A DNA stretch of 38,005 nt from assembly GCA_030147925.1 (NCBI GenBank), contig JASBUK010000101.1, positions 1-38,005 on the forward strand, in the 5' to 3' direction. Under the pieces are notes generated by a model. It did not search any database, had not been told where the DNA came from, and saw only the letters and a list, made by a program, of their open reading frames with translations. This document shows, piece by piece, positions 1 to 38,005 of the stretch. The translations under genes and the position numbers were made by a program. Each line of letters opens with the position of its first letter. Position 1 is the first letter of the stretch. This stretch comes from Trueperaceae bacterium (GTDB taxonomy: Bacteria; Deinococcota; Deinococci; Deinococcales; Trueperaceae).

Positions 1-1
1 C

Positions 2-174
2 CAGGTTCTGGCTCGGCGTCTTGAGCGAGCTTAAGCAGCGCTCGCTGAGTTCGAACAGAAGTATCAGGATAGCTACCCTACCATCGCTCAGCTCTGGCGC
101 AGGCACTGGCAAAATATCATTCCCATTTTCGACTATCCAGCCGACATCCGTAGGGCAATCCACACCACCTACCA
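2..174 (+). pseudogene. IS256-family (mutator type) transposase, C-terminal fragment, disrupted
   Basis: Reading from base 2 in frame gives a peptide containing YPTIAQLWRRHWQN followed by FDYPADIRRAIHTT. IS256/Mutator transposases have a conserved YP...W...W..FF.YP.DIR..IYTTNAIE block near the C terminus, so the family call is good. The frame has an in-frame TAA at 32-34, and the match stops exactly where TNAIESLN should follow. From there the sequence changes into a CA-rich 7-nt repeat array. The gene is therefore broken at least twice, and its 5' part lies outside the window. It cannot make an active enzyme from what is visible. Confidence 0.8.
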
Positions 175-239
175 CTGGAAAACCCCTAGTTTCTACCTCC
201 TACTAACTACTTTCCACTTACTTTTTACTTTCCTCTTGA
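163..239. repeat. Degenerate heptanucleotide array (CA-rich arm) with core motif
   Basis: From about 191 to 236 the strand reads as successive 7-mers of the type CTACYNN (CTACCTC, CTACTAA, CTACTTT, CCACTTA). It is preceded at 175-194 by a core, GGAAAACCCCTAGTTTCTAC, that recurs with small changes at 1391-1410 and, inverted, at 37782-37801. This copy has only the CA-rich arm. It begins where the IS256 transposase homology ends, so insertion, recombination or repeat growth here probably removed the transposase 3' end. Confidence 0.75.
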
Positions 240-244
240 TTATT

Positions 245-250
245 AAGGAG
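245..250 (+). promoter_or_regulatory. Ribosome binding site AAGGAG that decides the start of the next gene
   Basis: AAGGAG at 245-250 lies 17 nt from the TTG at 268 but only 5 nt from an in-frame ATT at 256. Starting at ATT would add four residues (M-N-K-R) before LLFVFLDGVGLG, which looks natural for this family. An ATT start is rare, so the choice stays open. Confidence 0.5.
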
Positions 251-267
251 TAAATATTAACAAGCGC

Positions 268-1170
268 TTGTTGTTTGTGTTTTTAGACGGAGTTGGCCTT
301 GGCGACGCCTCCAAAGCCAACCCCTTCACGTTTGCCAAGACCCCCTTTTTGAATGACTTACTAGGAGGTCCCTTGCTGCGTGAACGTAAGGAAATTCTTA
401 GCGAACAGCTTGTTTTCAAACACTTAGACGCCAGCCTGGGCTTTGTGGGTTTACCACAATCGGCAACAGGTCAGACCACGCTGCTGACGGGTAAAAACGG
501 TGCTGAGCTGATGGGTCGTCACTATGGGCCCTGGCCCGGGCCAACCTTGCGAGCTTCACTGGATGAAGGCAGCCTCTTTAGTGAAGTGCTGACAGCAGGT
601 AAAACCGCACATTTTGCCAATGTTTTTCCACCCGACTATTTCAGGGCTATAAAAAACGGCAAGCGCAAAGTCAATGTGCCGGTTTATGCCGCCTTGGGCG
701 CGGGGCTCAAACTTTTGGATCCGGAGGATTATCGTCAAAACCTTGCTATTAGCGCTGATTTGAGCGGTAGTTATCTGCATCAGTTAGATACTGACTTGCC
801 TATCCACCGGCCTGCCGAAGCCGGGACCATCCTGGCCAAAATTGCTTTTAGGCAAGATTTTTCCTTTTTTGACTTCTGGCTTAGCGATACAGCAGGCCAT
901 CGCTGGTCATTAGCAGACTCGGTTGATTTGCTAAGCCAAATCGACGCCTTCTTATCAGGGCTTATTCCGGCACTTAACGACACGACGCTGCTAATTAGCT
1001 CCGATCATGGCAATATCGAGGACAAGTCTGTAAAAACGCATACTCATAATGCCGTGCCTATGATTGCCATTGGCCCACAAGCAAAAAGTTTCGCTGGTGC
1101 TACAAGTCTGCTGGATATCGCCCCGGCGATGCGCTCGAGCCTGTCACTGCCAAATGAAGTGGGTGGTTAG
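268..1170 (+). CDS. Alkaline-phosphatase-superfamily metalloenzyme (phosphoglycerate mutase/phosphopentomutase-like fold)
   Basis: This 300-residue protein carries the scattered metal ligands of the alkaline phosphatase superfamily: Asp7 in VFLDGVGLGD, the SATGQTTLLTG segment around Thr70 that should hold the nucleophile, DTAGH at 207-211, SDHGNIED with Asp246 and His247, and HTHN with His260. It lacks the long inserted domain of phosphopentomutase and cofactor-independent phosphoglycerate mutase, so it is a compact relative usually annotated only as a metalloenzyme. The substrate is unknown; phosphomonoester or phosphosugar chemistry is inference. The start is either TTG at 268 or ATT at 256, the latter better placed for AAGGAG at 245-250. 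The last codons (V-G-G-stop) already lie inside the GT-rich 7-nt repeat array, so the C terminus may have been altered by that repeat. Confidence 0.75.
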   Translation: MLFVFLDGVGLGDASKANPFTFAKTPFLNDLLGGPLLRERKEILSEQLVFKHLDASLGFVGLPQSATGQTTLLTGKNGAELMGRHYGPWPGPTLRASLDEGSLFSEVLTAGKTAHFANVFPPDYFRAIKNGKRKVNVPVYAALGAGLKLLDPEDYRQNLAISADLSGSYLHQLDTDLPIHRPAEAGTILAKIAFRQDFSFFDFWLSDTAGHRWSLADSVDLLSQIDAFLSGLIPALNDTTLLISSDHGNIEDKSVKTHTHNAVPMIAIGPQAKSFAGATSLLDIAPAMRSSLSLPNEVGG

Positions 1171-1440
1171 TAGTGGGTAGTGAGTGGTTGGTGGTCGGTA
1201 GGAAAAGCGTTTTTAGAAAGCATCCCTACAAAGCGAGGGCTAAGGTGTTAGGCCAATTTTGTTAGTAGTTGGTGGTTTGTGGGGAGTGGTGGGTAGGAAT
1301 CCATTTCTAGAAAGTCCCTTCACCGAGTTCTTTTTGGGCGTTAGGGGTTAACAATTGACAAGTGCCTATTGTCTGATTTTGCCACCGCTAGAAAATCCTT
1401 GGTTTCTACCTCCTACCAACTACTTCCCACTAACTTTTTG
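1160..1440. repeat. Composite heptanucleotide repeat element between convergent genes
   Basis: This gap holds three 7-nt arrays. GT-rich arms lie at 1161-1200 (GGGTGGT, TAGTAGT, GGGTAGT, GAGTGGT, TGGTGGT) and 1263-1296, and a CA-rich arm at 1404-1436. Between the first two arms, 1201-1254 is a non-repetitive core that recurs inverted at 6821-6882. A second core, GAAAATCCTTGGTTTCTACC at 1391-1410, matches those at 175-194 and 37782-37801. GT and CA arms on one strand can fold into a long imperfect hairpin. The element sits between two genes transcribed toward each other, where it could stop transcription from both sides. Confidence 0.75.
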
Positions 1441-1448
1441 AAGCAGAA

Positions 1449-2543
1449 CTAGCCGCCGGCAAAGAGGCTGGGCAGGATGATCACTACTGCTTCGTACCAG
1501 GCGCCGATCACCAGAAGTAAAAAGGCAATGGGCAGCATGTAAATCAGTTTACGCAGACCCTTGCGATAAGCCTGCAGACCCTCCTTGACTATGGTGACAA
1601 GCAACATGCCGCCACCGGCAGTTACCAAAATATAGGCTAAAAGCTCGACAATAATTAAAATCAGAATAAAGAGCAGCGAAGCAGGACCGACACCTTGCAA
1701 AAAGCCAAAGGGTATGCCCACGGCATAAAAACGCAGGCCGTTAAAAAGATAAGCTGGCACGCCTAAGATAACCGCCGGGCCAAAGGAAGTAAAAACGGCA
1801 CCCATCACAAAGTTTTGATAAGTGGTTACAACTGCGGCTCGAGCAATGTTGCCACTACCGTAAGCCTCGGTAGCACCTAACTCGCTTAAGGCGGTGTCTA
1901 AATAACTAGAAACAGCACTAGCGCAACTTTCAGGCAGGCTGGCGCCGCTGAGAACGCCCAGACCGAACAGGGCGTAGAGGGCAATGATCGTACCGATGAC
2001 CGTGCCCCGATGATTGCGAATTTCCTGCCAGCCGCTGGCTAGCCAACGCCGGAAAAATGAAGGGCGAATCAGCAGATAAAGCAAATAGAGGTTCAGCACG
2101 ATAAATCCCCAGGCCGCCACGGGCTGTTGCAAAACTCCGGGGATGCTGGGCGCGATATCATCAAGCCGGAATCCGACCCGCTCGACTACCCAGCCGTCGC
2201 CCTCCTGCCGCAAGCTGACTTCGACCACTTCGAGTTGCTCCCCTGGTAAGGCGGCGGGATAAGAATAGCGACGCAGACTATCGTCGTCGCTGGCAAGCTC
2301 GACACGGTCGGCAATGTTAATGCGTGTGCCTGCTGGTGGAGCCGGGCTTTGTAGCAGCGTTGGGAGTTCCTGGCACAATTCCTCGGGGGGTAAATTGCTT
2401 AAAGAGAAAAGATTAAGCGGTTCTTTGTCAAGCCAGGCCTGTACTGCTTCATCGGCCACTTGTTCCGGGACGGCCCCGCTGGCTAGTTGGGCCAAGGCGG
2501 TAGGAGCCAAAAGTAAAAAAATCAGCAAGATTAGGCGTTTCAC
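1449..2543 (-). CDS. SpoIIM-like (DUF95-type) polytopic membrane protein with signal peptide
   Basis: The protein begins with a clear signal peptide (KRLILLIFLLLAPTALAQ). A soluble, probably extracytoplasmic stretch of about 120 residues follows, then a hydrophobic half with about six to seven membrane segments. The segment around NFVMGAVFTSFGPAVILGVPAYLFNG and the closing helices resemble stage II sporulation protein M / DUF95 proteins, which also occur in non-sporulating bacteria; nothing here suggests sporulation. The start chosen is GTG at 2543-2541: it overlaps the pyrE stop as GTGA and has GGAGG a few bases upstream, so translation is coupled to pyrE. A longer reading from 2573 would overlap pyrE by 34 bases without a better site. 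The molecular role is unknown. Confidence 0.7.
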   Translation of the reverse strand: MKRLILLIFLLLAPTALAQLASGAVPEQVADEAVQAWLDKEPLNLFSLSNLPPEELCQELPTLLQSPAPPAGTRINIADRVELASDDDSLRRYSYPAALPGEQLEVVEVSLRQEGDGWVVERVGFRLDDIAPSIPGVLQQPVAAWGFIVLNLYLLYLLIRPSFFRRWLASGWQEIRNHRGTVIGTIIALYALFGLGVLSGASLPESCASAVSSYLDTALSELGATEAYGSGNIARAAVVTTYQNFVMGAVFTSFGPAVILGVPAYLFNGLRFYAVGIPFGFLQGVGPASLLFILILIIVELLAYILVTAGGGMLLVTIVKEGLQAYRKGLRKLIYMLPIAFLLLVIGAWYEAVVIILPSLFAGG

Positions 2544-3103
2544 ACTTCCTCCAGGGGAATACCCTGTTGGCACAGGGGACAGTCTGCCGGACCAAAGCTA
2601 GGGAAATTAAGCGTGGTCAGTGCTCTGGGCGCGAGATTTGCCGGAAATTGTGATAAACCCCGCTCGATAATGCAGCCGATGCCTACACAGCTAGCCCCCA
2701 CGTGTTCGGCGGCGGCAATGGCTTTTTTGAGGCTGCCACCCGTGGTAATAACGTCCTCGACGGCAATAAAACGCTCACCTGGCCTAATAGCAAAGGCGTC
2801 GCGCAATGTCATGTTGCCGCTACCGTCCTTTTCGGCAAAGAGTGCCCGGCAGCCTAGAGCCTTGGCTACGGTGTGGGCCAGTATGATGCCGCCCATAGCC
2901 GGCCCGACGACAAAATCGGCTTTTGTGTCAGCAAAAAGTTTGGCTATTTCCTTGCCAATGACCTCGGCGTGTTGCGGGTATTGCATGACGGTGGTAGATT
3001 GCAGAAATTTTGGCGAATGACGGCCCGAGGCAAGCAAAAAATGCCCTTCAAGATAAGCGCCGGTTTCGCGATACAGACTCAAAATATCCATCGACACAAG
3101 CAT
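2540..3103 (-). CDS. pyrE: Orotate phosphoribosyltransferase
   Basis: PyrE joins orotate to PRPP to make OMP in pyrimidine synthesis. The protein has the type I PRTase PRPP loop at FIAVEDVITTGGSL and the N-terminal LEGHFLLASGRHSPKFLQ stretch typical of PyrE, including conserved lysine and serine. At 187 residues or slightly less the length is normal. The start is uncertain: ATG at 3103 is preceded immediately by GGGGT, GTG at 3097 and ATG at 3091 are in frame, and MDILSLYRETGAYL from 3091 is the most typical N terminus. The gene is followed without a gap by the SpoIIM-like gene. No other pyrimidine gene is in the window. Confidence 0.92.
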   Translation of the reverse strand: MLVSMDILSLYRETGAYLEGHFLLASGRHSPKFLQSTTVMQYPQHAEVIGKEIAKLFADTKADFVVGPAMGGIILAHTVAKALGCRALFAEKDGSGNMTLRDAFAIRPGERFIAVEDVITTGGSLKKAIAAAEHVGASCVGIGCIIERGLSQFPANLAPRALTTLNFPSFGPADCPLCQQGIPLEEV

Positions 3104-3104
3104 A

Positions 3105-3123
3105 CCCCAGCCCGGGATTGGGG
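3105..3123 (-). promoter_or_regulatory. Small hairpin just upstream of pyrE that may cover its translation start
   Basis: On the plus strand CCCCA (3105-3109) pairs with TGGGG (3119-3123) across nine bases that include CCCGGG. In the pyrE mRNA this places the G-rich segment next to the start codon in a stem. It could affect initiation, but there is no U-run to make it a terminator and no direct evidence of regulation. Confidence 0.35.
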
Positions 3124-3164
3124 GATGAGGATTGATTTTTGACGCCCCGCGCTCGAAGGTGTCC

Positions 3165-3233
3165 CAAATTGTGTGTGTTGAAACTGCCAGCTAACGTCCC
3201 TGACATAATTCACAAATCACAACACACAATTTG
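3165..3233. repeat. Inverted repeat in the pyrE/HD-gene divergent region
   Basis: CAAATTGTGTGTGTTG at 3165-3180 is mirrored by CAACACACAATTTG at 3220-3233, a 14-bp match interrupted by one extra TG. The 39-base centre is A/T-rich and shows no gene. It lies between pyrE (minus) and the HD-domain gene (plus), so it could be a paired operator or a small hairpin element. Function is unknown. Confidence 0.5.
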
Positions 3234-3297
3234 TGGTACACCGCCCGCGCTCTAGCCTTACGACTTGTAGAATCCTGAAATGGCCTCATAAATGAGA

Positions 3298-3303
3298 TAC
3301 GAT
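3298..3303 (+). promoter_or_regulatory. Possible -10 box (TACGAT) for a leaderless HD-domain gene
   Basis: TACGAT ends 8 nt before ATG 3312, and no Shine-Dalgarno sequence is present. The spacing fits the TANNNT-N6-8-start pattern seen at other genes in this window. No good -35 hexamer is visible. Confidence 0.3.
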
Positions 3304-3311
3304 AACTGTTG

Positions 3312-3812
3312 ATGGTTGCTTCTGCCCGCTGGTTTAAAAATGCCTTTAGGCGTACACTACTGGCCTTTGCACCTGCTAAGGCTCGAGCCGATGACGCCTT
3401 TGCCCAGGGGATTTTGAGCGCTGAAGAATACAAGTTGTATCTAAAAATGGATGTTCGGGACCGCTGTCATGCTTGCTTGGTGGCTAAGACGCTGTCAGCC
3501 GAAAAACCGGACGCCTCACTAGAGTTGCTGCGGGCGGCTTTGTTACACGATGTGGGTAAGAGCGGTATTAGCTATAGTGCCTGGCAACGAATTGCCGTGC
3601 ATCTGTACACCCCACGTGATTTGCCCTTACAACCGCGACTTAAAGGAATGCGGGGTATCTGGCAAATAAATTTGCACCACGGAATTTATGGTGCACAGAT
3701 GATAAGGCAGGCTGGTGGTAGTGAGCGTGTGGCTGAGATTATTGAGAGACACCATAAGCCCCACAGAGACGGTGAGGCGGCTTTACTAAAAACAATTGAC
3801 GAGCGATTTTGA
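3312..3812 (+). CDS. HD-domain protein (predicted metal-dependent phosphohydrolase)
   Basis: The protein of about 166 residues shows the HD pattern: His in RCHACLVAKTL, the His-Asp pair in LLRAALLHDVGKSG, and further histidines in NLHHGIYGAQMI and ERHHKPH. HD proteins hydrolyse phosphate esters of nucleotides or similar compounds; the substrate here cannot be told. The N terminus is basic and amphipathic. ATG at 3312 is preferred, with TTG at 3309 just ahead as an alternative. The 3' end overlaps the start of folC by 17 bases, so the two are probably co-transcribed. Confidence 0.75.
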   Translation: MVASARWFKNAFRRTLLAFAPAKARADDAFAQGILSAEEYKLYLKMDVRDRCHACLVAKTLSAEKPDASLELLRAALLHDVGKSGISYSAWQRIAVHLYTPRDLPLQPRLKGMRGIWQINLHHGIYGAQMIRQAGGSERVAEIIERHHKPHRDGEAALLKTIDERF

Positions 3813-5109
3813 TAAAGACTTGCAAAAATATGGTGAAACGAGCTTGAGTGACAATCTTGACTGGCTTTTTGCGAGGCAGCGTTTTGGCATAAAACCAGGG
3901 CTTAGCCGCGTTAGGGAGCTGCTTAATCGTTTAGGGCAGCCTCACGAGAGCTTTAGGGTGATTCTGGTTGGCGGTACCAATGGCAAGGGCAGCACGGCTA
4001 GTACGCTGGCCAGCATCCTAAACAGTGCGGGGATTAAAGCCGGGCTTTTTACCAGCCCTCATCTGACCCATTTTGCCGAGCGTTTTGTGGTTAACGGTGA
4101 GAGCTTGTCCGATGAGGCAATTTTCGTTTCTCTGGAGCATATTCGCCCATTAGCCGAAGAACTTGAGGCGACTTTTTTTGAGATTGTGACCGCTTTGGGT
4201 TGTATGCTTTTTGCTCGAGCCTCTGTGGAAATAGCCATCTTCGAACTGGGTTTGGGTGGGCGTTTTGACGCGACTAATGTGCTTACACCGGAGTTGAGTA
4301 TCATTACCGGGGTCGCTCTGGATCACCGGGAAGTATTAGGGGAGACCGTTGCAGAAATTGCTAGTGACAAAGCCGGAATTATGCGCCCAGATAAACTTTG
4401 CCTCACTGGTGCCGATGATCGAGCATTATCGGTGTTACAGGCCGAAGCACAGCGTTTAGGAGCCAGGTTGTGGGCACTTGCTCAAGACATTAACTATAGT
4501 GTCGGGAACTTAGGTTGGCAGGGTTTTGACTGTGCTCTTGACAGTCCTCTTGGTCATCTTGAACTTCAATCACCCCTTATTGGCGAGCATCAGGCGCGTA
4601 ACGTGATCTTGGCGGCGGTGGCTGCACAAGTGCTTGGCGTGGAGCAGATGGCTATCCAAGAGGGTGTTGAGCGGACACGCTGGCCCGGCAGGCTCGAGCC
4701 TATTCGCTATCAGAATCGCATTTTTTTGCTCGACGGCGCACATAACCCCGAGGCTGCTACAGTGTTGGCGCAAGCGGTCAGAGCCCTGGGTTTTAAGCGT
4801 GTCAGACTGATATTTGGCGCTTCACAGGATAAAGATATAGCCTCAATTACCGATGCTTTGTCAGAAATTGCTTCTGAGGTCATCGTTACGAAATCTAAAA
4901 GCCCTCGTGCGGCAGCACCACAGGCGTTGGTAAATTTTTGGTCAGTGCCTGTTAAGCTTGCGGACCACGTCGAGGCGGCTCTGGGACTGGCGTTGGCGGC
5001 TAGCAAGCCCGATGAGCTGATTTTGGCTGCAGGTAGTCTTTATTTAGTCGGTGAGTTAAGAGCGATATTGCTTAGGCAAGTCTCTGAGCCTTGGTTGTGT
5101 TATCAGTAA
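3796..5109 (+). CDS. folC: Folylpolyglutamate synthase / dihydrofolate synthase
   Basis: FolC adds glutamates to folates and, in many bacteria, first makes dihydrofolate from dihydropteroate. The 437-residue protein has the Mur-ligase-like ATP loop VGGTNGKGSTAST near residue 58, then FTSPHLTHFAERF, the IFELGLGGRFDATN segment and the C-terminal domain beginning at LLDGAHNPEA. All are FolC hallmarks and the length is normal. The start is TTG at 3796, inside the end of the HD gene, which suggests coupling. GCTCGAGC octamers occur at 4213 (read Ala-Arg-Ala) and 4692 (read Leu-Glu-Pro). Downstream is a repeat hairpin and then plsY in the opposite direction. Confidence 0.92.
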   Translation: MTSDFDKDLQKYGETSLSDNLDWLFARQRFGIKPGLSRVRELLNRLGQPHESFRVILVGGTNGKGSTASTLASILNSAGIKAGLFTSPHLTHFAERFVVNGESLSDEAIFVSLEHIRPLAEELEATFFEIVTALGCMLFARASVEIAIFELGLGGRFDATNVLTPELSIITGVALDHREVLGETVAEIASDKAGIMRPDKLCLTGADDRALSVLQAEAQRLGARLWALAQDINYSVGNLGWQGFDCALDSPLGHLELQSPLIGEHQARNVILAAVAAQVLGVEQMAIQEGVERTRWPGRLEPIRYQNRIFLLDGAHNPEAATVLAQAVRALGFKRVRLIFGASQDKDIASITDALSEIASEVIVTKSKSPRAAAPQALVNFWSVPVKLADHVEAALGLALAASKPDELILAAGSLYLVGELRAILLRQVSEPWLCYQ

Positions 5110-5145
5110 AGACGTGAACACAAGCGCTGTGTCAAAAATTTTGTG

Positions 5146-5238
5146 AGGGGGTGAGTAGTTTGTGGTGCGTGGTAAGTAGTTGGCAATTTGTGGGAAAATC
5201 CGCTACTTTCCACTTTTTACTTTCCACTTATTTTTAGA
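5146..5238. repeat. Heptanucleotide hairpin element between folC and plsY
   Basis: The GT-rich arm at 5148-5190 reads as 7-mers (GAGTAGT, TTGTGGT, GCGTGGT, AAGTAGT). After the short core GGGAAAATCCG at 5190-5200 a CA/CT-rich arm runs from 5202 to 5232 (CTACTTT, CCACTTT, TTACTTT, CCACTTA). This is the most compact copy of the family: arm, core, inverted arm. It sits between convergent folC and plsY and may act as a bidirectional terminator. Confidence 0.75.
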
Positions 5239-5243
5239 CATCT

Positions 5244-5861
5244 TCAAAATATTGGTTTTTCGCCTTGTCTTAGACTTGGAACGTACTTTATAACGATTAC
5301 GACAGCCATTAGTATCAAACCGATAAAAGTGATGAGCAGCACGTTGAATGAAGCTCCCTGTTGATACATCACGGCATAGACCACCAGCGGATAAAGCGCT
5401 ACGGTAAGAGCAGAAGCTAAGGTGGCGCGCCTTAGCAGCAGCACCAGCGCTATAAGCAACAGCAGCCCAATTAGGCCGCCTAAAGGAAAGAGTGGCAGAG
5501 AAACGCCTAAAAGCGTAGCCAGCCCTTTGCCGCCCTTAAAACCCACATAGAGCGACCAGACATGCCCGATAATTGTTCCTAGTCCGGTGGCCAGTGGTAA
5601 AGCGATAAGCAAGATGTCTGATAGCTCCAAGATGCCAGCTAACCACAGGCCAAGATAACTGGCCAAAGCACCCTTGCCGATATCCACCAGCAAGACCATG
5701 ACGCCTAAGACCCAACCAAGATTCCGAGCCGTATTCATTGCTCCCATGCTGCCGGAGCCCACCTGGAAAATCTGCCGTCCCTTAATTTGGGCGGCAAGCT
5801 GGGCGCTTGGCAGCGAACCAAGTAAATAGCCGATTGCTAAAGCTAAAGGTAGCCAGAGCAT
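5244..5861 (-). CDS. plsY: Glycerol-3-phosphate acyltransferase (acyl-phosphate dependent)
   Basis: PlsY transfers an acyl group from acyl-phosphate to glycerol-3-phosphate, the first step of phospholipid synthesis, in the inner membrane. The 205-residue protein is very hydrophobic with about five to seven membrane segments. It holds the three PlsY signature loops: GSLPSAQL near the N terminus, GSGSMGAMNTARNLG (usually GSGN.GATN.LR), and GHVWSLYVGFKGGKGLAT. The Met in place of Thr in GAMN is a small departure from consensus. It starts 1 nt after the recO stop with AGGTGA upstream, so it is the second gene of a recO-plsY operon. The C-terminal tail is basic. Confidence 0.9.
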   Translation of the reverse strand: MLWLPLALAIGYLLGSLPSAQLAAQIKGRQIFQVGSGSMGAMNTARNLGWVLGVMVLLVDIGKGALASYLGLWLAGILELSDILLIALPLATGLGTIIGHVWSLYVGFKGGKGLATLLGVSLPLFPLGGLIGLLLLIALVLLLRRATLASALTVALYPLVVYAVMYQQGASFNVLLITFIGLILMAVVIVIKYVPSLRQGEKPIF

Positions 5862-5862
5862 C

Positions 5863-6594
5863 TCAGATCACCTGAAGTGTGAAGCGCTGCAAATTGTTGA
5901 GGCTTTGCAGTGCGGTTACGTGAAAACTGATATATCGGGATAATAAAACCCAGTGAAGATTTCGCTCGCTAAGAGGATGTTGAAGCACTTCGTGCATCGT
6001 AGCGTGCATGATAGCAGAAAGCTCGGCTGCGGCTTTGGGGTTTAATTTGATGCCGCTGTTGCATTTATTACAGGTGATACCGCCTGCGGCAATGTCAAAC
6101 ATGAGGCCGGTTTCGCTGGCGCCACAACGGGCGCAGCGTAACAGTCGCGGCGACAATCCGGCTTGCTGCAGTAGCTTCCAACTCATAATCAGGGCCACGG
6201 CCTCGGGGTCGCTATGTTGTGCCAGACCTCGCAAACCACTGGCAAGATAACTGTGGATGTTTTCACCCAGATGAACATCAACAGTTAGTTTATCGGTGAG
6301 TTCAGCCAAGATGTGTGCATAGGGGTAGACAGCAGGGTCGGCCAATTGGGGCAAGGCGCCGCCAAGCTGGACTTGGGTGATGAGCGCTAAATCTTCATCA
6401 TTTTTACGGTAGTACTGCACTGTTACGTCGTGAAAGAGGCTTAATTTGCCGAGATTGCCTCCAAGCAACTTACCTTTTTTAGCAATGGCTCGCCACTTGC
6501 CGTTTTCGCTAATAAGGGTGATTACAATGTCACCATTAGGCAACTGCTTGCGGCGGATGATGATGCCCTCACGCAGGGCATAGCGTGTGCTCAT
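5863..6594 (-). CDS. recO: DNA repair protein RecO
   Basis: RecO anneals single strands and loads RecA together with RecR in the RecFOR pathway. The 243-residue protein begins with the OB-fold region (TRYALREGIIIRRKQLPNGDIVITLIS, with the GKW strand after it). It carries a four-cysteine zinc site in the C-terminal helical domain, CARCG and CNKC at about residues 157-179. Length and architecture are normal. Its partner recR is in this window at 10204-10806. No strong ribosome site is visible before ATG 6594; the region upstream is the repeat element at 6640-6920. Confidence 0.88.
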   Translation of the reverse strand: MSTRYALREGIIIRRKQLPNGDIVITLISENGKWRAIAKKGKLLGGNLGKLSLFHDVTVQYYRKNDEDLALITQVQLGGALPQLADPAVYPYAHILAELTDKLTVDVHLGENIHSYLASGLRGLAQHSDPEAVALIMSWKLLQQAGLSPRLLRCARCGASETGLMFDIAAGGITCNKCNSGIKLNPKAAAELSAIMHATMHEVLQHPLSERNLHWVLLSRYISFHVTALQSLNNLQRFTLQVI

Positions 6595-6639
6595 GTCTTA
6601 TTTTATAACCAAAAGAAGCAATTTTCTTGCCTTATGAAA

Positions 6640-6920
6640 ACATGAAAGAGGCAAGTGGAAAGGAGAAAGTAAAGAAACAGTAAAAAGAGGAAAGTGGGAT
6701 TTTTTGGCGAGGGCAAAATCAGGGGGCGGGAATTTGTCATATTCTCCGTGATATTCATGGCCTTGAAGCTATGAGCAAGTGACCAACAAACAAGGGGTTG
6801 CAAGCCCTTGTTATAGAATCGGCCTAACACCTCACACCTTAGCCCTCGCTTTGTAGGGATGCTTTCTAACAAACACTTTTCCTACCAACCACAAACTACC
6901 TACCACCTACTACTCACCAC
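6640..6920. repeat. Large composite heptanucleotide repeat element between the cupin-like gene and recO
   Basis: This 332-base gap (6595-6926) has a purine/GT-rich arm at about 6651-6698 with 7-nt phasing and a CA-rich arm at 6881-6920 (CCTACCA, ACCACAA, ACTACCT, ACCACCT). The inner segment 6821-6882 is the inverse complement of 1201-1254, nearly identical apart from a 1-base and a 7-base indel. A perfect 8-bp hairpin with an 8-base loop lies at 6789-6812 (AACAAGGG paired with CCCTTGTT). I see no gene in the gap. Any recO promoter must lie in or beside this element. Confidence 0.75.
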
Positions 6921-6926
6921 AGACCG

Positions 6927-7208
6927 TTATTTGAACAGCAACACAGTAGGCTCGAGCGGAGTCAATTTCAGTTTTAAGCCCGGCTCGAGCCTAATTATCT
7001 CTCCGGTTTTCAGCACCCGAAAGTCGCCGTGAGGCAAGTCGATAATCAATTCACCGGCCAGCGCCAGCAGCCACAGCTCGTTTTCAGTAGTTAACCGCTG
7101 TGCCTCGCTGAGCATTTGCACGGAAAATTCGGTGCCGGGCACAGTTTCAACTTCACCGGCACCAGCCTTGGCTAAGCTGATTAAGTTAAGCGTTTGCGCA
7201 GTACTCAT
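6927..7208 (-). CDS. Small cupin-like protein downstream of topA
   Basis: The 93-residue product looks like a single minimal cupin barrel. LLALAGELIIDL followed by FRVLKTGEIIRLEPG resembles the two conserved cupin strands and the G-E-I/PG turn. The metal-binding histidines of classical cupins are absent, so an enzyme role is doubtful and a ligand-binding or structural role is possible. It starts 12 nt after the topA stop on the same strand and probably shares its mRNA. No clear Shine-Dalgarno site is present. GCTCGAGC occurs twice, at 6950 and 6983. Function unknown. Confidence 0.6.
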   Translation of the reverse strand: MSTAQTLNLISLAKAGAGEVETVPGTEFSVQMLSEAQRLTTENELWLLALAGELIIDLPHGDFRVLKTGEIIRLEPGLKLKLTPLEPTVLLFK

Positions 7209-7220
7209 AATCTTTAGTTT

Positions 7221-10121
7221 CTAGGCGGCTTCAGCCTGATTATTGTTTTTTCGTGCCCGGCCAAAGGCCATGCGCAGTTTGAACATGCCACGTTTGTGTA
7301 TGGCCTTTACATCCTCAGTGCTGAGTTTTAACTCCCGGGCTACCGCCGCAACATTCTGGGCGCTTTCACCACGCATTCCCTCGACCTTGGCCACTACGGT
7401 GGCGGTTTCCTGATCAAGGCCAGGTAGCAGGGTCTCAAGCTCTTTAAGAGTTGCTTTGGGTTTAGGCGGGCTCTTTTTAGCTATCTTAGTCTTAGGACGT
7501 TTTTTGCTGGTTTTGGTCTTTTTGGTACTAACTTTGCCACGATTAACTGTCCTACTAGTCGATTTTTCGGCGAGCAATGACAAGGCTTCGGCAAGGCTTA
7601 TCGTGTCCGGGTTTTGACCTTTAAGTAAAGAAGCATTGGTTTTTTGATGTTTTACATAAGGCCCATAACGCCCTTCCCGGATTTCGACGCTTTCGCCGCT
7701 TTCGGGATGTGTGCCAAGAACGCGCAAGGGTTTGTTTTTTACCTCTTTTTTGGCGATGAGCTCGAGCGCCCTTGTTAGCGTTACCGTCAAGACATCATCG
7801 TCTTTGCCAAGCGAGGCAAAGGTGCTGCCATGCTTGACATAAGAGCCAAAGCGGCCGATATGGGCCTGGATTTCCTGGTGGGTTTCTGGGTGTACGCCCA
7901 GGGTGCGGGGGAGCGAGAGCAAGGCCGCCGCAATTTCGGGATTTAGCTCTCCAGGGCTGATGTTTTTAGGCAGCGACACGCGTTTGGGCTTGCCCTTTTG
8001 CTCGTCATTACCCAGTTGCAGGTAAGGGCCATAAGGACCCCGCCTAAGCAGCATGGCTTGTTCGCTGCCCGGGAAATTCCCCAAAGAATTGTCCTCGGGT
8101 TTGCCCAGCTGCAGCAACTGGGTAAGCGTTTCTTCGCTTACGTCGCCGGGGGCAAGGTTTTCAGGCAAAGAAGCCGTAACCTTTTTGCCGTCTATTTCGC
8201 CTTCGACATAAGGCCCAAAACGACCAACGCGAACAACGGCATCACCCCACTGTGGAAACTGGATGGTGGATACGGCTCGAGCATCGATTTCTTCTAAGCC
8301 TTCTTCGACGCGTGTTTCTAAACCGGTCTCGCCAAAGTAAAACTGATGCAGATAGGGGATAGCATCTTTTTCGCCGTTGGCGATGTCGTCAAGAACCTGT
8401 TCCATACCGGCAGTAAATTGCGTGTCTACCAGCCGTTCAAACTGTTTTTCCAACAGATTGTTGGTGGCAAAAGCCGTAAAGGTGGGCATGAGCTGATTGC
8501 CCTGCTTGCGCACATAGCCGCGCTTTATGACCGTATCGATGATACTGGCGTAGGTGCTGGGCCGTCCGATACCTTCTTGTTCCAAGAGTTTGACCAATGA
8601 GGCTTCGGTAAAGCGGGCTGGTGGTTTGGTCTCGTGCCCGGCGGCGTTGACCTCATGACAGTTGAGTATGTCCCCGGGTTTAAGGTCTGGTAAGGGCTGC
8701 TCCTGATTTTCCAGGGCGGCATCGGGGTCGTCACTGCCCTCGACATAAGCCCGGAAAAAGCCGGGAAAGATGGTGTTGCGGCCCGTGGCGCGAAAGCTGG
8801 CAATTTCATTATTTTCACCCGCAGCAATATCAATAATAGCGCTTACAAAGCGCAGTCTTGCGTCGGCCATTTGCGTGGCTACCGTGCGCTTCCAGATGAG
8901 GTCGTATAGCGCGCCCTCAATGCCGCTTAGTCCATGATCCTCACGTGTTTTCATGGCTTTACCGGCAGGGCGGATGGCCTCGTGGGCTTCTTGCGCCGAG
9001 CGGGACTTGGTGCGGTATTGTCTGGGGTTTGGGCTTAAATACTCCTGGCCGTAGCGTGCCGCGACCGCGCGGCGACTGGCGTCGATGGCTTCTTTGGATA
9101 AATGCGTAGAGTCGGTACGCATATAGGTGATATAGCCGTTTTCGTAAAGCCCCTGGGCAATTTGCATGGTTCTTTTAGCGGAGAGATTAAGTTTGCGGCT
9201 GGCCTCTTGTTGCAGTGTCGAGGTGGTAAAGGGTGCTGCCGGCGAACGTTTACCCAGACGTTCCTCAACATTGCTGACCTGCCAGGAATTTTTATAGCTT
9301 TGCTCGGCTAAACGCTGCGCTTTCGCCTCGGTTAACAGCAAGACATCTTTACCAGCGCTCAAATTAGCCTTGAGCTTGCCGGTTTCGGCGTCAAAATCAC
9401 GACCTGTGGCCAGCCGGATGCCGCCCAGATGCGTCATGACCGCTTCAAAACCACGCTTGTCTTTATCCAACTGCGCCTTTAAGTCCCAGTAAGACGCCGG
9501 TACAAAGGCAATGCGATCCTTTTCGCGCAGGACCATAAGCCTGACTGCGACGCTTTGCACCCGTCCCGCCGAGAGGCGTGGTGCAATTTTCTTCCACAAC
9601 AACGGCGAAATGGTGTAGCCGACCAAACGGTCCAAGACGCGGCGGGTTTCCTGGGCGTCTACTAAGTTTTTGTCGATATCCCGGGTGTGCTTAAGCGCTT
9701 CGTGGATGGCCTCTGCGGTAATCTCGTGAAAGACCATGCGCTTAACTGGAATTTTGGGCTTGAGCACCTCAAGTAAATGCCAGCCGATAGACTCGCCCTC
9801 ACGGTCTTCGTCAGTGGCGATATAGAGCTCGTCGGCATCTCTTAGTGCGGACTTTAGTTTGCTGACAACTGATTTTTTCTTGGGCGAAACAATATAAAGC
9901 GGCTCAAAATCCTCATTTAATTTAATGCCGAGCCGCGCCCAGGATTTGCCCTTAAGCTCTTTGGGAATCTCGGCCGCCGAGGCGGGCAGGTCCCTGATAT
10001 GCCCCATGCTGGCCTCGATCTGATAGTTGCCCGAGGGTAAAAATCTGCGAATAGTTTTTGCTTTTGTCGGAGACTCTACAATAACGAGCCTTCTGCCCCG
10101 ACTGTTTACCGAATTACTCAA
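7221..10121 (-). CDS. topA: DNA topoisomerase I (type IA)
   Basis: TopA relaxes negative supercoils through a transient 5'-phosphotyrosine. The 966-residue protein has an N-terminal Toprim domain ([14 protein letters not shown], then ATDEDREGE with Asp104, Asp106 and Glu108) and the active-site motif [10 protein letters not shown] with Tyr333. After the core come about four Gly-rich repeats of the FGPYV/YGPYL/FGSYV/YGPYVKH type (about residues 650-860), a Lys-rich linker and a final helical segment. The Cys4 zinc ribbons of the E. coli enzyme are absent; only one cysteine was noticed. The start is TTG at 10121 with AGGAGG nine bases upstream, driven by a consensus promoter at 10149-10176. Confidence 0.95.
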
Positions 10122-10130
10122 AACGTCCAG

Positions 10131-10136
10131 CCTCCT
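10131..10136 (-). promoter_or_regulatory. Strong ribosome binding site of topA (AGGAGG)
   Basis: The minus strand reads AGGAGG nine bases before TTG 10121. It fixes the start at a TTG codon rather than at any later methionine. Confidence 0.8.
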
Positions 10137-10148
10137 GTATGCGAGGCC

Positions 10149-10176
10149 ATTATAAGCAGCGAGGCGGAATTGTCAA
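10149..10176 (-). promoter_or_regulatory. Consensus sigma-70 type promoter of topA
   Basis: On the minus strand a perfect TTGACA (10176-10171) and a perfect TATAAT (10154-10149) are separated by 16 bases. Transcription would start near 10142, leaving a short leader that holds AGGAGG. This is the best promoter in the window and suggests strong expression of topA and the small gene after it. Confidence 0.85.
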
Positions 10177-10203
10177 CGGTTTAAGGTACAGTCTCACTAA
10201 CTA

Positions 10204-10806
10204 TCAGAGCTTGCGGCGGTTGGTGATTGCGCGTCCCAGAGTGACTTCATCGGCGTATTCTAAGTCCCCGCCAACCGGCAGGCCATAGGCGATGCGTGAG
10301 GTGGTAATGCCGATGTCTGTAAGTAGACGAGCCAAATACATGGCGGTGGCCTCGCCTTCAACCGTGGTTGCGGTGGCGAGAATCACCTCGCCGGTATTTT
10401 GATCGAAACCTTGCAAGCGCTCGAATAAGGCCGCAATGGTGAGCTGATCCGGGCCGATGCCGTTCATAGGCGAGAGAGAACCGTGCAGAACATGATAGAG
10501 GCCGTCATACTCGCCGGAGCGTTCGATGGCGAGCAGGTCGGCAGGTTGTTCGACTACGCAGATGAGCTCATGATTGCGCTGATGGTCTGTGCAGATGCTG
10601 CACAGTTCTGTGTCGGTGATGTTATAGCAAAGCTTGCACTGCTTAAGTGAATTCTTGGCGTTGAGAATCGCCTGGGCCAGCTCACGCACTTCCTCTTCGG
10701 GAAGGTTAAACAGGTGAAAGGCCAGACGCTGAGCACTTTTAGGCCCCACGCCGGGGAGTTTGCCGAGCTCGCGAATAAGTTGGATAAGGGCGGAAGGATA
10801 CTTCAA
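10204..10806 (-). CDS. recR: Recombination protein RecR
   Basis: RecR forms a ring clamp on DNA and works with RecO and RecF in gap repair. The 200-residue protein has the N-terminal helix-hairpin-helix (ELGKLPGVGPKSAQRLAFHL), a four-cysteine zinc finger (CKLC and CSIC at about residues 57-72) and a Toprim domain starting at ELICVVEQPADLLAIE. The final segment GGDLEYADEVTLGRAI is typical. The start is TTG at 10806; no Shine-Dalgarno site is visible. It is the last gene of a dnaX-ybaB-recR block, an order found in many bacteria. Confidence 0.93.
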   Translation of the reverse strand: MKYPSALIQLIRELGKLPGVGPKSAQRLAFHLFNLPEEEVRELAQAILNAKNSLKQCKLCYNITDTELCSICTDHQRNHELICVVEQPADLLAIERSGEYDGLYHVLHGSLSPMNGIGPDQLTIAALFERLQGFDQNTGEVILATATTVEGEATAMYLARLLTDIGITTSRIAYGLPVGGDLEYADEVTLGRAITNRRKL

Positions 10807-10899
10807 AGTCAGAACCGGATGGGAGCTTGAGGAAAGGGGAATGAGGATTGAGGGATAATGAGGAGGAAATCCCGCTGTCCCTTTATTTACTCCTGTTAC

Positions 10900-11211
10900 C
10901 TAAAAAAGACCGCCCAAACCGCCTAGACCACCCATAGCGGCGCCCATTTCGGTTTCCTGCAATTCTTTGGCTTTGCGCTGTGCCTCGTTAACGGCGGCAG
11001 TAACAAGGTCCTCGAGCAGTTCGATATCATCAGGGTCAACGGCTGATTTGTCGATGGTGATTTTAGTGATATTGCCGTCACCGCTGGCGGTTGCCGTAAC
11101 CAGGCCGCCTCCAGCACTGCCCTCAACGCTTAGGTTGGCGAGACGCTCTTGCGCTTCGGCCATTTTCCGCTGAGCTTTTTGGGCTTCTTTCATCATTTTT
11201 TGAATGTTCAT
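10900..11211 (-). CDS. ybaB: Nucleoid-associated protein, YbaB/EbfC family
   Basis: YbaB proteins are small dimeric DNA binders. The protein of about 103 residues starts with MNIQKMMKEAQKAQRKMAEAQ, a helix typical of the family, followed by VEGSAGGGLVTATASGDGNI and the DDIELLEDLVTAAVNEA helix. The tail is Gly-rich and ends GGLGGLF. ATG at 11211 is chosen because AGGAG lies six bases upstream; an ATG two codons earlier (11217) is too close. It follows the dnaX tau reading frame by 20 bases and precedes recR. Confidence 0.92.
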   Translation of the reverse strand: MNIQKMMKEAQKAQRKMAEAQERLANLSVEGSAGGGLVTATASGDGNITKITIDKSAVDPDDIELLEDLVTAAVNEAQRKAKELQETEMGAAMGGLGGLGGLF

Positions 11212-11231
11212 AAGCATCTCCTGTTTACAGT

Positions 11232-11693
11232 TTAGCTGTTGTCTGAAGTTTTGTCTTCATCGGTACCAAAGTCTGCTTCGTTTGCGCTGTTGGTGTTATC
11301 AAAAGCACTGTCAGTGGGGGCAGACTCTTCTTGCCAGTCGATAACTTTGCCGGGGAAGAGGCTTTGCAAAACGGCAAAGCGAGGGTCCTGCGAAAGACTA
11401 CCATGATCAGGGTTGTTTGCTGGCTGTGCAGAGTCGCTTGCCTCAGCTTCTGCTTCCGGTGGTGGCGGTAGCGGCTCACTGTCCCAAAAGTCTGGGGGTA
11501 AGTCTTCTTCCAAATAGCTGCTCGCTGCTTCTTGCGGCGGCCGCATCCGGGTAGCTTGTGTCTGTTGCGGGGGTTTTTTAGGCTCCGTAAGATTTTCGGA
11601 CGGGGTGCTCGTTGCCGGCACTTGCCTTGGCAATTCGGAACTTTGCTTTGTGGCTGCACCCGGAGCGGACTTTTCAGCACACTCCGCTACAGC
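11232..11693 (-). CDS. dnaX: C-terminal extension of DnaX (tau), reached by a -1 frameshift
   Basis: After the dnaX zero frame stops at 11687, the -1 frame stays open from 11693 to 11232 and encodes 153 further residues. They comprise a Pro/Glu/Ser-rich linker, then PDFWDSEPLPPPPE, and a short folded-looking piece DPRFAVLQSLFPGKVIDW, followed by an acidic tail. Such a linker with a compact end fits the tau-specific part of DnaX, which contacts the polymerase alpha subunit and DnaB helicase. With frameshifting at 11699-11693 the full product would be about 636 residues. The segment has no start signal of its own; the first in-frame start-like codon, TTG at 11633, lacks a ribosome site. The join is inferred from the slippery signal. 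Confidence 0.8.
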   Translation of the reverse strand, partial: AVAECAEKSAPGAATKQSSELPRQVPATSTPSENLTEPKKPPQQTQATRMRPPQEAASSYLEEDLPPDFWDSEPLPPPPEAEAEASDSAQPANNPDHGSLSQDPRFAVLQSLFPGKVIDWQEESAPTDSAFDNTNSANEADFGTDEDKTSDNS

Positions 11694-11714
11694 TTTTTTC
11701 GGCTGGCTTCTCCC
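11653..11714 (-). promoter_or_regulatory. Programmed -1 ribosomal frameshift cassette in dnaX
   Basis: On the minus strand the zero frame reads CGA AAA AAG CTG TAG, containing the slippery heptamer A AAA AAG at 11699-11693. CGGGAG lies exactly 10 bases upstream (GGGAG at 11714-11710), like the AGGGAG stimulator of E. coli dnaX. Four bases downstream AGCGGA (11688-11683) pairs with TCCGCT (11669-11664) across a 13-base loop, and GCTG/CAGC can extend the stem. All three elements of the E. coli signal are present. Transcriptional slippage on the run of six A is a weaker alternative. Confidence 0.85.
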
Positions 11715-13135
11715 GGACCCTGGATATGAAGCTTAAATCCTTCACCAAGTACCTTGGCCACAAGTGTGGACAGTTCGTCACTGCGCTTTTTTAATTGTTC
11801 AAAATGAAATTTATGGGTTTCGGGATAGCTCAAATAGATGTCCTGTTTGTCGATGCTGACTTCTGCCGGCATCATAAAAGCCTTGAGCTGGGCGCCGGCC
11901 TTGCTTAAGACGCTGTGCCAGTTGGCCTTGGGCAGATTTTTGGCCGCTTCTGACATTCCTGGTTTTGGGGCGGCCTTGGCTACCTCTGCTGGTTTGCCGC
12001 GAGCTATGGGGTCGAAGTCCGGTAAGCTCGAGCCGGTCCTAGTCGTTGGCTCTGCTACAGGCTCTGTGCTGCTTACTGCCTCTTTGGGCACGTTGTGTAA
12101 CAAAGCATTCATGGTCTTAATCAGGGCGACTTCTAAAGAAAAAAGGTCGTTGCGGCGCACGAAGCGCTCTGCCTCATCATCGAGGGCATGTATGACGCGC
12201 AAGAGATCGTTTTGCTCCAGCTTAAGCGCAAAATTGCTCTCGCTGATACCCACCTGCTGATAAAGCGCCTCACGCAGCGTCACCGTCAGATGTTCGGCTA
12301 AGCTACGGGGTGAAAAACCGTCATGATAAAGCTCGCTGGCTCCCTCAAACAACGCCCCTAGTTCTCCTGTGACCAGATGTTGAGCCAGGCGCTGCAAACG
12401 CTCTTTGGGAGGCAGCCCCAAAGCGGCCTCGGCATCCTGAAAACTAATGTCTTTACCGGCGATCAGCAAGCGCTCGAGCAGCGATTCGGCGTCGCGCATG
12501 GCGCCGTCGGCGGCCTTGGCAACCAGCAGCAACGCTTCACTTTCGGCGGCAACACCGGCCTCTTGACAAAGACGCTTAAGCTTAGAACTTATCTCGGATT
12601 CCAAGAGGCGGCGAAAACGAAAATGCTGACAACGCGACAGAATTGTGGGCGGCAGCTTTTCCGGCTCGGTGGTGGCCAGTACAAAAACCAGATTTGGCGG
12701 CGGTTCTTCTAAGGTCTTTAGCAGGGCATTGGAAGCAGATTTGCTGAGCATGTGCGCTTCGTCCAAAACCCAGACACGCTTACCTCCCCGAATGGCCGCT
12801 AAACTCACCTTTTCGCGCAGGTCGCGGATGTCTTCAACCGAGTTATTGCTCGCAGCATCTAACTCGATGACATCAGGGTGACTGCCACTACGCACCAGAG
12901 TGCAGGACTCGCAGTGGCCGCAGGGTCGCATTTCGGGGCTTGCTTGTTCACAGTTGACCGACATGGCCAAAAGGCGTGCCGTGGTGGTCTTGCCGACTCC
13001 GCGCGGTCCCGAAAAAAGATAGGCGTGACCGATGCGCTGGCGCTTTAGGGCCGCGACCAGGACTTCTTTTACGTGCTCCTGCCCAATTACCTGATCGAAG
13101 GTGTAAGGTCTTGCCTGCTGATAGATCGCCGTCAT
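11687..13135 (-). CDS. dnaX: DNA polymerase III subunit gamma/tau (zero-frame product, gamma-like)
   Basis: DnaX is the ATPase of the clamp loader. The zero frame encodes about 482 residues: Walker A GPRGVGKTT, the zinc module with a cysteine in NCEQ and three in CGHCESC, the DEAH Walker B box, the SRC motif (PPTILSRCQHFRF), domain III, then a linker and a domain with KANWHSVLSKAGAQLKAFM. It ends ...SRKKL one codon after the slippery site, which is how gamma ends in E. coli. ATG 13135 is preferred over TTG 13141; there is no Shine-Dalgarno site, but TAGCAT lies 8 bases upstream. The downstream tail is listed separately. Confidence 0.92.
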   Translation of the reverse strand: MTAIYQQARPYTFDQVIGQEHVKEVLVAALKRQRIGHAYLFSGPRGVGKTTTARLLAMSVNCEQASPEMRPCGHCESCTLVRSGSHPDVIELDAASNNSVEDIRDLREKVSLAAIRGGKRVWVLDEAHMLSKSASNALLKTLEEPPPNLVFVLATTEPEKLPPTILSRCQHFRFRRLLESEISSKLKRLCQEAGVAAESEALLLVAKAADGAMRDAESLLERLLIAGKDISFQDAEAALGLPPKERLQRLAQHLVTGELGALFEGASELYHDGFSPRSLAEHLTVTLREALYQQVGISESNFALKLEQNDLLRVIHALDDEAERFVRRNDLFSLEVALIKTMNALLHNVPKEAVSSTEPVAEPTTRTGSSLPDFDPIARGKPAEVAKAAPKPGMSEAAKNLPKANWHSVLSKAGAQLKAFMMPAEVSIDKQDIYLSYPETHKFHFEQLKKRSDELSTLVAKVLGEGFKLHIQGPGEASRKKL

Positions 13136-13143
13136 GCACAATC

Positions 13144-13149
13144 ATGCTA
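13144..13149 (-). promoter_or_regulatory. Possible -10 box (TAGCAT) for leaderless dnaX
   Basis: TAGCAT on the minus strand lies 8 nt before ATG 13135, with no ribosome site between. The same hexamer lies 6 nt before the acylphosphatase GTG at 35910. Confidence 0.35.
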
Positions 13150-13190
13150 ACACTTAGCGGAGTTAAGAAGAAGGAGGAGGCTTTGCCTAT

Positions 13191-13207
13191 TGCCGTGAAA
13201 CACGGCA
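13191..13207 (+). other. Perfect 7-bp hairpin upstream of the M24-like gene
   Basis: TGCCGTG-AAA-CACGGCA is a perfect stem with a 3-base loop, 33 bases before TTG 13241. No U-run follows, so it is not a typical terminator. It may shape the 5' leader of the M24-like/galK mRNA. Confidence 0.4.
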
Positions 13208-13240
13208 CATGCTAGCTTAGGACATTTGGGAGGAAGAACT

Positions 13241-14329
13241 TTGCTGGCCGACCCACGACAACAAGAACTGGCTGAGAAGCTTGCCAGGATTCGCCTGATG
13301 ATGGCGGCGGCTAACTTAGACGCCGTGCATATCGCAAACTTGGGCAATCTGTCCTGGTTACTTTGTGGGGCAGACTTACTCGTTTCGTTTGCCGATGCAC
13401 CGGTAGCCGAAGCGGTGGTAACCCAGACGGCAGTGACGGTGGTGGCTTCCAATATCGAACGTGGTCGGCTGAGCGCTGAAGAATTACCGAACGGTGTCAA
13501 TATTGTCTACGCCTCCTGGTTTGAGCCAGATGACCTGGGGCGCATTATCAAGGAGTTGACAGCGTCGGATAAGGTGCTATCCGATACGGCGGGACGCGGT
13601 TGGCCCAGCCGAGATTTTTGGCCGTTGCGAGTTCCGCTGACAGTAGGGGAACTAAGGCGCTACCGGGAGCTTGGCCAAGACGCCGCCATGGTTTTTACCG
13701 ACGTACTCTCTGGCCAAAAAGCCGGGGTGAGCGAGCATGAAGTGGCCGCAAACTTAGCCGAGGCTTTGCGTGCCAAAGGGATGCAGCCGGTGGTCTTGTT
13801 AGTTGGCAGCGATGAGAGGCTGATGCGCTTTAAGCACCCCTTGCCGCAAAAGAAAAAGGTGGAAAAACGCCTTATGGCCGTTGCTTGCGCCCGGCGGCAT
13901 GGGCTTTATGCTAACCTGACCCGCCTGCTTGGCTTTGAGCCGGAACCTAAAGCGCTAAGACGCGCCTATGACGAGTTATTAGAAATCGAAGCCGTCATGC
14001 TCGAGCACAGTAGACATGGCATCTTGGTCAAGGACTGGTTTGCCCAAGTCCAGGAGGTTTATGCCGCTTCGGGACACCAAGACGCCTGGCGCGACCATCA
14101 TCAGGGCGGACCAACCGGTTATTACACCCGGGATTTTGTAGCCAGGCCAGACAGTGAGCGCATGCTGGTCGATGGCTCGGCCTATGCCTGGAATCCCTCT
14201 TTGGCGGGTTTAAAGGTTGAAGATACGGTTGTGCTTATTAACGACAGGCTGGAAATACTTAGCGAGGACCCGCGCTGGCCGTTGCGTGTATTTGCGGGTC
14301 GGCACCGTCCCGAGGTGCTCAGTTTATAA
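13241..14329 (+). CDS. M24 (creatinase/prolidase-fold) family protein with atypical metal site
   Basis: The protein of about 362 residues has a creatinase-type N-terminal domain (ANLDAVHIANLGNLSWL) followed by a pita-bread domain. The usual M24 ligands look changed. Where D.G...D is expected it has LMAVACARRHGLYANLTRLL. The histidine motif is HHQGGPTGYYTRDF rather than GHGIG. AWNPSLAGLKVEDTVVLI replaces the EPG/EDT region and keeps only the last Glu. Such a subgroup exists among proteins annotated as M24; peptidase activity is not assured. TTG 13241 is chosen because GGGAGGA ends six bases before it. It lies 10 bases upstream of galK and probably shares an operon, though no functional link is known. 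Confidence 0.75.
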   Translation: MLADPRQQELAEKLARIRLMMAAANLDAVHIANLGNLSWLLCGADLLVSFADAPVAEAVVTQTAVTVVASNIERGRLSAEELPNGVNIVYASWFEPDDLGRIIKELTASDKVLSDTAGRGWPSRDFWPLRVPLTVGELRRYRELGQDAAMVFTDVLSGQKAGVSEHEVAANLAEALRAKGMQPVVLLVGSDERLMRFKHPLPQKKKVEKRLMAVACARRHGLYANLTRLLGFEPEPKALRRAYDELLEIEAVMLEHSRHGILVKDWFAQVQEVYAASGHQDAWRDHHQGGPTGYYTRDFVARPDSERMLVDGSAYAWNPSLAGLKVEDTVVLINDRLEILSEDPRWPLRVFAGRHRPEVLSL

Positions 14330-14339
14330 AGGAGCTGTG

Positions 14340-15422
14340 ATGAACGCAAAGCAGCGTGCGCAAGAATTGTTTGAACGCCACTACGGAGCCTTGCCCGAGG
14401 GCGTGGCGGCTGCCCCTGGGCGAGTGAACTTAATAGGCGACCACACCGACTATGTGGGCGGTTTTGTCTTTCCAGCCGCCCTGCGTCTTAACACCGCTAT
14501 CGCCTACCGGCGCAGCGCCGAGAGTAATCGGGTTTGCGCCGTTTCCGAAGCTCTTGCTGATAAAGTTGACTTTGGCTTGCGGCAAGAGGGTGTGTCTGGC
14601 TGGGGGGGCTATTTGGCGGGCATAGCCTGGGCGCTTTTAGAAGCGGGGTTTGAACTAAGCGGGCTCGAGCTTGCCGTGGCCAGTGACGTGCCCACGGCTT
14701 CCGGCTTGTCCAGCTCGGCGGCTTTAGAAGTGGCAATGGCTCGAGCCTGGCGCACGGTTGATGAGCTTGAACTTGACGATGTGAACTTAGCCAAGCTCTG
14801 TCAGCGTGCGGAAAATGCTTATGTGGGCGTGCCCTCGGGCATCTTGGATCAGTTTGCCAGCAGCGTGCCCGCAGTAGGGCAGGCCATAATCTTGGATTGC
14901 CGCAGTCTGGATTATCAAGTCATCGCCATTCCCGCAGATTGGACCTTTGTAATTGTGGACTCCGGCGCAAGTCGCCAACTGGCGGGCTCGGCTTATGAAC
15001 AGCGCGTCAAAGAATGCGCGGAGGTTGCCCGGCAGCTTCATTTGCGGGCACTACGTGACTTGCAAGCCGAACAACTGCTGAAACTTGACGGAGATTTACT
15101 CAAGCGGGCCAGACATGTCTACGGTGAAAACCAGCGAGTGCTTGAGGCGGCCAGCGCCATGAAAGCCGCTGACATTGTCGCCTTTGGCCGACTGATGAGC
15201 GCCTCACACGCATCTTTGCGCGATAACTATGAGGTCTCCAGCCCGACTTTGGATCGCCTGGTAGAAGCCGCTCTGGCCTTTGAGGGTTGCTATGGAGCCA
15301 GACTCACCGGGGCAGGCTTTGGAGGCAGCACCGTTCAACTGCTTAAACGCGGCAGTGAGGACGCTTTTGGCGCTTATCTCGAAGAGCGAGTGCCCAGCGC
15401 CAGGCTTGTAGCGCGGATTTGA
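14340..15422 (+). CDS. galK: Galactokinase
   Basis: GalK phosphorylates galactose at C1 with ATP. The 360-residue GHMP kinase has the galactose signature GRVNLIGDHTDYVGGF at residues 28-42 (most have GEHTDY), the ATP loop PTASGLSSSAALE and the third motif TGAGFGGSTVQL near the C terminus. The start is ATG 14340 with AAAGGAG upstream; a longer open frame from 14217 overlaps the previous gene and has no support. No galT, galE or transporter is in the window, so the rest of the Leloir pathway must be elsewhere. The gene ends at a hairpin repeat shared with the convergent TPR gene. Confidence 0.93.
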   Translation: MNAKQRAQELFERHYGALPEGVAAAPGRVNLIGDHTDYVGGFVFPAALRLNTAIAYRRSAESNRVCAVSEALADKVDFGLRQEGVSGWGGYLAGIAWALLEAGFELSGLELAVASDVPTASGLSSSAALEVAMARAWRTVDELELDDVNLAKLCQRAENAYVGVPSGILDQFASSVPAVGQAIILDCRSLDYQVIAIPADWTFVIVDSGASRQLAGSAYEQRVKECAEVARQLHLRALRDLQAEQLLKLDGDLLKRARHVYGENQRVLEAASAMKAADIVAFGRLMSASHASLRDNYEVSSPTLDRLVEAALAFEGCYGARLTGAGFGGSTVQLLKRGSEDAFGAYLEERVPSARLVARI

Positions 15423-15428
15423 TCTTAT

Positions 15429-15530
15429 AGTGCGTTTCTGTCTTGGCTGACAGTAAACTGGCCGCCTTTATTTCTACTCGTTCCACTCGGGTGTTATTGA
15501 CTAACTGTCAATAACACCGAAACGCTCTTT
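15429..15530. repeat. Inverted-repeat intergenic element, copy A (galK/TPR gap)
   Basis: The element begins TATAGTGCGTTTC and ends GAAACGCTCTTT, so GCGTTTC and GAAACGC form outer inverted repeats. An inner TGACAGT is answered by ACTGTCA. The sequence is related along its length to the gap at 21677-21803. The two copies share the TATAGTNCGTTTC start, a TGACAGTA.ACTG block, TCTACTCG, and a right end of AACTGTCAATA.CACCGA.AC.CTCTTT. Both lie between convergent genes. Confidence 0.65.
15490..15518. terminator. Bidirectional stem-loop terminator between galK and the TPR gene
   Basis: GGTGTTATTGAC is followed by a 5-base loop and its exact complement GTCAATAACACC, a 12-bp stem. On the plus strand it is followed after a short gap by CTCTTTAAA. 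Galactokinase ends at 15422 and the TPR gene at 15529, so one hairpin can serve both transcripts. Confidence 0.6.
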
Positions 15531-16302
15531 AAATACGACCCTGAGAACGCAGCAAGAAGAAGACAAGCAGCGCTATGGCGATATAAAAGGCAAAGCGAAG
15601 CAAGCGGCCACCAAAACGCTGGCGGAGGTCGGCGAACGCCCCGCGGGCTTCGTCTCTGTCGACCTTGCGCAGGGAGCGTTGGGCGCGGCGAATCGAACGC
15701 ACGCTTTTACTGATTTGACCTTTGCGCCGGTAGGCCACGCCTAAGTTGTGGTGAGCGTTGGCAAATTCCTCGTTGAGTTTTAGCGCGGCTTCATAATCAG
15801 CAATAGCCTCGTCAACTTCGTTGCGCTCCAAAGCGAGATTGCCCCGATTGGTCAGGGCGCGATAGTGTTTGGGGTCCAGCTCGAGCGCTCGAGCAAAAGC
15901 GGCCTCGGCTTCGGCCAGCTTGTTTTGAAAGATATAGGCCGTGCCCCGCTGCGTTTCGACTTCCGCCGCTAAGAGTGATAGCTCCACGTCCGCTAGCAGC
16001 GAAAGCGCTTCTTCCGGTTTGCGAAGATCAAGGTTTTCGCTGCCGCTTTCCAATAGTTTTATCTGCGTGGCCAGAGCATCAGGCTTGGCAAACGGACCGT
16101 CTTCTAAACGATCTAACCGCATTTGCGCTCGCTTCCAGCGTTTGGCCCGCAAGTCCGTGCGGATGTCTGCTAAGATGCCGAGCACTTCGGCAACCGCCGG
16201 GTCGTAAGTCTCTTCTAGCAAGTAAAACCTTAGGGCTTCAGCGGCCTTGCCCGCCGCCAGTAAGTCCTGCCAGCTTATATTGCCGTTTTGCTGCTCAGAC
16301 AC
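15529..16302 (-). CDS. TPR-repeat protein with C-terminal membrane anchor
   Basis: The 257-residue protein has about three clear tetratricopeptide repeats at roughly residues 110-200 (AYIFQNKLAEAEAAFARALELDPKHYRALTNRGN, then the next with ALKLNEEFANAHHNLGVAYRRKGQ). A basic stretch and a hydrophobic segment near the end (FAFYIAIALLVFFLL) follow, so it is probably tail-anchored with the repeats in the cytoplasm. TPR proteins bind partners; the partner is unknown. The GTG start at 16302 overlaps the end of glgA by 8 bases, so the two are co-transcribed. Two GCTCGAGC octamers stand back to back at 15879 and 15887. Confidence 0.8.
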   Translation of the reverse strand: MSEQQNGNISWQDLLAAGKAAEALRFYLLEETYDPAVAEVLGILADIRTDLRAKRWKRAQMRLDRLEDGPFAKPDALATQIKLLESGSENLDLRKPEEALSLLADVELSLLAAEVETQRGTAYIFQNKLAEAEAAFARALELDPKHYRALTNRGNLALERNEVDEAIADYEAALKLNEEFANAHHNLGVAYRRKGQISKSVRSIRRAQRSLRKVDRDEARGAFADLRQRFGGRLLRFAFYIAIALLVFFLLRSQGRI

Positions 16303-17704
16303 GGCCTACGTCCTTTTGTGCCTGCCGGTAGACGGCTTCATAGGCTTTAGCCGCTATGTCCCAGGAAAAATCTGCCGCCATCGCTTCTTGAAGCATAGCC
16401 TGCCAGTGTGTTTGCCCGTGGTAGCGCCGCAAGGCCCACTGACTGGCCCACAGCAAGCCGTCGGTATTAGCGTGATCGAAGAGAAAACCAGTTTTATCGT
16501 GCTGGATGGTGTCCTTTAGCCCACCTGTTGCGCGAGCGATAGGCAAGGTGCCGTAGCGCATGGCAATCAATTGACTGAGACCGCAAGGCTCGAAACGGCT
16601 GGGTATTACCAGGGCGTCGGCACCAGCATAAATCTGATGCGCTAAGTCTTCGTCATAACCAATAAAACTACCGATACGACCCGGATACTGACCTGTCGCC
16701 TCATGAATCAGGCTTTCCATCCAGCCTTCGCCGGAGCCTAAAATAGCAAGGTTCCAGCCCTGCTCAAGCAACTGCGCTAGTGCGGCTAAAAGTATGTCGA
16801 TGCCTTTTTGATCGGCTAAACGCGAGACCACAGCGAGCAAGGGGCGCTCTGGCTCGAGCCAGAGGTGATGACAGAGCGCGGCCTTGGCCTTGGCCTTGCC
16901 GCTTAAGTCAGCCGTGTCGTATGGCTGGGCGATATGCGGGTCTGTCGCTGGATTCCAGACATCGGTGTCCAGGCCGTTGAGAATGCCCGAGAGTTTGTGG
17001 CTGATATGCCTAAAGGTACCGTCTAAACCATAGCCATATTCGGGTCGCTGAACTTCTTGGGCGTAATTGGGACTGACCGTAGTCACCCGCTGGGCAAAAC
17101 CCAGTGCGGCCTGCATGGCGTTGGCTGCGCCGAAGTGGTTGAGATAGCTTTCGCGCAGTGCGCCGGGCAACCTCAGCCAATAAAGCGTGGACTCGATTTC
17201 CGAACTACCCTGGTGTTGAACATTGTGCACTGTGTATACGCTGGGCAAACCGGGAAAGCCCTCGGGCAGGTGCCAACCCTGTGCCAAGATCATGGTCAAA
17301 TAAGCGCTGTGCCAATCGTTGACATGAATAACATCCGGGACAAAATCCACCCGAGCCGCCACTTGCGGGACCGCCCGCGAAAAAAGGCAAAAACGTCGGA
17401 CATCATCAGCAAAGCCATAAAGGGCACTGCGCCGAAAATCACTGTGACCCACAAAAGCATAGCGAACCCCCTCACGCTCCAGCGTGCCGACTCCGCAACT
17501 GGAAAACCCGCCGTCAAAGGGGACATCGACATCGCCTATCCACAGGGGTGCAGACCTAGCTCGCAGCGTCTGGTACCAGGGCGAGACCACCAGCACTTCA
17601 TGTCCTAAACGGACGAGCGCCGCAGGCAGAGCACCGGCGACATCGCCCAGGCCGCCGGTTTTGCTATAGGGGTATACTTCGCTACTAACGAAAAGAATAC
17701 GCAT
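16295..17704 (-). CDS. glgA: Glycogen synthase (ADP-glucose type, GT5)
   Basis: GlgA extends alpha-1,4-glucan from ADP-glucose. The N terminus RILFVSSEVYPYSKTGGLGDVAGALP contains the KTGGL ADP-glucose site. VYTVHNVQHQG and the C-terminal PSRFEPCGLSQLIAMRYGTLP with ATGGLKDT are standard GT5 motifs, and about 469 residues is normal. ATG 17704 is preferred: TATAAT ends exactly 7 bases before it and no ribosome site fits. ATG 17713 (three codons earlier, with GGAG about 10 bases upstream) is the alternative. A longer frame to 17827 adds a segment unlike other GlgA proteins. No other glycogen gene is nearby. Confidence 0.92.
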   Translation of the reverse strand: MRILFVSSEVYPYSKTGGLGDVAGALPAALVRLGHEVLVVSPWYQTLRARSAPLWIGDVDVPFDGGFSSCGVGTLEREGVRYAFVGHSDFRRSALYGFADDVRRFCLFSRAVPQVAARVDFVPDVIHVNDWHSAYLTMILAQGWHLPEGFPGLPSVYTVHNVQHQGSSEIESTLYWLRLPGALRESYLNHFGAANAMQAALGFAQRVTTVSPNYAQEVQRPEYGYGLDGTFRHISHKLSGILNGLDTDVWNPATDPHIAQPYDTADLSGKAKAKAALCHHLWLEPERPLLAVVSRLADQKGIDILLAALAQLLEQGWNLAILGSGEGWMESLIHEATGQYPGRIGSFIGYDEDLAHQIYAGADALVIPSRFEPCGLSQLIAMRYGTLPIARATGGLKDTIQHDKTGFLFDHANTDGLLWASQWALRRYHGQTHWQAMLQEAMAADFSWDIAAKAYEAVYRQAQKDVGRV

Positions 17705-17711
17705 GCCGCTC

Positions 17712-17717
17712 ATTATA
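17712..17717 (-). promoter_or_regulatory. -10 box TATAAT for a probably leaderless glgA
   Basis: A perfect TATAAT on the minus strand lies 7 bases before ATG 17704. With transcription starting about 7 bases after the -10 box, the mRNA would begin at or next to the start codon. No good -35 box is visible at the usual distance. Confidence 0.5.
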
Positions 17718-17876
17718 CGTCCGCTCCAGTTTTCAATTACCTGCGCAACTTGCCCACCTAGAGGTTCTAAGGGTTTTAAACCACATATAACGCCTCTTGC
17801 CTGGAGAATGGAAATGCTAGGAATCAAAGGTGACTTGCGGTATAAAGACTTACTGTTCTTAGCTTAAGGTGGCAAG

Positions 17877-17882
17877 TATACT
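17877..17882 (+). promoter_or_regulatory. Candidate -10 box (TATACT) of the S41 protease gene
   Basis: TATACT would start transcription near 17889, giving a leader of about 24 bases that contains the GGAGGA ribosome site at 17903-17908. The -35 region is not convincing. Confidence 0.4.
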
Positions 17883-17912
17883 GGTAACTATGAAAGCAAG
17901 GCCGGAGGATTT

Positions 17913-19253
17913 ATGAAACGTAAATGGCTGATTCTCGCGTTAGCAGCACTGAGTTTATCGGTAGCCGTAGTTTATGCTCAGTTCTCACGCGATTTTTCCG
18001 AAGAATTTTTAAACACCGCCGCTGGCAGAGCCTTTATTCAGGCATATGGAGCGCTAAAATCAAACTATCTGAACGATATTGACGATGACACTATCGTTCA
18101 GGGGGCTATTGAAGGCATGCTAGATGCCCTAAATGACCCCTTTACCAGTTATGCCACGCCCAGCGAGGCGGCTCGAGCCAATGAAGATCGCGGTGGTTCA
18201 TTTGAAGGCATCGGTGCTGTCTTAAGCGCCCGTAACCGCACGGACAACACCATGGTCGAGATTATCAACGTCTATCGTGATGGACCCGCCTGGAATGCCG
18301 GTTTGCAACGCGGAGACATTTTCGTAGAAGTCGATGGCGTCAATGTCGAGAACGCTACAATCAGCGAAATTGTGGACATGGTGCGCGGTCCCCGGGGAAC
18401 CACCGTCGAGATTGGTATGCGCCGAGCCGGACGCGAGGAACTTATCTTTTTCAGCATCGTTCGTGACAAGATCGACATCATTAGCGTTGAATCGACGGTC
18501 TTGCCCAATAACGTCGGCTATTTAAGCATCAGCACCTTTGCCAATCAGCGAGTTTACGAGCAATTGACCGAGCAGTTAGCCAACTTAAAAGCTCAGGGTA
18601 TAAGCTCACTCATTCTTGATTTGCGCGATAACGGTGGCGGCCTGCTCAACCAGGGCATTTTGGTGGCCGATGAGTTTTTAAGCCAGGGCGATATTGTTTT
18701 TCAGCGGGCTCGTGGCGTGACCCAGCGGCTCGCCTCGGCAGATCGGCGCTTTTTTGAGTTGCCTATGGTGGTGCTGGTAAACAAAAACTCGGCCTCGGCT
18801 TCCGAGATTGTCGCGGGGGCTCTACAGGATAATCAGCGAGCACTGGTCATCGGCGAAGAAACTTTTGGCAAGGGTGTGGGGCAAAGCGTAATTTCGCTTA
18901 TCAACGGTGGTCAACTGACCTATCTTTCCTTTGAATGGCTCACGCCTGACCGCAAGAGCATCAACCAGCAGGGCATCGAGCCGGATATCCGCGCCGAGGA
19001 TACTCGCTTCCCGCAAGTTATCACCCTAAGCGGACAAGGAGCCGAGCCGGGCGAAGCCCTGGAAATAGTGGTTGGTGGTGAGCTAATCGGTACGGCCACG
19101 GCCAACGAGGATGGCGAGTTTACCTTTATTCAGGCCGGAGTCAGACGTTCGATAAGTGAGGTTCAGGGCACAGCGCTAGTTGATTTAGAAACAGATAATG
19201 CCCTTAAGGTTGCCTTTGATACCGTGCTCGATGTTGTCGCGCAAGCGCGCTAG
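17913..19253 (+). CDS. Carboxy-terminal processing protease (S41 family, CtpA-like) with extra C-terminal domain
   Basis: This exported serine protease trims or degrades envelope proteins. The 446 residues comprise a signal peptide (KWLILALAALSLSVAVVYA), an N-terminal cap, a PDZ domain at about 95-185 (FEGIGAVLS to GLQRGDIFVEVDG) and the S41 core with LDLRDNGGGLL, the catalytic Ser in NSASASEI (about 295) and the catalytic Lys in FGKG (320). After the protease core about 80 residues remain (from about 365), with VITLSGQGAEPGEALEIVV resembling a small beta domain; this tail is not part of the minimal family. GGAGGA precedes ATG 17913. The ABC exporter genes follow 32 bases downstream. Confidence 0.9.
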   Translation: MKRKWLILALAALSLSVAVVYAQFSRDFSEEFLNTAAGRAFIQAYGALKSNYLNDIDDDTIVQGAIEGMLDALNDPFTSYATPSEAARANEDRGGSFEGIGAVLSARNRTDNTMVEIINVYRDGPAWNAGLQRGDIFVEVDGVNVENATISEIVDMVRGPRGTTVEIGMRRAGREELIFFSIVRDKIDIISVESTVLPNNVGYLSISTFANQRVYEQLTEQLANLKAQGISSLILDLRDNGGGLLNQGILVADEFLSQGDIVFQRARGVTQRLASADRRFFELPMVVLVNKNSASASEIVAGALQDNQRALVIGEETFGKGVGQSVISLINGGQLTYLSFEWLTPDRKSINQQGIEPDIRAEDTRFPQVITLSGQGAEPGEALEIVVGGELIGTATANEDGEFTFIQAGVRRSISEVQGTALVDLETDNALKVAFDTVLDVVAQAR

Positions 19254-19285
19254 CATAATTTAAGAGAAGAGAGTTCTGCCGCATT

Positions 19286-20026
19286 GTGATCGAGGTTCGG
19301 CAGCTTTCTAAAAACTATGGCCGGATCAGGGCGGTAAAAGAGCTTAGCTTTACCGCCCATCCCGGTGAAGTTTTGGCCTTACTGGGGCCTAATGGCGCCG
19401 GTAAGTCAACGACGATAAAGGCGCTTACCGGGCTTATCCGGCCAAGTTCGGGTACGATTAGGCTAGACGGTTTTGATGTCGTAAAACAAGGTGTAGCAGC
19501 CAAAGCCCGACTTGGTTATGTGCCGGATCGTCCCTATCTTTATCAGAAGTTAACGGGCCGCGAGCTTTTGCGTTTTTTGCTGCGCTTAAGAAAAATCACC
19601 GATGGTGACGCCAAGGCTCAGCACTGGCTCGAGCATTTCTCGCTACAAGACTTTGCCAACGAACTTATAGAGACCTATTCTCACGGCATGCGTCAAAAGC
19701 TTACCCTTATCGCCGCAGTCCTGCATGAGCCGCAGGTACTGGTTATAGACGAGCCGATGGTAGGCCTTGACCCGCGTGCCGCAAAGCAAGTGCGGGCGCT
19801 GATGACTGATTATGCGGCTAGGGGCAAGACCGTGCTACTAACGACCCATGCAATGGATGTCGCCGAAGCCGTGGCCAGCCGGGTGATAGTCATGCATCGC
19901 GGTAGCCTTGTCGCCGCAGGAGATTTAGGCCAACTCAGACAGCAAGTCGGTAGCGTCGCCGCCGATCTTGAAGCGATTTTTTTAACCTTAACCGAAGAAC
20001 AAACACAAGGGTTCGGCCCGACATGA
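19286..20026 (+). CDS. ABC transporter ATP-binding protein
   Basis: The 246-residue ATPase has Walker A GPNGAGKST at about residues 37-45, the signature YSHGMRQKL, Walker B VLVIDEPMVGLD and the switch histidine in LLTTHAMD. It belongs to the export-type subgroup paired with ABC-2 permeases. The GTG start at 19286 has no close ribosome site (GAGAAGAGAG is about 15 bases away). Its stop overlaps the permease start as ATGA, so translation is coupled. The exported substrate cannot be deduced; the S41 protease just upstream is a neighbour, not proof of shared function. Confidence 0.92.
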   Translation: MIEVRQLSKNYGRIRAVKELSFTAHPGEVLALLGPNGAGKSTTIKALTGLIRPSSGTIRLDGFDVVKQGVAAKARLGYVPDRPYLYQKLTGRELLRFLLRLRKITDGDAKAQHWLEHFSLQDFANELIETYSHGMRQKLTLIAAVLHEPQVLVIDEPMVGLDPRAAKQVRALMTDYAARGKTVLLTTHAMDVAEAVASRVIVMHRGSLVAAGDLGQLRQQVGSVAADLEAIFLTLTEEQTQGFGPT

Positions 20027-21669
20027 CGCTTTTCGCCATGCGTCTGCGTGGAGCGCTGGGCGCTGTCAAAAAGCAGCCCGGACGCTATATTCTGGGTTTT
20101 ATCTTTTTGGGCTTGACTTACTGGAGCGTCTTTTCGGTGACGCTCTGGGCCGTGCGGTTTCTGGATAACTACCGGGCAATCGACACGGTTGCCGACGCGG
20201 TGGCGCAGCGCAGCCTAGAAGGACTTCTCCTTGTTCTGATGCTCAGCGTGGCGTTTAGCGTGCTGACTACGGCAATCACCACGCTGTACAGCTCGGATGA
20301 CCTGCCCTTTTTACTGGCCCTGCCCGTAGCTGCCAAAAAGGTCTTTTCGCTTAAAGTTGCCGAAACCTATTTGAACGCTGCTTTCATGCCGGCGATATTT
20401 ACCTTGCCCGTTTTGGCGGCCTTGGGGGTAGGACGCTCGGCTTCGCTCAACTATTATCTGCTGGTGATTATTGCCGTGCTGGCGCTTTATGCCGTGCCGG
20501 TAGCACTTGGTTCTTTTGTTGCCCTTATCCTGGTGCGTCTGGCACCGGCGGGCCGCGTCAAGGAACTGGCTACCGCTTTGAGTGTGCTGCTAGCCGCCGG
20601 GCTTATCTTTAGCCTAAGAGCGCTACGCCCAGAAAGACTAAACGCGCTCTCACCCGAAGAGTTCGAGCAGCTTCTCAGCCGTTTTGCCAGCTTTGAATTA
20701 GGCGCCCTACCCTCGAGCTGGGTCTCACGGTCTGTGTGGGCAGCCCTAAACGGCAAGCCGTCATTTGACATCTGGCTCTTATTGGCAGTGGCGGCGCTGC
20801 TCTTGTGGCTGCTGACAAGACTAGCGACACTTGCTTACCGCGAGGGCTGGATACGCTCGCTTGATTTGGGTCAGCCCCGGCTTGACCCTGCTGTGCGTGG
20901 CCCGGCCTGGTGGGAACGACCCCTGTATCGCCTGGGACATCGCGGCAGCATCGTTGCTAAAGACAGCCGCCTGCTCTTACGAGACCCCAGCCAATGGTCA
21001 CAATTGCTGGTGCTTTTGGCCCTTGCCGGGGTCTATCTGCTGAGTGTCGGTAGCGTCGGTGTCGATGCGCAGCGTTTTAAAGACGCCCTTGGCACCCTAA
21101 ATGTCACTTTCTTAGGTTTTTTGTTAGCCGGTGTCGGTATTCGCACGGCTTTTCCACTGGTGTCGCTGGAAGCCGAAGGTTTCTGGTTGTTACGAACCGG
21201 TCCACTAAAAAGCCGCGACATTGTTATAGCTAAGTTTTTTCATGCCTTGCCCATCATGGCTTTTTTAGGTGGAGGTCTGGGTGTTGCAGCGGCTTGGCTA
21301 ATAGACGTGTCGCCAACGCTGGCTTTTGCCTCCCCACTGGCTGGTGTGAGTGCGGCGATAGTCACCACGGCTCTGGGAGTGGGCTTGGGCGCAGCTTTCC
21401 CACGTTTTGACGCCACCAATCCAGCGGAAATCCCGCTTTCGCCCGGTGGTCTTTTGTATATGACCCTGGCCTTAGCCTATGCGGCTTTATTGACCGTCAT
21501 TTTAGCCTGGCCGGTCTGGCAGACATTGCGCAGGCCGGGCAGCTTTTACTGGTCTGAGCCAGAAGGACAAGTAATTGTGCTTGCTTTAGCAATGCTCACT
21601 TTGCTGCTGAGTGTATTGGCGCTGTGGTTTGGCAGTTGGCGCTTGGCAAGGTACGAGCCAGGTTCATAA
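20023..21669 (+). CDS. ABC transporter permease (ABC-2-like, about 12 membrane segments)
   Basis: The 548-residue protein is strongly hydrophobic with roughly twelve predicted membrane helices in two halves. They are separated by a charged stretch (EGWIRSLDLGQPRLDPAVRGPAWWERPL) and by SRLLLRDPSQWSQ, a segment common in large exporter permeases. It starts with ATG inside the stop of the ATPase gene, a standard operon pair. It resembles permeases of about 550 residues that work with a single ATPase. Substrate unknown. The gene ends at a hairpin-type intergenic element, convergent with the MFS gene. Confidence 0.85.
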   Translation: MTLFAMRLRGALGAVKKQPGRYILGFIFLGLTYWSVFSVTLWAVRFLDNYRAIDTVADAVAQRSLEGLLLVLMLSVAFSVLTTAITTLYSSDDLPFLLALPVAAKKVFSLKVAETYLNAAFMPAIFTLPVLAALGVGRSASLNYYLLVIIAVLALYAVPVALGSFVALILVRLAPAGRVKELATALSVLLAAGLIFSLRALRPERLNALSPEEFEQLLSRFASFELGALPSSWVSRSVWAALNGKPSFDIWLLLAVAALLLWLLTRLATLAYREGWIRSLDLGQPRLDPAVRGPAWWERPLYRLGHRGSIVAKDSRLLLRDPSQWSQLLVLLALAGVYLLSVGSVGVDAQRFKDALGTLNVTFLGFLLAGVGIRTAFPLVSLEAEGFWLLRTGPLKSRDIVIAKFFHALPIMAFLGGGLGVAAAWLIDVSPTLAFASPLAGVSAAIVTTALGVGLGAAFPRFDATNPAEIPLSPGGLLYMTLALAYAALLTVILAWPVWQTLRRPGSFYWSEPEGQVIVLALAMLTLLLSVLALWFGSWRLARYEPGS

Positions 21670-21676
21670 ATGTACA

Positions 21677-21803
21677 GCTATAGTCCGTTTCATTCTGATT
21701 GACAGTAGACTGAAGGCCTAATTGTCTACTCGGAATTAGTTTCGACTACGTCGGCAACGCTCGGATGATGTTGACAACTGTCAATACCACCGAGACTCTT
21801 TTT
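21677..21803. repeat. Inverted-repeat intergenic element, copy B (permease/MFS gap)
   Basis: Related to 15429-15530 but longer by about 25 bases in the middle. ATTGACAGT at 21699-21707 is answered by ACTGTCAAT at 21778-21786, and a smaller TTGAC/GTCAA hairpin lies at 21771-21784. The left end TATAGTCCGTTTC matches copy A, and the right end CACCGAGACTC is a diverged GAAACGC. The T-run at 21800-21806 helps it act as a terminator on the plus strand. It again separates convergent genes. Confidence 0.6.
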
Positions 21804-23132
21804 TTAAGCTTCAGCGTCAGGCAGAAGCCTTTCCACTTGACGAATAGTGCGGAAAAGATATCCGCTTAGAGCAATAGCCATACCTGCAATGCCTGCCAGT
21901 ACGAACATAACCGCGATACCTGCACCTGGACCAGTGCCCACTAAAGAGCCGAACACCGGCACTAATGAACCGTCTACCCTCATTGACGGTTCAAACACTT
22001 TATCGGCTAAAGGACCGCTTAAGAGCATCACTACCGGCAGGGCGAGTTGTTGAACCATTTGACGTATGGCAAAGACTTTACCCTGGATATTCGCTGCGAC
22101 TTTGCTCTGCCAGATGGACTGATTGCTGGCGCTTAGAATCGGCACAAAAAAACTGATACCGAATGCCCCAATGAGCCACATAGGGAGCGTCTGTCCCAGC
22201 CCGATGAGAATATACCCAAACAGACTGACAGCTAATAACCCTAACAGAATGCCGTGGACGCGCCTTTTAGGGCCACCCCAAACAGCCATGAGCAATCCAC
22301 CTACAACACCGCCTAAGCCGAGTGACGAAAGTACGCTGCCTAGAGCCAACTCGTCGTTGCTCGAGCGCGCCAGAATCAGAGGTGCCAACATAACCATACC
22401 CAAGGCCCCGATAAGGTTAACGGCAAGATAAAGTAAGAGCAAATGAAATAGAGAAGGACGCTGGATAATGTAGCGGAAGCCGTAGCTGACTTCCTGCCAG
22501 AGGTTTTCGGACTTTACCTCGGCGTTTTTTGGAATCTGCGGTTTTGGAATTGCTACGACCAGAAGACCTAGAATGGCCAGCGAGAAGGTGGCAATGTCAA
22601 TGACTAGCACCCCTGTAATTCCTATAGTAATTAGCAGCACACCGGCCAGTGCTGGTGCGACTATGTTCGCTCCCGCTTGCGCCAGCGCGAGCATCCCGCT
22701 GGCCCGAGCGTATTGCTTTTGTGGGAGCATGGTGCTGATAGCGGCGGAATAGGCAGGAAACTGGAAGGTACTAAAAATTCCTGACCAGATGGCCAGCACA
22801 TAGAGGTGCCAGACTTCAAGGATCCCTGAGGCATAGAGTACGAGCGTTATGATGGTCGAGCTACCTGCGCCTAAATCCGACAGCATCATGGTGAGCTTGC
22901 GATTCCAGCGGTCAATGAACACTCCCGCCAAGGGACTTAGAAAAATAGCAGGGCTAAAGCTAAAAAAACTAACTAGGGCGAGCGTTGTGGCCCGTTCTGT
23001 TTCTTGCCAGGCCCAGATGCTAAGGGCAAAGCCAGCCATCGTCGTGCCGAGTAGCGAGACAAGCTGCCCAAGCCAGATGATAATAAAACCAGTCATGCCT
23101 GCCGGAAAAGAAAACTTCATATAGCTAGACAA
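21804..23132 (-). CDS. MFS transporter, probable drug or metabolite exporter
   Basis: The 442-residue protein has about twelve membrane helices and the MFS loop between helices 2 and 3 (LAGVFIDRWNRKLTMM). It resembles the macrolide/enterobactin-exporter-like MFS_3 group. The start is either TTG 23132 or ATG 23120 (MKFSFPAGMTGFIIIWLGQ); no ribosome site supports either. It is transcribed away from a winged-helix regulator only about 20 bases upstream, the usual layout of a pump with its own regulator. Substrate unknown. Confidence 0.85.
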   Translation of the reverse strand: MSSYMKFSFPAGMTGFIIIWLGQLVSLLGTTMAGFALSIWAWQETERATTLALVSFFSFSPAIFLSPLAGVFIDRWNRKLTMMLSDLGAGSSTIITLVLYASGILEVWHLYVLAIWSGIFSTFQFPAYSAAISTMLPQKQYARASGMLALAQAGANIVAPALAGVLLITIGITGVLVIDIATFSLAILGLLVVAIPKPQIPKNAEVKSENLWQEVSYGFRYIIQRPSLFHLLLLYLAVNLIGALGMVMLAPLILARSSNDELALGSVLSSLGLGGVVGGLLMAVWGGPKRRVHGILLGLLAVSLFGYILIGLGQTLPMWLIGAFGISFFVPILSASNQSIWQSKVAANIQGKVFAIRQMVQQLALPVVMLLSGPLADKVFEPSMRVDGSLVPVFGSLVGTGPGAGIAVMFVLAGIAGMAIALSGYLFRTIRQVERLLPDAEA

Positions 23133-23138
23133 TGGCGG

Positions 23139-23144
23139 TAAGCT
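23139..23144 (+). promoter_or_regulatory. -10 box (TAAGCT) for a probably leaderless regulator gene
   Basis: TAAGCT ends exactly 7 bases before ATG 23152 and there is no Shine-Dalgarno site. The box lies within about 20 bases of the divergent MFS start, so the two promoters must overlap or interleave. Confidence 0.45.
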
Positions 23145-23151
23145 GATTCAA

Positions 23152-23829
23152 ATGGAAGATGAAAAATTGACCAGGGAGCGACGTACAATCATTCACCCCG
23201 CAGCGGCGCGTGTGTTGACGGACATTAGCGAACGCCGTTTTTTAGACCCCTTTATCAAGAGGGAAAGCTCATTGAGCGATGCCGCTAAAGAACTTGGCAT
23301 CAAGCTAAACACGATGCATTATCGTGTCAAGCGATTTATGGCTCTGGGTCTTGTCTCGGTAGTTCGTGAGGAACTGCGCAAGGGAAAGAGGATTAAGATT
23401 TATCGGGCCAGCGCCGATGAATTTTTTGTTCCCTTTAAAGTAACGCCTTACACGTCACTCAAGATATTACTTGACCAACTGGGTGCGCTTGACCAATTCG
23501 TTCAGAATGCCGCCGATACCTTAGCCAGACAGGGGGGGACTTGGGGTGTTTTAGTGGCAGGTGACAAAGAAGATGGGGTAAGGGTGAAGCTTTCGCCTAT
23601 TGATAACAAGGGCATACCAACACCGATTTCCTTGGTCGCTTGGTTGGACAAAACGCATCCTGCCCTGTGGGAAAGTGAGAAAATTTTGCGACTCGATTTT
23701 GAAACAGCAAAAATGCTGCAAAACGAACTTTACGAGTTGTTGCAAAAGTACCAGCAAAAGGGAAAGACTGCTGGACAAGCCTATTTTTTGCTGCTGGGGC
23801 TGACGCCACTGAAAGAAGAAAACCTCTGA
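23152..23829 (+). CDS. Winged-helix transcriptional regulator (ArsR-like) next to the MFS pump
   Basis: The 225-residue protein opens with a winged helix-turn-helix at about residues 15-85: HPAAARVLTDISERRFLDPFIKRESSLSDAAKELGIKLNTMHYRVKRFMALGLVSVV, then a basic wing (RKGKRIKIYRAS). The remaining 140 residues, with LKILLDQLGALDQFVQ and a mixed C-terminal region, probably sense a ligand or mediate dimers. Divergent placement with about 20 bases to the exporter suggests it controls that gene and itself. ATG 23152 is the likely start. It ends 2 bases from the stop of convergent pckA. Confidence 0.8.
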   Translation: MEDEKLTRERRTIIHPAAARVLTDISERRFLDPFIKRESSLSDAAKELGIKLNTMHYRVKRFMALGLVSVVREELRKGKRIKIYRASADEFFVPFKVTPYTSLKILLDQLGALDQFVQNAADTLARQGGTWGVLVAGDKEDGVRVKLSPIDNKGIPTPISLVAWLDKTHPALWESEKILRLDFETAKMLQNELYELLQKYQQKGKTAGQAYFLLLGLTPLKEENL

Positions 23830-23831
23830 GT

Positions 23832-25412
23832 CTAGTTTGGGCCGGCTTTACGTACCGCTTCCGGCACGTCCTTAGTAAACCTGGCAAAATTACGCTTAAA
23901 CATCTCGGCAAGCTTATAAGCCTGTTGGTCATAAGCTTGAGGATCAGTCCAGGTTTGCCGCGGGTCGAGCAGTTCATTGGGCACACCGGCAATGGTTGTT
24001 GGCATGGCCAGACCAAAAACAGGATGTTGCTTTGTAGGTATGTCATCAAGCTCCCCGGCCAAGGCCACGCGCACCATCGCCCGGGTGTGGGTGAGATTAA
24101 TCCTGTTACCGCTGCCGTAAGGCCCACCGGTCCAGCCGGTATTGACCAACCAGATGCTCGAGCCATGGCGCTGCAGTTTTGCCCCTAAAAGTTTGGCATA
24201 GCTGCCTGGTCTAAGCGGCATAAACGGCTCGCCAAAGCAAGTGCTAAAGGTGGCTTTGGGTTTGGTGATACCCCGCTCGGTACCGGCGACTTTGGCGGTA
24301 TAGCCACTTAAGAAGTGATACATGGCCTGCTCAACGGTCAACCTGGAGATTGGCGGCAGGACGCCAAAAGCATCGGCGGTTAAAAAAACCACTGCGTCGG
24401 GGTGGCTGCCTATGCCGCTGCTGCTGGCATTGGGAATGAATTCTATCGGGTAGGCCGCGCGGGTGTTTTCGGTTTTACTGCTGTCGTAAAGATCGACATG
24501 GCGACTATCGGGGTCTAAGCCCACGTTTTCTAAAATAGTGCCAAAGCGTTTAGTGGTGGCGTATATTTCTGGTTCGGCTTCGGCGCTTAGGTTGATGACT
24601 TTGGCGTAGCAGCCACCTTCGAAATTAAAAATGCCACTGTCTGACCAGCCGTGCTCGTCGTCGCCGATAAGCGTTCTTTGGGTATCGGCGGACAGGGTGG
24701 TTTTGCCCGTTCCCGAAAGGCCGAAAAAGAGTGCTACATGGTCGTTTTTGTCGTGGTTGGCCGAGCAGTGCATGGGCATGACGCCCCTGGTGGGCAACTC
24801 AAAATTCATAGCCGAGAAAATTGATTTTTTTATTTCCCCGGCGTATTCGGTATTGCCGATTAATACCAAGCGCTCGCTCAAGTTCATGACGATGACAGTT
24901 TCACTGCTCGAGCCATGCTTAACAGGGTCAGCCCGAAAACTTGGCAGGTCAATTACGGTGTACACCGGCTTGGCCGCAGGCTTTTCTGGGCGGATAAACA
25001 TGTTTCTGGCGAAGAGGCTGTGCCAGGCGTATTCCGTGACGATGCGTACAGGAATCTGATAATGTTCATCAGCCCCCACAAAGAGGTCTTGCACAAAAAG
25101 CTCCTTGCCAGATAGGGCGTTTAAGAAATCTTCTTTGAGCGCTGCAAATTGCCTTTCGGACATAACTTGATTTACTTCGCCCCAGTCAATTAGGGGAGTA
25201 GTCAACTGATCTTTGACAATGAATTTATCGTGTGGTGAACGCCCTGTAAAACGCCCGGTATCGACCACCAGCGCGCCCTCGGCGGCAATGGCGCCCTCGC
25301 CTCTTGCCAGTGCTTGTTCGTACAACACCGCCGGGCTGAGGTTCCAGTGGAGGCTAGCGGTACCGTCTAAGTTAATACCGTTTTTTACAGCCAATTTGCT
25401 GTTATGAACCAT
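23832..25412 (-). CDS. pckA: Phosphoenolpyruvate carboxykinase (ATP)
   Basis: PckA converts oxaloacetate and ATP to PEP, ADP and CO2, the entry to gluconeogenesis. The protein of about 526 residues has the family hallmarks: GRFTGRSPHDKFIV, the P-loop GLSGTGKTTLS, LIGDDEHGWSD with the metal-binding Asp, and YPIEFIPNASSSG. It is the ATP type, not the GTP type. ATG 25412 gives the expected N terminus; the frame runs on upstream to 25502 but that part (PHKGLHRFVHTLF) is not PckA-like. The ribosome site (AGGT) is weak. A 27-base dyad and a possible promoter lie upstream. Convergent with the regulator gene, 2 bases apart. Confidence 0.95.
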   Translation of the reverse strand: MVHNSKLAVKNGINLDGTASLHWNLSPAVLYEQALARGEGAIAAEGALVVDTGRFTGRSPHDKFIVKDQLTTPLIDWGEVNQVMSERQFAALKEDFLNALSGKELFVQDLFVGADEHYQIPVRIVTEYAWHSLFARNMFIRPEKPAAKPVYTVIDLPSFRADPVKHGSSSETVIVMNLSERLVLIGNTEYAGEIKKSIFSAMNFELPTRGVMPMHCSANHDKNDHVALFFGLSGTGKTTLSADTQRTLIGDDEHGWSDSGIFNFEGGCYAKVINLSAEAEPEIYATTKRFGTILENVGLDPDSRHVDLYDSSKTENTRAAYPIEFIPNASSSGIGSHPDAVVFLTADAFGVLPPISRLTVEQAMYHFLSGYTAKVAGTERGITKPKATFSTCFGEPFMPLRPGSYAKLLGAKLQRHGSSIWLVNTGWTGGPYGSGNRINLTHTRAMVRVALAGELDDIPTKQHPVFGLAMPTTIAGVPNELLDPRQTWTDPQAYDQQAYKLAEMFKRNFARFTKDVPEAVRKAGPN

Positions 25413-25480
25413 CACGTACCTGCTTTCTGCTAACCGTGGGTCTGCTGCCCAAAACTTGCAAAAGAGAGTATGCACAAATC

Positions 25481-25507
25481 TATGCAAGCCCTTATGGGGC
25501 AAGCATA
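25481..25507. promoter_or_regulatory. Symmetric dyad upstream of pckA, candidate operator or leader hairpin
   Basis: TATGC-AA-GCCC, five central bases, then GGGC-AA-GCATA: both halves are perfect except for the matched AA/AA bulge. It lies 68 bases before ATG 25412, downstream of the promoter proposed at 25526-25554, so it would be in the transcribed leader. A gluconeogenic gene is a likely target of control, but the regulator is unknown. Confidence 0.5.
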
Positions 25508-25525
25508 ACAGCCATGCGAGCAGCA

Positions 25526-25554
25526 GTTTTATGCATTGTAAAACCTGGGTACAA
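25526..25554 (-). promoter_or_regulatory. Possible pckA promoter
   Basis: On the minus strand TTGTAC (25554-25549) and TAAAAC (25531-25526) are 17 bases apart, each matching four of six consensus bases. It sits between the tamB stop and pckA. The leader would be about 100 bases and include the dyad. Confidence 0.3.
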
Positions 25555-25578
25555 CACTATAACCAATTAAACTCGGCA

Positions 25579-28500
25579 TCACCAGCGATAGCTGACCCCA
25601 AAGCTGAGCGCTTGGCTTTCGCTCGATAAGTCAATGCCAGTCTCAATGCTTAGTTGCGGGGTAAAAGCGTAGCCAAGGGTAGTGCTGAATTCGGTGACCG
25701 GTGTAGCTGCGGCGTCATTTAAGAAATTAAGACGCCCGGATAAGCTAAGTTCCAGCGGGGCCAGATCATAACGCAGGCTAAACTCGTTGCTAAAGGCATA
25801 TTGCTGGTCAGGGTCGCTAAAGCGCCCGATTTCATAACTGGCAAAGACGTCTTCGCTCACATAACCGCCTACACGCAGAGATACACCAAAGGGGTCTTCG
25901 CCGCCGCTGTTAATGAGCGAGCTTAACGATGAGGTGCGAATCTCCAAGAGGTCTACACCCAGAGCCTCACCCAGAACGGTTTGTAATTCCGAAAGTACCA
26001 GTAAATCTACGGCGGTATCGAGCGCGCTTTGCGCCACCGAGCTGGCCAGGCCGCTTTCGCCGATAAGATCGCTGCTCAGCTCGAGCCTTCCCAAGGTGAG
26101 CAAACTGACTAACTCTGCTTGAGTCAGCGGCCTGGGGCCAAGCGCAGCGCCGCTTAACTGTATCAGGGCATTAGTTTGCAAGGTCGGTTCAAGTTTTAAG
26201 CGTCGGGTGTTACTGTCAAGCTCTTCAAATTCCCCGGCTATGATCAGCACGACTTCAAAGCTCGAGCTTTCCCGAGGGCTGGTAAACTCATAAACTTCCG
26301 TTGCCGCGCCGCTTAGCACCTGGGCCTTGTCATAGCTGGTTCGGGCTTCGATAAAAATCAGTGGATAAGCGCCGCGTGAGGGTTCAAAGGTGGCTACCGC
26401 ACTCTCTACGTCGAAATTGCGTCCCGAGAAGCGAAAGTTACCCCGCAAGGCTCGAGCCTCTCCCGTGGCTTCGGGGCTAGCGACACTGCCGCCGAGGCTA
26501 AGGTCTAAACCCAGTTCAGCGCTGCCAAAATTTTCCTGAAAGCGTATTTGCTGTGGGGCTCGCAGCCTAAAATTATCAAAGAGGATGCGTTCATATAGCG
26601 GATTTCGCCTGCTGCTGCGCACGACGATATCCTGTTCGCGCTCTTTTAGCGCAAGTTGGGCCTGTGACGCAAATATATCGCCGGAGAGCAGATAATTGCC
26701 CTCAGAAAACAGCAGCCTCATAGCAACATCGGCTTCGCTTGAGGCAAGATAATAATCGGGCGCCGAAATGTTTAAACCCTCACCGCTTAAGCGCAGATCG
26801 AGTGGAGCCAAGGAGCCGCTAAGCGTAAAGGGACGGCCCAGGACGCCACTGCTGTCAAGTTGCCAGGCTGTGCCGGTCTTGGCTGTTATCTCGCCGCTGA
26901 CATTACTAATGTTGCCAAGCGCAGGAACTGTGGCGTCGCCGCTAAAGCGGAAACTCAAATCGGCGTTTGGGCTAGGCAAAAAGTCCAAGTTGCCGTCACC
27001 GTTTATCTTAAGTTCGCCACCAAGAGGGGAGACGCCGCGTAATAGGGCGCTGGCGCTAAAAAGACTTTCTTGCAAACTTAGTTCTGCTTCATTTAAGCGA
27101 TAGCTCGAGCCGCCTAGCTGCACATCCAGACCCGGGCTGTTAAGCGTTAGGCTGGGCGCGGCCAGCGAACCGCTAGCTTGCAGATTCAAACTGCCCTGAG
27201 CACCGACATCAAAGGCAGCTAAGGGTGGAATCAGTCCTAAAATTGGACTTAAATTAGCTTCGCTGGCTTCGATATTAAACGAGAGCACCTGGGGCGAGAT
27301 TTGTCCACTGGCTTGCCAACTGCCCTCACCCTCAAATTCGGCTAAGTCAACGAGCAGATTACCGTTTTCATAACGGAAGGCCACATCGCCTTGCGTGATA
27401 ACACCGTCGCGCTCGAGCCGGATGCGCTCGCTGGCCAGCCGAATGACACTCTGGCCCGGTGTCGCCAGCGGAATATCAAGCCTGGCGTCGGCAGTGACGA
27501 TAGCGGTTACACCGGAATCGCCAACGATGGCGTCGGCCAGAGCATGCAAGGGAAATTGCTCGAGCTTAAAAAGTCCTGCTAAACGCTTGCCGTCATAGCT
27601 TAGATTCAGGCGGCTGCGGGCGATGTTAGCGCGGATATCGATGCTTGCTAAGCTGCCGTTAAACTCAATTTGGCTGGGTAACTTGCTGTTAAATACGCTA
27701 AGTTCGGGGCTTAAAAACTGTCCGGCCAGACTCTGGCCCTGCAACTGGGCAATGCCGCTTAAAGGTGCGTCCAGATAGGGCAGACGCCGGGCGATAACGG
27801 GTAGGTTTTTTAGATCAAAACCATCAAGACGAAGCTCCGCGCGGCTAAAGTTGCTGGCTTGTGGCAAGAAGCGCTTTTGTAAGTTGCTGGGCCAAACCTG
27901 CTGCCAACCAAGCCCGCCGCTTAAGCGGGCGCTGCCGTCGTCACCGCGAAGCTGAGCAATGCCGCTAAGGCCCCTAGGGTCAAGGTCTAACTGACTGCTT
28001 AGTTTGAGCGTACGCGCCGAGTCGGCAAAGATGGCCAGGTTGTCGATATTCAGCTCGCCTTGCGGGCCAACGCTCTGCTTATAGTCAAGCTGCGCCGTTA
28101 ACTGTCCTGTACCTAAGCTTAAGTCTGCCTCTAACTGGCTCTCAAGTGTCTGGCTATTGAGCTTAAGCCTCAACTCTCCTAACGCAGTTGCTGAATTTAG
28201 CTCAATAGCTGCTCCGGCCACACTGATATCAAAAGGTAAGTCCTTTAGTTCGGTTAACCCGGGCAAAGTCTGGAAATTACTTTGCTCTGCGCCTTGCCAG
28301 CGCCCTTGCAGTAAACCATTCAGGTTATCTTGGCGCTCTAGCTGACCGGAGACTTGGATAGTGCCGGCGTCGCTTTGCCAGGCAAGGTTGTCAAGCTGAA
28401 GCCTTGGCTGCGGTGTAGCCCACAGGGTGACGCTGCCGCTGGTGTTTTCGCTGCCGTAAAAGACCCAGCCGCCCTCTAACAATTCGGGTAACCAGATGCC

Positions 28501-31500
28501 AGGGGCGCTGCTGGGCAGCACCGAAGACAATTCCAGGCCGGGTACGGTTTTAGTGCTGAGGCTTAGCTTAAGCCAGCTGTCGGCTTCCTCGGCAGCCTGC
28601 AAAAGCGCCTGAGCCCAGCCGAAATCAAGCTCGAGCCTACCTAAGCTTTGGAGCTGATCTTGTGCTGAGCGCATGATTCGTAACTGGTTTTCTGCCGTGT
28701 TGCCAATCGTCAGCAATGTGTTGGGCCATAGATTACCACTGATGTCTAAAGGTTTGGCCAGCAAATCCGACACGAATCGCTGCTGTAGACTCAAATTATC
28801 AGGACTAAGGTCGATATTGCCGGAAAGCTTGTTCTCTCCTTGAATTAGCGCCAGTGAACCCAGTAGCCTTGGCCCCAATAACGGGCCTGAAACCGTACCA
28901 CTAAGCTCGAGCCCAACCCCCCTAAGCTCTGCTTCGCTTAAACTAACCCGGCCCTGCCAGCCTGAATCTTGCTGATATTGGGTCTCCAACGCAAATTCCC
29001 CGGGATAGTTAGTCTTGGCTGACAATGATAGCAAACCGTCTTGATATTTAGCAGCAAAGGGCAAGTTGATTGTCTCATCAATAAGTTCAGCCCCTATCTC
29101 ACCACGCAAATCTGCTTGGTTTAGGTCACCCTCCGCCTGAATATTTAGCTCAAGACCTGCTGGCAGCCCAAGGGCAAGCTTGCTTAGCTGCCAGCTAAGA
29201 CCCTGCTGATTAACTAAAACAGCCGCCGCGAGATTTTCACCCTCGATGATGACCCGACGCTCAGTATCTTCAAGGCTCGAGCTAAGCTCTAAATTACCCA
29301 GTGCTATATTGCCAAGACTCAGGTCTGATAAGTTTCCACTTAGCCAGTTTGAGATACCGTCGGCCCAGCTATAGGCAAGCTCGAGCTGCCCCCGATTGTT
29401 GGCCGCTAAGCTGGAGAGGTAACCGCTAAGCCCGGCACGTCGCGCTGAAAAATCTATCGCCAAACGCCAGGTAGCAAGCTTTTCTCGACCTTCTAACAGG
29501 ACTTGCCCAGGCAAGCCGGGGTCGGCAAAAACAAGGCGGTAGCCCCCTAAGCCTAACCCACCCTGGGCCGTTACACCGCTGCTATCATTTAAGATATTTA
29601 TGTCTGAGCTAAAGCCAGCCAGACTCAGATTGCTGCTTAACTGAAGCTCTGCTTGCCGAGGCTTAATAGAAGCCGAAACTTGCCCTTGAGCGCTGCCCTG
29701 AGCATTCAAGCGTAGCTCGAGCTGCGGGTCTGAGAGGCTGCCGGAAAGCTGGAGATTGCCCCCTAGGCCCCAATCGCTGGCCTCAAGACCGAGGCTTTCG
29801 GCCTCTATAAGCCCGGAAAGCGAACCAAGCTGGCCGTTATTTTCACCAATGACCAGTGGCCCTTGTAGACGACCCCGGAGTTGGCTGTTGTTTACAGGGA
29901 TGTCAGCCAGATCAAGATCGAGATTTAAGACCCCGCTTAAACGTTTTTCAAACAGCAAGCTGCCCGAGACGAGACTGTGCGCGCTGGCAAGTGAAAATTC
30001 GGAGACGACTGCGCTAAAAGGCTCGCCCCAGTTTTGTGTAGCGGAGGCCGCGGCGGCTAAACGTGCCGCATTTAATTGCGGTAACAAATTGCTTAGGTCA
30101 AGCTGCTTGGCAGTTGCCTGCGCTTGCCAGCCATTTTGATTTAGGCCTGCGCTTAGGCTAAGCCCGTCACCGGCAAGTTGTGCTCGAGCACCTTGGCGGT
30201 CAAGTTCTACGCTGCCGGCGGCGTTTAAGGCTCCGGCTAACTGTAAAGGTCCGCTAAGCAGTGGCTCAGTCCAGTTACCGTCAATGCCAAGCTGTCCTGA
30301 GAGTGATAATGCTTCACCCGGCCACCAAGTTAAACTTTGACCGTCAATCATCATATCCAACTGACCGCTAATTGTGGGGTCTTGCCAGGGATTGTCACTG
30401 GCGACAAGCTTAAGTTCAGCCACAGTATTGTCCTGATAAAGCGCCTGCCCACTGAGCGCAAGCTGCCCGTCACCCTCGATGCTCAACTTGGCGTTAACTT
30501 GTTCTAGGCCCTGCCACCCGACGGTGGCCGTTCCCTCAAAGCCACTTTCTGCCTGCCAGCTCAAGTTGCTGTCAAGCATAAGATCGGGCTCGAGCAACAG
30601 CGCTCCTTGTGTTTCGAGGCTTTGCAAGCTCAGGCGATTTGACAAAAATGCCTGCAGGTTAAAACTCTGTTGCTGTGCTGCTAAGCGGTAGCCTGCATTC
30701 GTTGCCGCTACCGTAACGGTGCTAACCGGCAAGAGTTCGCCAAGGGCAAGCGTTCCGTTTAAGTCGGTTTCTGGCCAGGCGGTGCCGCTTAGTTTAAGCT
30801 GGGCTAATTCTGCGTCTAATTCAAAGCTTTCAATACTAAACTGCCCTGTGCTTAGCTGGCTGCTCAAGTTGGCCGTAAAGGGTTGCGAAGCTATCATCCC
30901 CGCCGGGATGGTTAGCTCGCTGACAAGGCTCGAGCCTGCCTCTGCTGCTAACAACTGGCCGCGCCACAGCGCCTCGCCCCAGGTAGCCTCCCAAAGCCCC
31001 TGACGGTCTGCTGGGTCAAAGCTGGCCGTTAAGCTTAGCGGCAATTGACGCAGTTGACCTTGCCCCTTAAGGCTAGGCGCAGACGTCCAATCAAGCTCGC
31101 CAGTAAAACTGAACGGGTTGTCTAGTAGGGGATGGTCAACTGTGATCCGGCTGTTTTTTGCCGCCAAGTCACCGTCCGCACGGATATTTGCCCCGGCCAA
31201 GACGCCCTCAATTTGCCAGTTGCTATCCGTTCGGCCAGTCAGTTTAAGGTCAAAGGCATTATCAAGGATTGTACCTGTAGCTGCCAGATCGGCCTCATAG
31301 TTGAATGTCCCTGCCTGATTATCCAAGCTGGCTTGTCCGCTTAGCTCGCCGTTTAGCGCTACGGGCAGTACTGTTGCCAGCATGCTTAGCTCGAGCTTTG
31401 CAAACTCCGCCGATGAGGTAAACGCCGCGCCGTTGCCCATGAGTTGCCAGGGTATGGGTGTGTCTGTGAGTGTCACCGTGCCCTGAGCGCTGTACTTTAG

Positions 31501-34500
31501 GTTTTCTCCCGAAAAGGTCGCCTCTAAGTTTAGGGGCACTGCCTGATAATTACCGTTGCCGCTTAGCTTAAGCTGCCAGACTAGTGCTGCACTAGACTCA
31601 AGATCAGCCTGCAAGCGTCCTGTCTCCAAGCCTGAAACGTCAGGCAACCAAGGATCAGGATCGACTGATAAGGAGGCCTCCAGACCCTGCAAATTGATAT
31701 CTATGGATCCGTTTGCTAAAGGGCCGCTTAACTCGGCGCTAAGCTCGGGTGCAGGTAAGGAACCGCTTAGCTGTGCCGTTAAATTGTGCTCCTGGTCTTT
31801 AAGCCAACCGTTTAAACTCAGGTCTCCCGACCAGAGGCCGTCAACAAGCTTTATGTCCGTGTTGTCGTTGGTAATTTGCAGATTTAGTCCTGTTTGATAA
31901 TTTGCTCGAACTAAGGCGCTTTGTGGCGGGAGTCGCAAAGCCAGCTCTTCGGTTGTGGAGATTTCTGCAGTACTGACTGAACCGACAAATTGAGCTTCAC
32001 GCAGGGGGCCTGTCAAATCACCATTTAGCTCGAGCAAATCATCAAGGGCTCGAGCCGATAGCTTTAAGTCAAAAACTGGCAAGACTTGGCCTGCTAATAA
32101 GGCGGCATAATTTTTAGTCTTGCTATTAGCCTCAAGCAGCAAACTGTCGCCAGCACCCATAAAACTCAAGTTGACGTTGTTAAGTGCATTGGCATTTAGC
32201 TCGCCGCTCCATCGCCCGGCCTGAAAATCAAGTTGGCCGTTTATGGTCACAGCCGTGCCCAGCAAGCTACCAAGGTCAAAATTACCGGCCTTTACGCTAG
32301 CGCTACCTTGCTGCCAGCTAGCGTTTAGCCCCTCGGCGTCGATAGTCGCTGTGACCCTGGCCTGATTACCGCTAATTTCAAGATTTAGTGAGGGCTCAAC
32401 CTCACGCCAGTTGGCGCTGAGATTATAGCTAAAATCACGACTTAGCCTGGCGCTGGCTTGAAGGTCGATGTTTCCTTCTGCTTTGATCTGATCAGAATTT
32501 ATTCCGGCGAAGAGCAAAGCCGCCGGAGTCACACCGGCAAGACGTAAGTCTGCTAGTGAACCCCAGAGTGTAAGCTCGCTGGCTTCATCATCTGACTGGA
32601 GCTTAAGCGCACCCTCGAGGCGTCCGTCTGGATTACTGCTGCTAAATCTCGCATCGGCCTCTAGCTCTGTGCTAAGTCCGGCCCAGGTGGCTGTTTGTAA
32701 TATATCGGCGTCAAGCTGCCAGCCGCTACCAGCCCAGTTTGCCTCTAGCCGAGATTCGCCTACAGATAATCGGGCCTGGGCTTGGGCCATATCGCCTTGC
32801 AACTGCCAGGTTTGTGCTGTGGTATTTAAGCCAGCAACGGCAAATTTGGGCAGCGTTCCGCCCCCGCTGATCTGCCCCTGACTTAGCTCTAAGTCCCCTG
32901 ATTCTCCTAACTTAAGATTGGCGCTAAACTCAGGTAGTAATTGACCAGTCAGGCTAATGTTTTGGCCAAAAAACAGACTGTTTCCTTGCAGCTTCAGGGC
33001 AGAGCCCGCAGCATTTAGCTCGAGCTCTAAGGGTATGCCTGAGAAGTCAGCTACCAGTTGGGCTTGACCCTCGTAGCTGTTTGCTTGCTTTGCTAAATCC
33101 GTCTGGATTTGACCGCTGAGTTCCAAACCCAACGCCTGAGCCAGCGTCGTCAGCGGCAAGCTGCCCTGAGTGCTCCAGCCAGAGTCGGCAAGCTCGAGCC
33201 TGAGGCTTTCTTGGGCATCATTTAGCGTTGCTGAAAACTGAGGGGTAGGGGCGGAATATTTGCCGCTAAGCTCAAGCTCGAGCAAACCCAATAGGCCTGC
33301 AAGCTGCAACTGCTCCTGACCCAAGTCGGCAGTGCCCGAGATGCTGAGGTTCTGAGCCAGAGTCAGCGGCCCCAGTGCCAGACCGGGTTCGCCACTTAGT
33401 AGAATATCAAGCTCAGTAGCGTCACCGCTGAGCCTAAGCTGTCCGTTGTTAACGTCGGTGTTAAGCTCAAGCTCCAAGCTGTCTAAAGGTTGCGTTAGTG
33501 TGCTGGTCAGTTCGCCGCTAATCGCGGCTGTGTTACCGGCTATTTGCAGAGGCGTCTGTTGAAAATTGCTGGTGAGCGCCTGATCATCTACGATGAGCAA
33601 CAGGCCGTTGGTAATATCGCTCAGCCTGATTTGGCCGGTGCTGCTGTTTAGATCGAGCACGGCATCTAAAGCCGGCAAGCCAAAGAAAGCGACTTGCAGC
33701 GGCGATGTTATGAGTCTGCTGCTGGCTATTAGACCTGATTCACTGAGCGTGAGATTGCCTTCTTTAAGACTTATTTCTCCCTTGGTTTGCCCTTCTAAAG
33801 CCGTCTCGGCCAAGCTATAAACCACACGTCCGTCGGTTCCACTTAAGCTTAGCTCGCCGTTTAATGACAAAGCACCAAAACGGCCTTCGATAGCGCTCAG
33901 GCGGCCAGCAGTCAGCGTGGTAGTCAAGTTGCCTCGCAAATCGTTTAAGAGGCGGTTATCTCCAAACTGGAGAAAAAGCGGTTCTACAGCGTCCAGACTA
34001 AGCTCGAGCGGCAAGTTATCCATGGTTCCGTCGGCGCTTAAAGTGGCATCAAGCGGTGTAGAAGCAAAGGGCAGACTGAGGTTTTTTACGTTTGCCTGGC
34101 CCTGCAAGCGGTTGTCTTGCCACAGGAAGTTGCCTTCTAAGCTGCCTGCGAGGGCGTCATTGCCGCTGACGTATAGTTGCAGGCCGTCGCGCCCGAGGCT
34201 GCTCTCGGCACTTAGCGTCAATTCACGCCCCAGCAGCGCCCCGGCTGCTTCAAGTTGCGCTTCTGCCTCAACTAAGTCTTGTCGCCTCTTAAGCGACAAG
34301 TTCAAATCAGCCCCAATGCCAAACAGTTGGGCTTCGCGGGCATTTAGCTCCAGGTTGTAACCCTCAGCTGCGGGCTGCAAACTCAGGCTCAAGGGGCCAC
34401 CCGCAAACAGAGCTTTTGCGTCAACATTACTGCCAAGGCTACTGCTGTAGCCAAAGTTAACACTTAAGTCTTCCAGTGCTTGGCCTGCTACATTGCCCCT

Positions 34501-35508
34501 ACCTTGTGCCTTACCCCTTAGTTCAATAGCTTGCCAACCGGAAAGCTCGAGCATGGTCTCAGCAGTACCGCTGATCGCTAAATTCTCCAGTGAGAAGGGG
34601 GGTTGCTCACCTGCCAGCCAGAGCGCAGTATCAGCTAGTGCCGGATTCCCTGCTACTTTTGCTTGCCACTGGTAGTTAGCTACATCAACTGTGCCTGTCG
34701 CCGACAGCGGCCCGCCCAGAGCTTGGCCGCTCAGCTCGGCGCTGATAAGCGGATAGTTCATGCTAACGATGCCATTAATAGCGGTGATTTGGCTGTTGGC
34801 CAGCAACACCTCGCCGCCGCTCACCCTAAGATCGGCTGAAATCTGAGAGTCCCGCACCGTGACGCTGCCGCTGGCAGTGCCCGACTCGGCTCCGGGCCAC
34901 CAGTGCTGAGCTAGAGATATATCCGCGCGGCTGACTTGGGCGTCAAGTTCAAAGGGATTGACTTTTACGCTTGCCGTTAGTTCCGCCCTGCCTTCGGGGT
35001 TGCTGATTATTCCGCTTAATTCAAGACCATTTAAGCCATTACTGATATCAAGCTCGGAAAGCGACAAATTAGGCAGCGTAAAGGGTGCGTCATTGATGTT
35101 TAGGGCGACATCCTGAATGTCGATATTTTGCAGCACCGGTCGGATGGGCAGACCACCACCGCCTTCACCACTGCTGGTCAGCTCTGCGAAATCAAGCGAG
35201 CCACGCACAGTTTGTGCACTGAGTGACAGGGGTAATTCACCGGCAAATAGCGAGGGCAAGAAATAGCCTATGTCTATACGCTTAAGCTTTAGCTCGAGCC
35301 CCGGCATACTAAGCTCGACTTCGCTAAGCTTAAGCCCTGACCAGAGATTGCCTGAACTGCTGAGATAACGTAAACTCGTGTCAGCCGCTAAATTGCGTGT
35401 AAGCAGCCCTAAAAGCCAGCTTCGTCCTAAAGAAGTCTGCGGGAACAGATAAAGCGCCACTAGACTTGCAGCAAAGATAATTATCGGCAGGAGACGGCGG
35501 AGCTTCAC
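25579..35508 (-). CDS. tamB: Giant TamB-family translocation/assembly protein
   Basis: TamB-type proteins span the periplasm as a long hydrophobic beta-groove thought to carry phospholipids or help outer-membrane protein assembly. The product has 3309 residues, about 2.6 times E. coli TamB. An N-terminal membrane anchor (RRLLPIIIFAASLVALYLF) is followed by about 2900 residues of short alternating beta-strands rich in Leu, Ser, Gly and Ala (repeated LELSG-type phrases). The TamB C-terminal domain comes last, with RNPLYERILFDNFRLRAPQQIRF, LTQAELVSLLTLGRL and a final beta series ending SFGVSYRW, an aromatic end like outer-membrane barrels. I noticed no cysteine anywhere. The start is GTG 35508 without a ribosome site but with TAAAGT 6 bases upstream. 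23 of the GCTCGAGC octamers lie here. No TamA or BamA gene is in the window. Confidence 0.88.
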   Translation of the reverse strand: MKLRRLLPIIIFAASLVALYLFPQTSLGRSWLLGLLTRNLAADTSLRYLSSSGNLWSGLKLSEVELSMPGLELKLKRIDIGYFLPSLFAGELPLSLSAQTVRGSLDFAELTSSGEGGGGLPIRPVLQNIDIQDVALNINDAPFTLPNLSLSELDISNGLNGLELSGIISNPEGRAELTASVKVNPFELDAQVSRADISLAQHWWPGAESGTASGSVTVRDSQISADLRVSGGEVLLANSQITAINGIVSMNYPLISAELSGQALGGPLSATGTVDVANYQWQAKVAGNPALADTALWLAGEQPPFSLENLAISGTAETMLELSGWQAIELRGKAQGRGNVAGQALEDLSVNFGYSSSLGSNVDAKALFAGGPLSLSLQPAAEGYNLELNAREAQLFGIGADLNLSLKRRQDLVEAEAQLEAAGALLGRELTLSAESSLGRDGLQLYVSGNDALAGSLEGNFLWQDNRLQGQANVKNLSLPFASTPLDATLSADGTMDNLPLELSLDAVEPLFLQFGDNRLLNDLRGNLTTTLTAGRLSAIEGRFGALSLNGELSLSGTDGRVVYSLAETALEGQTKGEISLKEGNLTLSESGLIASSRLITSPLQVAFFGLPALDAVLDLNSSTGQIRLSDITNGLLLIVDDQALTSNFQQTPLQIAGNTAAISGELTSTLTQPLDSLELELNTDVNNGQLRLSGDATELDILLSGEPGLALGPLTLAQNLSISGTADLGQEQLQLAGLLGLLELELSGKYSAPTPQFSATLNDAQESLRLELADSGWSTQGSLPLTTLAQALGLELSGQIQTDLAKQANSYEGQAQLVADFSGIPLELELNAAGSALKLQGNSLFFGQNISLTGQLLPEFSANLKLGESGDLELSQGQISGGGTLPKFAVAGLNTTAQTWQLQGDMAQAQARLSVGESRLEANWAGSGWQLDADILQTATWAGLSTELEADARFSSSNPDGRLEGALKLQSDDEASELTLWGSLADLRLAGVTPAALLFAGINSDQIKAEGNIDLQASARLSRDFSYNLSANWREVEPSLNLEISGNQARVTATIDAEGLNASWQQGSASVKAGNFDLGSLLGTAVTINGQLDFQAGRWSGELNANALNNVNLSFMGAGDSLLLEANSKTKNYAALLAGQVLPVFDLKLSARALDDLLELNGDLTGPLREAQFVGSVSTAEISTTEELALRLPPQSALVRANYQTGLNLQITNDNTDIKLVDGLWSGDLSLNGWLKDQEHNLTAQLSGSLPAPELSAELSGPLANGSIDINLQGLEASLSVDPDPWLPDVSGLETGRLQADLESSAALVWQLKLSGNGNYQAVPLNLEATFSGENLKYSAQGTVTLTDTPIPWQLMGNGAAFTSSAEFAKLELSMLATVLPVALNGELSGQASLDNQAGTFNYEADLAATGTILDNAFDLKLTGRTDSNWQIEGVLAGANIRADGDLAAKNSRITVDHPLLDNPFSFTGELDWTSAPSLKGQGQLRQLPLSLTASFDPADRQGLWEATWGEALWRGQLLAAEAGSSLVSELTIPAGMIASQPFTANLSSQLSTGQFSIESFELDAELAQLKLSGTAWPETDLNGTLALGELLPVSTVTVAATNAGYRLAAQQQSFNLQAFLSNRLSLQSLETQGALLLEPDLMLDSNLSWQAESGFEGTATVGWQGLEQVNAKLSIEGDGQLALSGQALYQDNTVAELKLVASDNPWQDPTISGQLDMMIDGQSLTWWPGEALSLSGQLGIDGNWTEPLLSGPLQLAGALNAAGSVELDRQGARAQLAGDGLSLSAGLNQNGWQAQATAKQLDLSNLLPQLNAARLAAAASATQNWGEPFSAVVSEFSLASAHSLVSGSLLFEKRLSGVLNLDLDLADIPVNNSQLRGRLQGPLVIGENNGQLGSLSGLIEAESLGLEASDWGLGGNLQLSGSLSDPQLELRLNAQGSAQGQVSASIKPRQAELQLSSNLSLAGFSSDINILNDSSGVTAQGGLGLGGYRLVFADPGLPGQVLLEGREKLATWRLAIDFSARRAGLSGYLSSLAANNRGQLELAYSWADGISNWLSGNLSDLSLGNIALGNLELSSSLEDTERRVIIEGENLAAAVLVNQQGLSWQLSKLALGLPAGLELNIQAEGDLNQADLRGEIGAELIDETINLPFAAKYQDGLLSLSAKTNYPGEFALETQYQQDSGWQGRVSLSEAELRGVGLELSGTVSGPLLGPRLLGSLALIQGENKLSGNIDLSPDNLSLQQRFVSDLLAKPLDISGNLWPNTLLTIGNTAENQLRIMRSAQDQLQSLGRLELDFGWAQALLQAAEEADSWLKLSLSTKTVPGLELSSVLPSSAPGIWLPELLEGGWVFYGSENTSGSVTLWATPQPRLQLDNLAWQSDAGTIQVSGQLERQDNLNGLLQGRWQGAEQSNFQTLPGLTELKDLPFDISVAGAAIELNSATALGELRLKLNSQTLESQLEADLSLGTGQLTAQLDYKQSVGPQGELNIDNLAIFADSARTLKLSSQLDLDPRGLSGIAQLRGDDGSARLSGGLGWQQVWPSNLQKRFLPQASNFSRAELRLDGFDLKNLPVIARRLPYLDAPLSGIAQLQGQSLAGQFLSPELSVFNSKLPSQIEFNGSLASIDIRANIARSRLNLSYDGKRLAGLFKLEQFPLHALADAIVGDSGVTAIVTADARLDIPLATPGQSVIRLASERIRLERDGVITQGDVAFRYENGNLLVDLAEFEGEGSWQASGQISPQVLSFNIEASEANLSPILGLIPPLAAFDVGAQGSLNLQASGSLAAPSLTLNSPGLDVQLGGSSYRLNEAELSLQESLFSASALLRGVSPLGGELKINGDGNLDFLPSPNADLSFRFSGDATVPALGNISNVSGEITAKTGTAWQLDSSGVLGRPFTLSGSLAPLDLRLSGEGLNISAPDYYLASSEADVAMRLLFSEGNYLLSGDIFASQAQLALKEREQDIVVRSSRRNPLYERILFDNFRLRAPQQIRFQENFGSAELGLDLSLGGSVASPEATGEARALRGNFRFSGRNFDVESAVATFEPSRGAYPLIFIEARTSYDKAQVLSGAATEVYEFTSPRESSSFEVVLIIAGEFEELDSNTRRLKLEPTLQTNALIQLSGAALGPRPLTQAELVSLLTLGRLELSSDLIGESGLASSVAQSALDTAVDLLVLSELQTVLGEALGVDLLEIRTSSLSSLINSGGEDPFGVSLRVGGYVSEDVFASYEIGRFSDPDQQYAFSNEFSLRYDLAPLELSLSGRLNFLNDAAATPVTEFSTTLGYAFTPQLSIETGIDLSSESQALSFGVSYRW

Positions 35509-35514
35509 AATTTT

Positions 35515-35520
35515 ACTTTA
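35515..35520 (-). promoter_or_regulatory. Possible -10 box (TAAAGT) for leaderless tamB
   Basis: TAAAGT on the minus strand ends 6 bases before GTG 35508. No Shine-Dalgarno sequence is present in the preceding 20 bases. Confidence 0.35.
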
Positions 35521-35820
35521 AGCCCTCGTTTCGCCTCTTGGAAATGCCATCTTGGAATGTTCCCCAAGGTTTAACTGGGCCTGCACGGCGATCCAGGTCA
35601 GCAAGGATTTTGCTAAGTTCAATTAACACAACAGGGGAGGATTTATAGTTCATCTTCAGAATGCCATCGGGCGCCTTTGCCTTTTTGGGTAAGAATGCCG
35701 CCCAGGCCGTTATTAAGATAACACTCTACAGATGAGAAGTGGCCCTTATTGGGCCAGGGTAGTTTCATGTTCTGTGGCTGTTGACAATCTTTGCTTAGCC
35801 ACTGGATTTTGTTTATTGCA

Positions 35821-35855
35821 GGTTGGTGGTTAGTGGTCGATTGTTTGTGTGAGTA
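35821..35855. repeat. Short GT-rich heptanucleotide array (single arm)
   Basis: TGGTGGT, TAGTGGT, CGATTGT, TTGTGTG in succession, the same 7-nt pattern as the arms at 1161-1200 and 5148-5190. No matching CA-rich arm is present, so this is a lone or decayed arm about 55 bases before the acylphosphatase gene. Confidence 0.55.
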
Positions 35856-35873
35856 TCCCCTAAAGAGGATTTT

Positions 35874-35903
35874 ATGACATGGATAGTAATTTCGTAATAG
35901 CAT
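35874..35903 (+). promoter_or_regulatory. Promoter of the acylphosphatase-trpC-SDR operon, probably leaderless
   Basis: ATGACA (35874-35879) and TAGCAT (35898-35903) are 18 bases apart. TAGCAT ends 6 bases before GTG 35910 and no ribosome site exists. Confidence 0.4.
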
Positions 35904-35909
35904 AAGTCT

Positions 35910-36194
35910 GTGGTAAACGAAGTTGACAAAATGCGCATGACCGTACTCGTCTCGGGCCGGGTCCAGGGGGTAGGCTACCGCGCCTTTGCCCGGCGTCATG
36001 CTTTGGACATGGGTTTGTGCGGCTATGCCGAGAACATGAGTGACGGTAGGGTAGAGGTGGTGGCCGAAGGGGATGAGCGCGAGCTAAAGCACTATTTGCA
36101 CCAGCTAAAACGGGGTCCGGCACATGCCGTGGTGGAAGACGTAGAGGTGGCCTGGGCCGAGGCGAGCAGTTTGGCGGGTTTTTATGTCTACTAG
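35910..36194 (+). CDS. Acylphosphatase
   Basis: Acylphosphatase hydrolyses acyl phosphates such as carbamoyl- or acetyl-phosphate. The small protein has the complete signature [18 protein letters not shown] with the catalytic Arg after GVGY, and [13 protein letters not shown] with the catalytic Asn. Its length of 85-94 residues is normal. GTG 35910 fits a leaderless start after TAGCAT; ATG 35931 or 35937 would give the more usual short N terminus. Its stop overlaps the trpC start by 11 bases, so it leads a three-gene operon. Confidence 0.9.
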
Positions 36195-37014
36195 GCTAGG
36201 CAGCGCTCGAGCCCTGAGCCAGGTCGAACTGGCCGATGTTCCCGGCGTCCTGGGTAAAATTGCCCGCCAACGCCTGGCGGATTATGCCGATGTTGTCTTG
36301 CCGCCCAGCCTGCCCCCTAGCGGCATTAAGCGACCTGGTTTCGCGGCGGCGTTAGCTCGGGAGGCACAACTGAGCATAATTGCCGAAATCAAGCGCTCGA
36401 GCCCTTCACAAGGCGCCATTGCCGCGCTTGACCCGGTGGCGGCGGCTCGAGCCTATTTGCGTGGCGGTGCTACTGCTCTCAGTGTCTTGACCGAAAGCAG
36501 GCATTTTGGCGGTGACTTAAGCCATCTGGCCGAGGTCAGCCGGGCGGTGGCTTTGCCGCTACTACGCAAAGACTTCACCGTTCATCCCGCTCAGCTTTAT
36601 GAAGCCAAGAAAGCTGGTGCCAGTGCGGTCTTGCTCATTGTGGCCCTCTTGCGCGGGCACACCGCTGGCTATCTTGACTTAGCAAAGCAACTTAAGCTTG
36701 ATGCGCTGGTAGAAGTGCACGATGAAGCAGAGCTTATGCTGGCTATAGCAGCAGGTGCGGACATAATTGGAGTCAACAACCGTGATCTGCGCAGCCTTGA
36801 GATTGATTTACGCAATGCCCCTAAGCTCATTAAAAAGGCTAAAGCTACGGGTTATAAAGGGCTCCTAGTGGCGGAATCAGGTTATAAACAGGCCGCAGAT
36901 TTGACGGCAATTAAGGGTTTGGCCGACGCCGTGCTTATTGGTGCTAGTCTGGCAGGTAGTGGTGACTTAGAGGCAGCCCTAAAAAGTTTAAAGCAACTTG
37001 CGGATTTGGAATAA
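36184..37014 (+). CDS. trpC: Indole-3-glycerol phosphate synthase
   Basis: TrpC closes the indole ring in tryptophan synthesis. The 276-residue TIM barrel has [13 protein letters not shown] with the catalytic Lys near residue 69, [26 protein letters not shown] with the second catalytic Lys, and [16 protein letters not shown]. The first 35 residues are variable as usual. ATG 36184 lies inside the acylphosphatase gene, which implies coupled translation. No other trp gene is in the window, so the pathway is scattered. Three GCTCGAGC octamers (36205, 36395, 36445) fall in at least two reading frames. Confidence 0.95.
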
Positions 37015-37015
37015 C

Positions 37016-37738
37016 ATGACAAGTTTGCAAGATAAAACGGCACTCATAACCGGAGCTAGCAGTGGCATTGGCAAAGCTTTGGCCCTGGCTTTGGCCGCGG
37101 CGGGAACAAGGCTGATACTTTTAGGGCGCAATAGTGCGCGTCTTGAACTTGTGGCGAGTGAAGCTCGAGCCCTGGGGGCAGAGGTTGAAATTCACCTAGT
37201 TGATCTGACCGATGATGAGCAGCTAACAGCCTTTATAAAAGCGTTTAGCCAAGCGCGGCAAAGCGTTGATATCCTTATACATAGCGCCGGGGTGATTTCG
37301 CTGGGGCCAGTAGCTAGTGCGGCTATTGCCGAGCTGGATTGGCATTACCGACTTAATCTACGCGTGCCTTATCTGCTTACGCAAGCGCTCTTGCCACTGC
37401 TTAAAAGCAGCCGGGGACAAGTTGTTTTTATCAACTCCGGGGCCGGGTTAAACGCCAAAGCCAACTGGAGCCAATACGCAATCAGCAAACACGGTCTAAA
37501 GGCCCTGGCCGATAGCCTCCGCGAGGAACTTAAAGCAGACCGTGTGCGTGTTTTAAGCGTCTATCCAGGCCGGACCGCCAGCCCTATGCAGGCCGAGGTT
37601 CATCGTATGGAAGGCAAGTCGTATGAAGCCGAAAAGTTTATACAACCCCAGGACTTAGCGCAGCAGGTTCTCAGCGCTCTGGCGCTGGCACCCACTGCCG
37701 CCGTGACGGAGCTGATAATCCGCCCTGGGCTTGACTGA
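37016..37738 (+). CDS. Short-chain dehydrogenase/reductase (SDR)
   Basis: A classical SDR of about 240 residues: nucleotide motif TGASSGIG near residue 15, HSAG in place of the usual NNAG, active-site Ser in FINSGAG and the YAISKHG (YxxxK) motif, then PGRTASPM. It uses NAD(P)H; the substrate is unknown. ATG 37016 begins one base after the trpC stop and is preferred over TTG 36998, which would overlap trpC. Third gene of the acylphosphatase-trpC operon. It ends just before a 7-nt repeat hairpin. Confidence 0.9.
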   Translation: MTSLQDKTALITGASSGIGKALALALAAAGTRLILLGRNSARLELVASEARALGAEVEIHLVDLTDDEQLTAFIKAFSQARQSVDILIHSAGVISLGPVASAAIAELDWHYRLNLRVPYLLTQALLPLLKSSRGQVVFINSGAGLNAKANWSQYAISKHGLKALADSLREELKADRVRVLSVYPGRTASPMQAEVHRMEGKSYEAEKFIQPQDLAQQVLSALALAPTAAVTELIIRPGLD

Positions 37739-37749
37739 ATGAGCGCGGA

Positions 37750-37858
37750 CAGTAAAAAGTAAGTAGAAAGTGGTTAGTGGGAGGTAGAAACGAGGGATTT
37801 TCCAAAATGCTTTTCCTACCCACCACTCACTACAAACTACCGACTACAAACCACCAAA
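37750..37858. repeat. Heptanucleotide hairpin element, complete copy
   Basis: GT-rich arm 37750-37787 with GT recurring every 7 bases (37752, 37759; 37763, 37770, 37777, 37784). The core at 37782-37816 is the inverse of GAAAATCCCTCGTTTCTACC plus AAAATGCTTTTCC. A CA-rich arm follows at 37817-37856 (CCTACCC, ACCACTC, ACTACAA, ACTACCG). The AAAATGCTTTTCC part matches, inverted, GGAAAAGCGTTTT at 1201-1213. The arm ends within about 10 bases of the truncated transposase. Confidence 0.8.
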
Positions 37859-37865
37859 TATATAA

Positions 37866-38005
37866 ATTGACAGTATTCCCTTGCCCGTTTGCAAACGTGT
37901 ACGGGCTCGGCGTTGTAAGAAAGTTAGAGGTAAAGCCTTTTGCGGCTATTGTGCTGCGAAAAAGGAGAAATTTTTCGGCTGGCGCTTACACCTTATTTGC
38001 GATGC
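37866..38005 (+). pseudogene. IS982-family transposase, 5'-truncated (continues past the window)
   Basis: The frame from 37866 to the end reads IDSIPLPVCKRVRARRC, then KKVRGKAFCGYCAAKKEKFFGW and RLHLICDA. This matches the IS982 hallmark DS.P...C....R...G....GY..SKK..FYG.K.HL, whose first Asp belongs to the DDE triad. A stop (TAA 37863-37865) lies just upstream, and before it is the 7-nt repeat hairpin, so the N-terminal part is gone. The 3' part lies outside the window; whether more of it is intact cannot be seen. Confidence 0.8.

Follow-up and report, generated by a model that had tools for sequence, protein, structure and literature searches.

The dnaX gene is the textbook case of recoding by two different mechanisms among related genes, and the locus described here raises the question of which of them, if either, would let a reading frame that ends at gamma also give rise to tau. 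The gene lies on the minus strand of a 38,005-nt stretch of DNA, which was analyzed as a whole and is called the window below. Its source organism is placed in the Trueperaceae (Deinococcota), with Trueperaceae metagenome assemblies as nearest named relatives; a preliminary description, made from the sequence alone, had guessed at Deinococcota, and rightly so. Within the dnaX–ybaB–recR cluster, the ATG of ybaB/ebfC (11217) stands 7 nt past the TAA that closes the -1 frame of dnaX. Elsewhere in the window (25579–35508, minus strand), a single open frame of 3309 aa has no Pfam match.

The zero-frame product of dnaX comprises the AAA+ module, the lid and the DnaX_C domain, with Pfam matches to DNA_pol3_delta2 (2e-48), DNAX_ATPase_lid (9.1e-10) and DnaX_C (1.7e-8). 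Read along the minus strand around the site (ggtccGGGAGaagccagccgAAAAAAGctgTAGcggagtg), the zero frame ends as ggtccGGGAGaagccagccg A AAA AAG CTG TAG cggagtg. The phase CGA AAA AAG CTG TAG sets the heptamer in the zero frame as the pattern X_XXY_YYZ has it; its A run counts 6 A only, and one sense codon (CTG) separates it from the stop. The preliminary description had reported a slippery A AAA AAG, a GGGAG exactly 10 nt upstream, a zero-frame stop one codon later and a -1 frame open for 153 codons, and each of these was found again, the heptamer in phase at 11699–11693 and GGGAG at 11714–11710. The features are collected in Table 1.

Table 1. Features of the dnaX recoding site and its surroundings, in positions of the window.
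Feature	Positions	Strand	Details
dnaX zero frame, gamma-form DnaX, 482 aa	11687..13135	minus	start ATG 13135, stop TAG 11689-11687
SD-like stimulator GGGAG	11710..11714	minus	10 nt between GGGAG and heptamer; anti-SD pairing
Slippery heptamer A_AAA_AAG	11693..11699	minus	sequence; same position in 31/33 readable family members
Spacer of 6 nt, one sense codon CTG + stop TAG	11687..11692	minus	NNN + stop constant in 31/31 relatives with the layout
Putative stimulatory stem-loop CGGAGUG/CGCUCCG	11661..11686	minus	fold z = -3.4; helix at +6 kept in 26/30; arms covary
Lower helix CUGUA/UGCAG extending the stem	11692-11688 / 11658-11654	minus	fold, this genome
-1 frame, predicted tau extension, KK + 153 codons	11225..11698	minus	stop TAA 11227-11225; tau ~634 aa
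Conserved C-terminal tau motif DPRFAVLQSLFPGKVIDWQ	11306..11368 (approximate)	minus	in the -1 frame of 30/31 genomes
ybaB/ebfC	10900..11217	minus	Pfam YbaB_DNA_bd 3.2e-34; next gene of the dnaX-ybaB-recR cluster

To the extent that the family could be sampled, the arrangement is general. The sample comprised 39 Trueperaceae genomes, mostly metagenome assemblies, and the site was readable in 33 dnaX genes; four genes unreadable through the site and two genomes without a usable dnaX match were left out of the count, because contigs end at or near dnaX in several of them. In 31 of the 33 the zero frame ends with NNN-stop right after the heptamer, and this geometry, recurring in at least 15 genera, is far from chance. 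The heptamers are A_AAA_AAA (17 genomes), A_AAA_AAG (12), G_GGA_AAA (1) and A_AAA_ATA (1). In 29 of the 31 the A run is 6 or 7 long without interruption, and in none is it 8; the exceptions are G002, with 9 A and a weak stem, and G020, with no run beyond 4 A. In G020 (L027 / L037), a single metagenome assembly, G_GGA_AAA replaces the A run at the usual distance from the stem. In G014 (L028), A_AAA_ATA leaves only the P-site half slippery, with ATA in the A site and the stem distance unchanged. The cultured species Truepera radiovictrix RQ-24, whose complete genome is published (G012; PMC3072082), carries A_AAA_AAG like the window, and the shift needed for tau is -1 in every dnaX gene with the layout. 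One further gene, in G061 (L115), has a TGA in frame near residue 61, probably an assembly error. A scan of viral contigs gave a single hit, which was irrelevant.

The two other readable genes have a continuous tau frame: one belongs to the AT-rich G008 (L007), with 9 A and stops nearby in both other frames, and one to G004 (L013), without any A run. In a DnaX tree rooted with sister families, the layout with gamma in the zero frame maps as one gain at the base of the Trueperaceae and two losses, and the nested positions of G008 and G004 mark their continuous frames as later reversions. Relatives with one continuous frame had been named in the preliminary description as the case that would speak against a frameshift; within the family this case fails, 31 of 33 genes being two-frame, and it applies to these two genes alone.

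A strong stem downstream of the heptamer had also been reported, and it exists, although not in the register given. The folding energy of the 56 nt counted from the heptamer is -23.6 kcal/mol, compared with -14.2 ± 2.8 for shuffled sequences (z = -3.4), and the minimum-energy stem coincides with the register conserved in relatives, beginning 6 nt after the heptamer, within the 5–8 nt looked for; the start at 4 nt reported earlier belongs to an overlapping alternative register. Across the family, 26 of 30 genes (87%) have a helix that begins exactly at +6 and counts 5 bp or more, compared with 20–25% of control positions; with the minimum set at 7 bp, the figures are 63% of genes and 4% of controls. 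Both this count, in which helices were scored by the offset of the outer pair, and the anti-SD scan described below are simple scorings devised for this analysis, with control positions taken within the same genes. Because MAFFT was unable to align the 3' arms, covariation was assessed with an alignment-free permutation in which arms were swapped between genomes: own-genome arms pair at 7.23 of 8, swapped arms at 6.47 ± 0.10 (0/20000 permutations), and the result holds in a thinned set of 19 genomes. An uninterrupted stem is missing in G002, G016, G017 and G036. In sister families with 8–9 A, no stem signal was detected at the +6 offset. With NNN-stop following the heptamer and the stem starting at +6, the zero-frame stop always occupies the last three spacer bases before the stem.

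The GGGAG of the window, placed at the distance usual for an SD-like stimulator (~10 nt), pairs with the anti-SD at -7.4 kcal/mol, a value that no in-frame window reaches over the ~190 dnaX codons before it. Family-wide, mean anti-SD pairing peaks 6–9 nt upstream of the heptamer, at -5.8 kcal/mol compared with about -2 kcal/mol farther away. The element is weak in about one third of the members, a clear SD is missing in G062, G028, G003 and G011, and the conservation of the SD and of CGGGG could in part be protein-level (GPGG, LTG). Conservation of heptamer layout, stem and SD-like element in relatives, which the preliminary description had proposed as a check, is seen for all three, for the SD-like element as the family-wide peak in pairing.

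The -1 frame remains open for 78 to 290 codons across the 31 genomes with the layout, and near its end xxLQxLFPGRVxxxE (the LFPG motif) is found in 30 of them; in G035 it occupies a different frame, which probably reflects an assembly indel. In all close-relative pairs tested, substitutions in the tail fall mostly on -1-frame third positions despite the divergence of the tail, a codon pattern that points to constraint on the -1 frame as coding sequence. Profiles of the pre-shift domain and of the tail motif match T. aquaticus tau-C (4IQJ) at residues 16–85 (E 7.5e-20) and 139–171 (E 2.7e-6), respectively, so that the shift site separates two portions of the region known to bind the polymerase. 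When the entire gamma chain was searched against the PDB, only clamp-loader and other AAA+ chains matched. In E. coli tau, the polymerase fingers are bound by the globular part of this region and the polymerase tail domain by the last residues (PMC4703070). By analogy, gamma would here retain the globular part and the shift would add the C-terminal contact, and the tail may strengthen contact with the polymerase. As the zero frame ends at gamma, tau is likely to be missed in automatic annotation of Trueperaceae genomes.

The signal had been called E. coli-style, and for a ribosomal -1 signal this is strongly supported by comparison. E. coli dnaX has the same A_AAA_AAG, an SD about 10 nt upstream, a stem a few nt downstream, the same -1 direction and a stop directly before the stem, its stop-plus-spacer measuring about 5 nt, compared with 6 nt in the window; signals of the E. 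coli type shift about 50% of ribosomes in vivo. The output, however, is reversed, which the preliminary description did not state: in E. coli tau is the zero-frame product and gamma results from an immediate stop in the shifted frame, whereas in the Trueperaceae the zero frame is the one that terminates (after 482 aa in the window), the -1 frame has the tau tail, and tau needs the shift. A reversed dnaX class was described in 2013 by Antonov (17 genes in 12 genera, according to the main text of PMC3711429), in whose two-ORF genes gamma is likewise in the zero frame and tau follows a -1 shift. Most of those genes, as treated in that text, carry a run of 10 A and were attributed to transcriptional realignment, whereas the Trueperaceae have 6–7 A and a signal covarying family-wide; the long poly-A run (10 A), which is typical but not defining of published reversed dnaX genes, is absent from the window with its 6 A. 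The dnaX passages of Atkins 2016 (PMC5009743) note, as unpublished, a reversed ribosomal candidate with E. coli-like stimulators in Chlorobium phaeobacteroides. The main-text passages on reversed dnaX in these two papers (PMC3711429, PMC5009743) do not mention the Trueperaceae, and a literature search found no report linking dnaX recoding to the family.

Taken together, these comparisons make it very probable that the Trueperaceae dnaX gene uses a programmed -1 ribosomal frameshift with reversed output, gamma coming from the zero frame and tau by the shift. Zero-frame translation would yield the 482-aa gamma and terminate one codon beyond A AAA AAG. The downstream stem would hold a share of ribosomes at the heptamer, base pairs between GGGAG and the 16S anti-SD would push them back, and Lys tRNA(s) would re-pair one base upstream (AAA AAA), so that the stop is bypassed. 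A further 153 codons would then be read, giving a tau of ~634 aa that gains the motif common to the polymerase-bound T. aquaticus tau-C; the efficiency of the shift is perhaps about half. Site anatomy, family-wide conservation, stem covariation and the fact that the -1 frame behaves as coding sequence were read from the letters, and from them we infer shifting in vivo and its translational nature. Some observations point the other way, namely the weak SD or interrupted stem in some members, the heptamer of G014, the frame of the motif in G035 and the tRNA-Lys(CUU) gene of the window genome, taken up below. In addition, A_AAA_AAA is reported in the dnaX passages of PMC5009743 to be less shifty in E. 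coli than A_AAA_AAG, which counts against the ribosomal reading, as 17 family genomes carry the former.

A ribosomal shift could also involve the P site only, with the peptidyl-tRNA slipping on A_AAA and the A-site codon being read anew in the -1 frame; tRNA-Lys(CUU) would then be no obstacle. The question of this tRNA arises from a suggestion, made in the dnaX discussion of PMC5009743, that Thermus uses slippage because of a separate tRNA-Lys for AAG, which would hold AAG in frame. Genes for tRNA-Lys(UUU) and tRNA-Lys(CUU) are both present in the window genome and in T. radiovictrix (tRNA-Lys pattern, confirmed with ARAGORN). The CUU tRNA was detected in 9 of the 12 A_AAA_AAG genomes, the window genome included, and its presence does not track AAG versus AAA at the site. 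Loss of tRNA-Lys(CUU) as an enabler of ribosomal shifting was dropped as an explanation on both counts. If the site works as argued, the CUU tRNA is no absolute bar to shifting at A_AAA_AAG, and P-site slippage before AAG decoding would explain their coexistence. G014, which retains A_AAA at the same stem distance with ATA in the A site, also fits this variant, and for one altered E. coli dnaX site, slippage in the P site alone is backed by experiment (dnaX passages of PMC5009743). The A-site codon is, however, also re-pairable (AAA or AAG) in most members, and G020 retains AAA there; slippage confined to the P site is a possible variant, held here with some doubt.

The contrast with Thermus slippage drawn in the preliminary description is borne out in the sister families, most of whose dnaX genes combine 8–9 A with a continuous tau frame. 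Thermus thermophilus dnaX shares with the Trueperaceae gene the phylum, the location of the site in the protein (directly behind the DnaX_C domain) and the two products; it differs in having nine A, tau in the zero frame and transcriptional slippage, which was reportedly established by Larsen in 2000. In Thermus and other relatives with 8–9 A, a stop usually follows within some ten codons in both non-zero frames, and no stem is conserved. The window departs from this pattern, with 6 A, a zero frame that stops, a -1 frame open for 153 codons and a +1 frame that closes after 7. Sporadic reversed dnaX genes with 9–10 A occur in the Thermaceae (L121 (G069), L122 (G077), L123 (G078), L124 (G074), L125 (G095), L126 (G096) and L133 (G107)), with tau in the -1 frame for G077, G078 and G107 and in the +1 frame for G069, G095 and G096; in G074 the contig ends before the tail becomes readable. 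Both tau directions are as expected if these genes use slippage, which can go either way, with polarity nearly neutral.

In a Thermus-like programmed transcriptional realignment, RNA polymerase would add an A in the run, and tau would arise when the altered transcripts are translated in the standard way. The 8–9 A at the same place in sister families, the reversed Thermaceae layouts with tau in either frame, and the 9 A with a weak stem of G002 within the Trueperaceae all lend themselves to this account, as does the main text of PMC3711429, where most reversed dnaX genes, arguably including the shorter-run ones, are given to realignment. It is nevertheless highly improbable for the window and its relatives. 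Ribosomal shifting is favored because the runs are of 6–7 A (6 in the window), the G_GGA_AAA site of G020 still allows tRNAs to slip, -1 is the only direction seen, and the covarying stem and the SD at ribosomal spacing, both absent from the relatives with 8–9 A, have no role in simple poly-A slippage; on these grounds transcriptional slippage was judged less likely as the main mechanism. A single shift direction is itself a criterion for ribosomal shifting in the main text of PMC3711429. That no programmed event occurs at all, the second frame stemming from a frame-shifting mutation, from an assembly error in a one-frame gene or from reinitiation at a second ORF, is scarcely credible: G008 and G004 do have one continuous frame, but they are nested in the tree, the -1 frame is coding-constrained, and the frame breaks at an identical codon, accompanied by slippery site and stem, in 31 independently assembled genomes of many genera, the complete T. 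radiovictrix genome among them. Given this conservation, sequencing error and a pseudogene were rejected.

Judged by these comparisons, the Trueperaceae form a new, well-supported family within the already published reversed dnaX class. Two things are new: the layout became fixed at the root of a single family whose relatives use slippage, and it occurs together with a tRNA-Lys(CUU) gene. It seems rather probable that the Trueperaceae ancestor swapped RNA-polymerase slippage (8–9 A, tau in the zero frame) for ribosomal frameshifting and flipped the shift-dependent product, and that G008 later returned to 9 A with a continuous frame and G004 lost the site. With both layouts within one order and a cultured member, T. 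radiovictrix RQ-24, the replacement of one mechanism by the other is directly testable, as is whether the number of lysine tRNAs decides the mechanism, as suggested before. If the reading is true, tRNA-Lys(CUU) would be shown not to bar ribosomal shifting at A_AAA_AAG, and the Trueperaceae would be a natural experiment in which two recoding mechanisms were exchanged while both products were kept.
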